Assembly: GCA_964035015.1 (NCBI GenBank)
Contig: OZ036002.1
Location: forward strand, 14,904,199 to 14,968,198
Length of the DNA stretch: 64,000 bases
Source of the DNA: Corallium rubrum
Taxonomy: Eukaryota; Cnidaria; Anthozoa; Scleralcyonacea; Coralliidae
Direction of reading: 5' to 3'
Shown here piece by piece: positions 1-64,000 of the stretch. Below the pieces are notes generated by a model. That model was not told the DNA's origin. It did no database searches and worked only from the letters and a program-made list of their open reading frames with translations. The first letter of the stretch is position 1. The number at the start of each line of letters is the position of its first letter. Made by a program: the position numbers and the translations under genes.

Positions 1-1116
1 GCTACTTCCAAATACACTCGATTACGGAGAGCTTAGAAAAACTAGCGGCCATCACCGCCATGTTTACGAAAATTATTTGCAGTCAGCAGCGTTATCGCTA
101 GTGGGCATGCTCCAAAAATTATTTGAAGCAGAAAATTATTAGCACTAAGTTATTTGCATGTGAATTAACCAATCAGAATGCGGGATAGAGATGACTGATA
201 GTAGCATTATTGTGCTAAAATGAGTTACTATTCTGGGTTTAGAGAATGATGTAAGTGACCGAAAAATAAGAGGTGAATTCTCATTCACCTCTGACCGTTT
301 TTTTTGAAAAACATTGTATTTAAGAAAATTTACAACTTAATCTGCTGTCACAATTTTTACAATATTCTTTAGTTACGGAGCTCTCCTGTTCGACTTTCTG
401 CTCCTCGCCCAAGTTTTTGTCGCAAGTGGGAAATAGCGCAATTTAGATTTGACTACCAGTACGAACTATACGACTGCGAGATTTGGTATTGTATACTCAC
501 CATCCTGTTTTCCATCTCGTACTGACGTAATAAACTCGCATTTCATCTTCGTACGAGTTTTAAAGAAAATTTCATATTGAAACGAGCGTCGACTACGAAT
601 TTATTACATCGATCGTGCAGCCGTAGTCGTAATCAGATCTAAAGCTCCATACAAGTAATTTTAGTTGGCTAGCCATTTCACAGAACTGCACCACGGTTAA
701 CGAAATTGCTGTTACTTAGTATAGTTAATTGTTGGTAGAAGAGATATTGTATGAATTTTGATTGAAGGTTATTTAGTGCTATGGGTTTAAGAGATTTTAA
801 AGCCAATACAGCCGAATGTTATAGACGTTATTTTGTTAAATTTTGTCAACCAAGAATTTCAAACACCTTATCTGCATTTGAGTAATAGGTAGCAGTTAAC
901 AAAACTCGTACTGTCCAGTTTGGGAGTTTTAAATATTTTACATAGATTATAGTTTTCTTCTTTGTAGTTGAACTTTTAGATTTTCTTTTCTGTGTTGGTT
1001 CTTGATTTTGTTGGAGCTTACAGAAAAGGTTTAGCCAAAATGTTAGAATTAAGGTTTATTTATACGTTAAGTGTGAATCGGGTAGGTCGGTAGGATGACA
1101 CACCATTGAGGTACAG
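1..1116. other. AT-rich sequence without recognisable gene
   Basis: I see no open frame with family features, no RNA gene and no clear terminal repeats here. It may be intergenic or part of an upstream intron of the death-domain gene; the sequence does not decide this. Confidence 0.4.
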
Positions 1117-1262
1117 GTAAACTCAGTTTCTGATTAGAATTAATATTAAGATTACGGTTTCTGGTTGGGTTAAAATAGATTTAGATCTCGTCTCTCTCTA
1201 CAGATTTGCTTCAAGTATGGGGTTAAATGACCCAGTTAATGTTACAATGCAATTACTAGAAA
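1117..1262. repeat. Interspersed repeat B, uninterrupted copy
   Basis: This stretch, from GTAAACTCAGTTTCTGATTAG to about TTACAATGCAATTA, recurs near 13690-14150 with high identity. There it is split by a MITE. This copy therefore shows the unoccupied insertion site, with a single CTTCAAG at 1209-1215. Confidence 0.7.
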
Positions 1263-1735
1263 TTAGCCTGCGTAGCTGGCGGTATTAGGGGGTTCGGGCG
1301 CGGGCGGTAGCGGGCAACGCAAAATACCGCCTTCCGAAAATCCACGTGTTTTTGAATTCCACCCACCGAATTTTAATAGAACCAATCAGAAAGTGAGCTA
1401 ATAATAGCTATGCATGAAGCATGCAGCCTGTTTGTTCGTTTCATTTCGACGATTTCGTCTAAGGACTTTGTTGTTTCAATGGTAAATAAATTGAGGCGGT
1501 GATCGCACTACATCCGCAAACGTTTCATCGGAGAGTTCAACTGCTGTGTAGTTAAGCGATTCAAGAGAAGAGATTTGATCGTTTATAAACACTCAAGGGA
1601 AAGATTACGAGTTCAGAACAGCCATCATTATAAATAATTCCAAATAGTGAAATAAAAGTAGCGTGCTGCGGAGGCAATGTTGCAACAACAATCGAAATAT
1701 GGTAAGGTTAGATATACTGCCAAAACAGAGACGTG

Positions 1736-1811
1736 GGAGTCTAACGTTTCGGACGAAGGCCCTTCTCTCTTTTTCTCTGACGAAGGGCCTTCGCTCGGAA
1801 CGTTAGACTCC
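1736..1811. repeat. Near-perfect palindrome (snap-back MITE)
   Basis: GGAGTCTAACGTTTCGG at the left pairs with CCGAGCG..CGTTAGACTCC at the right, and the middle AAGGCCCTT/AAGGGCCTT also pairs. It truncates the reading of the RecQ fragment next to it and encodes the RKREKGLRPKR tail seen if that frame is read through. No clear target duplication. Confidence 0.65.
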
Positions 1812-2037
1812 TAACATTCTCTATTTGCTTCGCCAAAGCATACACGGTAAATATCATACTTTTACTAAACCCAGTTGGCAAAATTGCAATCACATCTCTA
1901 CCAAGCAATAGATATTCAATTGGAATTCGTTGTTCACTCTTCAAAACGACGTGGCGACCGATAGCGTATAATTCAATACTTCCTCGATACATTCGCTTAA
2001 TGTCTGTAATATGATAACGCCTGAAATCAAAAATCAA
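1812..2037 (-). pseudogene. RecQ-like SF2 helicase N-terminal fragment
   Basis: The translation contains GRDVIAILPTGFSKSMIF, the Q-motif/Walker A region of RecQ-type helicases, which normally unwind DNA 3' to 5' using ATP. The consensus is LPTGFGKS; here the glycine before KS is serine, so the P-loop is altered. Only about 75 residues of homology remain. Helicase motifs II-VI are missing because the frame runs into the palindrome at 1736-1811. It lies within the TIR element at 1288-2157 and is most likely the relic of that element's helicase, not a host gene. Confidence 0.6.
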
Positions 2038-2478
2038 TATTCTGATCGATCAGAATTCTCCGTCACCCAGCGGACGGACCATTCAAAAACACATGGTTTT
2101 TAGGCAGGTGCATGTATTTCGCGTTGCCCGCCTATACCGCCCACGGGCGAATCCCCCAATAGTCCAGGGGCGGATTTAGCGTTAGTCAAATAAGTCATAC
2201 GACTAAGGTAGATTGGTTGAATTTATAAATTAGCCTTTATAGCGACCTGTGATTGGTTTGCCGAGTGTTCGCCGGATTTCTTTGTCTTCTCGACGGATTT
2301 AGACCCCTTGTATCACCCTTTCTGATTGGCTTAATTTTTCAATAGCTCTTTATCAAGAGCACGGATTGGTTTAGCGGCGTTTTACTTTGTAGTTTTCGAC
2401 TGATTTGTGGACTGATCAGTGATCGATTCTGACTAACTTGCGCTAGTATCACTACAAGCGGATTCTTTCGTTTGGAAC

Positions 2479-2733
2479 ATGGCTTTGCTTAATACAAACG
2501 TGATAGATCTTGATGTATTCGCTTTGAAGGACAACGACAAGATGTGTTGCGAGAGATTTATAAAACGGCAAGTTTAATACCGTAGACTCGGGGTCAACAA
2601 GCGAAGGATGCTTTGCGCAAAGGAGCATTTTTTATACCAAGATTGGCAAGACGCTTCAAAGGAATTTTGGCACTGAGATATACGTAGTAATATACGCCAA
2701 CAATGACAAGAAGAAACCCGGGGCTGCTCTCAG
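2479..2733 (+). pseudogene. Possible broken exon, family unknown
   Basis: An ATG opens a 32-codon frame (MALLNTNVIDLDVFALKDND..). After a frame change, a second stretch (..FAQRSIFYTKIGKTLQRNFG..IYVVIYANNDKKKPGAALR) runs to a good donor, CTCAG/GTAAGC. The lysine/arginine-rich LYxK..L...xGxEIYVVI pattern faintly recalls the MADS-like proteins seen in cnidarians, but I cannot support that assignment. It could equally be chance coding-like sequence. Confidence 0.22.
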
Positions 2734-2838
2734 GTAAGCAGATTTTTCTGCCTTAATTATTTTCTAGTTTTATTACGTATAAATGCTACATGGAATTTTA
2801 ATAATACGACAATAACAACCTTCGCCACGATTGAGACC

Positions 2839-3439
2839 CAGTGGCGTCGCTAGGGGGGTGACTGGGGGTGACTTGAGATTCTTCCAAATCAGGTGAGAAA
2901 CGTGTGTGTGGGGGTGGGGGGGGGGGAGTGTGTGGGGGTGGGGGGGGGTGGAGGGGGGTGGATGTAATGATTCCAAGTGCTCAGCTCACACCGCTAGCTG
3001 GAAAAATAGTTTACAAGTGTGTGAATGTGTTTTTGATATCTTTTCTTGCCTTAGTTCACTCAAGGCCGTATCCAGGCGGTTTGAGACGCCGGTACACCGA
3101 TTTGGGCGCCCAAACTAGGTCCCCGAAAATATAAACTATGTACTACAATCTGAGAAAAACCGTACAAGAATTTAAAAATCACCCCTCAGAATGTTAAAAA
3201 TCACATCTCAGAATCTAGGAAATGGCATTTCCGAGACTCTAAATTTCAAAATTTTCCGGGGGGGCATGCCCCCGGACCCCCTAGAGCGTTTCTACTATGT
3301 GTTATTTATCTATATAAAAACTATTATGTAGAATTAACATGAAGTACCAACAATTATGACGTCATATACAGATGACGTCATATAACGATGACGTCATTAT
3401 TTTGTCCTCCCCACTCTCCCAGGTCTGGCGACGCCACTG
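2839..3439. mobile_element. hAT-like MITE (CAGTGGCG ends)
   Basis: Left end CAGTGGCGTCGCTAGGGGGG, right end CTGGCGACGCCACTG. The CAGTGGCG..CGCCACTG type is typical of non-autonomous hAT elements. The expected 8-bp duplication is not preserved (TTGAGACC versus TTGGGTCA). The interior holds G-rich GGGGTG runs and GGGGGGGCATGCCCCCGG. The short ORFs read through it are not genes. Confidence 0.5.
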
Positions 3440-3649
3440 TTGGGTCACATGGCATGTCTTCAAATGAAAGGTGACCTTTATTATTGTTTAGAATCTTATT
3501 AATATGAGTGAAAATGATTTTGTTTGGCGCTGATAATTTGAATTTGAATCAAAATAATGCTATTTTTTGCCATGTGCAACAATATATTAAAAGTTCAGAG
3601 CGTTTTGTAGTTTTAAATGATTGATGAACCAGCTGTTTCCTTGGCTGCC

Positions 3650-3800
3650 TATTATGTACTATGTAATGTTGCATGCATGCGTGTACTCTTATACCACATT
3701 TTGTAACTATTTTATAAATATGCGTGAGCCCCCCAGATGAGCTTTTATTGCTCTTGGGGCAAACGTAAGAAATATAAGTTTAAATAAAATAAAAAATTAA
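3650..3800 (+). repeat. Probable 3' end of a CR1/L2-like LINE
   Basis: GAGCTTTTATTGCTCTTGGG followed by CAAACGTAAGAAATATAAGTT and TAAATAAAAT resembles the hairpin plus short-repeat 3' tails of CR1/L2-type LINEs. No ORF remains. The following 500 bases are AT-rich with degenerate TATTAATTAT repeats and nothing else I recognise. Confidence 0.35.
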
Positions 3801-4324
3801 TATAGCTAAGTGTTTGTAGCGCAAGTAACTCAAATTCATTCAGGGTTTTCCCTTCTTGTATTTGTTTATATGTATTTATTTATTTATTTATTAAGTTTTG
3901 CCACAAGGTTCAACAAGAATAGTAATTAATTAAAATTAAAAAAACAAACAAAAAACCCCCCAAAAAACAAAAAAAAAACCCCCAACAAACTTCATTACTC
4001 ACAGTGAAAGTTAAGTTATAACGTAAAATCTAAAATAATGTGGCAGGGTTGCCGCAACAGCAATCGCCAATTACTGCGGTCCCAAGCAAAAAGGAAAGGC
4101 CGTATTAATTATTTGCGTTGTATTAATTATTTTATAAGTATTAATTATTAACCATTAATTATTGTCAAATATTAATTATTAGTTTTTATTTACCAATCAT
4201 TAAGTATTAATCGTCAGTCGCCAACTACAAATTATCAACCACCAATTGCCAATAATTTATCCAACAATTATCTTAATTAGCAATTAACAGTCAATATCCA
4301 ACAATCAGCAGCCAACGATCAATA

Positions 4325-5873
4325 CAACCTCGTACCCAGGGTCTTATCTCCGCTCCCCCGCTCCCGCCCACCGCTGCGAAAAGACCCTGGTCTGGTCTGG
4401 TCACGTGTCACGCAGACTTACTGGGAGTGGGCTAGTAGGATTTGTACTTTTGTAGGAACTATAAAGAAGACCGTGGAATAATCACAGAGACAATGTTTGA
4501 AATGTTAATTTCTTTTATTGGTTGATTTATATATAGCACCTTCCAATGTGTTATTTGAAGTTTGCTTCACCAAACCGTCTTGGTTTTAAAACCGTTTTCA
4601 AAGAACAATGTTTGTTGCACCGCACTTGAATTGATTGTTTGCATTCTAGATCTGTTGTAGTTGCAGAATTAACTACCAGACGAAATTACACCTAAATAAC
4701 AATGAGAGTATTGGTAAATTACGAACACATTAGGTATTATAAGGAATAGAAGAATGTGTTAAAGTGACTAGAGCAAAGTTTCAATCGAAATGTACTGACA
4801 CCTTGGGCTTTGATGTATATTTACGAAGTAAACAGTAGTTATGTGATTGCTATATTATTCAACATTTAATGATTTTTGATAATATGTTGAGCACTTTTTT
4901 ATTATTCTGACTGCTTTATGCACTCACGGCGCAATTATATCTATTTTTAAAACAACAAGTGTATAAAAGAACAACGCAATAAAAACAACGTTCAACAATA
5001 GGTTCATTAGTGAGTGACTTCGATTCATATTAAAAACCTTGTTGTTGTTTTAATCAAAGGGGAATTGATATAGACTAGTGATATTAATATGTTGTTAAAA
5101 GGTCAGTGTTTCCTTGATCAACATGACGGCATCACTTCCCAAACAGGAACGGATTTTCAGCTCTGATCATGGTTGCATGCGGTATTTTTTTTGCTTCCGC
5201 TGTATTCACATAACTGTTGCGTTTACTACAAATTTAAACCACTTTTAAAACAATAATAAAATATGTCACTAACCTTAGCTTTTGTTAAAAGCTATAGGTC
5301 GAGTTTTGGCGATCTTGGCGATGTTAAATCACAAGGACTTTCAGATTTCCATATATTTATTCACAATAATGATGACATTCCAAATCCTCTCTTTTGGCAA
5401 ACGGCAGGCGACAGGCGTAACAGCTTGGCGTCGTAACTGATGAAGTAAACATTCATTTCATGTTCGTCGGAAGTTCAGAAAGATATAGGAAAAATATTCA
5501 CAATCACTGACAACTTTTCAGTAAAGTGTTGCCGTACTGTTGCGAAGCGCCTTGCCGTTTCTTGGCCTTACGGAACAGCGAAGTGTCTGAGGGTCTTTAA
5601 CCAAATGTTTTGCCAATGTTTTTTCGTCGGTATATTATATTATCGTCGGCATATATCGGTGTTTACTTTACAGTAAGATTCTCTTGCGACTTGCCTCCAC
5701 CAGTCTCAATAGTCTATGCGTACAATGATGACAAATCCTAAGTTCTCTAACCCCTCCCTAACGACAAAGTTGAAAAATATCCCAGAATATGGGATACACG
5801 TGACCAGCCCAGACCAGGGTCTTTTCGCAGCGGCGGGCGGAGCAGCGGAGATAAGACCCTGGGTACGAGGTTG
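4325..5873. mobile_element. Non-autonomous TIR element with 9-bp target duplication
   Basis: Ends are CAACCTCGTACCCAGGGTCT and its complement, and the inverted repeats extend about 70 bp. CGATCAATA stands directly outside both ends (4316-4324 and 5874-5882). The interior has no open frame with family features. A 9-bp duplication with long TIRs suggests a Mutator-like mover. The 519-bp element at 61825 has the same CAACCTCGT terminus and also a 9-bp duplication, so both belong to one family. Confidence 0.8.
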
Positions 5874-5882
5874 CGATCAATA

Positions 5883-5998
5883 ATTAACAATTAATCAATT
5901 AATCAACCAATCCTTTAATTAATTAATTAATTAAATCAATTAATTAACTAATCAATCAACCAATCAATCAACCAACCAATCAATCAATTAATTAGACA
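5883..5998 (-). repeat. LINE 3' tail of short AATCAATTAATT-type repeats
   Basis: Degenerate octamers (AATCAATC, AATTAATT, AACCAATC) lie directly beyond the 3' end of the minus-strand reverse-transcriptase frame. This is the usual position of the simple-repeat tail of CR1/L2-like LINEs. Confidence 0.5.
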
Positions 5999-7540
5999 TT
6001 AGATACAACAGCAGATCGCACTAATAAGACTGTGCGCTGTGTTGCATATCAAACAGATGGTTTTCCATGACCTCGGGTCTTCTGGGTCGTACAGCTGGTC
6101 CACTGCTGCTTGGTAGTAAAGCTGAAGCTGGCTCTTAAACTGTCTAAGAGTGGTTCCCTTTCTACGCATTTCGCATGGTAGAGTGTTCCATGTTCTACAC
6201 ATTCGTGTAAAGAAAGATCGTTGGAAGGTGACTGTTCTACATTTGCGAGGACGGAAGTGGAGAATATCGGGGTTTGAGTTGTTTCTTGTTGTTCTGAGTG
6301 GCATATAAGGAGTAGGTAGGATGTCAGGGTTAATTTCGAGTAGGTTGTTCACAGCTTTGAAGAAGAAGGTCAAGTCTAGATATTCATGCCAGTAGGATAT
6401 TGGAAACAATTGTAAAGACAGTAGTCGTTGTTTGTAGGTTGTCGCGGTGCGAAATGGTAAATTCAGGATAACTTTAGTAGCACGGCGTTGCACTCTTTCG
6501 ACACGTCTGATTAGCTCAATAGATTGCGGTGACCACACCTGGGTCGCATATCCGAGGTGTGGACGAACAATAGCAAGGTATATTGTTCGTCGAACTGAAA
6601 TGTCAGTGATCTCCCCCAAAAGAGCGACGGACGCAGCCAAGAAATCTGTTCGCAGTTGTAACTTGGGCAGTCATGCGTTACCCATACACCAAGATCACGC
6701 TCTGCCTCAAGCTTTTCGATGGTCTGCCCTTTGAGAGTGTATTGATGATACACTGGTATCTTTCTACGAGTGATCGTTTGGCACTTAGTTTTCTGCTCGT
6801 TGAAGTTTAATCCAGAAGACAGTGACCAATCGTTCAGTTTGTGTAGGTCTTCTTGGAGGAGATCCGCATCCGAAGAGGAGTTTATGGTCTTAAACAGTTT
6901 CGTGTCGTCAGCAAAACAAGCAATGGATGAAGACGTCACAGAGTCGTGTAGGTCGTTAACGTAGAGTAGGAAGAGAATTGGACCAAGAATAGATCCTTGT
7001 GGGACGCCTGATGTGACTGGAAGCGTAGACGAAGTAGCGCCTGGAATAGTGACGCGCTGTTTGCGTCCCGATAAGTATGAACAAAACCAGGAATGGAGGT
7101 TTCCATGGATATTTATGTCTCTTAGTTTTTCAACAATCACGCTGTGGCGAACTCTATCAAACGCTTTACTCATATCCAGATAGATTACGTCCGTCTGTTT
7201 TCCCAAGTCAAGTTGATGGCCAATGCATTCCAGAACATGTACGAGCTGTGTGGAGCAAGACTTTCCAGGAATGAATCCGTGTTGGTTTGGGTTGGTGTAT
7301 TGTAACAAGTGGTCTCTTATCTTGGTCAGTATACAACGTTCCAGCAGTTTTGAAATGTTCGAGAGTAGGGAAATTGGACGGTAGTTCTCAACGTAATCTT
7401 TATTACCTTTCTTAAATACAGGAACGATATTACTTGTTTTCCATTCATCAGTAAAGGTACCAGACTGCAAAGATAGGTTGAACAATAAACATAGCGAGGT
7501 GGCAATCTGTTCAGCAGTTTCCAAAAACCAGGTAAAGATA
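5999..7540 (-). pseudogene. LINE reverse transcriptase, 5'-truncated and frameshifted
   Basis: The reverse transcriptase of a jockey/CR1/L2-like non-LTR retrotransposon copies its RNA at the target site. Visible in order on the minus strand: FKKGNKDYVENYRPISLLSN (fingers), VIYLDMSKAFDRV (motif A), TSGVPQGSILGP (motif B), CFADDTKLF (catalytic FADD, motif C), and then the thumb. Near 6640 the frame shifts by one, and the conserved C-terminal region (LGYATQVWSP, RRVERVQRRATKVI) continues in the next frame to 5999. The endonuclease domain and ORF1 are absent; homology begins at about LETAEQIATSLCLLFN. This is a dead 5'-truncated copy. Confidence 0.85.
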
Positions 7541-7790
7541 GAAAATAATAAGCAAATTGCGCGGAAGGAAGAATCCATGACCAACCGCCATGATGGCGTC
7601 TCTAAATGGTTTGAAAACTTAATTGAATATTAATATGATTTTGAGACTAGCATTGTAGCAAGAATTGAAATACAAGCTAAAATATTTTGTCAAGATTGGA
7701 GAATGTAGACTACATGTACTTCATAAATTCATAAAATAGATAGTGAGGTCTGGCAATCATAATTATGTTATTTTATGTGAGAGACCATAG

Positions 7791-8047
7791 TTAGGGCCTG
7801 TTTCCATGTAGCGGGTTACCCCTACCCTGGGTCAACTCTATTAGATGTGGTTACCAAACAGGAGAACGTTGTCCTGGGTAGGTGAGTTGTCCCTACCAAA
7901 TGCATTTACAAGGACAAAACATAACCCAAATAAGTGCATGTCCTTGTAAATACGACAAACAAGAAAAACGCACAGGGAATGTATGAGCTAGGGTAACCGA
8001 GAGTAACCCAGTGGCTAGGATAATACCTCCTTGTAAATAAGCCCTTA
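7791..8047. mobile_element. Short MITE, TTAGGGC ends
   Basis: The left end TTAGGGCCTGTTTCCATGT pairs imperfectly with the complement of CCTTGTAAATAAGCCCTTA at the right. The interior carries GGGTTACCC-type short inverted motifs (ACCCTGGGT, GGGTAACC). No coding capacity. The design resembles a TA or TTA-target MITE. Confidence 0.45.
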
Positions 8048-8430
8048 ATATATATAGAGACTGAGTCAGGCCTACAACGTTTTTGAATTTGACTTAGTGT
8101 TTAAATGTTTTAGGTCTGAGGCATCTCAGAATTGCCTATACAGCTCTGTTTCGAGTTATTGCATGGAGTGAAATGGTCTAACCTGCAGTATGGTTATCAG
8201 TTTCATATAAAAATAGTTGAAGTCATGAATCTTATTAAATATTTGAAGTAGATGTATTGTATCTGTTGTTTATTTCTTGGTTAAAATAATTAATATTTTG
8301 GACTAAGATGACAAAAATCCTAGATCCGCCCCTGCAATACCGCCAGCTACACAGGCTACTAGAAATACATGAACGCAACAACCCCTCGCCCGCTTTTACA
8401 TGCTTTTGTGAAACACCCCCAAATTTCAAG

Positions 8431-8640
8431 GAGTTATTTTAACACCATCAATGGAGTTGAAATAACTCCAACATTAGAGTAAGATTAGTGGAGTTATTTT
8501 GACCCACATTCTACTCCAGGATTTGTTTTAACTCCTGCATAATGGAGTTAAATTTAACTCCTGATCTGATGGAGTTAAAAATTACTCTAAATAATGGAGT
8601 TAAGTCTAATCTTCAATGATGGAGCTGAATTTAATTCCAA
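8431..8640. repeat. Alternating inverted GGAGTTA/TAACTCC units
   Basis: About ten alternating copies of GGAGTTAAAAT and ATTTTAACTCC, joined by TGATGG or TAATGG spacers, form a degenerate array that can fold many ways. There is no open frame through it. Confidence 0.5.
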
Positions 8641-9169
8641 AAGAGAAGATAATTCGCAGCATGTTGGTTTAGCTTTGAGTTCAGAAGTCGATTGCTACCT
8701 AAACGGCGCGTTGGATAAGAAACGTTTCTAATTTTAATGAGAGTTGAGAAATGTTTATGGTGTATTGACGGCACTGTATAAGAGTTTCATCATTGTTTGA
8801 CTTTACCTGGAGTAACAATAGTCGCGGGGATAACTGTCTCGGCTTGCTACTCCTGTTGATTTTTTAGTCGTAACATTAAAATCAGAATAACGAATCATTC
8901 ATGGTCACAGACGTTCGATCTGTCTTGACTCTGGCAGTATTTCAGTTGTGGATATATCTCCAGAGTAGTCCTTTTACTCGAGCTTTCATTCTGATCAGTG
9001 AAGAATTGAAGGGCGCCGCAATATTTTATTTCAATAATTTAAGACGTCACTTAATAATTTGACGTTTTATTTCGTTGAAGGGTTTTCTTCTATGCGTCCA
9101 TATTTCGTTGTTTTAATTCTCGACAGCAGTTTATTAAGTTTTTCGTTGAATCATTAAAGCTGTTAGCCT

Positions 9170-9242
9170 GCTTGCAGCCCGAAATTTTTTCTAAACCCGG
9201 AAATTACGTAATTTCCGGATTTAGAAGAAATTTCGGGCTGCA
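9170..9242. repeat. Perfect-arm palindrome centred on TTACGTAA
   Basis: GCAGCCCGAAAT..TCTAAA..CCGGAAATTACG and its complement CGTAATTTCCGG..TTTAGA..ATTTCGGGCTGC form a hairpin of about 35 bp per arm. It is followed directly by a short TATAAA-containing tandem repeat. Confidence 0.65.
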
Positions 9243-9246
9243 ATCA

Positions 9247-9284
9247 GGCTATAAAACTGGCTATAAAACTGGCTATAAAACTGG
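9247..9284. repeat. Three tandem GGCTATAAAACT units
   Basis: Three exact 12-bp units followed by GGC. Each holds a TATAAA box, so the array could act as a TATA cluster, but no transcript downstream is evident. Confidence 0.6.
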
Positions 9285-9329
9285 CGTAAAATATTTTCTT
9301 ATCGACAAGACGACGTTTGGTTACGAGCC

Positions 9330-10569
9330 TGTAACAGGACCAGATCTCCCCCCTTCAGAATGCCCCCGGGGCATCTAGTACTAGGACCAGATGCCCCCCT
9401 TGTGAAATCCTTTAAAATACTTCTTAAACCAAGTTCGAAATGTATTGAAACTTGTTTCGAAACTAACAATAAGACTCTTAGATGGTTGAATGAGTTCGCA
9501 AGCGTTTGATAGAGGTTGAAATGTCTCCCAAAGCGCCACTGAAATATTAACGGTTAGCAATGATCAATGGTGGTTTTTCTATTTTTGAAACAGTGCTTCG
9601 GAGAAAAACTCGTGCCGAAATAGTGCGTTTTTCAGGGTATGCCAGACCCGAAAACCGAGGTCTATTTCAATGCTTCGAAACAGCTCAACGATGTTACAAT
9701 CAATAAAAAACGAAACTTGAACATCTATGTAATAAATTGGAAATTCGGCAAATTCTAATGCACTTCCGCGTGCTGGCTTTCGAATTTTAATTAAAATCAA
9801 CACCTAGCATCTTCGCTGTGATCTGTGGTCTGAACTGTGTCGTATGGCGGCTGCCTGGAGCGCCTATTATGTGCCTTGACACGGCCACGTTGACCTGCGT
9901 CCTTCGCAATTCAGCCGTTGGCTGCAAGTAAGGATGATTGGTTGGCCTCTTCTTTTTCATACGTCTCTACTTTTGCGAAGTCCAATTTCGCAGACGTCTG
10001 ATATTTTCTGTTACTGAGTGCATATGGCTTTCAGACTACTCCACGTTATTCGATAGTTATGTGTCAAAATAATGGAAGAGAAAGTCCGAAAGCCGGCATG
10101 CGGAAGTGCATGAGAATTTCAATTTTGTCAGTGGCCATGGTCATGCCGAATTTCCAATTTATTAAATAGATGTTCCAGTTTCGTTTTTTATTGATTGTAA
10201 CATCGTTGAGCTGATGTTTCAAAGCGTTGAAATAGACCTCGGTTTTCGGGTCTGGCATACTCTGAAAAAGGCACTATTTCGGAATGGGTTTTTCTCCGAA
10301 GCACCATTTCAAAAATAGAAATACAATCATTAATCATAGCCGACCGCAATTAATATTTCGATGGCGTTTTGGGAGACATTTGAACGTCTATCGAACGCTT
10401 GCGAACTCAATTAACCATCTAAGAGTTTTATTCTTAGTTTCGAAACAAGTTTAAATACATTTCGAACTTGGTTCAAGAATTATTTTAAAGGATTTCACAA
10501 GGGGGCATCTGGTCCTAGTACCAGATGCCCTGGGGGCATTCTGAAAGTGGGGCATCTGGGCCTGTTACA
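9330..10569. mobile_element. Large foldback element, about 450-bp arms
   Basis: Ends are TGTAACAGGRCCAGAT and its complement. The left arm (about 9330-9785) and right arm (about 10075-10569) are inverted copies sharing CAGATGCCCCC, the CTTGTTTCGAAACTAA region and the GCCAGACCCGAAAACCGAGG region. The loop of about 290 bp includes GCGGCTGCCTGGAGC and carries no recognisable frame. Small ORFs in the arms mirror each other and are not genes. I found no target duplication. Confidence 0.7.
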
Positions 10570-10595
10570 CTGGCTGTTAAAAAAACAACTTCAAA

Positions 10596-10802
10596 ATGAA
10601 TGAAAATGTGAGAAAAGCTGGCGAAACACTCGGAAAAACGTCGTATAATGATGGGTCGTGTCGTCTCTGTGCCTGCCATACAACAAAGCCCATGGGACGA
10701 CAATTCAGAGTGTTTTCTAATCTGGCGAACACCACTGGGAAGAATTTATGTGTTTGGTTTTCTTCAAGCAAGCCCAAGAATTCTCGACTAATTGAAGCCT
10801 AA
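10596..10802 (+). pseudogene. Possible zinc-binding N-terminus of a transposase
   Basis: A 68-codon frame contains SCRLCACHTTKPMGRQFRV. A Cys-x2-Cys pair near residue 22, in a basic context, matches in position and style the CLLC pair near residue 26 of the 9.1 kb transposon's transposase (48391-53372). The second Cys pair expected of a ZAD-like finger is not present, so at most this is a fragment. It could be chance. Confidence 0.25.
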
Positions 10803-10921
10803 ATGTTTTTCAAAACGCTGAGTAAAAAAATATTGGTCATTTTTTCTATACTCATGTGTACTCATGTATTACTATATATTCCGCTGAATCTTTACTTCCG
10901 CCAGGAGATTATGTTTTCACC

Positions 10922-11299
<378 letters not shown>

Positions 11300-12149
11300 A
11301 TCACTTTTCGGTGCATTAAACAACTCGCTTACAAAAACTTCAAAACCGTGCTGCACGAGTTATTACTAAGCAAGGCTGTGAAGTTAGATCCCATGATATA
11401 AGAATGACATTAGGTTGGAAAACACTGTGTGAACGACGCGACGAACATAGAGTTCTGGCGAAAACGTTTTCTAGGATAGACTTAGGATAGCATGCAGTGT
11501 AGGTTTAGTTTACTCTAAGACTTAGAGTAAGTTTACAAAGTTTTAGCAATTATTAATTACAACGAAAGAAACATACTTATATAGATCATATATAATTGAT
11601 AAAATGTAGATTCTTCATATAGCCGGTGTTTACTGTATAATAAATAAATAGACGGTAGGTGAAGTAGGAATAAGTATAGCAGACAAAAAATACAAAAGAC
11701 GGAGAAGAAATATATTTCTCTAATTTGTTTTTTTGTTGTGTTTTTGGTTTTTTGGGGGTTTTTTTCTTTTTAAGAAAATCATTTTTTAAAATTTTAAGAA
11801 ACCCTTTTTGAATTAAGAATGTCTTTTAGAAGAAAATGATTTGTTGGGAACATAAGAATTACTTAGTTGTGTTTGTAACGTGGTTATTTTGTGTTTTAGT
11901 TCTTTTGAATAGAAAACAATAGCACTGATGAAAAAAAGACGTTTACATTTCATTACGGATGTAATGATATTAAGCCTAATTTATGTTTTTCTGTACCATG
12001 CAGATATCTTAAACTTTAATTTACAAAAAATAACATTGGCATGGCGTTTTAATGTAGATTTCCCCCTGTTTTTTTGTCATGTAATGGCAAACAACAAAAA
12101 ACAACTCATGTTGATATTGCAGGTGCAACTCCAAGTATAACGCCCTTAA
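11300..12149. other. AT-rich spacer, no gene seen
   Basis: Poly-T runs, a TAATAAATAAATA stretch and two small ORFs without family features. Nothing supportable. Confidence 0.4.
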
Positions 12150-12275
12150 GAAAAACACAGTGAACACACCGTGAACACACTGTTAAACACACTGTGTTCA
12201 CACTGTGTTTCACTATGTGACCACCGGGTGGACACAGAGTAAACACTGCGTCAACACAGTGCACAGTGTGTACAT
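12150..12275. repeat. Degenerate inverted GTGAACACACTGTG units
   Basis: CACAGTGAACACACCGTGAA and later CACACTGTGTTCACACTGTG are inverted relatives, continued by GTGACCACCGGGTGGACACA. The block is about 125 bp of overlapping palindromic GTGTTCAC/GTGAACAC motifs, 260 bp ahead of the death-domain exon. Confidence 0.5.
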
Positions 12276-12537
12276 ATCATTATTCTCTACCTCAGTTCGC
12301 TGTCCCACAATTATTATTCCAGCTGTGATATTTTTCTTCTTCTTATAAACAATTTAGTATAATTTGTAATTATTTAATTTTATTAGTATCTTTTTTAAAG
12401 GTTTTTTGTTCTTCATGATATCAGAGCTTCTATAATGGGAGCAGACTTCCTTGTTATAGTTACTTTCTGAAGGAATTATTTGTTCAAATAAGGATTTTAT
12501 AATATGTATGTATATATGTTTATTGACTTATTTGCAG

Positions 12538-12840
12538 ATTCTGAACAACTGCTTATTACACCATGGTTGGTTGAGCTCATCGGAAGTAACACTACAACAA
12601 AATGGGAGAGACTAGCTAGGGAGCTGAACATGGGAGAGGATTTTATTTACGACATTCACCGCAATTACGCATTGTATCCAGATGCTCGTTCCAAAGCAGT
12701 AAAAGTGCTTGAAGAGTACGAGGAGGATTCAGAATTTGACGTGACTAAACTTGTTGATTGTCTGGAACGTCTTGATATAGAAGTTCCAGACGAGTTAAGT
12801 AAAGCCAGCAAACCAAGTGAAGCGAAATCAAGTTTGCAAG
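12538..12840 (+). CDS. Death-domain exon of a DD-ZU5 gene (exon 1 in window)
   Basis: The 101 codons read SEQLLITPWLVELIGSNTTT, then KWERLARELNM, DFIYDIHRN and a final LVDCLERLDIEVP helix. This is the W..LA..L...IxxI..N layout of a death domain, a six-helix module that assembles signalling complexes by binding other death domains. The acceptor is TTATTTGCAG/ATTC and the donor CAAG/GTATTC; the exon is phase 1 on both sides, a symmetrical module of the exon-shuffling type. The same-frame ATG upstream of the acceptor belongs to the intron. Its phase fits the next coding exon 23.9 kb away. At least one earlier exon must exist, and I could not find it in the window. Confidence 0.85.
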
Positions 12841-13275
12841 GTATTCTTTTTTTTTGACAAATAATTTTTTAAAGTTTCAATTGCTTTTTCTGTACAAGCT
12901 GTCGTAAGTTAAACTCGGAGAAAACTTTGTGTTGCGGGTGCTTTGAGCGAGGCGTACTCTCGACATATGTGATCACATGCAGGTTTGTACACAAAATGAA
13001 AGAGAAACCCTAGTCCCAGACGTTCTACGCCACCCGCTCATCCCGAAATGCTGAAAGCGGCGAGAGAACTTCTTCTCAGTTTCATGTTGCAGTAATCTAA
13101 TTAAATCCTGACCAATAAATCCACTCGCCTAACAGACTTCCCCCCTATAACAGATTCCTGAGCCAATCAGAAAAGTGGGTCAAGATCTGATCCTAACGAC
13201 TTCATTGGTTCAGAGCGATCAAAGAAACAGCGTTTTCGACCAGAGGGTTCTCTCGCCGCTTTCAGCATATCCGGG

Positions 13276-13300
13276 GAAAGGGGGTGGGGGGGGGGGGGGT
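13276..13300. repeat. Poly-G run
   Basis: GGGGGTGGGGG followed by a long G run. A C run of about 14 follows at 13545-13558. Both are simple sequence in intron 1. Confidence 0.8.
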
Positions 13301-13404
13301 GCGGGCAACATACATAACCTACGAAACCAGGGTATTATTGCCTGCCTTATACAAAACCACCAGTAACTTTCAACAACGCTGTAAAACCAGAAATATACCA
13401 ATTT

Positions 13405-13512
13405 CAAACAAACAAACAAACAAACAAACAAACAAACAAACAAACAAACAAACAAACAAACAAACAAACAAACAAACAAACAAACAAACAAACAAACAAA
13501 CAAACAAACAAA
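13405..13512. repeat. CAAA tetranucleotide microsatellite
   Basis: A pure 27-unit CAAA array in intron 1. ORFs reading (TNKQ)n or (CLFV)n through it are artefacts. Confidence 0.95.
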
Positions 13513-13689
13513 AATAACATTGGCATGTCGTTTTAATGTAGATTCCCCCCCCCCCCCCTATTTTTCACAAACAACAAAAGACAACTGATGTTGATATTGT
13601 TGGTGCAACTACGAGTAACGAACCATACCAGGACGGTGGAGAAAAACTCTACTCACCCGGTATGCTCCGTCACTCGGAGTAGCATGGAA

Positions 13690-14150
13690 CGAGGTAAACT
13701 CAGTTTCTGATTAGAATTAAGATTAGGGTTAGGGTTTCTGGTTGGGCTAAAATAGATTTCGATCTCGTCTCCCTCTACAGACTTGCTTCAAGCATAGCTA
13801 ATAGAAAATATACATGGTTTGGAAACCCGGCAAACTTCAAAGCGGTTAACAATCAAGCTACGATTCGTCTTGAAAGGTACACGAAGGTGCCAAATCCTTT
13901 GTTTTAGGTTTATTAATATTTAAACAGTACGGTTGAGTGATTGAAGCCAAACGTTGCTATTGGATGATTGCTTCATTATACAGAAAACACAATATGTTCA
14001 GTAACCATGAAAGTGCAAAAATTTCCATAAACCTGAACAAAAACAAAAAACAATGACTTTTGTGAGCTTCCAAACCATGTATATTTTCTATTAACTATGC
14101 TTCAAGTCTAGGGTTAAGTGACCCAGATAATGTTACAATGCAATAAATTA
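13690..14150. repeat. Interspersed repeat B, copy split by a MITE
   Basis: The two parts (13690-13792 and 14100-14150) together match the uninterrupted copy at 1117-1262. The gap is filled by the MITE at 13793-14099. Confidence 0.7.
13793..14099. mobile_element. MITE with CATAG ends, CTTCAAG duplication
   Basis: TIRs of about 30 bp read CATAGCTAATAGAAAATATA on the left and the near-identical complement on the right. CTTCAAG lies at 13786-13792 and again at 14100-14106, while the empty site at 1209-1215 has it once. A 7-8 bp duplication fits a hAT-like mover. Other copies lie at about 34278-34485 (lacking one end) and 62360-62465 (fragment). Confidence 0.75.
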
Positions 14151-14167
14151 TTGGACTGTAATAATAT

Positions 14168-14726
14168 ACACTTAATGTCTGCTCCCGAGGGAAACAGTTA
14201 GTTTTTTTTTCCCGAGAGTCTTGATATTTCCGGAGACGAAGTCGAGGGAAACATCGAGACTCGAGGGAAAACAAAACTAACTGTTTCCCGAGGGATCAGA
14301 CATTAAGTGTTTTGTTATATAGCTTGAGTTTCGCTGAATAATTTCGAAGTTTATCAAGGGAAAGTACACAAACGAAAGACAAACTGAAAGACTTACCAAA
14401 ACATTTCGCCTGGCTCTGTAATTTCACATCAAACAAACGAAAATGAATCTCAGAACAAAAGAACAGCAATACATTTCTCCAGTTAATCTTCACACATGCT
14501 TTGAAGACCTATAAATATTCTTTTTTTTTTACCAAACAAGCTTTTGTTTATCGGAAACCGTGAAGAGTTCAAAGTTCTAGCTGTCAACAATTGAAAACTT
14601 ATTGACCGAGCAGGCAATAAGTTCTCAATTATTGCCCGCTCGGTAGATATTTAGCTAAGGTCATGTGACCACAAACCAACCAACGACAGTCATCGTTGTA
14701 TCCAGCGAAACTCTAGCTATATAACA
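14168..14726. mobile_element. Pair of adjacent palindromic elements, copy 1
   Basis: The first palindrome (14168-14310) has ACACTTAATGTCTGCTCCCG arms. The second (14313-14726) has TGTTATATAGCTTGAGTTTC arms, with an inner palindrome of TTGAGAACTTATTGCC type. The whole pair recurs at 32502-33062 with high identity, so the two units travel together or mark one composite element. Confidence 0.65.
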
Positions 14727-14785
14727 ATTTTAATTACAGGTATATTAATTACAATATTAATTACAGGTATATAACAATACCATAG

Positions 14786-14994
14786 CATATATAGCACTCA
14801 GCTGTAGTTTTATACGTCAATATTGTATTAACTTTTGATTTGTTTGTTATGGCGTAGCTAGCTTTGACGTGATATAACGATGACAACGTTTTTCCGTCAG
14901 TTGTTGTATCTCTGTCTTTCAGAGGTTTTAATATCTGTTCTTCGTTGTGAAGTTGTTAAACTCGTTATTAATTAATAAACTATTTAACCCAACA
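14786..14994 (+). repeat. 5' LTR of Gypsy element (first bases lost)
   Basis: Matches the 3' LTR from GCATATATAGCA onward with only a few differences. The terminal TGTTGAGT present in the 3' LTR is missing here. It ends TTTAACCCAACA. The high LTR identity points to a fairly recent insertion compared with the coding decay. Confidence 0.8.
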
Positions 14995-14998
14995 TTAG

Positions 14999-15007
14999 TG
15001 GCAGCGG
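14999..15007 (+). promoter_or_regulatory. Primer-binding site of the Gypsy element
   Basis: TGGCAGCGG begins four bases after the LTR end, the normal place for tRNA-primed first-strand synthesis in Ty3/Gypsy elements. I did not assign the tRNA. Confidence 0.6.
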
Positions 15008-15009
15008 TT

Positions 15010-15864
15010 ATGGGTGAGAAAAACCTTGAAGCCGAAGTAGAAGAGTTGACTCGTCGCCTCAGGACGATGGAAGACGAAATGCCAGAAAGGTCAACGTCCG
15101 TAGCAAAGGTAAAACCAGCAGTAAACTCAAGAGCAAAAACAGATTTATACAAGGATGGGCCATGGGAAGAATGGATAAACCATTTCCAATTATGTGCCGA
15201 GCTCAAGCAGTATATATCACCCTGAGCGAGGAAGAGAAAACAAGTTACAAGAAGTTGCTGGACGTTCTGGATAATTGAATGACACTACCACAAGAAAGGG
15301 TCGCTTTCAAATTAACGTTTCGTCAAAAAAAAACGGCAGAAGGGAGAAAACCTGGTAGATTTGGTCACTAACCTGAGGAAACTGGCAGCGCGAGCGTACC
15401 CAGAAAAAGATCCGTCGTTTTGAAGACGAAGTCCTTGACCAATTCATCAGCGCATTAGACTCGAGGGAACTACGCCTTGGAGCCAAGCAATTCCAGCCAG
15501 TCTCGACGAGGCACTTTTTACAGTTTTGCGACTGGAAAGTCTTCTGACCATCTAAAATCAAAATAAAACAACATCAGCGAACATGGCCGACATTGTTTGG
15601 ACAACCACTTGTGTCAATACAGCAGGCGCAGAAAACCATAATGTACCCGCCTGGGCCCGTCATCAATACTTTGAGCAACAGACAAAGCTGATGGAAAAGC
15701 TGTTAGAAGCTACAACGACCAAGAAGTCTCAAGGGAAAAGATCAATCCAATGCTACAAGTGTGGTAAATTTGGACATTATCAAAGCGAATGCTGGTGGAA
15801 TGGATCCCAAGGAAACACCAACAATCAGGGAAACGCCTACAGGGCGGGGTCTCACCGTCCGTGA
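15010..15864 (+). pseudogene. Gypsy gag with CCHC zinc knuckle
   Basis: Gag packages the element RNA. The first ATG after the PBS gives MGEKNLEAEVEELTRRLRTM.., a coiled-coil-like start, and a WxEWINHFQLCAEL stretch typical of capsid-domain beginnings. The frame stops at about 15223 and continues in other frames. The C-terminal part (15583-15864) has CYKCGKFGHYQSEC, a perfect C-x2-C-x4-H-x4-C nucleic-acid-binding knuckle. At least two frame changes break it. Confidence 0.75.
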
Positions 15865-15998
15865 CTCTGCCCACGCCGCCGAAGCAGTCTACGAATTGAG
15901 ATAATCTACGAGAGAACCAGTCAAGATATGTAGCAAGCGCGTCGCTGGGGAATGCAATATTTGTTAAATGTCATATCAACCACCACAGCGTTAATGCC

Positions 15999-16805
15999 TT
16001 GGTAGACACTGGTGCAGCTGTCACGATAATTCATTTTGATATCTTCAATAAGACCAAGGACGGAGACTCTAAAATGCGGTCGTCCCATCAACCGATCCTT
16101 GGAGCGAATAATCATCCCCTAGACATTTACGGAGTCACCGAAATCAAATTAAGAATTAAAGACGTTGAGGTTCAACACCAGGCATACGTATGTAACGACC
16201 TAGCTCAGGAGCTATTGCTAGGAGCAGACTTCCTGAAGGAAAATAACTGCATTGTTAACTTTGAAAAAGAAACAGTGATAATTCGAGACAAAGAGGGTAA
16301 GATGGGTTGTGCGAATTATCGGAAAATTTGTCGTGTCATGGTGGCATCATCGACTACAATACCACCACGGTGTGTAGTGAACGTCAAGTGGAAAATGGAG
16401 CAGGCAAATGTGATTGGTGCAACGACTGGTGTCTTGGAACCCGAGCAGAGATTCGAAGAGCGATACTCCCTCGGTGTAATCAAGGTAATGGCGACGGTAA
16501 AAGAAGGTGGAATCCCTGCCCAGCTATTTAATCCTCACCATAAAGCAGTAAAGATTTACAGAGGCAGTACAGTTGGAAATCCATGTCCAGTGCTAGAGCC
16601 AGGAGAAGGCGAAAACCTAGCGGAACCACAAACATGTTATCACCTATGCCCGAGTTCATGCGAATCAAAAAGCAAGGAAGGGACCTCATCGAAGACGACC
16701 TCGCAAGGAGATAATCAAAAGAGAAAACAAGCAATGGCAGAGATGTTCAAAATAGACAATCCTAATTTGTCAACAGAAGAGAGGAGACAGTCTACGAGAT
16801 ATTAA
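15999..16805 (+). pseudogene. Gypsy aspartic protease region
   Basis: VDTGAAVTIIHFDIF holds the catalytic DTGA of retropepsins, and ELLLGADFLKENNCIVNF matches the second conserved loop and C-terminal strand. The protease would cut the Gag-Pol polyprotein. The frame is open for 268 codons but is out of frame with both gag and the reverse transcriptase; the linking region is frameshifted. Confidence 0.75.
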
Positions 16806-16959
16806 GTCTACACAGCGCAGTAATTTCAACAGGAAAGACTGACCTTGGAGAGTTAAAAACAGTCACTCAATCAACACAGGAGAATCCAGACCAATTAGAT
16901 TTCCAACACGCAGATTACCGTATCATCGGAGAGAAGAAGCACGGAAAGAAATCGAGGCG

Positions 16960-18131
16960 ATGCTTGCTAGTGATGTTATCGAAGCATCTGATTCCCCTTG
17001 GTCGGCCCCAGTGGTGACGGTGAAAAAGAAAGACGGATCTCAACGATTTTGTGTGGATTACCGAAAGTTAAACGAAGCAGCAAATAAGGATATTTACCCA
17101 CTACCAAGGTGCGATGATGTCCTGGAAGCCCTCTCAGGTGCGGTTTATTTTACTCACCTGGACCTCGTCCGTGGTTACTGGCAAATCGGAGTGGATGAAA
17201 AAGATCGAGAGAAAACGGCATTCTCCACTCCAGAAGGTCACTTCCAATTTAAACGCATGCCTTTTGGACTGACTAACGCTCCGACTACATTCCAACTCGC
17301 CATGAACACCATTTTGAGCGGTCTTACTTGGACGGACTGTTTGGTCTACTTGGACGGCATCGTAATATTCTCGAAGAATCGTCAAGAACACAATCGAAGG
17401 CTAGAAGCGATGTTGCAACGTCTAGAATCCGCCAGGTGAGACAGGAGACCGTGATCTTGGGCCATGTCGTCAGCCAGAAGGGTGTGGCCGCCGACCCGGA
17501 AAAGATAAAAGCGTTGAGAGAATATCCAGCACCACATGACGTATCCACACTTCGTTCGTTCTTGGGATTTGCTGGGTACTACAGACAGTTCGTTCCTAAT
17601 TTCGCCGATGTCGCAGCTTCACATTACGACCTCGAACGCAAAGGAATCAACTTCAAGTGGACTACACACTGCCAGAAAGGGTTTGACACGCTACGGGATC
17701 GTTTGACGAGTGCCCCAATTTTGACTTATCTGGATTTCGACCAGCCGTTTATCGTGGACACCGATGCCAGCGACACTGGGATAGGCGCTGTACTTTCGCA
17801 AGTCCAAGACAGGAAGGAGAGGGTCATGCCTACGCAGCTAAATCTTTAACAAAACCGCAGCGTAATTACAGCACGACTAGGAAGGAGCTGCTCGCGTTAG
17901 TCTGCGGAACAGAATATTTCGAGACGTATCTTCTCGGAAGAGAGTTCCAAGTACGAACAGATCACAATGCATTAAATTGGCTAAACAACTTCCAACAACC
18001 CAAGGGTCAGATGGCTCGCTGGTTGGAAAGATTATCGGAGTTTGATTTTGTAATTGAACATCGTCCAGGGCGACTCCATGGATTATCGCGCGTGCCATAC
18101 ATGGAAAATGAAGAGGAAGACGAGGAGTCAA
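16960..18131 (+). pseudogene. Gypsy reverse transcriptase and RNase H, active site mutated
   Basis: Reverse transcriptase motifs: SPWSAPVVTVKKKDGSQRFC, FCVDYRKLNEAA, YFTHLDLVRGYWQI (motif A aspartate), FKRMPFGLTNAPTTFQ (motif B). Motif C reads VYLDGIVIFS instead of YLDD: codon GGC at 17356-17358 replaces the second catalytic aspartate. The thumb continues out of frame near 17440 (VILGHVVSQKGVAADPEKIK, TLRSFLGFAGYYRQF). RNase H shows FIVDTDASDTGIGAVLSQ, a further frame change at about 17826, then STTRKELLALVCGTEYF and VRTDHNALNWL. The enzyme would be inactive from motif C alone. Confidence 0.85.
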
Positions 18132-18239
18132 CCCAAACTGTTGATGGCATTATTGGTCTGAATTCACCTATGCTCACGACCTTTAACATCACCAGAACCG
18201 GTGGAGACAACTGGGCTTGCCGCTGGAGTAACAACGAGC

Positions 18240-18860
18240 TGAACCTCTTCCAACGTGAGGATCCACTGCTCAGCGAAGTGATTAAGTGGGTAAAGTCAGG
18301 AGCCAGACCCGACAGAAAAGAGATTGCCGGCGCTTGTCCAGAGAAAGGAAGCATGTGGAGTCAGTTTGGACGACTGAAGTTGATAGAAGGACTGTTGTGT
18401 CGAGAGTATGAGCCGGAAAGTGGAAATACGAAGTTTCTTCAGCTATGCCATCCAAGGAAGATCGTTCCTGAAATACTGGAGTTGGTACATGCTCTACCTA
18501 CCTCGGGCCACTTAGGATTTTTCAAAACATGCGAGCGAATCAAGTCGTGCTACTACTGAAAGGGCTGGAGAGAAGACGTGGAGATCTACTGCTGACAGTG
18601 CAAGGAATGTGCTTGTTGGAACCCACCGAGCAAGAAATTGCGCGCACCACTTGTAACCAGTCAGTGTGGCTACCCCATGGAAAGAGTGGCAATGGATGTC
18701 ATTGGACCTTTACCAAGAATTGAAAGAGGCAGCAGATTTATCATTGTAGTAAATGATTACTTCGTCAGATGGCCAGATGCATACGGGTAGCCGACCACGA
18801 AGCCAAAATATTGGCGCAGAAACTTATTGATGAATGGATTTCCAGGTTCGGGGTTATGCA
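18240..18860 (+). pseudogene. Gypsy integrase, zinc domain and part of core
   Basis: The N-terminal HHCC region is present (ELVHALPTSGHLGFFKTCER) and is followed by a frame end and a TGA within the CxxC part of the finger (GAGATCTACTGCTGACAGTG). The core begins MERVAMDVIGPLP and IIVVNDYF in other frames, then stops. The same TGA is present in the duplicated copy at about 21345. The remainder of the catalytic core is missing; foreign sequence begins at about 18885. Confidence 0.75.
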
Positions 18861-18884
18861 GTAGAAGATTAAGAAGATTTCTAA

Positions 18885-19190
18885 ACGATACAAGGATTAC
18901 TATGACTGTAATAGTTCAAATACGAGACGGAGGACTTTACGGGGATTTCAAAGTCCAAGTGCCTATTGAAAATGCGAGCCGAAGGCGAGCATTTTTAATG
19001 TACGACGACTTTGAAATCCCGGTAAAGTCCGTAGTAATTTATATATTTTCAAAGTCCTAGGACTTTGAAATATTTCAAAACGTCATGACGTGATCAGCTA
19101 GATGGATCTTCCTCCGGTTTCAAAACACTAATTAAACATTAATTTCTTTTGTTTTTGGTTCATGCATTATTAATGAGTTTGAGACCGTAC
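18885..19190. repeat. Palindromic insert in the integrase region
   Basis: GGGGATTTCAAAGTCC / GACTTTGAAATCCC and a nearby CAAAGTCCTAGGACTTTG form inverted repeats. The first half recurs at 21669-21800 in the duplicated copy, so the insertion preceded the duplication. The second half (about 19037-19282) is absent there. Confidence 0.55.
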
Positions 19191-19194
19191 AAGC

Positions 19195-19821
19195 ATGGAA
19201 CTGACGTACAAAGTTGGAGATACGGTATGGCTATATCAACCAACCGTCAAGAGCGAGGGGATTGTCCAAGAAACTTCCCAGACCGTGGCAAAGACCATAC
19301 ACAATTGTGAAGAGGCTATCGGACGTGGTATACCGTATTCAGAAGGACGGAAAAAGGCAGGAAGAGAATTGTACTTCAATCGACTCAAGCCTTGTCTACT
19401 GTCGAAGGAAGAGAAACCAACGTCCACTAAGGAGAAAGAGAAGCTGCAGTCGACCATCAAGGACCAGGATGACCAACAAACTGCGGAAGGGAGTGACGAG
19501 TCAAGTGACAACGAAGAGGAGTGGAGTGAACCATCCCGAAACAACTGCACTCGATGTAGGAGGCAGCGTAGCATAGAACGTGAACGCACCAGTCAAATGA
19601 CTGATACTTTAGATCAGATGGACCAAGCAGCGGGATTGCAACATTTGTCACCTAGTAATACAAGCAGTGATACACCGAGGGGATCGGAGTTTGACGAATC
19701 GGAGGAGTTAAGAGAATCGCCGGGGGAAACTGAAAAAGTGGGCCAACAGACGAGACCACGTAGAGCAAGAAGAGCCCCTGCATGGATGCATGACTATCGG
19801 ATAAAATCAAATCGGACATGA
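19195..19821 (+). pseudogene. Gypsy pol C-terminal tail
   Basis: YKVGDTVWLYQPTVKSEG is the start of the integrase C-terminal region (VGDxVWLYxP..K.G). A one-base change carries the expected continuation (LSKKLPRPWQRPYTIVKRL) into the next frame. A low-complexity acidic and serine-rich tail follows and ends PRRARRAPAWMHDYRI, a common end of such polyproteins. Confidence 0.65.
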
Positions 19822-19850
19822 TCGAAATGATTGGACGGACATGTTTAGTT

Positions 19851-19861
19851 AGGGAAGGGGA
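19851..19861 (+). promoter_or_regulatory. Polypurine tract of the Gypsy element
   Basis: AGGGAAGGGGA ends four bases before the 3' LTR. In this family it is the plus-strand primer site. An identical tract precedes the duplicated LTR at 22378. Confidence 0.65.
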
Positions 19862-19864
19862 TGA

Positions 19865-20083
19865 TGTTGAGTGCATATATAGCATTCAGCTGTAGTTTTA
19901 TACGTCAATATTGTATTAACTTTTGAATTTTTTTGTTATGGCGTAGCTAGCTTTGACGTGATATAACGATGACAACGTTTTTCCGTCAGTTGTTGTATCT
20001 CTGTCTTTCAGAGGTTTTAATATCTGTTCTTCGTTGTGAAGTTGTTAAACTCGTTATTAAATAATAAACTATTTAACCCAACA
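19865..20083 (+). repeat. 3' LTR of Gypsy element
   Basis: 219 bp, starting TGTTGAGTGC and ending TTTAACCCAACA, with TGTTG/CAACA terminal inverted repeats. It is near-identical to the 5' LTR. Confidence 0.85.
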
Positions 20084-20952
20084 TTATATATCCAACAATG
20101 TGTTTGATATCTTTCTAGTTTTAGGGTTTAGACGCAAACCGATTAGAACAAGAGCTGCTGCTTCTGTTAAAACGTTGGGCCATTTGGAGTCACAAGCCTC
20201 CATAAAAAGATGTAAGACATTTTTTTTTGGTTGTATTAAAACTTGTAGTTGTCTTCTAGAACGCACCCAGTGATTGGTTAAAAGCCATGTTCCTATGGAA
20301 AACATGGGGAAATTACGAAATCCCATACGCCGTTAAAGCGCCTAAGCAACGAAATAGAAATAATAACATTGAAGTATTGTTTGGCATTGCTTCTTTGGAC
20401 TGTGAAAGTTTTAAGGCGAACAATTAAATGGAAGTATGTACATTTAGCGTTTGAAAGCCGTGCTTTTCCGTCAAAAAATTGAGACATCATTAAAATAGTT
20501 GGCACAGTGCACAACTAATGACATGACATCACTCGATCCAGGCCCCTTCTCTTTACGCAATGGGGTGCACCTGACATAAGGAGAAAATAAAGGCATTTTG
20601 TCGTTTATGTTTTAGTCAGATAATTTAGAAGTGAACTATTCACCAACATGTTTTAGTTGTCGAACATTTACAGCGCAATCTTAATTACACATAAGACGAC
20701 TTAAACACGGCTTCGACTATGTATATTTTAAAACAAATAACTCAGTATGAAAATAAAATTTTACACACTTTGTTTGTGAACACTTTACCCGGAGAGTTTT
20801 AGTTTTCTAAAGCCTGTTCGATAAAAATAAGAACCTGGCACTGGCGATGTCATTAGTTGTGGACTACAGACTATTTTAGTGATTCAAGCTATTTCTGCCA
20901 ATTTTGTATGCCATGTATAACTTCAAAGGCCATGTCCACTCGTATGCGTTTT
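20084..20952. repeat. Flank segment A, first copy
   Basis: Non-coding AT-rich sequence directly after the 3' LTR, 90-95% identical by eye to 24335-25196. The two copies differ by a short replacement near 20185 (TGGAGTCACAAGCC versus ACACAAACCTGCGC) and point changes. No gene is seen in it. Confidence 0.75.
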
Positions 20953-22377
20953 CATCAGAACCGGTGGAGACAACTGGGCTTGCTGCTGGAGTAACAACGG
21001 GCTGAACCTCTTCCAACGTGAGGATCCAGTGCTCAGCGAAGTGATTAAATGGGTAAAGTCAGGAGCCAGACTCGACAGAAAAGAGATTGCCGGCGCTTGT
21101 CCAGAGAAAGGAAGCATGTGGAGTCAGTTTGGACGACTGAAGTTGATAGAACGACTGTTGTGTCGAGAGTATGAGCCGGAAAGTGGAAATACGAAGTTTC
21201 TTCAGCTATGCCTTCCAAGGAAGATCGTTCCTGAAATACTGGAGTTGGTACATGCTCTACCTACCTCGGGCCACTTAGGATTTTTCAAAACATGCGAGCG
21301 AATCAAGTCGCGCTACTACTTAAAGGGCTGGAGAGAAGACGTGGAGATCTACTGCTGACAGTGCAAGGAATGAGCTTGTTGGAACCCACCGAGCAAGAAA
21401 TTGCGCGCACCACTTGTAACCAGTCAGTGTGGCTACCCCATGGAAAGAGTGACTGGCAATGGATGGCATTGCACCTTTACCAAGAACTGAAAGAGGCAAC
21501 AGATTTATCATTGTAGTAAATGATTACTTCATCAGATGGCCAGATGCATACGCGGTAGCCGACCACGAAGCCGAAACAGTGGCGCAAAAACTTATTGATG
21601 AATGGATTTCCAGGTACGGGGTTATGCAGTAGAAGACTAAGAAGATTTCTAAACGATAAAAGGATTACTATGACTATAATAGTTCAAATACGAGACGGAG
21701 GACTTTACGGGGATTTCAAAGTCCAAGTGCCTATTGAAAATGCGAGCCGAAGGCGCGCATTTTTAATGTACGACGGCTTTGAAATCCCGGTAAAGTCCGT
21801 GGCAAGGACCATACACAATTGTGAAGAGGCTATCGGACGTGGTCTACCGTATTCAGAAGGATGGTAAAGGCAGGAAGAGAATTGTACTTCAATCGACTCA
21901 AGCCTTGTCTACTGTCGAAGGAAGAGAAACCAAAGTCCACTAAGAAGAAAGAGAAGCTGCAGTCGACCATCAAGGACCAGGATGACCAACAAACTGCGGA
22001 AGGGAGTGACGAGTCAAGTGACAACGAAGAGGAGTGGAGTGAACCATCCCGAAACAACTGCACTCGATGTAGGAGGCAGCGTAGCATAGAACGTGAACGC
22101 ACCAGTCAAATGACTGATACTTTAGATCAGATGGACCAAGCAGCGAGATTGCAACATTTGTCACCTAGTAGTACAAGCAGTGATACACCGAGGGGATCGG
22201 AGTTTGACGAATCGGAGGAGTTAAGAGAATCGCCGGGGAAACTGAAAAAGTGGGCCAACAGACAAGACCACATAGAACAAGAAGAGTCCCTGCATTGATG
22301 CATGACTATCGGATAAAATCAAATCGGACATGATCGAAATGATTGGATGGACACGCTTAGTTAGGGAAGGGGATGAT
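20953..22377 (+). pseudogene. Duplicated Gypsy integrase and tail, second copy
   Basis: Same content as 18196-19864 with few differences: KSGARLDRKEIAGACPEKGS, the HHCC region, the same TGA in the finger, the same palindromic insert, then the acidic tail. About 245 bp between the insert and the tail are missing. It holds no unique domain. Confidence 0.8.
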
Positions 22378-22608
22378 GTTGAGTGCATATATAGCACTCA
22401 GCTGTAGTTTTATGGGTCAATATTGTATTTTATTATATGGCAAGCATTTGTTTTGGTGAATCGCGCAATTTGATTGGCTACTGACGTGGCAGGAGTTTCC
22501 CGTATCGCCCGTGGGCAATACGGAATTTTTATTGCCCTGCGAGGAAAACAATAGCAAAAACTTTAAAATTCAATAAATTGTATTTACAAGAAGTAGAAAT
22601 TTATTAAA

Positions 22609-23790
22609 ATGAGCGACGAGGTGCATTCTGAGAGCGAGTTTTATTATCCAGAAGTTGAAAATGAAGAATACGAAAGTAATTTTTATCAGTTTCACGAAGT
22701 ACAGAGCGATGACGTCTACGAGCAGCGAAACAGCCAGGAAGAAATTGACAGTTTTATAAGAGAGCAGAAAAGCGTAAACACGGTAAAAAAACAGCAAGCG
22801 ACATGAATGCATTCAACCGATATCTAGCTGAAATAAACAAACAATATCTAAACATTTTGCACTTACCAGCACAGGAGCTTGACCACTTGTTGTCCAAATT
22901 TTTCAAAGATATCCGTAAAATAAATGGCGAAGAGTACGAACCGGACACGATTTCAAGTTTCCAAAGGAGTATTCAGAGGTTCCTTTCCGACAACAAATCC
23001 CAGTTTAACATCCTGATAGACAAAGAGTTTAAGATGTCCGGCGAAGTCCTTGCAGCGAAACGAAAAAGTTTGGTAAACAAAGCCGGGAAGGGAAACAAGC
23101 CAAATGCTACTCGCGTTCTCACGCAAGAAGAAGTGGACAAACTGTTTGAATACGGACAGTTTGGTATGTCTGGACCAGAAGTCCTCCAGAGAACCATGTG
23201 GTGGTTTGTGGCACTCCACCTTGGCTTCAGGGCGAGAGACGAAAGCCGTAAGTTGCGTTGGGGCGACATTCAACTCCAAAGCAATATTGATGGTCGCGAA
23301 ATGCTCGTCTGGCTATGTGAACGTGGCACGAAAACACGTAGAGGTCAAGAAAACGGTCACCAAAGATCATTTCAACCGAAGATTTATGCCACCGGATCAG
23401 AAAGATGCCCTGTTGAATACTATAAGTCTTCAAGAGCCATCGTCCAGTCGAAATGAATACAGCAGACGCGCCGTTTTTCCTTGCTGTCAGACATGGGAAC
23501 CGCCATCAAAACAACAACATTTGGTATATGAAATCTCCTCTGGGCAAGAATGAAATTGGCAAGTTCGTCAGCAAAGCAGCAGAAAATGCTGGTCTTCAGC
23601 GAGCCGGGGGGGAAATTAAGTAACCATTCTGTTAGAAAAACCAGTATTTCGAGGCTGTTAGACGCCAACACTCCCGAAATCTTTGTGGCCCAGCTGAGTG
23701 GACACAAGAACCTGTAAAGTCTACAGTCGTATAAATCGGCAAGCGAACAACATCAGCTTCAGATGTCCAGTATACTCAGCGGAATCTTTT
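22609..23790 (+). pseudogene. Crypton-type tyrosine recombinase, frameshifted
   Basis: Tyrosine recombinases cut and rejoin DNA through a tyrosine-linked intermediate. This one resembles the DUF3504-type Crypton enzymes. The acidic N-terminus (22609-22806) is one frame off from MNAFNRYLAEINKQYL... The first catalytic arginine region is LGFRARDESRKLRWGD. After a shift near 23440 follow ADAPFFLAVRHGN and SPLGKNEIGKFVSKAAENAG. After another shift in a G run come SNHSVRKTSISRLL (H-x-x-R) and QLSGHKNL. A TAA at 23716-23718 then precedes the catalytic tyrosine region SLQSYKSAS. Three frameshifts and a stop make it inactive. Confidence 0.8.
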
Positions 23791-24022
23791 CTTTCATCGT
23801 TATTTAAATTTAATCTTGCGATTGTATTTCCCAGATAAAGATATTTAAAACAAACTTGACTTGTTTGCTTGTTTCCGTGTGTGTTTTGTTGAATTCGCCA
23901 CGCCGCCTCAAGCACAAATTGTCGCATTACTCGCATATTCAGTGGCGTGACCGGATGTAATGGATAAACTAATTATCCATTGATATTAATTTTTGCACTG
24001 ATTTATGCCATATAATAAACAA

Positions 24023-24162
24023 CTTACTAACCTCGTCTGTCCGGTCTGTACGGTAAAATATCAAACCTCGGTTTTGCTGTATTGACCTCGCTATCGCTCG
24101 GTCAATACAGAAAAACCTCGGTTTGATATTTTACCGTACAGACCTCACTCTCAGTTAGTAAG
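24023..24162. repeat. Palindrome with CTTACTAAC..GTTAGTAAG ends
   Basis: Arms of about 60 bp (GTACGGTAAAATATCAAACC, then CTGTATTGACC) around the loop CGCTATCGCTCG. One of several snap-back units in the window with a CpG-rich centre. Confidence 0.7.
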
Positions 24163-24334
24163 TAGTTAAACTTTTGAATTTTCTTGTTATGACGTAGCTA
24201 GCTTTAACGTGCTATGACAATGACAACGTTTTTCCGTCAGTTGTTGTATCTCTGTCTTTCAGAGGTTTTAATATCTGTTCTTCGTTGTGAAGTTGTTAAA
24301 CTCGTTATTAAATAATAAGCTATTTAACCCAACA

Positions 24335-25196
24335 TTATATAACCAACAATGTGTTTGATATCTTTCTAGTTTTAAGGTTTAGACGCAAACCGATTAGAAC
24401 AAGTGCTGCTGCTTCTGTTAAAACGTCGGTGACACAAACCTGCGCAATAACAAGTAAGACATTTTTTTTTTGGTTGTATTAAAACTTGTAGTTGTCTTCT
24501 AGAACGCACCCAATGATTGGTTAAAAGCCATGTTCCTATGGAAAACATGGGGAAAATTACGAAATCCCATACGCCATTAAAGTGCCTAAGCAACGAAATA
24601 GAAATAATAACATTGAAGTATTGTTTGGCATTGCTTCTTTGGACTGTGAAAGTTTTAAGGCGAACAATTAAATGGAAGTATGTACATTTAGCGTTTGAAA
24701 GCCGTGCTTTTCCGTCAAAAAATTGAGACATCATTAAAATAGTTGGCACAGTGCACAACTAATGACATGACATCACTCGATCCAGGCCCCTTCTCTTTAC
24801 GCAATGGGGTGCACCTGACATAAGGAGAAAATAAAGGCATTTTGTCGTTTATGCTTTGGTCAGATAATTTATAAGTGAACTATTCACCAACATGTTTTAG
24901 TTGTCGAACATTTACAGCACAATCTTAATTACACATAAGACGACTTAAACACGGCTTCGACTGTGTATATTTTAAGACAAGTAACTCAGTATGAATATAA
25001 AATTTTACACACTTTGTTTGTGAACACTTTACCCGGAGAGTTTTAGTTTTCTAAAGCCTGTTCGATAAAAGTAAGAACCTGGAACTGGCGATGTCATTAG
25101 TTGTGGACTACAGACTATTTTAGTGATTCAAGCTATTTCTGCCAATTTTGTATGCCATGTGTAACTTCAAAGGCCATGTCCACTCGTATGCGTTTT
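24335..25196. repeat. Flank segment A, second copy
   Basis: Second member of the tandem duplication, directly after the split LTR. Beyond 25196 the sequence continues uniquely (ATCTCTTCGTTTTAATTAAA), marking the original right edge of the unit. Confidence 0.75.
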
Positions 25197-25412
25197 CATA
25201 TCTCTTCGTTTTAATTAAAACTGAAAACAAGAAGTCTTTCTATATACACCCATTCAGTTTGGTGAAAATGGAGATTTTCGAAATGTATGTGGGCAGAAAG
25301 GTAAAACTGAATAAAAGGTCTTTCGACAAAGCGTTTTTGCATGAAAACTTCTACTTGTGGAGAAGGCCTAATTACTTTGTTTGTTTTGTGATTTTTTTCT
25401 ATATTATGTTAA

Positions 25413-25688
25413 CTCTATCGTCCGCAGAGGCTCGAAGGCGTGCGGGCGAGAGCTGAAGACGCGATTGCCCGCGCGCCTGCGACTGACCAGAATAATAGCA
25501 AAGCGCACAGTTACTATTTATAGACCAAAACTCAGACAAACACTGAACCGAAATTGAATCTTGAGAGTTTCTAATGAGCCCATTCTCTTTTGTTAGAAAT
25601 GCAAGAATAAATTATAAACTCAGACAAACATGAATTCGACGTCATCTGTGCGCTTCGCTATTAATAGAAGCCTCTGCGGAGGAGAGAG
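25413..25688. mobile_element. Short TIR element with 9-bp duplication TTATGTTAA
   Basis: Ends CTCTATCGTCCGCAGAGGCT and the complement of AGCCTCTGCGGAGGAGAGAG. TTATGTTAA flanks both sides (25404-25412, 25689-25697). CpG-rich left half, no coding. It belongs with the other 9-bp-duplication elements in the window. Confidence 0.75.
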
Positions 25689-25699
25689 TTATGTTAATG

Positions 25700-26400
25700 A
25701 GTAAAAGGACAAGATTATTTATTGAATTTCTGTTTCTCCCCATCTTTTTCGTTCTCCTTTCCTTCGTCCTCCTCCTTTGGTTCCTCCTTCTCCTCTCTCA
25801 TTACTTCCACCACCACCAGAAGATAGTGGGTATAGTGGCTCTGTAATCACGGATACAGAACTGGAAATTGAAGTGGTAAGAACTTTCAATCAATATAACA
25901 TTTAAGAATGGTCTTCATGAACTTTGCAGTATTGATAAATATTTCTGAGTGATCTGGGATTTGCTGCTTGTAACGTAGGAAGTGGTTGCCCCGCTGATCT
26001 CAATATATCTGGGTTACTCATCCATTATATTCGTCAGTAAACGTTTTGAAGCCACTGGCGGCTACCAACCTTTCTTCTCTTCTGAAGCTAAACATTTATA
26101 ATTCCATCACAAGGCTTCTATTTTTTTAAAAAGTTTTATTAGGTTTCCAGCGTTTCGGGACAGGCCCCTTTATCAAGGTAAAATTACATATGGTTACACA
26201 AGGCGAAGCCGAGTGCCTGTATTCCGATACAGAACGGACACGAATTCTGTAAATTACCTAGTAATTTTTCTAAAATAAACGTTGTCTAAGTCGAGAAAAA
26301 AACAAAGCTAAAGTTTATGTAAATCAAGAGGAATCTGTATAACATGTATACACCCTCATTAAACATGGATTTTCTTTGTGTTTTCATCATGAATTATTAA
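25700..26400. other. Intron 1 sequence, no gene seen
   Basis: A CT-rich tract (25734-25815) and AT-rich sequence. GGTTTCCAGCGTTTCGGGAC near 26142 looks repeat-derived but could not be placed. Confidence 0.4.
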
Positions 26401-26401
<1 letters not shown>

Positions 26402-26438
<37 letters not shown>

Positions 26439-26456
26439 ATATTATATTATATTATA
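26402..26456. repeat. TA dinucleotide then ATTAT repeats
   Basis: About 16 TA units followed by ATTAT units. Simple sequence. Confidence 0.9.
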
Positions 26457-26599
26457 CCCTCGCAAAAAGTCGTCCAATTAAATGTCTACATTAGCGTCAC
26501 GTGCCAGCCCAATATTTTACGATGACTACATATACTACATATTGGGCAGCAACCTTTGGACAGGTCGCACAAGGTATATTTACTTGTCAATTGCACGAT

Positions 26600-26760
26600 T
26601 ATTTGTTCGATATAATAAAACATCTATTGGATTCATCTTCGCCCGATATGGAAAATATTTAAGTCCCGAATTTTAATATTATCCTCGACTAAAATATCTT
26701 TCCATGTCGGGCTTAGACGAATTACGAATCCAATAAATTATAATATCTGTGGAGCCTTTT
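26600..26760. repeat. Hairpin-forming repeat, TTGGATTC arms
   Basis: ATCTATTGGATTCATCTTCG..CCCGATATGG pairs with the complement of CCATGTCGGGC..CGAATCCAATAAAT. Non-coding foldback in intron 1. Confidence 0.45.
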
Positions 26761-27048
26761 GTCAGAGTAAAATGTCTTTTGTCATCTCGCTTGTCATCTC
26801 ATATCGTTCTGGCCTATTCTATCCCGTTTTGTGCTTAGATTCCTATATGTTTTAGTACTTATCAGAAGTTTTCGGTAAAACGTTTTGGCCTTGCATCTTC
26901 TATTATTTTGGATTGATATTATGTCGATGGATTTTGTGGGCCACTCAATAAAAATGTTGCCGATGCCTTGTGCATGGTGACTGATATTAATGCGCAATGG
27001 CGGTCATCGTCAGATGCAATCACGAGGCTTTATGATGCATGCTTTTTG

Positions 27049-28345
27049 TTAATAATAATAATAATAATAAACTTTATTTCAGTGTCCAGATTCTTTAGCA
27101 TTGACAGCTAATTGGGGACACTATTTACCTAAATTAGTTACATAAAATGTTTCCTATAAACTAAATAAATAATAGAGACAGATAATAATCTAACAGCAGC
27201 TAACATAATTAAGTACTACAGAGATCACAGCAATTACAATTATTTTTCAACAAACTGTCAATATCTAGTTTGCGAATGGTACCCCTAAATACATCAAGGC
27301 TAGGCGAGCTTTTAATGTCACTACTCAGCCTTGACCATAAAACCGGTCCTAAATATCGCAGCGAGTGCTTGCCATAGCTGATGGTATTAAATCTTGGTAT
27401 GTCAAAATCGCTGTTTCTTAATGAGTAGCGTACGTTTTTGACATTGAAAATATCAGCTACACTTCTGGGTGCCAGTTGATTTTTAACTTTGTACATGTAT
27501 ATGGCAATATCTTGTAGTCTCCTATTCTGTAACGACGGCAACCCCGCTCGCTCAAGGAGCGCCTCATAAGAATCTAACTTATTTCTATATATAGCTCTCA
27601 GTGCCCGTTCTTGGATGCGCTCTACCTTTCTGCTATCAGAGGCTTTACAAAAATTCCATATTACATGACAATAAGTAAGGTACGGGAGGATTGATGACTT
27701 ATAAATAGTTAATTTAGCCGAACAGGGGATCAGATTGCGCAAACGCATTAGAACTCCCACTTTCTTACTGGCCTTCTTACATAGTTCGCTAATATGATAA
27801 CTAAAATTAATTCTTTCATCAATATCTACTCCCAGTAACTTAATATAATTAGTGTTCTTAATTATCTGGTCATCTATTTGTATATCGAGGTTCTGGTTGT
27901 TTCTATTTACCCCCCTAGGATCAATAAGTAATGACTGAAACTTATCGCAATTTGCTAGGAGGTAATTGTCCTTATACCATGATGCGGCTCGCTGACCCTC
28001 TTCCTCCAAGCTATTCTTTGTTGTGTCAGAATCTGTTCCTGATGTGTACAACTGGTGATCATCGGCGTACATTGTCAAGCTAGCATTTCTAACGCAATAA
28101 GACATGTCATTTTGGAAAAGGTTCCATAATAGAGGTCCAAAAGATGAACCTTTAGGACAGCCTCGTGTCATTTCCTTCCATTCACTGGTAGTACTGTTGT
28201 CCAACTTTACTCTGTTCCTTCTATTATCAAAAAACGATCGCATAAGACTAAGAGAGCTGGGAGAAAATCCATACGCTTCAAGCTTTTTAAGGGTGAGTGA
28301 GTGGCTCAAAGAATCGAAAGCCTTACTCATGTCTGTTAATGTTAA
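27049..28345 (-). pseudogene. LINE reverse transcriptase, 5'-truncated copy
   Basis: The minus-strand frame is open for about 380 codons: TLTDMSKAFDSLSHSLTLKK (motif A), EMTRGCPKGSSFGPLLWN (motif B, with CPKGSSFGP for the usual VPQGSILGP), LTMYADDHQLYTSG (catalytic YADD), then the thumb and the conserved LINE C-terminus (LPYLTYCHVIWNFC, KVERIQERALRAIYRN). The 3' tail is a run of TTATTA units at 27049-27070. The endonuclease and ORF1 are missing; homology starts just before motif A. It is a different lineage from the copy at 5999-7540 and less decayed. Confidence 0.85.
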
Positions 28346-28770
28346 TGTTCTTTTGCGTAATTCTTCATGTTTAATTCTAGGAAAGTAAACATGAATCAAA
28401 CACTTTCAAAGAATCTCTTTACATGTCGGAAAATCGTGAAATTCCTGTTTTATCTGATGGTAAGTGCTAATAAGAAGAACATTTTATGTTTTATGATTTC
28501 TACCGACGAAGTCAACCGAGAAAAATAATGGTTACACACGATAATGTGGCATGTTTACGATATTATTTTGAGTTGATATTTTATCTGCATTTTTTCGTCT
28601 ACATTTTATCTCGAATCCACATTTTTCCAACCCACGTTTTTTTCCTCATCCGCGTTTTTCCATTCATCAGTCATTTGCCACTGCGTTTTATTTGCACTTT
28701 TTGTTGTGCTTTATCAGCCATTGTCTTTTATTTTATTTCTTTTTAATTTATTTTATTTTACTTTATTTCA

Positions 28771-28910
28771 CTTCACTTCACTTCACTTCACTTCACTTCA
28801 CTTCACTTCACTTCACTTCACTTCACTTCACTTCACTTCACTTCACTTCACTTCACTTCACTTCACTTCACTTCACTTCACTTTACTTTACTTTACTTTA
28901 CTTTACTTAA
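28771..28910. repeat. CTTCA pentanucleotide microsatellite
   Basis: 22 exact CTTCA units followed by CTTTA units. A short related array lies at about 35738-35764. ORFs reading (FTSLH)n are artefacts. Confidence 0.95.
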
Positions 28911-29680
28911 AAACTTATTTTCAGTGTCAAGCTAAAAATTGGAAAAATGGATTTACCGCGACAAAAATTCAGATACGACTGTGTTTACGGTGACTGAAAG
29001 TGTTTTGGTTGCTTACATGTTTTGTTGTAAACCGACTTAATTCGGTCTTTGCTGCTTGTACCAATATCTAATGGGAAACATGGAAGTGTTATAGTCTATA
29101 TATTGGAGATGGTCTGCATGGAAACTCGGCAAAAGTCTTTGTTGTATTTTTTCTATATGCAAACTTGTGCACGGTGAAAACAATGTATTTTTGGTATAGT
29201 AAAGCAAGTATCTAGCAGCGTTTAAATGCAATCGCTCAACCGCGTTATTTGGATATTAAAAAGCGAAAAACAAAAGGTTAGTCCACGGTGAGGACCGTCG
29301 CAACATAAAATCACAGCTCATAGGCACTTTGAAGATTGTCGGGTTCCATACCAGATCTTAATTGACTCTGACGGCACGAAAGGCACAAACGACAAAGGGC
29401 TGGGAACTCCGTTTCCTGGATTATGCCAAATCTTAAAGAATTGATAAGAAATCGAGATTATCAAAAAAAGAAGAAAGAAAGAAAAAAGCAACAGCTTTAT
29501 AGAAAAGATTGCAAAAATTATAAAATAAAATATTAAAATACGAAAAGCGAAAGTTCCAAAATTCTTTCATGATTGTTCCGAAATCAATAGATTATACAAA
29601 ACGACGTGTTTACCTGTCACTTCAAAGTTCACTTCATCAATGTTCTTCGTTCTTGGACTTACAGCATTTGAGCAACATTT
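28911..29680. other. Intron 1 sequence, no gene seen
   Basis: AT-rich. About 29296-29325 (ACATAAAATCACAGCTCATA then GGCACTTTGAAG) recurs inverted near 61776-61810. Nothing codes. Confidence 0.4.
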
Positions 29681-29736
29681 TTCAGTACAATTCAATAACA
29701 CATTTAAACATAAGTTTGATCGATTCAATAAAACAT

Positions 29737-29895
29737 CTAAACATGGATTTGACCGAGTACATATCGAGATGACGAGATCGCGCACCAACCTACACTAAAA
29801 GATGACGACGATTTCGGAACAGGTCTACCGCGATCGACGTGTGCGATTGTAAGCACTGTGAGCGTGTTTATGATTAAGATACGTGCCAGCCACAT
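29737..29895 (-). CDS. Small signal-peptide-like ORF, repeat-family copy
   Basis: A 52-residue frame begins MWLARILIINTLTVLTIAHV, a classic secretion-signal shape: a short start, a hydrophobic core of about 15 residues and a small residue before a polar stretch (DRGRPVPKSSSS). It is related in sequence and upstream context to the ORFs at 33487-33726 and 58154-58440. Upstream on the minus strand lies the GGCTACCTATGGTAGGCCGAGTC hairpin, also found at those sites. I do not recognise the mature part, and it has one cysteine. It may be an orphan first exon spread by a repeat, not a functional gene. Confidence 0.35.
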   Translation of the reverse strand: MWLARILIINTLTVLTIAHVDRGRPVPKSSSSFSVGWCAISSSRYVLGQIHV

Positions 29896-29979
29896 TCCTT
29901 ATTAATCGTATCACAAATTTACTATATTTTTCGAGCGGCACCGTGTGGTTTCGCAAAGCCTATCGGGATGATGCAATAA

Positions 29980-30105
29980 TTGCAATTTGTCACCCAAAAA
30001 AGAAATACAGGAAAGCCACTGAAACCTTAGACTCGGCCTACCATAGGTAGCCGGAGTAACGAGACGCCTGATCAGGCATTAACTCGGGCTACTGAGCTTG
30101 ACAAT
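29980..30105. repeat. ACTCGGCTACC hairpin repeat
   Basis: ACTCGGCCTACCATAGGTAG with CCGGAGT, then CGCCTGATCAGGCATTAACTCGGGCTA. Related blocks occur at 33930-33962, 57878-57905 and 58628-58668, each upstream of or bounding the signal-peptide-like ORFs. Confidence 0.5.
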
Positions 30106-30736
30106 ATAATTCAAGAAGACTAGAGTCTAGAGGATTGAGGTGGTTATAACTACTGATTCTTCCGCAACTGATTTAAAACACATCTGAATTCTGATCTAGA
30201 CTTGCTATAAAATTGCGAGTGTAGTGTTGAAACTATATATGATTGAAATTATGTGTTTAAAACCGAACCGGAGCGAGTTGCAAAGAGCCTGACGGCTGAC
30301 GCATACTTTTATATGATACGTATATCTTTTCCAGAAAGATCTTTTTCTGTGATTTCTTTCTCAGTGAATGTCGCTGTATCGTGTTCATTCATTAAGTAGT
30401 CAAGAATTTTGCAGACGAAACTATTCGAAAGTAATCACAAAGAAAATGCCGAATAATTTTTAGTCCCAGAGTAATCTCAACACCGTCCTAGTTCTTTATA
30501 CAACGCCACTTCGAGAATTTTCACGTCTTCGGGACAACGTCAACGGCCAAAAGATGAGAACTGTTGCTTGAGATAGAGTTCAATACGGACACCACAATCA
30601 TTTTAGCAATACTGGGGCGTTTTGGAAGTCATTAAACTAGCTTCAAATATCAAATATAATAGTCAGTTAACCGTGACTTCTTTAAATTGTAAAACTTATC
30701 TTGCTTTTTAACCGCCGTCGTCGTCCTAGCATCTTA
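30106..30736. other. Intron 1 sequence, no gene seen
   Basis: AT-rich with no recognisable frame or repeat ends. Confidence 0.4.
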
Positions 30737-30911
30737 GACCCCGTTTACACGATGCCGGTACAATTTGAAAACGGAACAAAATCATGCCGGTATGCAAATA
30801 CAGCATATAACATTTCATGTTATTTTTGTGCCGGTATCGTGTAAACGCAAGGCCTAAACGGCATGATTTTATTCCGTTTTCAAATTGTACCAGCATCGTG
30901 TAAACGGGGTC
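30737..30911. mobile_element. 175-bp MITE, TA target
   Basis: Ends GACCCCGTTTACACGATGCC with the complement at the right, TIRs of about 40 bp, TA on each side. An internal GTTTACACGATACCGGCAC motif repeats the end. Typical Tc1/mariner-type MITE. Confidence 0.75.
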
Positions 30912-31164
30912 TATATAAACGTACCTTTTTTATAATTTTGTTTTGCTCGAGTATAGGAATTCTAGGAAATGTTTAATACTAGCAATTTATCTCAGAAATC
31001 TCTCCTCACTTTTATTGCCCCTTATGTCGTTGACCAACACACTTATTTCTCTTTTCGATCGACGATCGTAAATTAAAATGGCTCTACACATAATTTCTTT
31101 TCTTTATACAGTGACTGTATAGTTTACTTCTTGCGGTCGTTAAGATCTAACGCTAACATTTCAA

Positions 31165-31475
31165 GTGAATGATATTGATGAATACAGCCATATAGATCAC
31201 ATGGAGCCCACGCCACCATTTATAAGAATATTGGACGTGCGGAAGTCTGGAAACGATATAGAGGCAATGCAGTGGTCAAAAGGGTCGCTGGCATATGGAG
31301 ATTGTTGGCAAAAGCAAAGAAGGAAAAGGGGGGGAACAAGACTCAAACACCGGTTGATATGCGCCGTATTGTGCTGGGACAATTTTTCGAAAGCAATGCT
31401 GGGGGTAATACGACGGCTAAGAAATACGGCTTCAGGAACTGCCTGTGTCACCATGATAAACTAATAAGACACTGA
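31165..31475 (+). other. Small overlapping ORFs without recognised family
   Basis: Two overlapping frames (99 and 67 codons) are open here, with basic residues (KAKKEKGGNKTQ) and a CHHDK end. No motif allows an assignment. It may be a decayed transposon fragment. Confidence 0.2.
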
Positions 31476-31603
31476 TGACTGATATAAATTTTCAGAGTAA
31501 TAAAGGCAGATTATAACTGGTAAATATATAGATTGATGAATCGCTTGAGTAATCTTTTTTAATATTTGTGATATTATGTCGAGACGACGTTTGCTATAAC
31601 ACA

Positions 31604-32270
31604 TTACCAGAAATTAATGACAAAATGGCCACCGGTTGAAAGCCAATTTGTATATATTCCTTAGAGGATGGCGTCCCATTTTGAACAGTAAATATATAAG
31701 GCGAATATATTAAAGTGAGAATTCTGCTTACCGAGTATAGCTTGCCAACTATTTGCCGACCTCCTGATCGAAACAACTATTATCCAATCATTCAGTCATC
31801 TACGATCCGCCAAATTGTGTTGACTCAAAATCGCCTTTGGTCAAATGCTCGAGAGTTGGTAGAGGAACCCTTATCTTGCATGTAATAGATTACATATTGA
31901 CCAAATTGGCTGAAGTTGTATATCTCCAATTCAACAAGTATCCAACTTTCAATGACAGCAAGACAATATGCATTTTTAAATCATCATGATTGATGGAGGC
32001 TCAAACATTGACAAACGATAGCTCGAGATATATAGTCATTTGGCAGATCGTAGTTATACCTGATTTAAACATATAAGGAAGTAAATAGTTTGAAAGTCGC
32101 TGTTGCTTAAATAGCGAGTTCGGCAAATAGTAGACGAGATACTCAATTAGCAGAATTTTCATTTTAATATTTCCCCTCTATATATTTACTGTTCAAAATT
32201 AGATGCCATTTTATGAAGGCTATATGTAAATTAACCCTTAAGCGGTGGCCAGTATGTCATCAATTTATGG
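31604..32270. mobile_element. Degenerate foldback element
   Basis: The left arm (ATGACAAAATGGCCACCGG.., CAGTAAATATATA.., GAATTCTGCTTA..) is an inverted, diverged copy of the right arm (..TAGCAGAATTTTC, TATATATTTACTG.., GGTGGCCAGTATGTCATC). Arms of about 200 bp. Old insertion, no coding. Confidence 0.55.
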
Positions 32271-32501
32271 TAGTGAAAAATTGTGATCTTTGTACCACAA
32301 TCTGCAATTAGTCTGCATTTTATTCCCAGTCTGCAGTCTGCAGAATATACTGACCGATTGATGAATTACTTCTACTTGTTCAGTTGTTCATTATTTTTAT
32401 GTTCGCTGCAACGTCAGCCTTCCTGTAATCGTCGATTAAGAGATTTGAGGTTTGTCAAAAGGTTTATAATATTAAACACAATAGTTATCAGGCAATACTA
32501 T

Positions 32502-33062
32502 ACACTTAATGTCTGCTCCCGAGGGAAACAGTTAGTTTTGTTTTCCCGAGAGTCTTGATATTTCCGGAGACGAAGTCGAGGGAAACATCGAGACTCGAGG
32601 GAAAACAAAACTAACTGTTTCCCGAGGGAGCAGACATTAAGTGTTTTGTTATATAGCTTGAGTTTCGCTGAATAATTTCGACGTTTATCAAGGGAAAGTA
32701 CACAAAAGACAAACGCTAAGACTTACCAAAACATTTCGCCTGGCTCCGTAATTTCACTTCAACCAAACAAATATAAGTGTCAGAACTAAAGAACAGAAAT
32801 ACATTTCTCCAGTTAATCTTCACACATGCTTTGAAGACCTATAAATATTCTTTTTTGCGTACCAAACAAGCTTTTGTTTATAGGATGCCGTGAAGAGTTC
32901 AAAGTTCTAGCAGGCAAGAATTGAAAACTTATTGCCCAAGCAGGCAATAAGTTCTCAATTATTGCCCGCTCGGTAGACATTGAAATTTAGCTAAGGTCAT
33001 GTGACCCCAAACCAACCAATGACAGTCATCGTTGCATCCAGTGAAACTCTAGCTATATAACA
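32502..33062. mobile_element. Pair of adjacent palindromic elements, copy 2
   Basis: Same arrangement as 14168-14726: first the ACACTTAATG palindrome (to 32644), then the TGTTATATAGCT element. Confidence 0.65.
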
Positions 33063-33486
33063 AAAGCAGTTATGCGATCTTGTTCCGAAGATCTTTCGGA
33101 ATTGTACGAGTAAATACCGATGGACTCCGAACTCTCAAGTGTCCTAGCACAATGCGGAACACATTTTACCATTAGCCGTCGTGAAATAAATTTCTAATAT
33201 TTCGAGTTGTTTGTTTCAGAAACAAAAAAAATTTAACAATACCTAAAATTTTAGTTATCCTTGATTGCCCAGAGCCATATAAATCGCTCTCGAACAAACG
33301 TCCCAGCAAACTACGAACCAAATCTTTCGGTTGTTAAAATATTGTTTCTTCCGTTCTCATATCCCTCTTCCTTGAATTCGATCTCATACCCAGACTCCTG
33401 CTCGTCCAATTTTGTGGCGTGGGTTTCCTGTGTATGGACTACCAACAAAATCGGATGATTTAGATCACAGTCATAAAGCTTTAGAT

Positions 33487-33726
33487 CTAGTTGGTGTAGG
33501 ATATCGTCATTCGATCGCGAGTTGTTAGCCGTAAGGTAATATCAATATCTAGCATTTTGCTGATGTTGGGCATTTTACGTTTTTCTTTGAGATGAATGAG
33601 ATCGCGGCCTAATAACCCGTTTCGAAATTGCTCGTCATCTTTTAGTGTAGGTTGCCTGCGATCAGCGTGTGCATTCCATGTAAGCATAGTGAGCATAATT
33701 ACGGTCAACACAGTTGCCAGCCACAT
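33487..33726 (-). CDS. Small signal-peptide-like ORF, longest family copy
   Basis: A 79-residue frame begins MWLATVLTVIMLTMLTWNAH, a strong signal-peptide shape with probable cleavage after A-H-A, then DRRQPTLKDDEQF.. and a basic stretch KEKRKMPNISKML. It has no cysteines and no transmembrane segment beyond the leader. It is collinear with the copy at 29737-29895 except for a micro-inverted block of about 45 bp (see findings). The region downstream of about residue 60 may be intron or non-coding. Function unknown; it could be a secreted peptide precursor or a duplicated leader exon. Confidence 0.4.
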   Translation of the reverse strand: MWLATVLTVIMLTMLTWNAHADRRQPTLKDDEQFRNGLLGRDLIHLKEKRKMPNISKMLDIDITLRLTTRDRMTISYTN

Positions 33727-34277
33727 CAGCTATCAACATTATTCGGCTTGAAATCTTCGAGAACAATGCACCAACGCCAAGCTGCCATCGAAAAGTAAAG
33801 AACTCGGCTAACGAGCACGCTTCATGGCCTCACGGCCGCAAAGCCTTACCGGAAGCAAAATGTGCAAAAATGCAAATTCGATCGTGACCCGACAAAAAAA
33901 CTTAAAAAACATAGAAACCGAGCCGAAACGTTATACTCGGCTTACCACAGGTACCCCGAGTAAATAGCAAATGGTTTTCCGAATTCCCGATACTGTCTTC
34001 TCAAACTCATTAATAATTCATAAGATAAAAACAAAGGAAATTCGTACCGAGACGGAGGTTTGGATATCCGAGGAAGAAATTACATAAATTAAGCCAACTT
34101 TCTCCTTGATTTTCTCTTTAAACACTGATTCGTTTGAGAAGCGATATCAAACACTCGAAAGAGTGTTTCGTCCGATATCCAAACACGTCGAAGTTGGTTG
34201 AAAAATTCGACCAACGCCCTCGTTTTTCAACCCACTTCTCGGGTTTGGATATACTTCCAGTGTTTGATCTATTCACA

Positions 34278-34485
34278 GTTAATAGAGAAAATATACATGA
34301 TTTGGAAACCCGGCAAACTTAAAACTTTTAACAATCATTCAACCAAGCTACGATTCATGTTGAAAGGTACAGGAAGGTGCCAAATTCTTTGTTTTAGGTT
34401 TATTAATATTTAAACAGTACGATTGAGTGATTGAACCCTAACGTTGCTATTGGTTGATTGCTTCATTATACAGAAAACACAATAT
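34278..34485. repeat. CATAG-type MITE, one end lost
   Basis: From AGAGAAAATATACATGATTT to CATTATACAGAAAACACAAT it matches 13801-13995. It then runs into a 25-base C run (34497-34521) where the second half should be. Confidence 0.6.
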
Positions 34486-34990
34486 AAAAATCACTTCCCC
34501 CCCCCCCCCCCCCCCCCCCCCTCGAAATGTTGAATACACCGAATGTTGAAGAATACAACTGTGCAGGCGTCCTACAGAACTTTGGGCTCTCGGTGTTATC
34601 AGCGGCACATAACGCATGGCAAAATTCAAATTAAGTTATGCAGCAAAAACAACTGAAAGTTTAATAACTACGATCTGAAAACATTATATATACTTTCGTA
34701 GATAATTCAAATTGTACACAAAAAGTAATTTCCTAGTCGAAGCATCTTCAAATTGTGTTTAGAATAAGATTTGAAAAGTCGAGAGTGAATTATTTGCACA
34801 TATTCTGCGGAGAAGCGGCGTATAGCATGGCTCAGTCATTTTTCTAGTATATCTCCACTGTAAATAACTTTGAGAAACAATGAAAAACAGGAAGTGACTT
34901 AGTAGTGATACCCCAATCAGAAAAATCTTGATGTAGGCTGGTTAAAAGTTTCTGAACGAAGTTGGAGTTAACGTTTTGACACTAGATTTT

Positions 34991-35469
34991 TAAAGGACAT
35001 TGGCAATAAAAAGTAAGTTTGTCTATTTTGAAAGAACTCGTAAAATTATAATAGAAGATCTTTTGCAACTTTTTTGTATTTTTCTTCGTGTTTAAAATTA
35101 TTCATTTTTTGATATGCAAATTGGATGATCTATGATGTCAGGAGCAGGGTACAGAATTTTCACGCTTAGCAAAATCAGTTATATCTCTATGTTTGTTTAA
35201 CGAAATAACTTTAAACTGCGCACATAAACATATGACACTAAACATTTTATGTTGAGCATGCTGCAATCAGAGGTGTAAGTGATTTTGTAATGTATGAAAA
35301 TACTGTACCCTGCTCCTGACGTCAGAAATCATCCAATTTACATATTAAACAAACTGAAATATTTTAAAAACGAAGGAAGATACAAAAAAAGTTGCAAAAG
35401 ATCTTCTGTTACAGTTTTACGAGTTCTTTCAAATTTGATTAACTTCATTTTTATTGCCAATGTCTTTTA
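34991..35469. mobile_element. Foldback element, TAAAGGACATTGGCAATAAA arms
   Basis: Arms of about 200 bp, with GAAAGAACTCGTAAAA, AGATCTTTTGCAACTTTTTT and CAGGAGCAGGGTACAG shared in inverted form. The arm type (GAAAGAAC..TTTTGCA..AAATT) is related to the palindrome at 38150-38526 and to sequence at 61495-61560, so a family sits at several sites near the gene's exons. Confidence 0.65.
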
Positions 35470-36227
35470 AGCTACTTAAAACTTTTTAATAGCGTTAAAC
35501 TTAGTAGAGTAGCGTTAAACACAGCCTGCGAGCAGACGTTCTGTGAGTTTAGATAGCACTGGCGAGAAAGAACGTCTGCTGTCAAATCTTGTAATTGGCT
35601 TTCCCCCCTTGACACCTGCATGGCATGTAAACAAACTACAGGGCGAATCGCCTTCAACGAATCTATACACCGATGATATAAATGTCTACTTACGGACTAT
35701 ATTGTTGACTGCCATTGCTCTACAATAAAAGGAAACTTCGCTTCACTTCACTTCACTTCACTTCAAGGCAGTTGGTTTGCCAATTCTTTCACTGCATGGC
35801 CGCCTTTTGCAGAAGCTGACGCTGATTTCACTTGGGATTTTTGTGCTAAACTGAACCCAGGAGACTGGACCCGTTGAAAGCTGAGCAAAACGTCTCGGCT
35901 TCAGCAAATGACCTTAATTATTTAAAAGTTAACTAAACGATTTTGTCTCAACACAGGCGAAAATATTATTTCAAATAAAGTGAAAGAATAAGATTGTTAT
36001 TAACCGTGCATGGCCAATCATAATAGAAGCGGAAGTAGCAGAAACGCGTTATAAGCCAATCAGAAAATTAATCCTCCACACGGACTATTGAATGTATTTT
36101 TAAATGAATTTCCACATGCAAACTGTCTTCCTTCCTCTAAAAGCCAACCTCCCTAATTAGACAGTCTGTCCTACGTTAAACTATGTCTGATTCTTCACCT
36201 GGTTGCGTTTGGAATATATATATATAT

Positions 36228-36477
36228 ATTTGTTGGCCTTAAAAGCCGTTCATACGAGGCGTGCTAGTCCGGTTACCAGAATGGTTTAATGTCACGAATA
36301 TCTTATTACGACTATTTAAGAAATGCAAAATAACATACAACAGCAAAATTTGCATCGTTTTTCTATAGGCGCAGCACACAATTTTGAGGTCAAAGATTTT
36401 TGTGACCTAAAATCAGCTCAGTACCCAGGTTAGCCTGTCTCCTGTGAACAGGTCTTTAGTATGTCATCAAGGACTTT
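36228..36477. mobile_element. GCCGTTCATA-type MITE, 0.2 kb before exon 2
   Basis: The left end AAAAGCCGTTCATACGAGG pairs imperfectly with the complement of GCCTGTCTCCTGTGAACAGG. The interior TATTACGACTATTTAAGAA and AGATTTTTGTGAC are shared with the copy at 63568-63789. Both copies stand just upstream of an exon of the DD-ZU5 gene. Confidence 0.55.
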
Positions 36478-36695
36478 GCCCCCAACTGCTCCAAGATAAT
36501 CATTTGATCCCCGTTCACCTACACATTGAAATTATGGAGGTTGGTCTAGTGTCGAAATAACGATTGTAGGAGGTCTAATGTTTTGAGCGTGGACTTCTTT
36601 TGTAAGACGGGAGGTGCATGTGTAATACAGCTCAATTTAAGATTATTAAATTTTGTTTAGTCGTTAACTTTTTTGTAATATATTTATTGTTTCAG

Positions 36696-36765
36696 AGAAG
36701 ACGACCCCTATCCAACCTCCAATCCCCGAGCCCGTGCCTGACGGCAAGAGTGGAGATTCTTTAAA
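36696..36765 (+). CDS. DD-ZU5 gene, proline-rich linker exon (exon 2)
   Basis: Acceptor TTGTTTCAG/AGAAG, donor TTTAAA/GTTAGT. Entering in phase 1 it reads KTTPIQPPIPEPVPDGKSGD and leaves in phase 2. The 23-residue piece is proline-rich and is probably a flexible hinge between the death domain and ZU5. The phases agree with the death-domain exon before it and the ZU5 exon after it, which is the main support for so short an exon. Confidence 0.7.
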
Positions 36766-37190
36766 GTTAGTGGCTCATTATCTGTGTTTTTCTACGTGTA
36801 CCTTGTCTTTCTGTTGTTCTGGTCGTTTTTGTAGTTATTGTTATTATTACAGCTATATTGTAACTATCGCTACTATCACTCATTGCGTTTTGTACCTTGT
36901 TGGTGTACGATCCATTGCCTCAGTCTTCCATGCGATCTATTGGCTGGGCAGTACTATCTATTGCCTTTTTGGTACGATTCATTGCCTTACCAGTACAATC
37001 TATTGCCTTTTCGGTACGATCCACTCCCTGGTTGTTGTTGGTCGTCGGTGGCTGTTGGTTGTTCTTGATTGGTTGTTGGTGGATATAGTAGATGTTTGTT
37101 AGTTGGTGGTTGTTTGTTGCTTTTTGTTGTTGTTCAAGATTTTTTAAGAATTATAACGGATTATATTTCTTTTTTGTTTTCGTTTGCTAG

Positions 37191-37528
37191 TTTCATGATT
37201 GATGTTCAAGGTGGAGGGTTTTTTTTTCCTGCTGCAAATGCCTTTCTCCAATTTCCAAGCGAAGCGGTCTCGAAGCCGGTTAGCATTACATGCAGACGTG
37301 TAAGTTACGACAAATGTCCTAAAAAACCGAAAAATGGGGATGTCTTCTGTAGCAGCATCATTAAAATAGGAGCAGAAGAAGAGACTTTTCACAAGCCAAT
37401 TACAGTTCTACTGTCTCACTCTGCGTTTGAAAGTGGAGCTTATATTGACTACTTTGATGTAGCTGTGCAGCAGTTAGTAAAAGATGATTGGGAAGATCTG
37501 GAAACTGAAAGAATCAGTAAATCCAAAG
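37191..37528 (+). CDS. DD-ZU5 gene, ZU5 domain exon (exon 3)
   Basis: Reads FMIDVQGGGFFFPAANAFLQ.., PSEAVSKPVSITCRRVSY.., KPITVLLSHSAF.., YFDVAVQQLVKDDWEDLE. This is a ZU5 fold (GGG..P.a...iP..AV....I, then KPvxvxlxHs), the module of UNC5, ankyrins and PIDD that packs against UPA and controls death-domain availability. The acceptor TTTGCTAG/TTTC enters in phase 2; the donor CCAAAG/GTAAAA leaves in phase 1. The open frame extends upstream into the intron, but that part is low-complexity GTTGTTG-type sequence and is not coding. I see no HFS-type autoprocessing motif in this exon. Confidence 0.85.
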
Positions 37529-37633
37529 GTAAAAGGTTGAGTTGACTGTATTTAGTTTGTCTTCTTACCCTAATTTAGGGTGCACTGATTTGGGGAGAAA
37601 ATGACAAAAATACTTTTTCTAAATTGTCTTTAG

Positions 37634-37869
37634 ATCTGTCTAATCAAACTGTATCGACTTTCAGCGACATAGCCGAATATTTACCAGTTGTACAGTCTAC
37701 CATAGTAGAGCCATGTACATTGGTCGCGGTTACCAGGATAAGATCTGAAGAGATTGTTCTGCAGCCTGACGAACACTTTGTGTACCCAAAATCTTATGGA
37801 AAGGAGAGCAAGCTGGAAATACTTTTTCCTGTTGGTGCAGTGGAAACAGAATGTCGTTTAATTGTGCAG
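37634..37869 (+). CDS. DD-ZU5 gene, start of second ZU5 (exon 4)
   Basis: Reads ..LSNQTVSTFSDIAEYLPVV.., TLVAVTRIRSEEIVLQPDEH.., KLEILFPVGAVETECRLIVQV. The VTRxRSExxxL link followed by xxLEIxFPxGAV is how tandem ZU5 units run together in PIDD- and ankyrin-like proteins. The acceptor GTCTTTAG/ATCTG enters in phase 1; the donor GTGCAG/GTATTT leaves in phase 0. The second ZU5 is cut in its middle by the following 23.2 kb intron. A TIR element begins 45 bases after the donor. Confidence 0.8.
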
Positions 37870-38149
37870 GTATTTAAGTAAAATTTCATTGTTTTTTTTG
37901 TGCGAAGTTAGTAGTCGAGGAGGAGAAGCGAGTAAACGTCGACCACGTAGCACCCCCATTACACAATATTTTTGACTCCAGATTATAATAGGCTGATACC
38001 CATAGAACATTGCTAGGTCAGTCGTACTCACAAATTGTGGGGTCAGTGGCCTGCTACATAGATGGGGTAGGTGGTCCTTACATTGACAGACTTAAAGTGC
38101 ACATGAAACGAAAATTAAGTTTGTCTTATTTGAAAGAACACTTAAAATG

Positions 38150-38526
38150 ATAGAGTAACATCTTTTGCAGTTTTAGTTTTTCGTTTCCTTGTTTCGTTGT
38201 TGAGATATTTCAGTTTGTTTGAAATGTAAATTAAACAACTTGACGTCACACGTGCATAATGAGTTATCAGAGAAGGTTATATATCTTTGCTATTATCAAA
38301 CCAAACTTAATTCGAAGGAAGTATGTTCGTGTGTTTCTCTCACAACGCCAAACTGTAGAATTTTCATGTGATTATATTTGATAATAGCAAAGATAACCTT
38401 CTCTGATAACTCATTATGCACATGTGACTTCAAGTTGTTTAATTTACATATCAAACAAACTGAAATATCTCAACAAGGAAGCAAGGAAACGAAAAATTGC
38501 AAAAGATGTTACTCTATCATTTTAAG
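38150..38526. mobile_element. Palindromic insertion in the left arm of the 3.9 kb element
   Basis: Arms AAATGATAGAGTAACATCTTTTGC and its complement, with inner ACATGTGACTTCAAGTTGTT-type pairs. The right arm (near 41615) reads directly across AACACTTAGGGTGTTC without it, giving the empty site. Confidence 0.7.
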
Positions 38527-39101
38527 GGTGTTCGGACGTATTCCGTTGCTAGGCAACCGGTTGCTAAGGACATTACTTCCGGTCGGAGAAATCGTTTCAC
38601 AAAAACATATTTTTGTACTTATACACTGCAAAAAGGTATAAAATGATAACAAAAAAACCGAAAAGAGCCGGGTAAGTTTGTGAGAAAAAGTGCCAAAACA
38701 AAAGAAAACTATTCCTTTGCTGTAGAATGTCGCTGACAATAACACTTGAAGAGTTGAAGAACTTCTATACACAGACGGCGATAGATGGAAAAATAAAAGA
38801 AGGGCGTCGTCACATCGAGCGTCGAGATATGTCGAACGTCGCAAAAACATGAGCTCACAAGATTCCTATAATTCCCGCGAGTATTTATCGAATCGTTATG
38901 TCTCCCAAAAAGTACGCATGGGTTTTATGATTAAACCAAAAATGACAAAGATATTCTATTTTTTGTTTAAAATATCCCTTAAAATTTCATTAAATTTCTT
39001 TATTTCATAAAGTCATTAAGATTTGCTCAATTGAGAAACGCATGCGTACTTTTTTGCACATAACAATTCTGGTTCTAGTGAAACTTCTTTAGTTAGCAAA
39101 A

Positions 39102-41389
39102 TAGCCTGCGAGCAGGCTCTCTCAACGCGGCGCTGTGAAATGAGAGCCTGCAACAATCCTAGGGGTAAATCGATAACACCCACTTAATTAATATGCAAAT
39201 GTCGCGAATCAAACCAATCACATTCTTCCGGAAGTCTGTGTAAAAACCCTCATTCAAAGCACAATCCGAAGATGTAAATTTCACACTATCAACTATACTC
39301 GTTACCGGAAACTCAAAATCTGTTTATAAGAAAGCCAGAAGCAATGTAACGCATCTAACGATTATCGGGTATGTAGTTAGGAGTTCAAAATATTCAACTT
39401 TAGACTAAAAACATGTAGCGAAACAGTTTAGCGATGCATGCTAACGTCTCAGTTTGAATCAAATTGAATGTACTTTAAAGATTGGGTCATGACAACCTCA
39501 GATCTTAGCTTTATAAGTTTGCTATCTCTAATTTGTGGAAGACGAACATAACTTTGATTTTGAACAGAAACAGTGACAAATCGTTATTCGAGATTAGGTG
39601 TTTGTGATTCACTGAACGGCATTCACTGATCCAGGTGATGGCGACAGAATATCGTCAAGATAGCGCTTCTCATGTAAATGTGCAAGTTGCAAGAGGTCAA
39701 AACGAAGACTTTCACGAACTGCTGTATACGAACGAACATGAAATGAGTTACGCTCCTTCGTAGCTAGGGAATGTGCGAAAACCTAACTTAAATGAACATA
39801 TAGACACTTTCAGACGCTTTCAAAGATAACCGACAAATAGAACCAGGTGCGTATCATTATAGTCTAAACGGCGACATATTAATAGTTCAGAAATTCAAGT
39901 GTTTTAATCAAATTTAGCAAGACTTTCCTTCTGGCTGTTGAGTTAAAAAACTGGGTCATTCTGAACTGAATAACTGGTAGCCTCGAGCCAGTCGGCTTCG
40001 ATAATATAAATAATACTAGACACACTGGCGCACAAATTGGATATATCAATTATAAAGTTCCAGACAATAGCACAGACATTTATTAATGGCAGAAAGAAAC
40101 CTCGTTTGAAAAAGAGCTTACCTCATTTAGCAATAATCTTTATTACACGAATTAAGTGAAAGTATAATCTCCTCTTATTAATATGTTTTGACGTTTTGAA
40201 CGGCACATTATTATTGAGTCAAGGCGACACACGGGGCTCGATTTGTGATGAAAGTGATGACACTTGCTTCTGTATTATAAAGCCAGACACTGACAGACAG
40301 AGTTTGGGTTTTGGTCGAGGGTCGAGTGTCGAGGGTTGCTAGTCGAGGGTCGAGGGTAGTTGGTCGAGGGTCGTAAAATATGCTAAAAATATTTTTGAAA
40401 TATATAATATAACTTATTTTGTGTTTCAAGTAAAAAAACTCTTGCCGCGGCATTTACGCAAAGTGGATGATGCTTCAATGTTTTGGAAGACTTGTGAAGT
40501 CGGTCTGATTCAAGTTTTCCTGCATGGTTTTCGAAGACGTCTTTTTCCGGACGAGTAAAGTTGTTTCATAAACCAAGAATTTGTATGATTACGATTTACT
40601 ACCTGTTTCCAAAATCTAATGTACATTTAATATAAGCCTCCTCCGCAGGCAACTCTCTGTTGATTTTATACAAAAATAGCGCGGAAGGTTTGCTCCTATT
40701 TGTCCCTTGAGTTGCTCATACCGCTTGCGAAATGGTAAAGGATCGGAATACATGAAGATAATACACGAATTAAAATGCGAAAGCATGGCTAATAGGTTAC
40801 CAGTTTTCTAGACAAATTTACCAAATATTTCCTGTCAGTAAAACACCTGCCGCGTGCGTATCGAATGTCCAAAAAATATCTTCCGCCGCAATTGTTTTTG
40901 TCTAGCCTATACGTCGAAGTTTTATTTGTGCCGCTAGAAGGAACTGAATTATGTGCGTAAATTTTAGCATATTTTACGACCCTCGACCAACTACCCTCGA
41001 CCCTCGACTTGCAACCCTCGACACTCGACCCTCGACCAAAACCCAAACTCTGACAGACAGAGAGATTCATGGAGTTTCAACCCGGATCTACTTTGCTATT
41101 TCTTTTCTTTTGTTCCACAGCGATGTGTTTTAAAAATATTAAGAGCTACAGCGTCTTTAATAGCAGTCTTGTTGAAATATATCTCACTCCATGCATTGTT
41201 GAAGTCCGTAAACAATAACTTTAAAAATAATTTATTCTGCATTAATTTTGTTCGACCAATAGAAACTCGCGGCCGCCAAATTCGACCAATAGAAATACGC
41301 GGCCTCTGACGGCCGCGAGTGACGAAAAAACATCATGCTTTGTTGCAGGCCCACATTGCACAGCAACAGGAGGGCCTGCCCGCAGGCTA
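39102..41389. mobile_element. 2.3 kb TIR element with 9-bp duplication TTAGCAAAA
   Basis: Ends TAGCCTGCGAGCAGGC and the complement of GCCTGCCCGCAGGCTA. TTAGCAAAA lies directly outside both ends (39093-39101, 41390-41398). No recognisable frame inside. GCCGCGAGT motifs near the right end. Mutator-like by its duplication length. Confidence 0.75.
40300..41050. mobile_element. 751-bp TIR element with CCCTCGAC repeats, 9-bp duplication
   Basis: Ends GAGTTTGGGTTTTGGTCGAG and its complement, with TIRs of about 100 bp made of GTCGAGGGT heptamer-like repeats. TGACAGACA flanks both ends (40291-40299, 41051-41059). The outermost G..C pair allows an 11-bp reading. The interior is non-coding. Confidence 0.8.
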
Positions 41390-41836
41390 TTAGCAAAACT
41401 TCTAAGTTGGAGGAAATTATAGGTTTTTTTCTTATCTCAATAACGTCACAATGACGTCACGGTATGACGTCATCAAACGAAAGAACTTCATTCATATATA
41501 CTACGTACAGAATATATAGCATTTCTAGCATGGGGATCAAATTTGTAAAGCTCTAGAAGCTCTGTGGTCAAATCAAGTTTTCCCTAGCAATGGGTCAAAA
41601 TAAATATGTCTGAACACCCTAAGTGTTTTTTCAAATTTTCGTTTCATGTGCACTTCAAGTCTGTCAATGTAAGGACCACCCACGCCCGCTATGTAGCAGG
41701 CCACTGACCCCACAATTTGTGAGTACGACTGACCTAGCAATGTTCTATGGGTATCAGCCTATTATAATCTGGAGTCAAAACTATTGTGTAGTGGGGGTGC
41801 AACGTGGTCGACGTTTTCTCGCTTCTCCTCCTCGAC

Positions 41837-43080
41837 AATAGGTGTAGACTTAAAACGAGACGGAGATATAATAAATTATTTCTATTATATAAGCATTGAG
41901 ATTTATGCACGAACAACGAGCGCGTACCAAAAGCTGCATGTAACTACGTCGCTTAATTTCCAAGGCGCGCATTAATTTTTGATTGAAGAGCTTGTCTAGC
42001 AAAACATTTACCGAGCGTGGAAGGTTATGGTGATATGAACATGCGCTTTGGTTCAGTGTAACACAGTTTGCTCTACGCTAATGACTGTTTTGTAAATGCA
42101 CCGTATTTTGAACGATGATGGCCGCCAATCTATATTCTTTTATATGCATTAAAATTAGCTTTTCTAGCTTCGTTCTTGTGTAAAGGTTCTTTCAATTTTA
42201 GACACAACGACGAGGTTTGAAAGGCTAATTTAAATGCATTTCAAAAACTCATTAATAATTCATGAGGAAAATTCAAAAGAAATTAATGTTTAATCAGTGT
42301 CTTTATATGTGATAAGGATACCTCCTAATTTACATAAACTTTAGCTTTGATTTTCTCGGCTTAGACAAGGTTATTTTTCAAACTTACTTCGCCAATGAAC
42401 TTACCAAGTGGTTCGTTTTTGAAGCCGTTCAATAAACTCGCAGTTCGTGTCTGATAAAACACTCCTACTCGTTAATTAAACAGTACTTATCAAATTCATT
42501 AATAATTCATAAGGATAATTCAAAAGAAATGAATGTTTAATCAGGTGTTTGTAAATACTGTTAAAACATTGATTAATAAAACATCAATGTTTTATCAAAG
42601 TTATTGGACACTATACTCAAATTCTTTCTGAGTTAAAATGATTTTATCTAAAGTGTCTTACAACTCTTAACCAAAGTATTCATCATGTACACTTAGAATT
42701 TGATAAGTAAGTTAATTTCGGCTCGCCATTGTAAATGCCCATAAAGATCGGCCGCTCATATTTTAACTACTATATAAAAGATATAATACGGTGTATGTAA
42801 TCATTTTCTAATGCTATTGCTTTTTATACAGATTAATCAATTTTGTGTTGTTAATGAAGTAGCTATTCGCGTGAATGAAATTTTATAAACCCTATTATTA
42901 TTTGCGTGTTCTAAGGATTTAGGGTGAAGGAAAATTCGAGTGTAGAATATATACATTTAAAGACCATGCTATGTAATCGAAGACCATGCTATGTAATCGA
43001 GTGAAAACATGCTATGTAATCGAGTGAAATGCCCAATATCATCTATTAGTATAATTTCAGTAGTAAAAAATGGCTTTCGA
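41837..43080. other. Intron sequence with CATTAATAATTCAT direct repeats
   Basis: Two direct repeats (42245-42325 and 42489-42560) share CTCATTAATAATTCATRAGG and AAAAGAAATKAATGTTTAATC; a third relative is at 34007-34040. Three tandem CATGCTATGTAATCGAGTGAA units lie at 42964-43027. No gene is seen. Confidence 0.5.
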
Positions 43081-43147
43081 GCAATTTGATTGGTTAACTG
43101 AGTAGTAAATCTGAGGCATTATTTACTACCTGAGTAGTAAATAATGC
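43081..43147 (+). promoter_or_regulatory. Hairpin and CCAAT-like block before Crypton 2
   Basis: GCAATTTGATTGG (inverse CCAAT) at 43081-43093 is shared with the region before Crypton 1 (22467-22482). GCATTATTTACTAC (43116-43129) and its exact complement (43134-43147) form a 14-bp stem with a CTGA loop, seven bases before the ATG. It could be a promoter element or a recombinase binding site. Confidence 0.45.
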
Positions 43148-43154
43148 TTTCAAA

Positions 43155-46100
43155 ATGGCTTCCCACAGTCGTTTTGTAGAAATTTCTGTTGAGGAAATTG
43201 AACAAATAAAGGACAGTGCAATTCCACAAAACACAAAACTAGCAACAAAATATGGGATTAAGCTTTTCAAAGGTAAGGAGTCTTTTTGCAATTAATTTAT
43301 TAACAATTTGTTTGACAATTTACAACTGACTGTCAAAAAAGAGCGATGGGCAAAATTACTTGTCTTTTTTAACTATTTTCTACACTAGAATGGTTCTCAC
43401 ACCAAAACGAGTTTACAACCGAGTTCGAGAACATGGAAATTGATGACCTGAATCAATGTCTATCAAAATTCTACATGTCTGCAAGAAAAAAAGATGGTTC
43501 TTACTACAAAAAGGCAACCTTGATGTCATTGCGAGCTGCGTTGGATCGCCATCTTCGCTCACCACCATATAACAAAAAGTTCTCAATTTGTGACCCGGTC
43601 GCCTTTCAAGAAGCAAATAAAACATTGCATTCCTACCTGAAACATCTCATGGGCACTGGAAAAATTGCTGGAACTGTCCACAAAAATCCCTTGACACCTG
43701 AAGCGGTACAACTCCTTTTCGAGAAAGGCGAACTTGCTTGCGCTGAAACCCGTGATCCTCGCTGTTTAATGCAAACAGTTTGGTTCTACATTTCTTTGTA
43801 TTTTGGCAAACGAGGTTGTGAAAACCAGAGGGCAATGAAGAAATCGATGCTACGTCTTTGTACAACAGGCACTGGAGAAGAGTACTTCGAGCTCAATAAA
43901 GATGAACCGGGGACGATGCTTTCAAGCAAAAATCACACTGGCTGTCTCGAAGGCACGGAAGACCACTCGGACGGCAAGGTCTTTGCTCTCACAAAATCGC
44001 CAAGATGTCCAGTAAATACAATCAAAGCGTATTTAAGTCACCTAAATCCTGACATGGACGTGTTGTTCCAGCGACCAAGACATCCTTCTTCAAGGTTCAA
44101 CCCAAACGAAGCAATAGTTTGGTACGAGAAAAAAGTACTCGGCCATAACTTGCTCAACAACATGATGCGAGATATGTCACAAAGAGCTGGAATATCGCCT
44201 TACTATACCAACCATTCGCTGCGAGCCACCACCGTTACTGTTTTATCGTCCAACAACGTTGAAACACGAAAGATTAAAGCCGTAACTGGTCACAGAAGCG
44301 ATACAAGCATAGAAAGTTATTGCGCCAGACCAACTCTAAGCCAGTTTAAGCAGATGTCGTCGACGCTAAGTTCGTTTGTTCGTGGCGAAGAAAATACAGC
44401 AGCCACTTCGTCTTCGTCAATCATCCCAACTCCAGATGCCTCTCGTGAACATCCAGCAGAAAGCAGTCCAACAGTCGCAAACAGTACTGTATCCTTTTGC
44501 AGAAATGAGGCAAATATTCTTCAAGCACATGGTGTGAGGTAGACTTGCTACAAGTCGACCTCTTGTTTGCTTGACCTCTTGTTTGCTTGACCTCTTGTTT
44601 GCTTGACCTCTTGTTTGCTTGACCTTTTGTTTGCTTGACCTCTTGTTTGCTTGACCTCTTGTTTGCTTGACGCAGCGAGCGCGAGACGTAGTCGCGCGCG
44701 AGCGAGAGGTCGACTTGTCGAACTTGCTTCGCGCCATTTTTGGCGACCCAAAATCAGGTCGCTGAATTAATTATCTTTTCGACCAGTCAGAATACAGCGT
44801 AAGATAAACATGTTAATCATGTCGATTTCACTCGATGTCTTACAGTCTTTACAAATGGCTACGATTTCAGAAGCGATTGATAAAGCAAAGCAGTCTGTTG
44901 GCTACTCGGAATTAAGAGAGTATCAACGGCAGACTATTGAGGCTTATCTCTCTAACAGAGATGTGTTCGTTTCGGCGTCAACAGGAGCTGGGAAAAGCCT
45001 TACGTTTCAGTTAGCGCCATATGCCTTCGAGCATTTATCAGCAAACAACAAATCACTGGTTCTCGTGATCGTTCCATTGGTTTCGCTGATGAAAGACCAA
45101 GTTAACGATTTGGTGAGTCGTGGAATTCCTGCTTCTTATGTTGGGGACGACTGCTCGGAAGATCAACTGAGAGATATCTTGGATTTCAAGGCCAGAATTG
45201 TGTTTGGGAGTCCCGAAGCCCTTCTGAACACTTACCGCCATATATTTCGCCACTTGAAAAGCAACTTAAAAGCCGTGTTTGTCGATGAAAGCCATTGCAT
45301 TGCGAAGTGGTAAGTTTTTACTTTACATTTAATTGAGTAAAATCCAAACGTGGCAATGTCGTTTGCTTCCTCTGGTTTGCTTCTTTCCATCAGTGTAGAG
45401 CAGTAATATTATTGTAATTGTTCTCGAAGTTTTAGGGACCGTTCATTATTTATGCCCAGGGTTGGTACCGAAGAGAAACTAGAAGCAGGGTAATTTTTTT
45501 AGTTACCCAACCTCAAAATGGTTTAAGATATTTTTTACCCAACCCACTATTAAATACTAATTCCCTACCTTTTATAAAATATCTTTGCAAAACAAAATGC
45601 ATACTAAAATTAAGTATACACATACTGCAAATACTACAGTACATGAATTGTGTCTGTAGTGTCAATACTGTTCATTAGATAAATGTATTTTTATTTATTT
45701 AAACTTCCGTTTTGATAATAGTTAGAAGAACAAAGAAAAAAGTTAACATACAAAAAAATATTGGTAGTGTATACCTGATACTTCAAATTTATATTAGTCT
45801 GCAAATGCCAGTCTCCATGATTCCGCACTTCGCCCAGACCTGGTGGGTCTTCATTCACTTGATTCAATTGCTCATCATTTTCCTCATCACTTTCATCCAT
45901 ATCATTGAAGACAAATGTTATTTTGCCCAACCCATGAGTTAGTCAAAAACTGGGTTACCCAACCCATTTATCTTCGGTACCAACCCTGGGCATAAATAAT
46001 GAACGGTCCCTAATAGTGGTGTATATGCGAAAATTTTTTAGTGAAATGTCCTATCAGAGCATTAGAAAAAAAACATTTTGCAATTTACAATTGAAATTAT

Positions 46101-49100
46101 TATTTTTAAAAACGCATTTAAATTCCTTTCCATTGACAAGAGGGAGCAAATCACCCCTGTCATAGGGTGTGGCTTGCACATTATGGTTATACTGTAAATG
46201 CCAAATGATTTTTAATATTCAGCCAAGTGTAATTGTAATTTTCATGTATTTTTCACTCTATTCTAAATGGGTTACATCTTGTATTAGCTCTAAATGTGTT
46301 GCAAAACCGTTTTCTTATGTAAAATGAACAGAGACGTTGACTGTAATAGTAAGTGAAGAATGTGGTGAAGCTTTTGAAAATGACATTTTTCCACCTGAAA
46401 AACTTGTGTGTCTGCCTCCGCAATGGAGATATTAAGTCCCTTCTACAACAACCCAATTTTTAATGACATGCTGTATATTTTTTTTGTCAGGGGAAAAGAC
46501 AGCCTCACAGAAGAAGCTTTTAGAAAAGACTATGGAAGACTAGCAGAGCTGCGTTCATTGGTACACAGGGAAGTTCCTTTTATAACACTCACTGCAACAG
46601 CAACAGGAGCAACACGAAAGAAAATTATCAAGGATCTGTGTATGAGGGATTGTGTAGAGATCATCGGTGACCCTAACAAGCCAAACATACGCTATACTGT
46701 AAGGGATGTCGATCACGAAAACTTGTATGACACTTTTAAATCAATTATTAATGAATTAGAAGAAAAGCAGGTGGATGCTACAAAGGTGATGGTGTTTTGT
46801 CGAAGAAAGGAACATGTAAAAGAACTGTTTGAACTATTTACCAATTGTCTCGGACCAAAGGCCTATTATAGGCCCACAGGAAAGGAGCCCATGGATGACA
46901 GATCTCGACTATTTGCCATGTATCACAAGAAAACACACAACCTTGTAAAAAAGACTGTAGAGACTGAGTTTTGCAAAGAGAATGGAACTGTACGAGTTGT
47001 GTTTTGCACTATTGCATTTGGGATGGGTGTAAACGTCAAAGGAGGAAATGTGGTTGTTCACCTGGGACCATCAAGTGGGCTTGATGACTATCTTCAGGAA
47101 TCTGGTAGAATTGGGCGCAATCAAGCGAGCTCCCATGCAATATTGTTAAAGTACAAAGGCTGTACCCGTAGCCGCAATATCTCCAAGCAAATGAAAGTAT
47201 ATGTCAGAAATCAAACAGACTGCAGGAGGGTTTTACTTCTCAAAGAGTTCACCTGCAGTATTCCATTACCAAACACTGTGCTTCATTCCTGCTGTGATAT
47301 ATGTACAGGAAAGTGCAAGTGCTTATGCAAATGTCCTAATAAAGAACAGTGCTCTTGTTCCGAGACATGCAATCAGAGTGATCACCAGTCTATGTTTGAA
47401 AAACTGATGAGCTATACAACTACCAGTTCTTTGTTGCATGGAGATACCAAGGGGAAAAAGCTTAAAGGGGAAATGGCAAAACAGTTAAGAGACAATCTTT
47501 TGGAATATCGTCTTAAACTTTCAGATAACCTCAAACATGAACAGTTACTGACTGGCTTAGATTTGGCTACTGGTTTCACAAGAACTTTAATAGATTCAAT
47601 TGTTGAAAGTGCAAAGGAACTTTCCAGCATTGAAATGCTTTTAGAGAAATTCACCTTCTTTGAACGGAAACAAGCTGAACATGTTTGGCAATGTCTGTGT
47701 GACTTAGATGACAGCAGTAGTGATGACGATGATGATGATGAAACGGAAGAAACAGAACTAGGGGCTAGTAGTTCTGAAGATAGTGACAATGGGCCTTTGT
47801 TTCCAAGATGCAGGCACCCATGCTTACAAGACAGCTCTGAATACAGTGAATGAAAGTATTGTACTTTTTAATTTTTTTAAATATATACATGTACATTAAC
47901 AGCATAACTCAAAGTTAGCAAACGACTACGTCGTGCGCTCTTTGCATCAAGCAAACAAGAGGTCGACTTGTAGCAAGTCTAAACTCAGAGGTATAATTTT
48001 AGAATTTCTTTATATATACATGTAGTTGTTACTGAACTGGCTCTGGTTGTTTGATACCCTAACACTGTACGGTGTAGATCAAATATTTATGAATTAGTTA
48101 TTGAAAATGGTAATCTTGCTTCAAGCCTACATGGTAACATATTGTACATTTATCTCAAATTTTTGGTAAAAAGTGATGAAATGTAAATAATGTTGACCAA
48201 AAATAAATTTGAATTAACCCATTAAAGATGTATGCCATTCATCTGTATTTGAGCAGACTTTCTTTATCTCTTTCATTTAGGTACTGTACAACCAAACATA
48301 ATAATATTATTGAATAATACTTATGTGAGTCTCACATTTGAGATATTTGTACCATAGTGACTCTATTTGAAACCATTGTATTTAAAAATGTCAAATTTTA
48401 TAATAATGTTTCTTGTTGAATTTTTTCAGTGACTTGCCAATCCATGTCTTCAGCTTTTCACAGTCAATTGAGTCAAGCAAGTTGTTAGGCATGTCCTCAA
48501 ACGCTGAATGTGCTCGTCCTTGTATATTACTGAACACGTTGGCTGGGAGCAAATGGTCCACCAGTGCTAAGACATCTTCCTCTGTAGACATCATAGTGTG
48601 TTTTCCTGATGGTTTTTTCACTTGTGTTGTGTGATCAAAGTTATGTAAAATGTCACAAGAAGGCATTGTGCTTCGGCCAACACGTTTCGTAGTCTTCTCA
48701 GTGATTTCCCCACGGAAACTTTGGCAGTCGGTCTTGAATGATTTGTTATCGTGCTCGATTTCCAAATCCATCGGATGGTTGGTGTCTACTTTGCCATGGT
48801 GGTTGACAAAGCGGTTCCAGATCAGAGAGTGGGCAAGCCTAGGGCTTAAGAGGCAGTTCACTTGGGCTTGAAGCTTGAGCATGGCAAATGCATACTTCGG
48901 GCAGTTAGATACTTTGAAGTACAGGTAAAAATACTTGTATATCCTGATTAGGCGAGGACCATCAGCAAGTTTGATGGCGTCATTATGGTTGAGACGAAGA
49001 AGCAGCATCACCAAAAGTTGATGTGTATAGTTTCGAACCTTGTCTTCGACTTCACCTTGCAAATTTTCGTTTGGTAACCTTCGAGATTCTCTAATGTCAT

Positions 49101-52100
49101 GCTTTTCTTCTTCATGTTTCTTTAGAGCACTTGGACGTTTATACGCTTTGCCACAAACACTGCACTTCAAATCATTACTTAACCAAGCAGTAGCTGGTAA
49201 CTCTGGGACACTGTAAATGACATTCTCATCAATGAAATCTGAGATGACCTTGACTGCAAACTCATTCTTGCTTTCCTCATCCACTGCAAGACCACTGTAG
49301 ACGTTTCTAGTGCACTTGTCATCCACAGTTGCCATACCAAAATGTACGAGTGCCCCATTTATCAAATATGCATCAGTTACCTTGTCAAGAAACTCGCTGG
49401 CAGCATAATACCGATTATGCGGATCATTTGACACATTTCTAGCATCGATGGCATTTCGCATAGCATACAGTGTACCAGCATCTCTTGCTGATCCAGTGCT
49501 GTATAAGTGATTCCATATTACCTAGAAAACCATATATATCACATGTTATCATGTCAAATATTGTTTTAACCCATTAAGTTACAGGACTCTCCTCTTGACA
49601 AGTAAAATTGTCTGGCGCTAGACAAAGTAAAAGAATAAAGTAGGGTGAATTGCAGCTCAATAGGTTAAGGTGCTAATTGTGCCCTGTTGTGCCATATTTG
49701 TTTTTTTTTCACTTTTTCTGAATGTCATACAACATTACTCTGTCTAATGCCAGATGATTTTACTCTGTCTACTACCAGTATGTAAAGGGAAGACTGTTGC
49801 ACCAGTTTAGTGAGTTAAATTTAGCCCAATAATGGTTTTGGTACAGATATTTTTATCTGCATACATTATGTACTTATTGGATATATAGGTGTACTCAAAA
49901 ATTTACAATTTAATTATTATTACTTTCATCCACTCCATTTGCGTGTGAAAGTCCTCCGTCTTGGGAATAAGGCCCTCTAACCTTGCTGAAGGAGTCCTTG
50001 CATCTTGCATGGCCGACTGAGCTTCCTTGTGCCTTTCAAAAGTTAAATAGTCCCCGCCACTCAAAACCTTGACTGGTTTACTTTCTTTTGAGCTCTCATC
50101 ATGTCCTGGAACATACTTGTGCAAGAATGTAACAATGTCAATCATGTCCTCTTCGTATTGTTCATTCTTGTGTAAAACTCCAAGGTTTACCTGGTAAATA
50201 GTTTAAAGCCAATTTATCATACTGTAGTTCCTTTGTAGTATGGGCATTATTAGTGACAAAATATTAGTCATGCTATTTATCGGACACTTGACTTATACAA
50301 CTCTGTCCACTTTGATTATGGGCAGAGTTGTATACGTCTATTGTCCAAGAGACATACGGATATTTTGTTGTGTGCCACAGTTCAATTATTGTTATGGCAT
50401 TATCTAACCTTTTCCGTTTTCATCCTTGTTTTTTCCATGTTCTCATGAGTTACACAGGGAGGTAGATGGTCCTTGAGCCAAGACAAAGCAGGAATGTAAT
50501 GGGCCCACTTGAGACCCACAAGCACAATCATCTCTTCCTTTAAGATGGTTTGTTCCTCAGGACTGGGAATAAATGATGAAAATGGTACTTTATTAACATC
50601 CGCACTTGGAACATTGGAAGGAAGGTGATTTGAAGGAATTCTATTCTTGAAAGCCACTAACTGAAACAGATGATGGTCCTTGTTCCTGTTCTTTACTGTC
50701 ATTTGTCTTGTGCGACAGTTTATGTCTACATTATCTCCGGTAAAAGAGTATCCAGGATGCATGGTTTTCCTGTGTGTTTTGAGTTTCAACTTGCATTCCT
50801 CAATAAGCTCGGTGTTGTCAGCAGCTTCTACTTTCTTCAACATTTCTAACATTTCTTGTTCTAGGTTTTCCCCTCTTTCAACTTCTTCTTTCCATTCCAG
50901 TAACTTCTTGTCAAAGTCCTCTCCAAGTTTCTCCATCAAAGTAGCTGTAGCATCATAGCCGAGACATATGTTGAGTGCTGATAACCTTGATAATAAAAAC
51001 ATTTAATATGAACATATAAGTGTGATACAACTTGGTTTCCACATGCAACATGCAAGAGTTTTTACAATACGTCTTCAGCAGACCTCATACCAGTGGTGGA
51101 TTAAGGGGGGCTGACTGGGCTGTAGCTAGAGGCCCCTGGATCCCAGAGGGCCCTGGGACACCAACAGTCTTATAAACAGCTAACTTAATATGCCCAATCT
51201 GAAAACCAGCCAGGGGCCCCAGGTCACCTTAATCTGCCCCTGCCTCATACAGGTTTAAATAATTGCCCAATTTATCTAATTGTCCGATTTATCCAATTGT
51301 ACAATTCATCTTACTTATAATTAAATCTACATAATTTAACATAATAATTATTCCAACAAACCTCTTAAATCCAACCTTTTTTAGACCACCTTTCTTCAGT
51401 ACAACTGATTTTATGCGCCTTGTCGCATCAAGGTCTGAATTGAACACAGATATCAGCTGACATCCAGCATCTAACATTGGAGGCAAGATGGCTTCATCCT
51501 TCTTGTGTATGTTCCGTGTTTGAGATGGGTTGCTTACTGATGCAGTGAGAAACTTGTGAAACAGTGGACACTTATCATTCAGTTCATTGTTCACTTCATC
51601 CCATTTAAGGGAGATTAGTTTGTCCTTTTCTTTTTGTCTCAACAAAGATGGCTGGGATAAGGTGCACAGTCCTGTTAATTCTTTGGTTATTTGCTTTGCA
51701 GCTTGTTCCAAAATGTACTCATTGCATTCCTCAATTTTGAATACAGCAGCAGCAAAGGTCTTAAGGGGATTTAGGGCAAGCTGTCTTGCAAGGGCTGCCC
51801 TCTCTTCACACAAATTGACTCTTCTAGTTGGACTGCTTGGGTAGTTGATGATGATCTATAATTAAAACAGACAAAGAACTCAGTACAATTTGTGAATTTA
51901 GGCTCGGCTTTGTGGCTAACAATTGAACAACAATATATTCCCAGGCTTCAAATTAAGTAATTTACGATGTAGTGCAATTGCAGCATTTGTCATTGGGAGG
52001 AAACGCTATAAATATGAAAGGTTTAAAATTTGCGAGCAATCTTGTCAAAAGAAACACGTTACAGTCTTCTTCAAGTATAAGCATATGGTGGCAGGGTTCG

Positions 52101-53732
52101 AAATAACGTTCAGAAAATATGCCTAATTTTGTCGGCTGTTTTTTGTAGGTCAAAATTTTTGCCGGCTGTTTCCCAAGCAGCAAAGTTACGTTCTGGACAT
52201 AGGCCCAAATAATGTATTGTAAACCAAATACTGGTTTCTTTTCGATCATATACAGAGAAATCAAAACAAATTACCATAATTCTGATCTTGGCAAAAGCAA
52301 TTTCGCCGATAACCCAAAGTTTAGTTATATTTTGAAATGAGAAATTGCCGGCAAGGTCCTAAAACTGCCGGCTGCTATTTCGAACCCTTGGGTGGTCAGG
52401 ATTGATTTTGGGCATTATCATGTGGGCAACGTATTATTAGTTCTTGCTTTTATATTTGCATTTTTAAATCTCCAACACGAAAAACACCTTTAAAATAATA
52501 AACCGATTGCGGATTGGCGAAGTATGTATTAACCAAGACTGCACAATACTCAATAGACAGTATTAACTCCGTCTTCGTTTCGGAAAGTACTTTGTCTTTA
52601 TTTAATAGTTGTTTTGCATAAGTATACGTGAAAGCCGGTGTGACATTTTGTCTTCCAATAAAGTTTCTCAAAAAAAAAATCGCCCGTCATCTACTAAATG
52701 CAAAAAACCCAAGAATTACAAAGTAATAAAAAACATTTTTCATTAATGTTACATAGAAAATAAGGTCGAAAATGAAAATCGCACCATCATTTGGACACAC
52801 CGATACAACATTTTCTCGACAAATTAGATTAGGAAACACGCATTACAAACAAATCGGTTTACCTGAGTCAAATTGTTTTGTTCCCCATCTAAATCACTAA
52901 CATCAACTTGTGAGTAAGCTTCTCTTGTTCTTGGTATTGGTGTAACACTGTAACTTTCCGACTCAAACAAAGCACGTTTACTAATATGAGTTCGAACCTC
53001 ACCGTCCTCATTAGCTGGGTGAAATCGAGAAAGCCGCTTCACCGACGTTATTTTCCTCTTTTCTCCAATCGATTCAATAGATGACTCAAACTTTGAGCGG
53101 ACGTCAATAATCTTTTTTACCAAAGTCTCGTTCTTGTCAGCACAATTTCTGCACAAGATATTCGTGAGTAAAGCGGCAACGGCGAATTCTTGCCCGAGTA
53201 ACAATTCCAAATTCAAACACGCTTTAGTTTTCCTATCCCCAGCAACCAGTCTTCTTCTATAGTCCTTGTTTTCAATATCTTTTGCGCAGAGCAAACAAAT
53301 TATATCTTTAGATCCAGGAGATACGCATACTCGATCAATTGTTTTCGTTGGAGTATTTTCCGTCATTTGCAATTGTCACACAGGACAAAGCAAAGCCACA
53401 CACGTAGTAATTATTATAATCATGGCCGCCCCCTTTTAATTAATAACTAAAAATTAACAGTTTTGGCGCGAAACGCAAATAAAAACACAGCAAGTTCGAC
53501 AAGTCGACCTCTCGCTCGCGCGCGACTACGTCGCGCGCTCGCTGCGTCAAGCAAACAAGAGGTCAAGCAAACAAGAGGTCAAGCAAACAAGAGGTCAAGC
53601 AAACAAGAGGTCAAGCAAACAAGAGGTCGACTTGTAGCAAGTCTAGGTGTGAGGTGTCCTGAATCAATTCTTCCATCTGGTACTTTCCAGGGATGTTCAT
53701 TCACATTTAACATCAATATGAACAACAACTAA
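43155..53732 (+). CDS. Crypton-type tyrosine recombinase, split by a 9.1 kb transposon
   Basis: Exon 1 is 43155-43272 (MASHSRFVEISVEEIEQIKD..), with donor CAAAG/GTAAGG. Exon 2 starts at 43389 after CACTAG (EWFSHQNEF..) and reads open to 44539; the original frame resumes at 53655-53732 (CPESILPSGTFQGCSFTF..) after the inserted element and its target duplication. As it stands, a TAG supplied by the transposon's first bases ends the protein after 423 residues, 25 short of the original 448. Catalytic residues are intact: R181 (FGKRGCENQR), H315 and R318 (TNHSLRATT), H341 (TGHRSD), Y350 (SIESYC). The family joins DNA through a phosphotyrosine. The enzyme core might still fold and act. Counts are mine from the reading frame. 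Confidence 0.85.
44540..44728. repeat. Left TIR with seven 16-bp subrepeats
   Basis: After the 20-bp tip come seven tandem GACCTCTTGTTTGCTT units (one with TTT for TCT), then a CpG-rich GCGCGAGACGTAGTCGCGC palindrome and GAGGTCGACTTGT, which is complementary to the tip. Each terminus can therefore fold on itself. Confidence 0.9.
44810..47853 (+). CDS. RecQ-like DNA helicase of the 9.1 kb transposon
   Basis: Exons 44810-45309 and 46491-47853 (donor AAGTG/GTAAGT, acceptor TTTGTCAG/GGGAAA, phase 2 on both sides) give 620 residues. SF2 motifs in order: YQRQTIEAYL; Walker A ASTGAGKSLTFQ (GKS 61-63); VPLVSLMKDQV; DESH (159-162) for the DEAH box; CIAKWGKDS made across the splice; TLTATATG (motif III); VMVFCRRKEHV (IV); TIAFGMGVNV (V); QESGRIGRN (VI, 369-377). 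A cysteine-rich block (CCDICTGKCKCLCKC..) and an acidic tail follow in place of the usual RecQ-Ct. A second ATG at 44855 is an alternative start. It probably unwinds ends or intermediates during transposition. A MITE sits in its only intron. Confidence 0.9.
45435..46010. mobile_element. MITE with perfect 39-bp TIRs in the helicase intron
   Basis: GGGACCGTTCATTATTTATG and on to GGTACCGAAG is exactly complementary at the two ends. TA stands on each side. The perfect arms imply a recent insertion. Interior CCCAACC/GGTTGGG-type short repeats. Tc1/mariner-like by its TA target. Confidence 0.85.
47919..47981. repeat. Third, internal copy of the transposon terminus
   Basis: GACTACGTCGTGCGCTCTTT, one CAAGCAAACAAGAGGTC unit and the tip GACTTGTAGCAAGTCTA, in the orientation of the right terminus, 66 bases after the helicase stop codon. 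Together with the left TIR it brackets the helicase gene alone. Confidence 0.85.
47982..48390. other. Spacer between convergent transposon genes
   Basis: AT-rich. It must carry the 3' ends of one or both transcripts (AAATAAATTTG, AATAATATTATTG), with no clear polyadenylation choice. Confidence 0.5.
48391..53372 (-). CDS. DDE-type transposase (DUF6589/Academ-like) of the 9.1 kb transposon
   Basis: Five minus-strand exons: 53372-52863, 51855-51362, 50985-50409, 50190-49924, 49521-48391, all with GT..AG introns and matching phases (0, 2, 0, 0). They total 2979 bases, 992 residues. The N-terminus has a ZAD-like Cys pair set (C26/C29, C74/C77). Proposed catalytic acids: D419 in YSFTGDNVDI, D574 in LSGGDYLTFERHKEA followed by LEGLIPKTEDFH, and E872 in MDLEIEHDNK. 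A C2H2 finger (CSVCGKAYKRPSALKKH, about 736-757) lies between the second D and the E. The GDNVD, GDxLTxER and xEHxN motifs match DUF6589 proteins as I remember them. It would bind the TIRs and cut and join the element. No defect is seen. Confidence 0.85.
51091..51242. mobile_element. hAT-like MITE in a transposase intron
   Basis: Ends CAGTGGTGGATTAAGG and the complement of CCTTAATCTGCCCCTG. CCTCATAC flanks both sides (51083-51090, 51243-51250), an exact 8-bp hAT-type duplication. It lies in the 50986-51361 intron. Confidence 0.85.
52092..52390. mobile_element. MITE with CAGGGTTCGAAATA ends in the first transposase intron
   Basis: The right end reads TATTTCGAACCCTTG. TTGCCGGC/GCCGGCTG motifs repeat inside in both orientations. 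GGTGG occurs outside both ends, but I cannot fix the duplication. The end type is hAT-like. Confidence 0.65.
53489..53645. repeat. Right TIR with five 16-bp subrepeats
   Basis: Complement of the left TIR with five instead of seven subrepeat units. The CpG-rich palindrome GCGCGACTACGTCGCGCGC is preserved. Confidence 0.9.
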
Positions 53733-53983
53733 CTATTCTTGAACGTATTACATTGTTAGATTTTTATTATGCATGATCCTTGTTGTTTTAAAACGTTTTT
53801 CAGCGTCTTAGCCTCGATGTTGTTGTGAAATGTCAAACGAACTTGCCGAACTGCTTTCGAATTCAGATTTCAGATCATGTGTCATGTGATCGATCATTAC
53901 GTTTTTAAGAAGGAAGTAAATTATATTCATAACGGAAGCGAATATTAATTGTTTGATTAATTTTGTGAAAGAAATTATACTAA

Positions 53984-54091
53984 AACAATTATTTACCTCA
54001 GTCTCGATGATTATCGGTGAATATTTACCTTGCCGCTTCGCGGCGTGGTAAATATTCACCGATAATCATCTCGACTTCGGTAAATAATTGT
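53984..54091. repeat. Palindrome with GCCGCTTCGCGGC centre
   Basis: Arms ACAATTATTTACC.. and GATTATCGGTGAATATTTACC with their complements. The hairpin loop is CpG-rich. No gene. Confidence 0.7.
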
Positions 54092-54421
54092 TAATTATTA
54101 TTTGGTTCTGTCACGTGAGCGGTATGTTTTGTGATATTTTTGCAATCTGATTATTATTCCGAAATCGTGAAAATGAATTTGCTGCGACGAAATTTTAATT
54201 ACGACCGTTTACAGTAACTGAAAGTGTTTTTCTTGTTTACGGTTTTTGTTGAAGAAACCTGGGCCATATCATAAAACCGTTATTAACTTCGTTTGGTCGG
54301 CCTTTACTCCGAAAATTACCCTGCTCTAATGTTTTCGCATGGAAACTGTTTTGAAATGCCGCGAGGATGCAGAATAATTTTGCCACAAAAACCTCCTCGT
54401 TTTGTAGTAATATTTCATAAA

Positions 54422-54543
54422 CAAGTGAGTATTTTACCAGGGGTTACAAACACAAGAAAACAATGAAAATTACTCGGTTAACGGCCTCGCGATTTTCATT
54501 GTTATCTCGTATTTGTAACCCCCGGTAAAACACTCCCACTCGT
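54422..54543. repeat. Palindrome with GGCCTCGCG centre
   Basis: CAAGTGAGTATTTTACCAGG with GGTTACAAA and ACAATGAAAAT pairs with its complements on the right. Same architecture as the palindrome 440 bp before it. Confidence 0.65.
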
Positions 54544-54549
54544 TTGTGA

Positions 54550-55973
54550 AGTAGCTTCTCATTCATCTGTTATAGTAGAATTCGCGAGGGAATTGGTGCA
54601 TATTAGATCAAACAATGGTGAGATCAGAATATGTCTTTAGGTCTGTCTTATGTAGAATTTATAATTAAGAACGGTTCTTTGTGCCGTTTCTTATCTGGTT
54701 TCTTAATTATGATTCAGTTTGCGCGGCGCGAAATAGATACGCCTACCGATTTCAAGCTATCTAATTTTTGACCAAATGACTAATATCGAACGCAAGTACG
54801 CAACACTCAAGCACATCACAACACAGCTGCTGAAACTTTCGTCCATACTAATCATAGTCCATAGGAGAATCGCAAAATACTTGGAGGTAAAAGATTCGAT
54901 TGGTTAATAAAATGTTACACAAATGTTCGTTAGTAGTTTTCAGAAGGGGGGTCAAAGAGCACCACCCATGACATCGCTATTTATGGCTTAGCGGTTTGTA
55001 GATACCCCCCCCCCCCCCATATGGTGTCCAAAGGGATGGGATGCCACCTCATTAATATCCAGTGTGCGTCAGGTATAGACCGTTTTCACTCACGTGATCG
55101 GTGAAACAATACGAAAATATTTGAATAAGAATAGAGCTAAATTCCCATAGGATCAAGATGGTACACCAACATGGCCGCTATTTCATTGTTTTGGTACACC
55201 AATATGGCCGCCGTGACGTCAGATGAAAACGCTCTATAGCGTCGTGCATAGCGTCACGCATGGCGTAAGGCGTGTCGACTGGAATGATATGATTGGGCAA
55301 GACTGGGCTATCATATTGGAATATGAAACCTACGAGTGTCTAGTTTATACACGCTTCATCTCCTGTTGACCTCTGTATAACACCAGAAATCTCATTCTAA
55401 CCTTAAATTATTTTACAACTAGCAATTATTATCACAAGGGGAATGCTGCCTGGCAACGAATCCCTACGATTATTATTAAATACCAAAAGGAAGATGGTTG
55501 ATATTGGAGCAAATTCATAAAATAATCCATGGGCTCATACATGTATGATTGTGGTGTTGGACGAAGGAGAACACGATCATAATTTTGCAAGTTATGAGTA
55601 TGTTTTTGAGAATAGTATTTAGTGCCCAACCAAACTATTGATTGTGAGCTGACCATATTCTTGTATGGACTGACTCTAACGCCTCCCTCACCCCTGGATG
55701 GGCGGGGGGTGCAGCACGAAACATATTTCGTGTCACACGCATGAGTACCACACCGTCCACGTGTGAACTTTAACGAAGTTGTCTAAAACAATGGTCGGAA
55801 GACACGACGAATTTTGAAGTCATGAAGATTCAGATGAAAAAATACACAGATTGTTGGAGAAGAAAGACTAAAAAAATACCAAAAAGGAACAAGAATGCAT
55901 TCAAAATATTTAAAGGCAGTATACATGGTGTCGAAGCGTCGGAAATAAATCAAGATCATGCCTGTATTTTTAA
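54550..55973. other. Intron sequence with one TA MITE
   Basis: A C run at 55007-55018 and the MITE at 55074-55238. Otherwise nothing recognisable. Confidence 0.4.
55074..55238. mobile_element. 165-bp MITE, TATAGACCGTTTTCACTCAC ends
   Basis: The right end TCAGATGAAAACGCTCTATA is the imperfect complement, and TA-type flanks are included. Interior ATGGCCGC units. I associate this end sequence with common coral MITEs. Confidence 0.65.
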
Positions 55974-55974
55974 T

Positions 55975-56545
55975 TTACTTGTAATATAGGAATATAATAG
56001 TAATAGGAATATATGTTATAAAGGACATAAGGTATTTTATTAATTGTGCATATATAGAATAAAGCATGACATTTAGGAATGATGAATCCCATGCATTAAT
56101 ATTTGTCATTTGATTATGTATTATTGCAGTCAAAGACATGGCCACGCACTGTTTACCAGCATTTTGTTTAAACTTTCTGGTATTGCCTTGGCTAAAATCA
56201 GCACATATTGTTTTACTTGGGTCCAGGATTTTCTTCAACATCATTTGCCATTCTCAACAACAGTGGAACATACACATTGTAACATGACATTTGAGTGAAC
56301 GACACTACCACTTGACTTAAACTTTTACACTGTTCTCTCAACATCTTTGAAGGCAAATATGAAAATACACCGAGGTAAAATATTGGCACCAATATTAGTA
56401 ATACCATAATTGTGAATACCAGCTGAAATAACATCAAGATTGTTCCACAACAGTTTATATCTTCGAGTGGTGTTGAATACTGTTTGACTCTTACATTATT
56501 GTGTGAACCAATTCGGGCACGATATTGCTCAATTGTCACTCCCAT
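55975..56545 (-). pseudogene. 2A-motif leader ORF next to a protease-like fragment
   Basis: The first frame (56545-56213, 110 residues) starts MGVTIEQYRARIGSHNNV, has a membrane-spanning stretch (ILMLFQLVFTIMVLLILVPI) and ends NDVEENPGPK. DVEENPGP (56219-56242) is a complete 2A-type ribosome-skipping signature. A one-base shift at the 2A exit leads into TICADFSQGNTRKF and NAGKQCVAMSLTAIIHNQ, a GKQCVA-S pattern like the active-site start of papain-fold cysteine proteases; homology ends by about 56060. I recall MGVTIEQYR..NPGP leaders from coral mobile elements. The leader would be released as a membrane or signal peptide and the protease made separately. This copy is frameshifted and truncated. 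Confidence 0.65.
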
Positions 56546-57639
56546 TTAGGCAAAATGTTCAGTTATATTTTAACAACAAGGTTTTTATCTGTACAGATGT
56601 AATTTTGTTGAGTCTACAGGCACAAATTATGCCTTCGTTTGTACTGTTTCTAGGTTTGATTTTAACGGGCACAATGGCTTCGTTTGATTTGAGTTGCGTT
56701 ATACCCACACGCAGATAATGTCACAACAATATACACCTAACATTGAAAGTACATTTTATTCACAAACAAAGCAATTTGATAATTGATGGTAGTGATGGCA
56801 AGAAATCGCAGATGACATCTTATAAATTTCTACCTCACTCAACCATATATTTGCTGTTTTAAGTGAGCCTTTAAGGACAAACAAGAAACATTAAGTACAC
56901 AGAACTATCTTAGTTGTCTTACCTTGACAAAAGAATATCTCCTTCCTCAAATTAATTGAAATTCGCGACAGCAGAACAGATCGTTCGAGAAATGGTCACT
57001 GGCGTTGCGAGTTCACAAAATGCCATGTTCGTGGTGGTGTTGACAAGTACCGAACATTAATTCCGTACAACTTCCGTGCAAACGAATAACCCTCTGGAGT
57101 ATGGATGTAAATTGGCAGCAACTACGTCACAAAACGTCATAAAACTGGACAGAAATCCGTACGCCAATTTTCACATATCGAGATCTCGTCGACTATATAT
57201 ACATAGGTGCGCAAAGAGGTCTGGACACGAGACATGGTCAAGATTAGTGTGCTGCCTACGGCAGCAATTAACCGATTCACAGAAGAATTATTGCCACTAC
57301 ATCTGAGCCACTACATCTGAGCGTTAAACCTGAATGTTTGTATAAATGCGTCAGTGCGGTAAAGGCGAATAGATACAGAGAGTACTAAATCTATGCCTTA
57401 CTGCCTTACTGTGTCGTTGTTTATCGCCGTTGAATATACTATTTACGTGATACTAAACCACTTTCTACCTAAAGATAATATGTAGCAAAGGCGAAGGAAA
57501 TTGGAGAGCACCTATTGTGCGTAATAAATAAACACTTATCGTCTAACAGTTCGCTTGTACGCGGTGTCTAGATTGTTCTCTCAAAATCACTTTATTACCA
57601 ATAAATAACTGGCTCACTATACGATAGAAAACATAACTG
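56546..57639. other. Intron sequence, no gene seen
   Basis: Small ORFs at 56503-56718 and 57076-57306 have no family features. Nothing else found. Confidence 0.4.
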
Positions 57640-57879
57640 AAATAACGCAGTTATTTACCCTATAACAAAGACTAGGTAGACCATAAATAATTATAAAACC
57701 GAACATTTTCTCAGAGTCATCCCCATAGGAGAGTTTACATTTCGCAGTGATATAAAGTTTTGTAGTCACGCGCTTGGCTCGTGATATTCACTCCACGGGA
57801 TGTCGCTTGATGCCGTCTCACTATTCAGCGTGATGAAGGGCATCGCTAACACGTGGGGAACGGCTTACTCTATCATTAC

Positions 57880-58672
57880 TCGGGCTATCTGTGGTAGCCG
57901 AGTCTAGGTTTCGCGATTCTATTTTTTTTATTATTTTTTTTTTTTTTTAATTTTTTGCGACGCGTTATTAGTCCTCCGCGCGGCCGCTGGCGATATTGAC
58001 CAATAAGCTTTGCGAAACTGAGCCATGTGACTAACTGACCATATGCATGTGACCAGTGCCTTCTTTCTTTTCGAGTTTCGACTGAGTGAGTGAGCTTTTC
58101 GATTCCGTCTCGGATGTGTTTTGTTTGTTCACAGACATAGTTATTGGGCAGTAATGTCGCTGGCAAGTATCTTGATATTATTATATACACTTACAATCGC
58201 ACACGCCGTTCATTAAGTGAACTTGCAGGTGACACTTTCTTGGTAAACATGAAGCTGTGTAATAAGCATGTGTGGAAATAATACTTTCTTTCTTTGCTTT
58301 CCTGATGTCTGATCACTCGTCTCGGATGTGTTCTGTGTGTTCACAGACATAGTTATTGGTCAGTAATGTCGCTGGCAAGTATCTTGATATTATATACACT
58401 TACAATCGCACACGCCGTTGATAGTTGTGTTGATATTTAATACCTGAAGAGACTCGACATATGAACGCTGTGTACATGTGTGGAAATACGTTAATAAATA
58501 CAGGCAATCGTGTTTTGTTATTGCAAATTGTGTTTTCTATCGGAGAATTGGATTGTGTTTTGACTTTTGTCTGTGACCAATGTGTTTAATGGACTTTAGA
58601 TCTTAGCAGTGCATAGCAACTGTGATTTTGCAGTAGCCCGAGTGAACGCCTGACCAGGCGTCTTGTTACAAT
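57880..58672. mobile_element. Insertion in the left arm carrying signal-peptide-like ORFs
   Basis: Begins near ACTCGGGCTATCTGTGGTAG and ends near GCCCGAGTGAACGCCTGACC. The uninterrupted right arm reads GAACTATAATTTAATAATAG at this point. It contains two direct copies of a unit of about 90 bp, 212 bp apart (58108 and 58320: CTCGGATGTGTTYTG..). Confidence 0.6.
58154..58440 (+). other. Two tandem signal-peptide-like mini-ORFs
   Basis: 58154-58216 reads MSLASILILLYTLTIAHAVH and 58366-58440 reads MSLASILILYTLTIAHAVDS plus CVDI. Each is almost only a hydrophobic leader with an AHA cleavage-type end. They match the MWLA.. leaders at 29895 and 33726 at the DNA level (CTGGCA..ATCTTGAT.., CTTACAATCGCACACG). 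They may be leader exons whose next exons are missing, or repeat-borne relics. Confidence 0.35.
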
Positions 58673-58799
58673 ATTAGTTCGTACACGTTTGGGCAAAGTA
58701 CCGATCAGTGACGTATCTAGCATAAAACATAGAATACGTAGTTCAGAGCAACTGGTTTAAAATAACTCAGAGCTAGGAGCCAGGCTCGGCTGCTAGATC

Positions 58800-58990
58800 T
58801 TAGGTTTATTTAGGGTACCCTCAAACACCCCAATGGTACCTCGATTACCCCCGGGGCACCCCCAACGGTACAACAATTATCTCCAGGGCACCCCATCACC
58901 ACCAGGGTACCTCCAAATAACCCCAAGGGTTTCCCAATAACCCCCAGGGCACCCCCTATAAACTCACCCGGGGATGCCCTAAACTCCCCC
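58800..58990. repeat. Degenerate C-rich tandem repeats
   Basis: About eight units of roughly 25 bp built on GGGCACCCCCAA / GGTACCTCCAAATAACCCCA. Present only in the left arm of the foldback. Confidence 0.6.
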
Positions 58991-59165
58991 TATCATATAG
59001 TCATATAGTCATAGTACGTAGTCCTAAGACTGTAGGCCTTATCATATAGTCGTAGTCATATGACATAGTCCTGATGATTATAGTGCTAGCCATATAGTCC
59101 TAGTCATGGCCATGTAGTCATAATCCTAAGATATAGTCATAGTCATAATCCTAACTAAGACTATA
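58990..59165. repeat. CATATAGTCATAGTCCTAAG repeats
   Basis: Irregular ATAGTC-type units; a shorter inverted equivalent lies at 60120-60178 on the right arm. Confidence 0.6.
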
Positions 59166-59740
59166 GGCCTTATCTCCTTTTTATCTTCTTTATCATCTTC
59201 TTATCTTCCTTATCCTCTTTTTATCTTTCCCTTATCTTCCTTATCTTCCTCCCCTTTCTCTTTCTCCTCCTCTTTCTCCTCCCCCCCTCTCTCCCTTTCT
59301 CCTTCTCCTCCCCATCCCCTCTTTCTCCTCTTTCTCCTCCTGTTTCTCTTTCTCCTCCTCTTTCTCCTTATCCTCCTTTTTCTCCTCCTGCTTCTCCTCT
59401 TTCTCCTCCTCTTTCCTTTTCCCGCTCTTTCTCCTCCTCCTCATCTTTCTCCTCCTCTTTCTTCTCTTTCTCCTTTTCTCCTCTTTCTGCTCTTTCTCCT
59501 CTTCCTCATCCTCTTCCACCTCCTCTCCTCTTTCTCCTTCCCCTCCATTTTCTTCTCCTCCTCTTTCTTCTCCTCTTCCCCTTTCTCCTCCTCTTTCTCT
59601 TCCTCCTCTTTCTCTTTCTCCTCCTATTTCTGCTCCTCTTTCTCCCCCTCGTTCTCCTCATCTTTCTCCTCCTCCTCCCCTTTCTTCTCCTCCCTTTCTC
59701 CTCCTTCTCCCCTTTCTCTCCCTTTTCTTCCCCTTCTGTG
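59166..59740. repeat. Polypyrimidine tract (CTCCTCTTTCTC)n
   Basis: About 575 bases, nearly all C and T. ORFs of E/K/R or S/L/F low complexity on both strands are artefacts. Confidence 0.9.
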
Positions 59741-59795
59741 TTTTGGTAGCATCTATGAATAAATCTGGCAGACGCTACCAAAACGCATATTTTTA

Positions 59796-60119
59796 AGGAG
59801 GAGAAGAAAGGGGAGGAGGAGGTGAAAGAGGAGGAGGAGGAAGAGAAAAAGGAGGAGGAGGAGAAAGAGAAACAGAAAGAGGAGGAGAAAGAGGGAGGGC
59901 AAGAGGAGGAGAAGGAGAAACAGAAGGAGAATGAGGTGAGAAGAGGAGGAGAAAGAAGAGGAGGAGGAGAAAGAAGAGGAGGAGGAGAAAGAGGGGGAGG
60001 AGGAGGCGATAGAGAAGGAGAAAGAGGAGGAAGATAATGAAGATAAGGAAGATAAGGGAAAGATAAAAAGAGGATAAGGAAGATAATAAGAAGATAAAGA
60101 AGATAAAAGGGAGATAAGG
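59796..60119. repeat. Polypurine tract (GAGGAGAAAGAG)n
   Basis: The inverted partner of the preceding tract, about 320 bases of A and G. With it, it could form a very long hairpin or triplex-type structure. Confidence 0.9.
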
Positions 60120-60858
60120 AATATAGTCTTAGTTATGACTATAATCATTAGGACTATGTCATAGGACTACGACTATAGCTCTGAGTTATTTTTAACCAGT
60201 TGCTCTGAACTACGTATTCTATGTTTTATGCTAGATACGTCACTGATCGGTATTTGCCCAAACTTGTACGAACTATAATTTAATAATAGAGTAAGCCGTT
60301 CCCCACGCGTTAGCGATGCTGTTCATCACGCTGAATAGTGAGACGGCATCAAGCGATATCTCGTGGAATGAATATCACGAGCCAAGCGCGTGACTACAAA
60401 ACTTTATATCATTGCGGAATGTAAACTCTGCTATGGAGACGACTCTGAGAAAATGTTCAGTTTTATAATTATTTATGGTCTACCTAGTCTTCGTTATAGA
60501 GTAAATACCTGCGCTATTTCATGATTGGCTAATTCAGGGCAAAATTACTTGCACTTGATTGGTTCCTTGATCAACAGTATTTGCATGTGATTGGTCGCTT
60601 TGTTACTTAGCAACAGTGAACCTCAGAGGAAAACTATTAAGGTAAACTATTAAATGAATACACTAGAAAATTTACGAATTTTTGCCCGTGTTTGCAAAAA
60701 GAAAGCAACGGGCACAGCGATAGAGCAAGGAAAATAGGAATGTTGCCGAGCACCGACCGTGATAAGGTACATGTACTTCGACATTTTCTACTGTAGCTCT
60801 TGAACAATTTTGTCCGCTATATTATTAACACCTAATCGCATGAGTTCTCGTAATATTG

Positions 60859-60962
60859 AGGTTTAATTTCACTCGTGTTTTCAAAATCTCACAAATTACC
60901 CTCGTCGCTTCGCGACTCGGGCAATTTTGTAAAATTTTGAAAACACTCGTGAAATTAAACCT
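60859..60962. repeat. Palindrome with GTCGCTTCGCGAC centre, 0.14 kb before exon 5
   Basis: AGGTTTAATTTCACTCGTGT with TTTCAAAAT and complements. Belongs to the snap-back series with CTTCGC centres. Confidence 0.7.
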
Positions 60963-61105
60963 TAATTTTCCTTGGCTCCATGCGATTACCTATACAAATT
61001 TGAAAAATTGTATTGGATTTATAAAGTGCTTTAAATCTTTAAATGAACATCGATTCAAGTTTATTGAAAGGAAAACCGTGTAATGGATTTCTTTCTTTTT
61101 CTTAG

Positions 61106-61428
61106 TTGCTTCCGCCAAACAAAAAAGTAACCGATAATCTGATACATTTACCAGTACTTCAAGTTTCTGGACAGAAAGAGGATTTTCTCAAACCTGTCAA
61201 AGTTGAGCTTTCTTACTGCACTGCTGGTGTTGCCGATATTGATGTTGAATTTCTTCCTATTGGAGAAAGGCGACTCCTCTGTCCGGAATTTGGAGTGTTG
61301 CTGCAGAATGATAAGGATCCTAATTGTGTTGAAACACAGTGGAAACGTATGCCGACGAAAGATGCAACGATTAAACGAACCCGAGAGGATAGACTAAAAA
61401 TAAGCTTTTCTGTCCGACATTTTTGCAA
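61106..61428 (+). CDS. DD-ZU5 gene, rest of second ZU5 (exon 5)
   Basis: Reads LLPPNKKVTDNLIHLPVLQV, SGQKEDFLKPVKVELSYC, FLPIGERRLLCPEF, then LKISFSVRHFCK. P..K..d...lPVLQV...eDFLKPVxVxLxxC completes the ZU5 begun at the end of exon 4, and xxSVRHF is the usual exit into UPA. The acceptor TTTTTCTTAG/TTGC enters in phase 0 and the donor TTGCAA/GTAAGT leaves in phase 2, both fitting the neighbours. The frame is open across the full exon, so the gene tolerates the 23.2 kb intron at the sequence level. Confidence 0.85.
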
Positions 61429-61489
61429 GTAAGTATATACAGTTCATTTGGCTTTCCGAACAACATTTTTTAACAGTTTAATTTAATTT

Positions 61490-61740
61490 AATTGAAGTAA
61501 AATTAAGTCTGTCTGATTTGGAAAAACACTTAAAGTGAGAAAGTAACATCTTTGCGAGAGTAGGCTTTGAAATATTTATGTCATTAAAAATATTTGTTGA
61601 TTCCCAGTACCATGCATATGATAGCCCATAAAACGAAAATTAAATGTTATAATAACAAAAATGAACTGTTATAATAATAGAGTAACATTTTTTGCATTTT
61701 TTCGTTTCTTTTCTTCGTTGTTCCATGCATGTGTGAATAG
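61490..61740. repeat. Fragment of the GAAAGAAC..TTTTGCA foldback family
   Basis: AAGTCTGTCTGATTTGGAAA then AACACTTAAAGTGAGAAAGTAACATC resembles 38110-38170 (AAGTTTGTCTTATTTGAAAG). Second arm not clear. Confidence 0.45.
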
Positions 61741-61824
61741 TCAATAGAGATGTGGTCTGGAAACTCGGCAAACTTCAAAGTGCCTATATAATGAGCTGTG
61801 ATTTTATGTTGAACTGTATCTTAT

Positions 61825-62343
61825 CAACCTCGTTCCCAGGGCATTTTGCCTCCACGTTGGGAGGTCGGCGAAAATGGCCCTGGCATCGGCTGGGCGATTC
61901 TATAATCGGATTGGCCGGTTTAAAAACTTGATTAATTCAGATGCAGTGTAATTTATTCATCAAAATATGAATTGCAATAAATCCACTCTGCGAAGTTCAT
62001 CCAAAGAATTGTAACGATAGCTTTGGTTAAATTCAAGAACAACATTAGATATATGTTTCTTCCCGACATTTAAATGTATCCTGGATAATCGTGGGGAGTA
62101 TCATGATGAATAATGCTAGCCAGTTACATTTATGATAAAGGTTCACATGAGTGATTCGGCAGAGCGTTAAATATTTCTTATTTATTATTCATGTATACGT
62201 ATTATACAAAAACGAAACACAAAGACCGCATAAATTTTCTTGCCAAAACACCCCAAAATTCTGGGTGTCACGTGACCAGCCGATGCCAGGGCCATTTTCG
62301 CCGACTCCCAACGTGGAGGCAAAATGCCCTGGGGACGAGGTTG
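61825..62343. mobile_element. 519-bp TIR element with 9-bp duplication GTATCTTAT
   Basis: Ends CAACCTCGTTCCCAGGGCAT and the complement of ATGCCCTGGGGACGAGGTTG. TIRs extend about 75 bp (CCACGTTGGGAGTCGGCGAA). GTATCTTAT flanks both ends (61816-61824, 62344-62352). Same family as 4325-5873. Confidence 0.85.
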
Positions 62344-62359
62344 GTATCTTATCTTATCT

Positions 62360-62465
62360 CCGTGCACATCCTTTGTTTTAGGTTTATTAATATTTAAATA
62401 ATACGGTTGAGTGATTGAACTGAAAAGTTGCTATTTGATAATTCGTTCATTATAGTAAAATACAA
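62360..62465. repeat. CATAG-type MITE fragment
   Basis: TTTGTTTTAGGTTTATTAAT to TTCATTATAG matches the middle of the MITE at 13793-14099. Confidence 0.55.
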
Positions 62466-62550
62466 TGGTTCAATGAGTCAATGACCATCGTGCACCGTTC
62501 ACAAAAATGCATAAAGGCGAACAAAAAGATAGAACAAAGACTTTAGGTAA

Positions 62551-62691
62551 TATTTCAAATCCGAGTTAGTGTTCTGGACGTGGTTTCTAAATCCTATGTG
62601 CCGTTAACAATAGCGAGGCGCAGCCGAGCTATTGTTAACGGCACATGGGATTTGGTAACCAAGTCTAGAACACTAACGAGGATTTGAAATA
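62551..62691. repeat. Palindrome with GCGAGGCGCAGCCGAGC centre
   Basis: TATTTCAAATCCGAGTTAGT and GCCGTTAACAATAGC pair with their complements. Snap-back series, intron 5. Confidence 0.7.
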
Positions 62692-63284
62692 GCTTCTCGC
62701 ACATCATTAGATATTCATTGCAATGAGGGCAATCACAACGGACTAGTCGTCAAGCGCTTGTAGAGACAACGGGAAATTTTGTTTTAAAACAGCCAGGAGT
62801 TTTGGTTCGCAAGACGTTGGATGTATTGGATAAGATACATTAGATTATGTTGAATAGCAGGATCAATTTAGCCAGGACTGATATTGAGCAGATAAAATAT
62901 AGATGACAATTGGAATAATGTAGAACTTTACAAACTAAAGAAGACAGAAAATGTTAATGGTCGATACCGGAGAAAACAAAGCGTGAGGTGACTGTCTTGT
63001 ATACTTTTATATGTACTTCATAATATTATGAAAGGTAGATGGATGTTTAAACATCATTACTTCAATCAGTCTGCAAGCAACATCACTGTTTTAGTGCTTT
63101 TCGTGGGTTTCTGTCTGTCGTCGAATAACTTAAATTGCACCAACGTAAGTTTGGTTTCTTGTTAGTCTATTTTACTTGTAATATATGTATCGCATGTAGT
63201 CGCTTATATTGTGAAGCGCTGTTAGGTAAAAAAATCTGTTGTATTTGGAACTGGTTTCTATAGCGACAGAAAATTGTATTGGGA

Positions 63285-63350
63285 AATGATTTCTAAATAC
63301 AGCGTACTGTATTTAGAAATGTTTTCTAAATACAGTATTGAAATTTTAAA
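63285..63350. repeat. TTTCTAAATACAG inverted units
   Basis: ATTTCTAAATACAGCGTACT then GTATTTAGAAAT, then another TTTCTAAATACAG. The surrounding 62692-63567 has no gene. Confidence 0.5.
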
Positions 63351-63567
63351 TTAACATATGTATTGTTCTCGCACTTGAATTAATTGGTCTCTGGTTTAGA
63401 CTGGGTTTCTAGGTAAGTACATGTGACGTAAATCAAGCAACCGGATTGGCCGAAATGCTATGAATATCTATAATGATGTGCGAGAACTGAGTTTCCAGAC
63501 CATATTTTCAATGACTATGATGTGTGCATGTATAGGTATTTGTATATTTTGTCAAAAAAAGTACCTA

Positions 63568-63789
63568 AGGGGCCGTTCATATGAGGTCACCGGGATGATC
63601 TTATATCACGAAAACCTTATTACGACTATTTAAGAAGTGCATAGTGATATAACAAAATTGGCTTCGTTGTTCTAAGTATATTTAGCACACAGGGTATTTT
63701 AATTCTTTTTTGCAGTCGGAAAGATTTTTGTGACATAAAATTAGCCCATTACCGGGCTTGCTCGTTTCATGTGAACAGCCCTTCAGTTC
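63568..63789. mobile_element. GCCGTTCATA-type MITE, ends 40 bases before exon 6
   Basis: GGGGCCGTTCATATGAGGTC on the left and the complement-type CATGTGAACAGCCCTTC on the right. Shares CTTATTACGACTATTTAAGA and AAGATTTTTGTGACATAAAA with 36228-36477. Confidence 0.55.
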
Positions 63790-63828
63790 ACGTGAGATTT
63801 TTCAAACAAAAACACTTGCTTTTTGCAG

Positions 63829-64000
63829 AAGTAAAATAGCTGTGAAGAAGGACAAAGACGCTGACGTTGAAACTGGTGGAGACAACCAATCACCAGTACT
63901 GGGTATTCAAGCAGTTTGTTTGGCAGTGCTTGAGATGGGTGAATCAGTGGATAACTTGAAGCTGAATGCTGTGCTGGCTCCCAAGGGAAAGAGAGCACAA
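63829..64000 (+). CDS. DD-ZU5 gene, exon 6 (runs off the window)
   Basis: The acceptor CTTTTTGCAG/AAGT enters in phase 2 and reads SKIAVKKDKDADVETGGDNQ.., VLGIQAVCLAVLEMGESVDN.., LNAVLAPKGKRAQ. It is lysine-rich at first, then alternating hydrophobic and polar. It may be the start of a UPA-type or new domain; I cannot name it. It remains open to the last base, so the exon or gene continues downstream. Confidence 0.7.

Follow-up and report, generated by a model that had tools for sequence, protein, structure and literature searches.

The stretch of the Corallium rubrum genome analysed here (contig OZ036002.1; 64,000 nucleotides, hereafter the window) carries a DNA element of 9,106 bp at positions 44540-53645. 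It encodes a RecQ-like helicase and a transposase, and the two genes are convergent, lying tail to tail (Table 1). The element begins with TAGACTTGCTACAAG at its first base and ends with the complement of TAGACTTGCTACAAG at its last, and the tips TAGACTTGCTACAAGTCGACC are identical at both ends, as the first-pass annotation of this DNA had described. An inverted-repeat search returned arms of 140 and 100 nt at 99%, and within the 140-bp arms 2 of 140 bases differ. The exact 9-bp duplication that had been claimed for the element is also borne out, as GGTGTGAGG stands on both sides of it; by chance, two 9-bp stretches at given positions would be identical in about 4e-6 of pairs.

Table 1. Coordinates of the element, its genes and neighbouring or nested features in the window
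Feature	Position	Strand	Basis
Frame interrupted by the element, matching DUF3504 and Phage_integrase	43373..44539	+	Pfam
9-bp target duplication, left copy GGTGTGAGG	44531..44539		sequence
Left inverted repeat: TAGACTTGCTACAAGTCGACC tip, array of 16-bp units, inner part	44540..44728	+	inverted-repeat search
Helicase exon 1 (DEAD part)	44810..45309	+	splice model and Pfam
Short inverted-repeat element with 47-bp arms within the helicase intron; absent at the counterpart point of C109	45432..46013		copy comparison
Helicase exon 2, including stop (Helicase_C, then a cysteine-rich segment by eye)	46491..47853	+	splice model and Pfam
Third transposon end, right-hand type, between the genes	47915..47981	-	inverted-repeat search
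Absence of about 400 bp between the genes relative to the C109 copy; the two ends of the stretch are also in C37	48232..48232		copy comparison
Transposase exon 5, including stop (C2H2 finger, E870)	48391..49521	-	splice model
Transposase exon 4 (D572)	49924..50190	-	splice model
Transposase exon 3 (D417)	50409..50985	-	splice model
Transposase exon 2	51362..51855	-	splice model
299-bp insertion in transposase intron 1, GGTGG duplicated	52092..52390		copy comparison
Transposase exon 1 with ATG; paired cysteines, shared with P0001	52863..53366	-	splice model
Right inverted repeat, two 16-bp units fewer than the left	53489..53645	-	inverted-repeat search
9-bp target duplication, right copy GGTGTGAGG	53646..53654		sequence

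The element interrupts the DUF3504 frame listed first in the table. Its first codon in that frame is TAG, which ends the frame, and when the flanks are joined with a single copy of the duplication the frame stays open for 25 codons more, as would be expected if this tyrosine-recombinase-like frame had been intact when the element inserted. Elsewhere in the window, at 15900-19818, there are long open frames that look like a retroelement polyprotein by eye.

Spliced from its two exons, the helicase has 620 aa without an inner stop, and the suggested Pfam check matched both expected domains, DEAD (3.4e-24) and Helicase_C (1.8e-13). In a sequence search of solved chains, the best hit was 1oyw, which we take to be E. 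coli RecQ (E 9.7e-37); it aligns to residues 26-386 and spans the exon junction, and the next chains are those of RecQ, WRN, Q1, BLM, Q4 and Q5. Judged by these best solved relatives, the helicase core is of the RecQ type, in line with the two-exon RecQ-like helicase of the first-pass annotation. A cysteine cluster seen by eye may be the RecQ zinc-binding segment, and Pfam gave no RecQ_Zn_bind match for this protein at E 0.1. The closest named relative is from the octocoral Paramuricea clavata (64% over 50%), and other helicases reach up to 76%.

The transposase gene does consist of five exons with an open frame, whereas the length of 992 aa originally given for its product probably needs a small correction. 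Sixteen combinations of splice sites leave a frame of more than 900 aa open (963 to 994 aa), one of them of 992 aa, but a product of 990 aa appears more likely, because the relative P0001 continues across the last junction of that model (MKVIWNHLY versus MCVLWHQFY). P0001 has 932 aa and aligns with the transposase over 99% at 33% identity. In both searches for relatives the best 7,994 candidates, those sharing most words, were scored, and among these the protein search with pair alignment gave no further relatives. The closest named one is again from P. clavata, with 44% over 50% of the query. Pfam assigned residues 470-922 to DUF6589 (8.4e-38), which supports the proposed type of transposase, and the only other Pfam matches were to zinc-finger models. 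The C2H2 finger noted earlier is present, but it scores below the Pfam cut-off (20.5 versus 25.2 bits). The paired cysteines of exon 1 may have a role in DNA binding.

The three acids put forward as catalytic, D419, D574 and E872, become D417, D572 and E870 in the 990-aa model, and they are conserved wherever a relative extends to them. D417 lies in GDNVD, outside the DUF6589 match, D572 in SGGDY and E870 in DLEIEH; all three are kept in P0001, and P0002 keeps D572 and has no residues at the positions of D417 and E870. The genome contains at least 107 DUF6589 matches (from the best 102 of 377 candidates; some genes give two), and 20 DUF6589 loci were fetched with 1.5-kb flanks. For the alignment of these 20 loci the longest frame was taken, with the 9 plus-strand loci used and the 11 minus-strand loci left out. 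Seven of the nine rows reach the last motif (L042, L043, L047, L052, L055, L056 and L059), and each of them has E at position 870 and A or L at position 868; L042 keeps all three acid motifs. In the other two rows the frame is that of a helicase (L049) or stops short of the last motif (L051). An AlphaFold2 model of P0001, computed from a 7-row alignment (six further rows), had a mean pLDDT of 38.2 and was too poor to judge the fold. The conserved acids are compatible with a DDE triad, and D417, D572 and E870 are the putative catalytic residues.

The pairing of the two genes is found elsewhere in the genome. At 3 of the 20 DUF6589 loci (L042, L049 and L057) the end of a convergent RecQ-like helicase lies downstream on the opposite strand (tblastn, 6e-16 to 2e-17), and at the other 17 tblastn detected no helicase within the 1.5-kb flanks, so that one farther out is possible. 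Helicase_C exceeds the Pfam cut-off beside DUF6589 in L042 and L049, and RecQ_Zn_bind does so in L042 and falls below it in L049 (24.8 versus 25) and L057 (22.1). A similar-looking frame in L053 had no significant match by tblastn or Pfam. Since the transposases of L042, L049 and L057 are only 22 to 27% identical to that of the window in long matches, the tail-to-tail combination of helicase and DUF6589 transposase looks like an old layout.

A search of the 474-Mb genome with the whole element, in which the best 39 of 1008 candidates were scored, revealed among these one other near-complete copy (C109), answering the question of a second copy that the first-pass annotation had raised. It differs from the window copy by 74 substitutions in 8,161 compared bases (0.9%) and is flanked by a duplication of its own, CTATTCGAA. 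In it, helicase exon 2 has undergone rearrangement, and 1-base indels occur in two transposase exons. The parts of another two-gene copy (C37) lie about 18 kb apart, its left end was not seen, and several of its exons are broken. Because the window copy alone of the three has both frames open, any present activity of the family would rest on this one copy.

The ends of the family were inspected at 32 places: the window, all those from the best 40 of 49 candidates, and the C37 copy (33 fetched stretches represent 31 places, to which the window was added). An exact 9-bp duplication is present at 19 of the 32, the window included. Both tips are within three mismatches at 17 places, with the C109 copy read across L009 and L010; 16 of the 17 have the exact duplication, L017 being the sole one without. 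At three further places (L019, L030 and L031) one tip is good, and an exact duplication is found at the second, damaged end. The remaining 13 places comprise single ends, broken copies, L017 and a tandem array. No strict motif is apparent in the first 16 duplications, and their G+C content is 54%, compared with 39% in the window. The recent activity suggested by the first-pass annotation thus gains support from the low divergence of the C109 copy and from these exact duplications, and the family appears to have moved recently in the C. rubrum genome.

Seven of these copies (L013-L019) are deletion derivatives that have right-hand sequence in common and retain only parts of both genes. In six of them (L013-L016, L018 and L019) element positions 743 and 7339 are joined; the join was seen directly in L014, L015, L016, L018 and L019, and in L013, which is split further by another insertion, it was recognized from pieces. 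Five of the seven (L013, L014, L015, L018 and L019) have an exact 9-bp duplication. A common join together with separate duplications fits a single deletion product that would have been multiplied in trans. L017 is without the left block; on its right it terminates in a short copy of 82 bp that has both tips but lacks a matching duplication. A further derivative, L020, has a different join (631 to 7354). In addition, ten copies (L021-L029 and L041) are palindromes, 97 to 274 bp long, each with an exact 9-bp duplication. By eye their centres differ from copy to copy, as if each had formed independently from two joined ends. The tandem array mentioned above (L040; C18:12330000-12331400) has a spacing of about 56 bp, resembles the end-repeat region at 71-77%, and is tipless. 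Among viral contigs, 31 stretches matched the search pattern and none encoded a relative.

The window copy had been described as having no visible defect. This holds for its coding frames but not for the rest of the element, which has acquired two intron insertions and a third end and has about 400 bp missing; no exon is touched by the insertions or by the absence. The 299-bp insertion has an empty site in L012 and L014 and is filled in the C109 copy (L010). It starts with CAGGGTTCGAAAT and recurs at no fewer than six other near-identical places (99-100%; best 39 of 1008 candidates). Of the short element in the helicase intron, the whole-element search, with the best 39 of 1008 candidates scored, found at least 18 further near-full copies, and the C109 copy contains, further on, a fragment of 74 bp that matches the inside of this short element without a difference.

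As to classification, AcademH was reportedly described by Kojima in 2020, in a paper whose title mentions animals and fungi, and DUF6589 is presumably the Academ transposase. The element is very probably a complete copy from a family of AcademH-type DNA transposons; it is of an already described kind, of which this family is one more member. The first-pass annotation had suggested that it might be AcademH-like, and the helicase, the DUF6589 transposase and the duplications at 19 of 32 places agree with that name. Compared by description only and not by sequence, it fits AcademH on both features tested, an encoded helicase and 9-bp duplications, and shows no difference in them. In its accessible text, PMC10045372 gives duplications of 9 or 10 bp for AcademH and of 3 or 4 bp for AcademX, and ties these to a helicase and a nuclease, respectively. 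Therefore, the 9-bp duplication, which had been thought unusually long for Academ, is expected rather than odd. It is by itself not diagnostic of AcademH, however, because the same portion of that paper gives duplications of 4 to 10 bp for MuDR. AcademH is the name used for helicase-bearing elements of fungi in the accessible part of PMC10799480, and that of PMC10294476, on bivalve transposons, lists Academ elements and mentions no helicase. If the AcademH assignment holds, AcademX belongs to the same superfamily as the element, but differs from it in the nuclease reported in the available text of PMC10045372, whereas Pfam detected none in the two proteins here, and in its 3- or 4-bp duplications, as opposed to 9 bp.

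There is a small chance that the element instead represents a separate, yet unnamed superfamily, which would combine a DUF6589 transposase with a RecQ-like helicase and be like AcademH in gene content and duplication length only. The nuclease of AcademX is of the XPG type. Of XPG_I there are 43 matches, and where one shares a contig with any of the at least 107 DUF6589 matches the two are no closer than 45 kb, the smallest distance seen, so that no link between DUF6589 and the nuclease-bearing Academ type emerged. The word DUF6589 was not found in the literature searched, and the likeness to AcademH is one of description. What speaks against a separate superfamily is that a helicase together with duplications of 9 or 10 bp is given, in the part of PMC10045372 at hand, for AcademH only.

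Within an element of the AcademH type, the third end between the genes is probably a worn relic of a short palindromic copy that landed there. Its 35 bases at 47947-47981 are identical to the outer right end and are kept in C37, and the 67-bp stretch to which they belong is flanked by AACTCAAAG (47906-47914) and AACTCAGAG (47982-47990), a near-duplication equalled in 0.84% of 20,000 shuffles. A third internal end and 16-bp end arrays are features seen in the family of the window element. The identity of these 35 bp to the outer end, and their retention in C37, could also be accommodated by a composite, in which the helicase unit at 44540-47981, with two ends, is mobile alone: the transposase would recognize the ends at 44540 and 47981, the helicase module would be mobilized or shed alone, and the family would gain or lose the helicase by its choice of ends. 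We consider such nesting very unlikely and rejected it, as there is no match between the sequences that flank 44540 and 47981, no helicase-only copy is present among the best 39 of 1008 candidates of the whole-element search, the C109 copy is without the third end, owing to rearrangement, and the near-duplication fits a worn short copy. Nor would the third end be a bar to movement of the whole AcademH-type element, because it is present both in the window copy and in the C37 copy, which occupy separate genomic positions.

Kolobok elements duplicate a 4-bp TTAA, and TTAA was not seen here, where the duplications are of 9 bp and varied; likewise, the Pfam hits of the transposase were to DUF6589 and zinc-finger models and to no others. 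A Kolobok element of the KolobokH kind was therefore rejected as having almost no chance of being correct, even though the accessible text of PMC9587614, which also states that KolobokH occurs only in fungi, describes RecQ helicases alongside DDD/E transposases in KolobokH and in Kolobok-1_CCri of a red alga, the latter with its helicase on the complementary strand, an arrangement also seen here.

The ends, the 9-bp duplications, the two open genes and the spread of internally deleted copies are direct observations, and for an AcademH-type element they suggest the following course of transposition. The DUF6589 transposase would bind sites in the inverted ends, probably in the end repeats, free the element and join it to target DNA at a stagger of 9 bp, to be converted by repair into a 9-bp duplication. 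The RecQ-like helicase would most likely unwind DNA at the ends, or aid repair or copying during transfer. Such movement would be of the cut-and-paste rather than the copy-and-paste kind.

The role of the helicase in DNA transposition is not settled by the accessible portions of PMC10045372, PMC9587614 and PMC10799480. An intact two-gene copy whose ends are clear, accompanied in the same genome by short non-autonomous relatives, offers a test bed for the function of a RecQ-type helicase in this process. It also connects DUF6589 with a transposon that bears a helicase, and the genome contains at least 107 DUF6589 matches. Many of the loci behind these matches (L042-L061 and others on the list) show long open frames and, by eye, a C2H2 finger, and together they form a large and diverse set of transposases.
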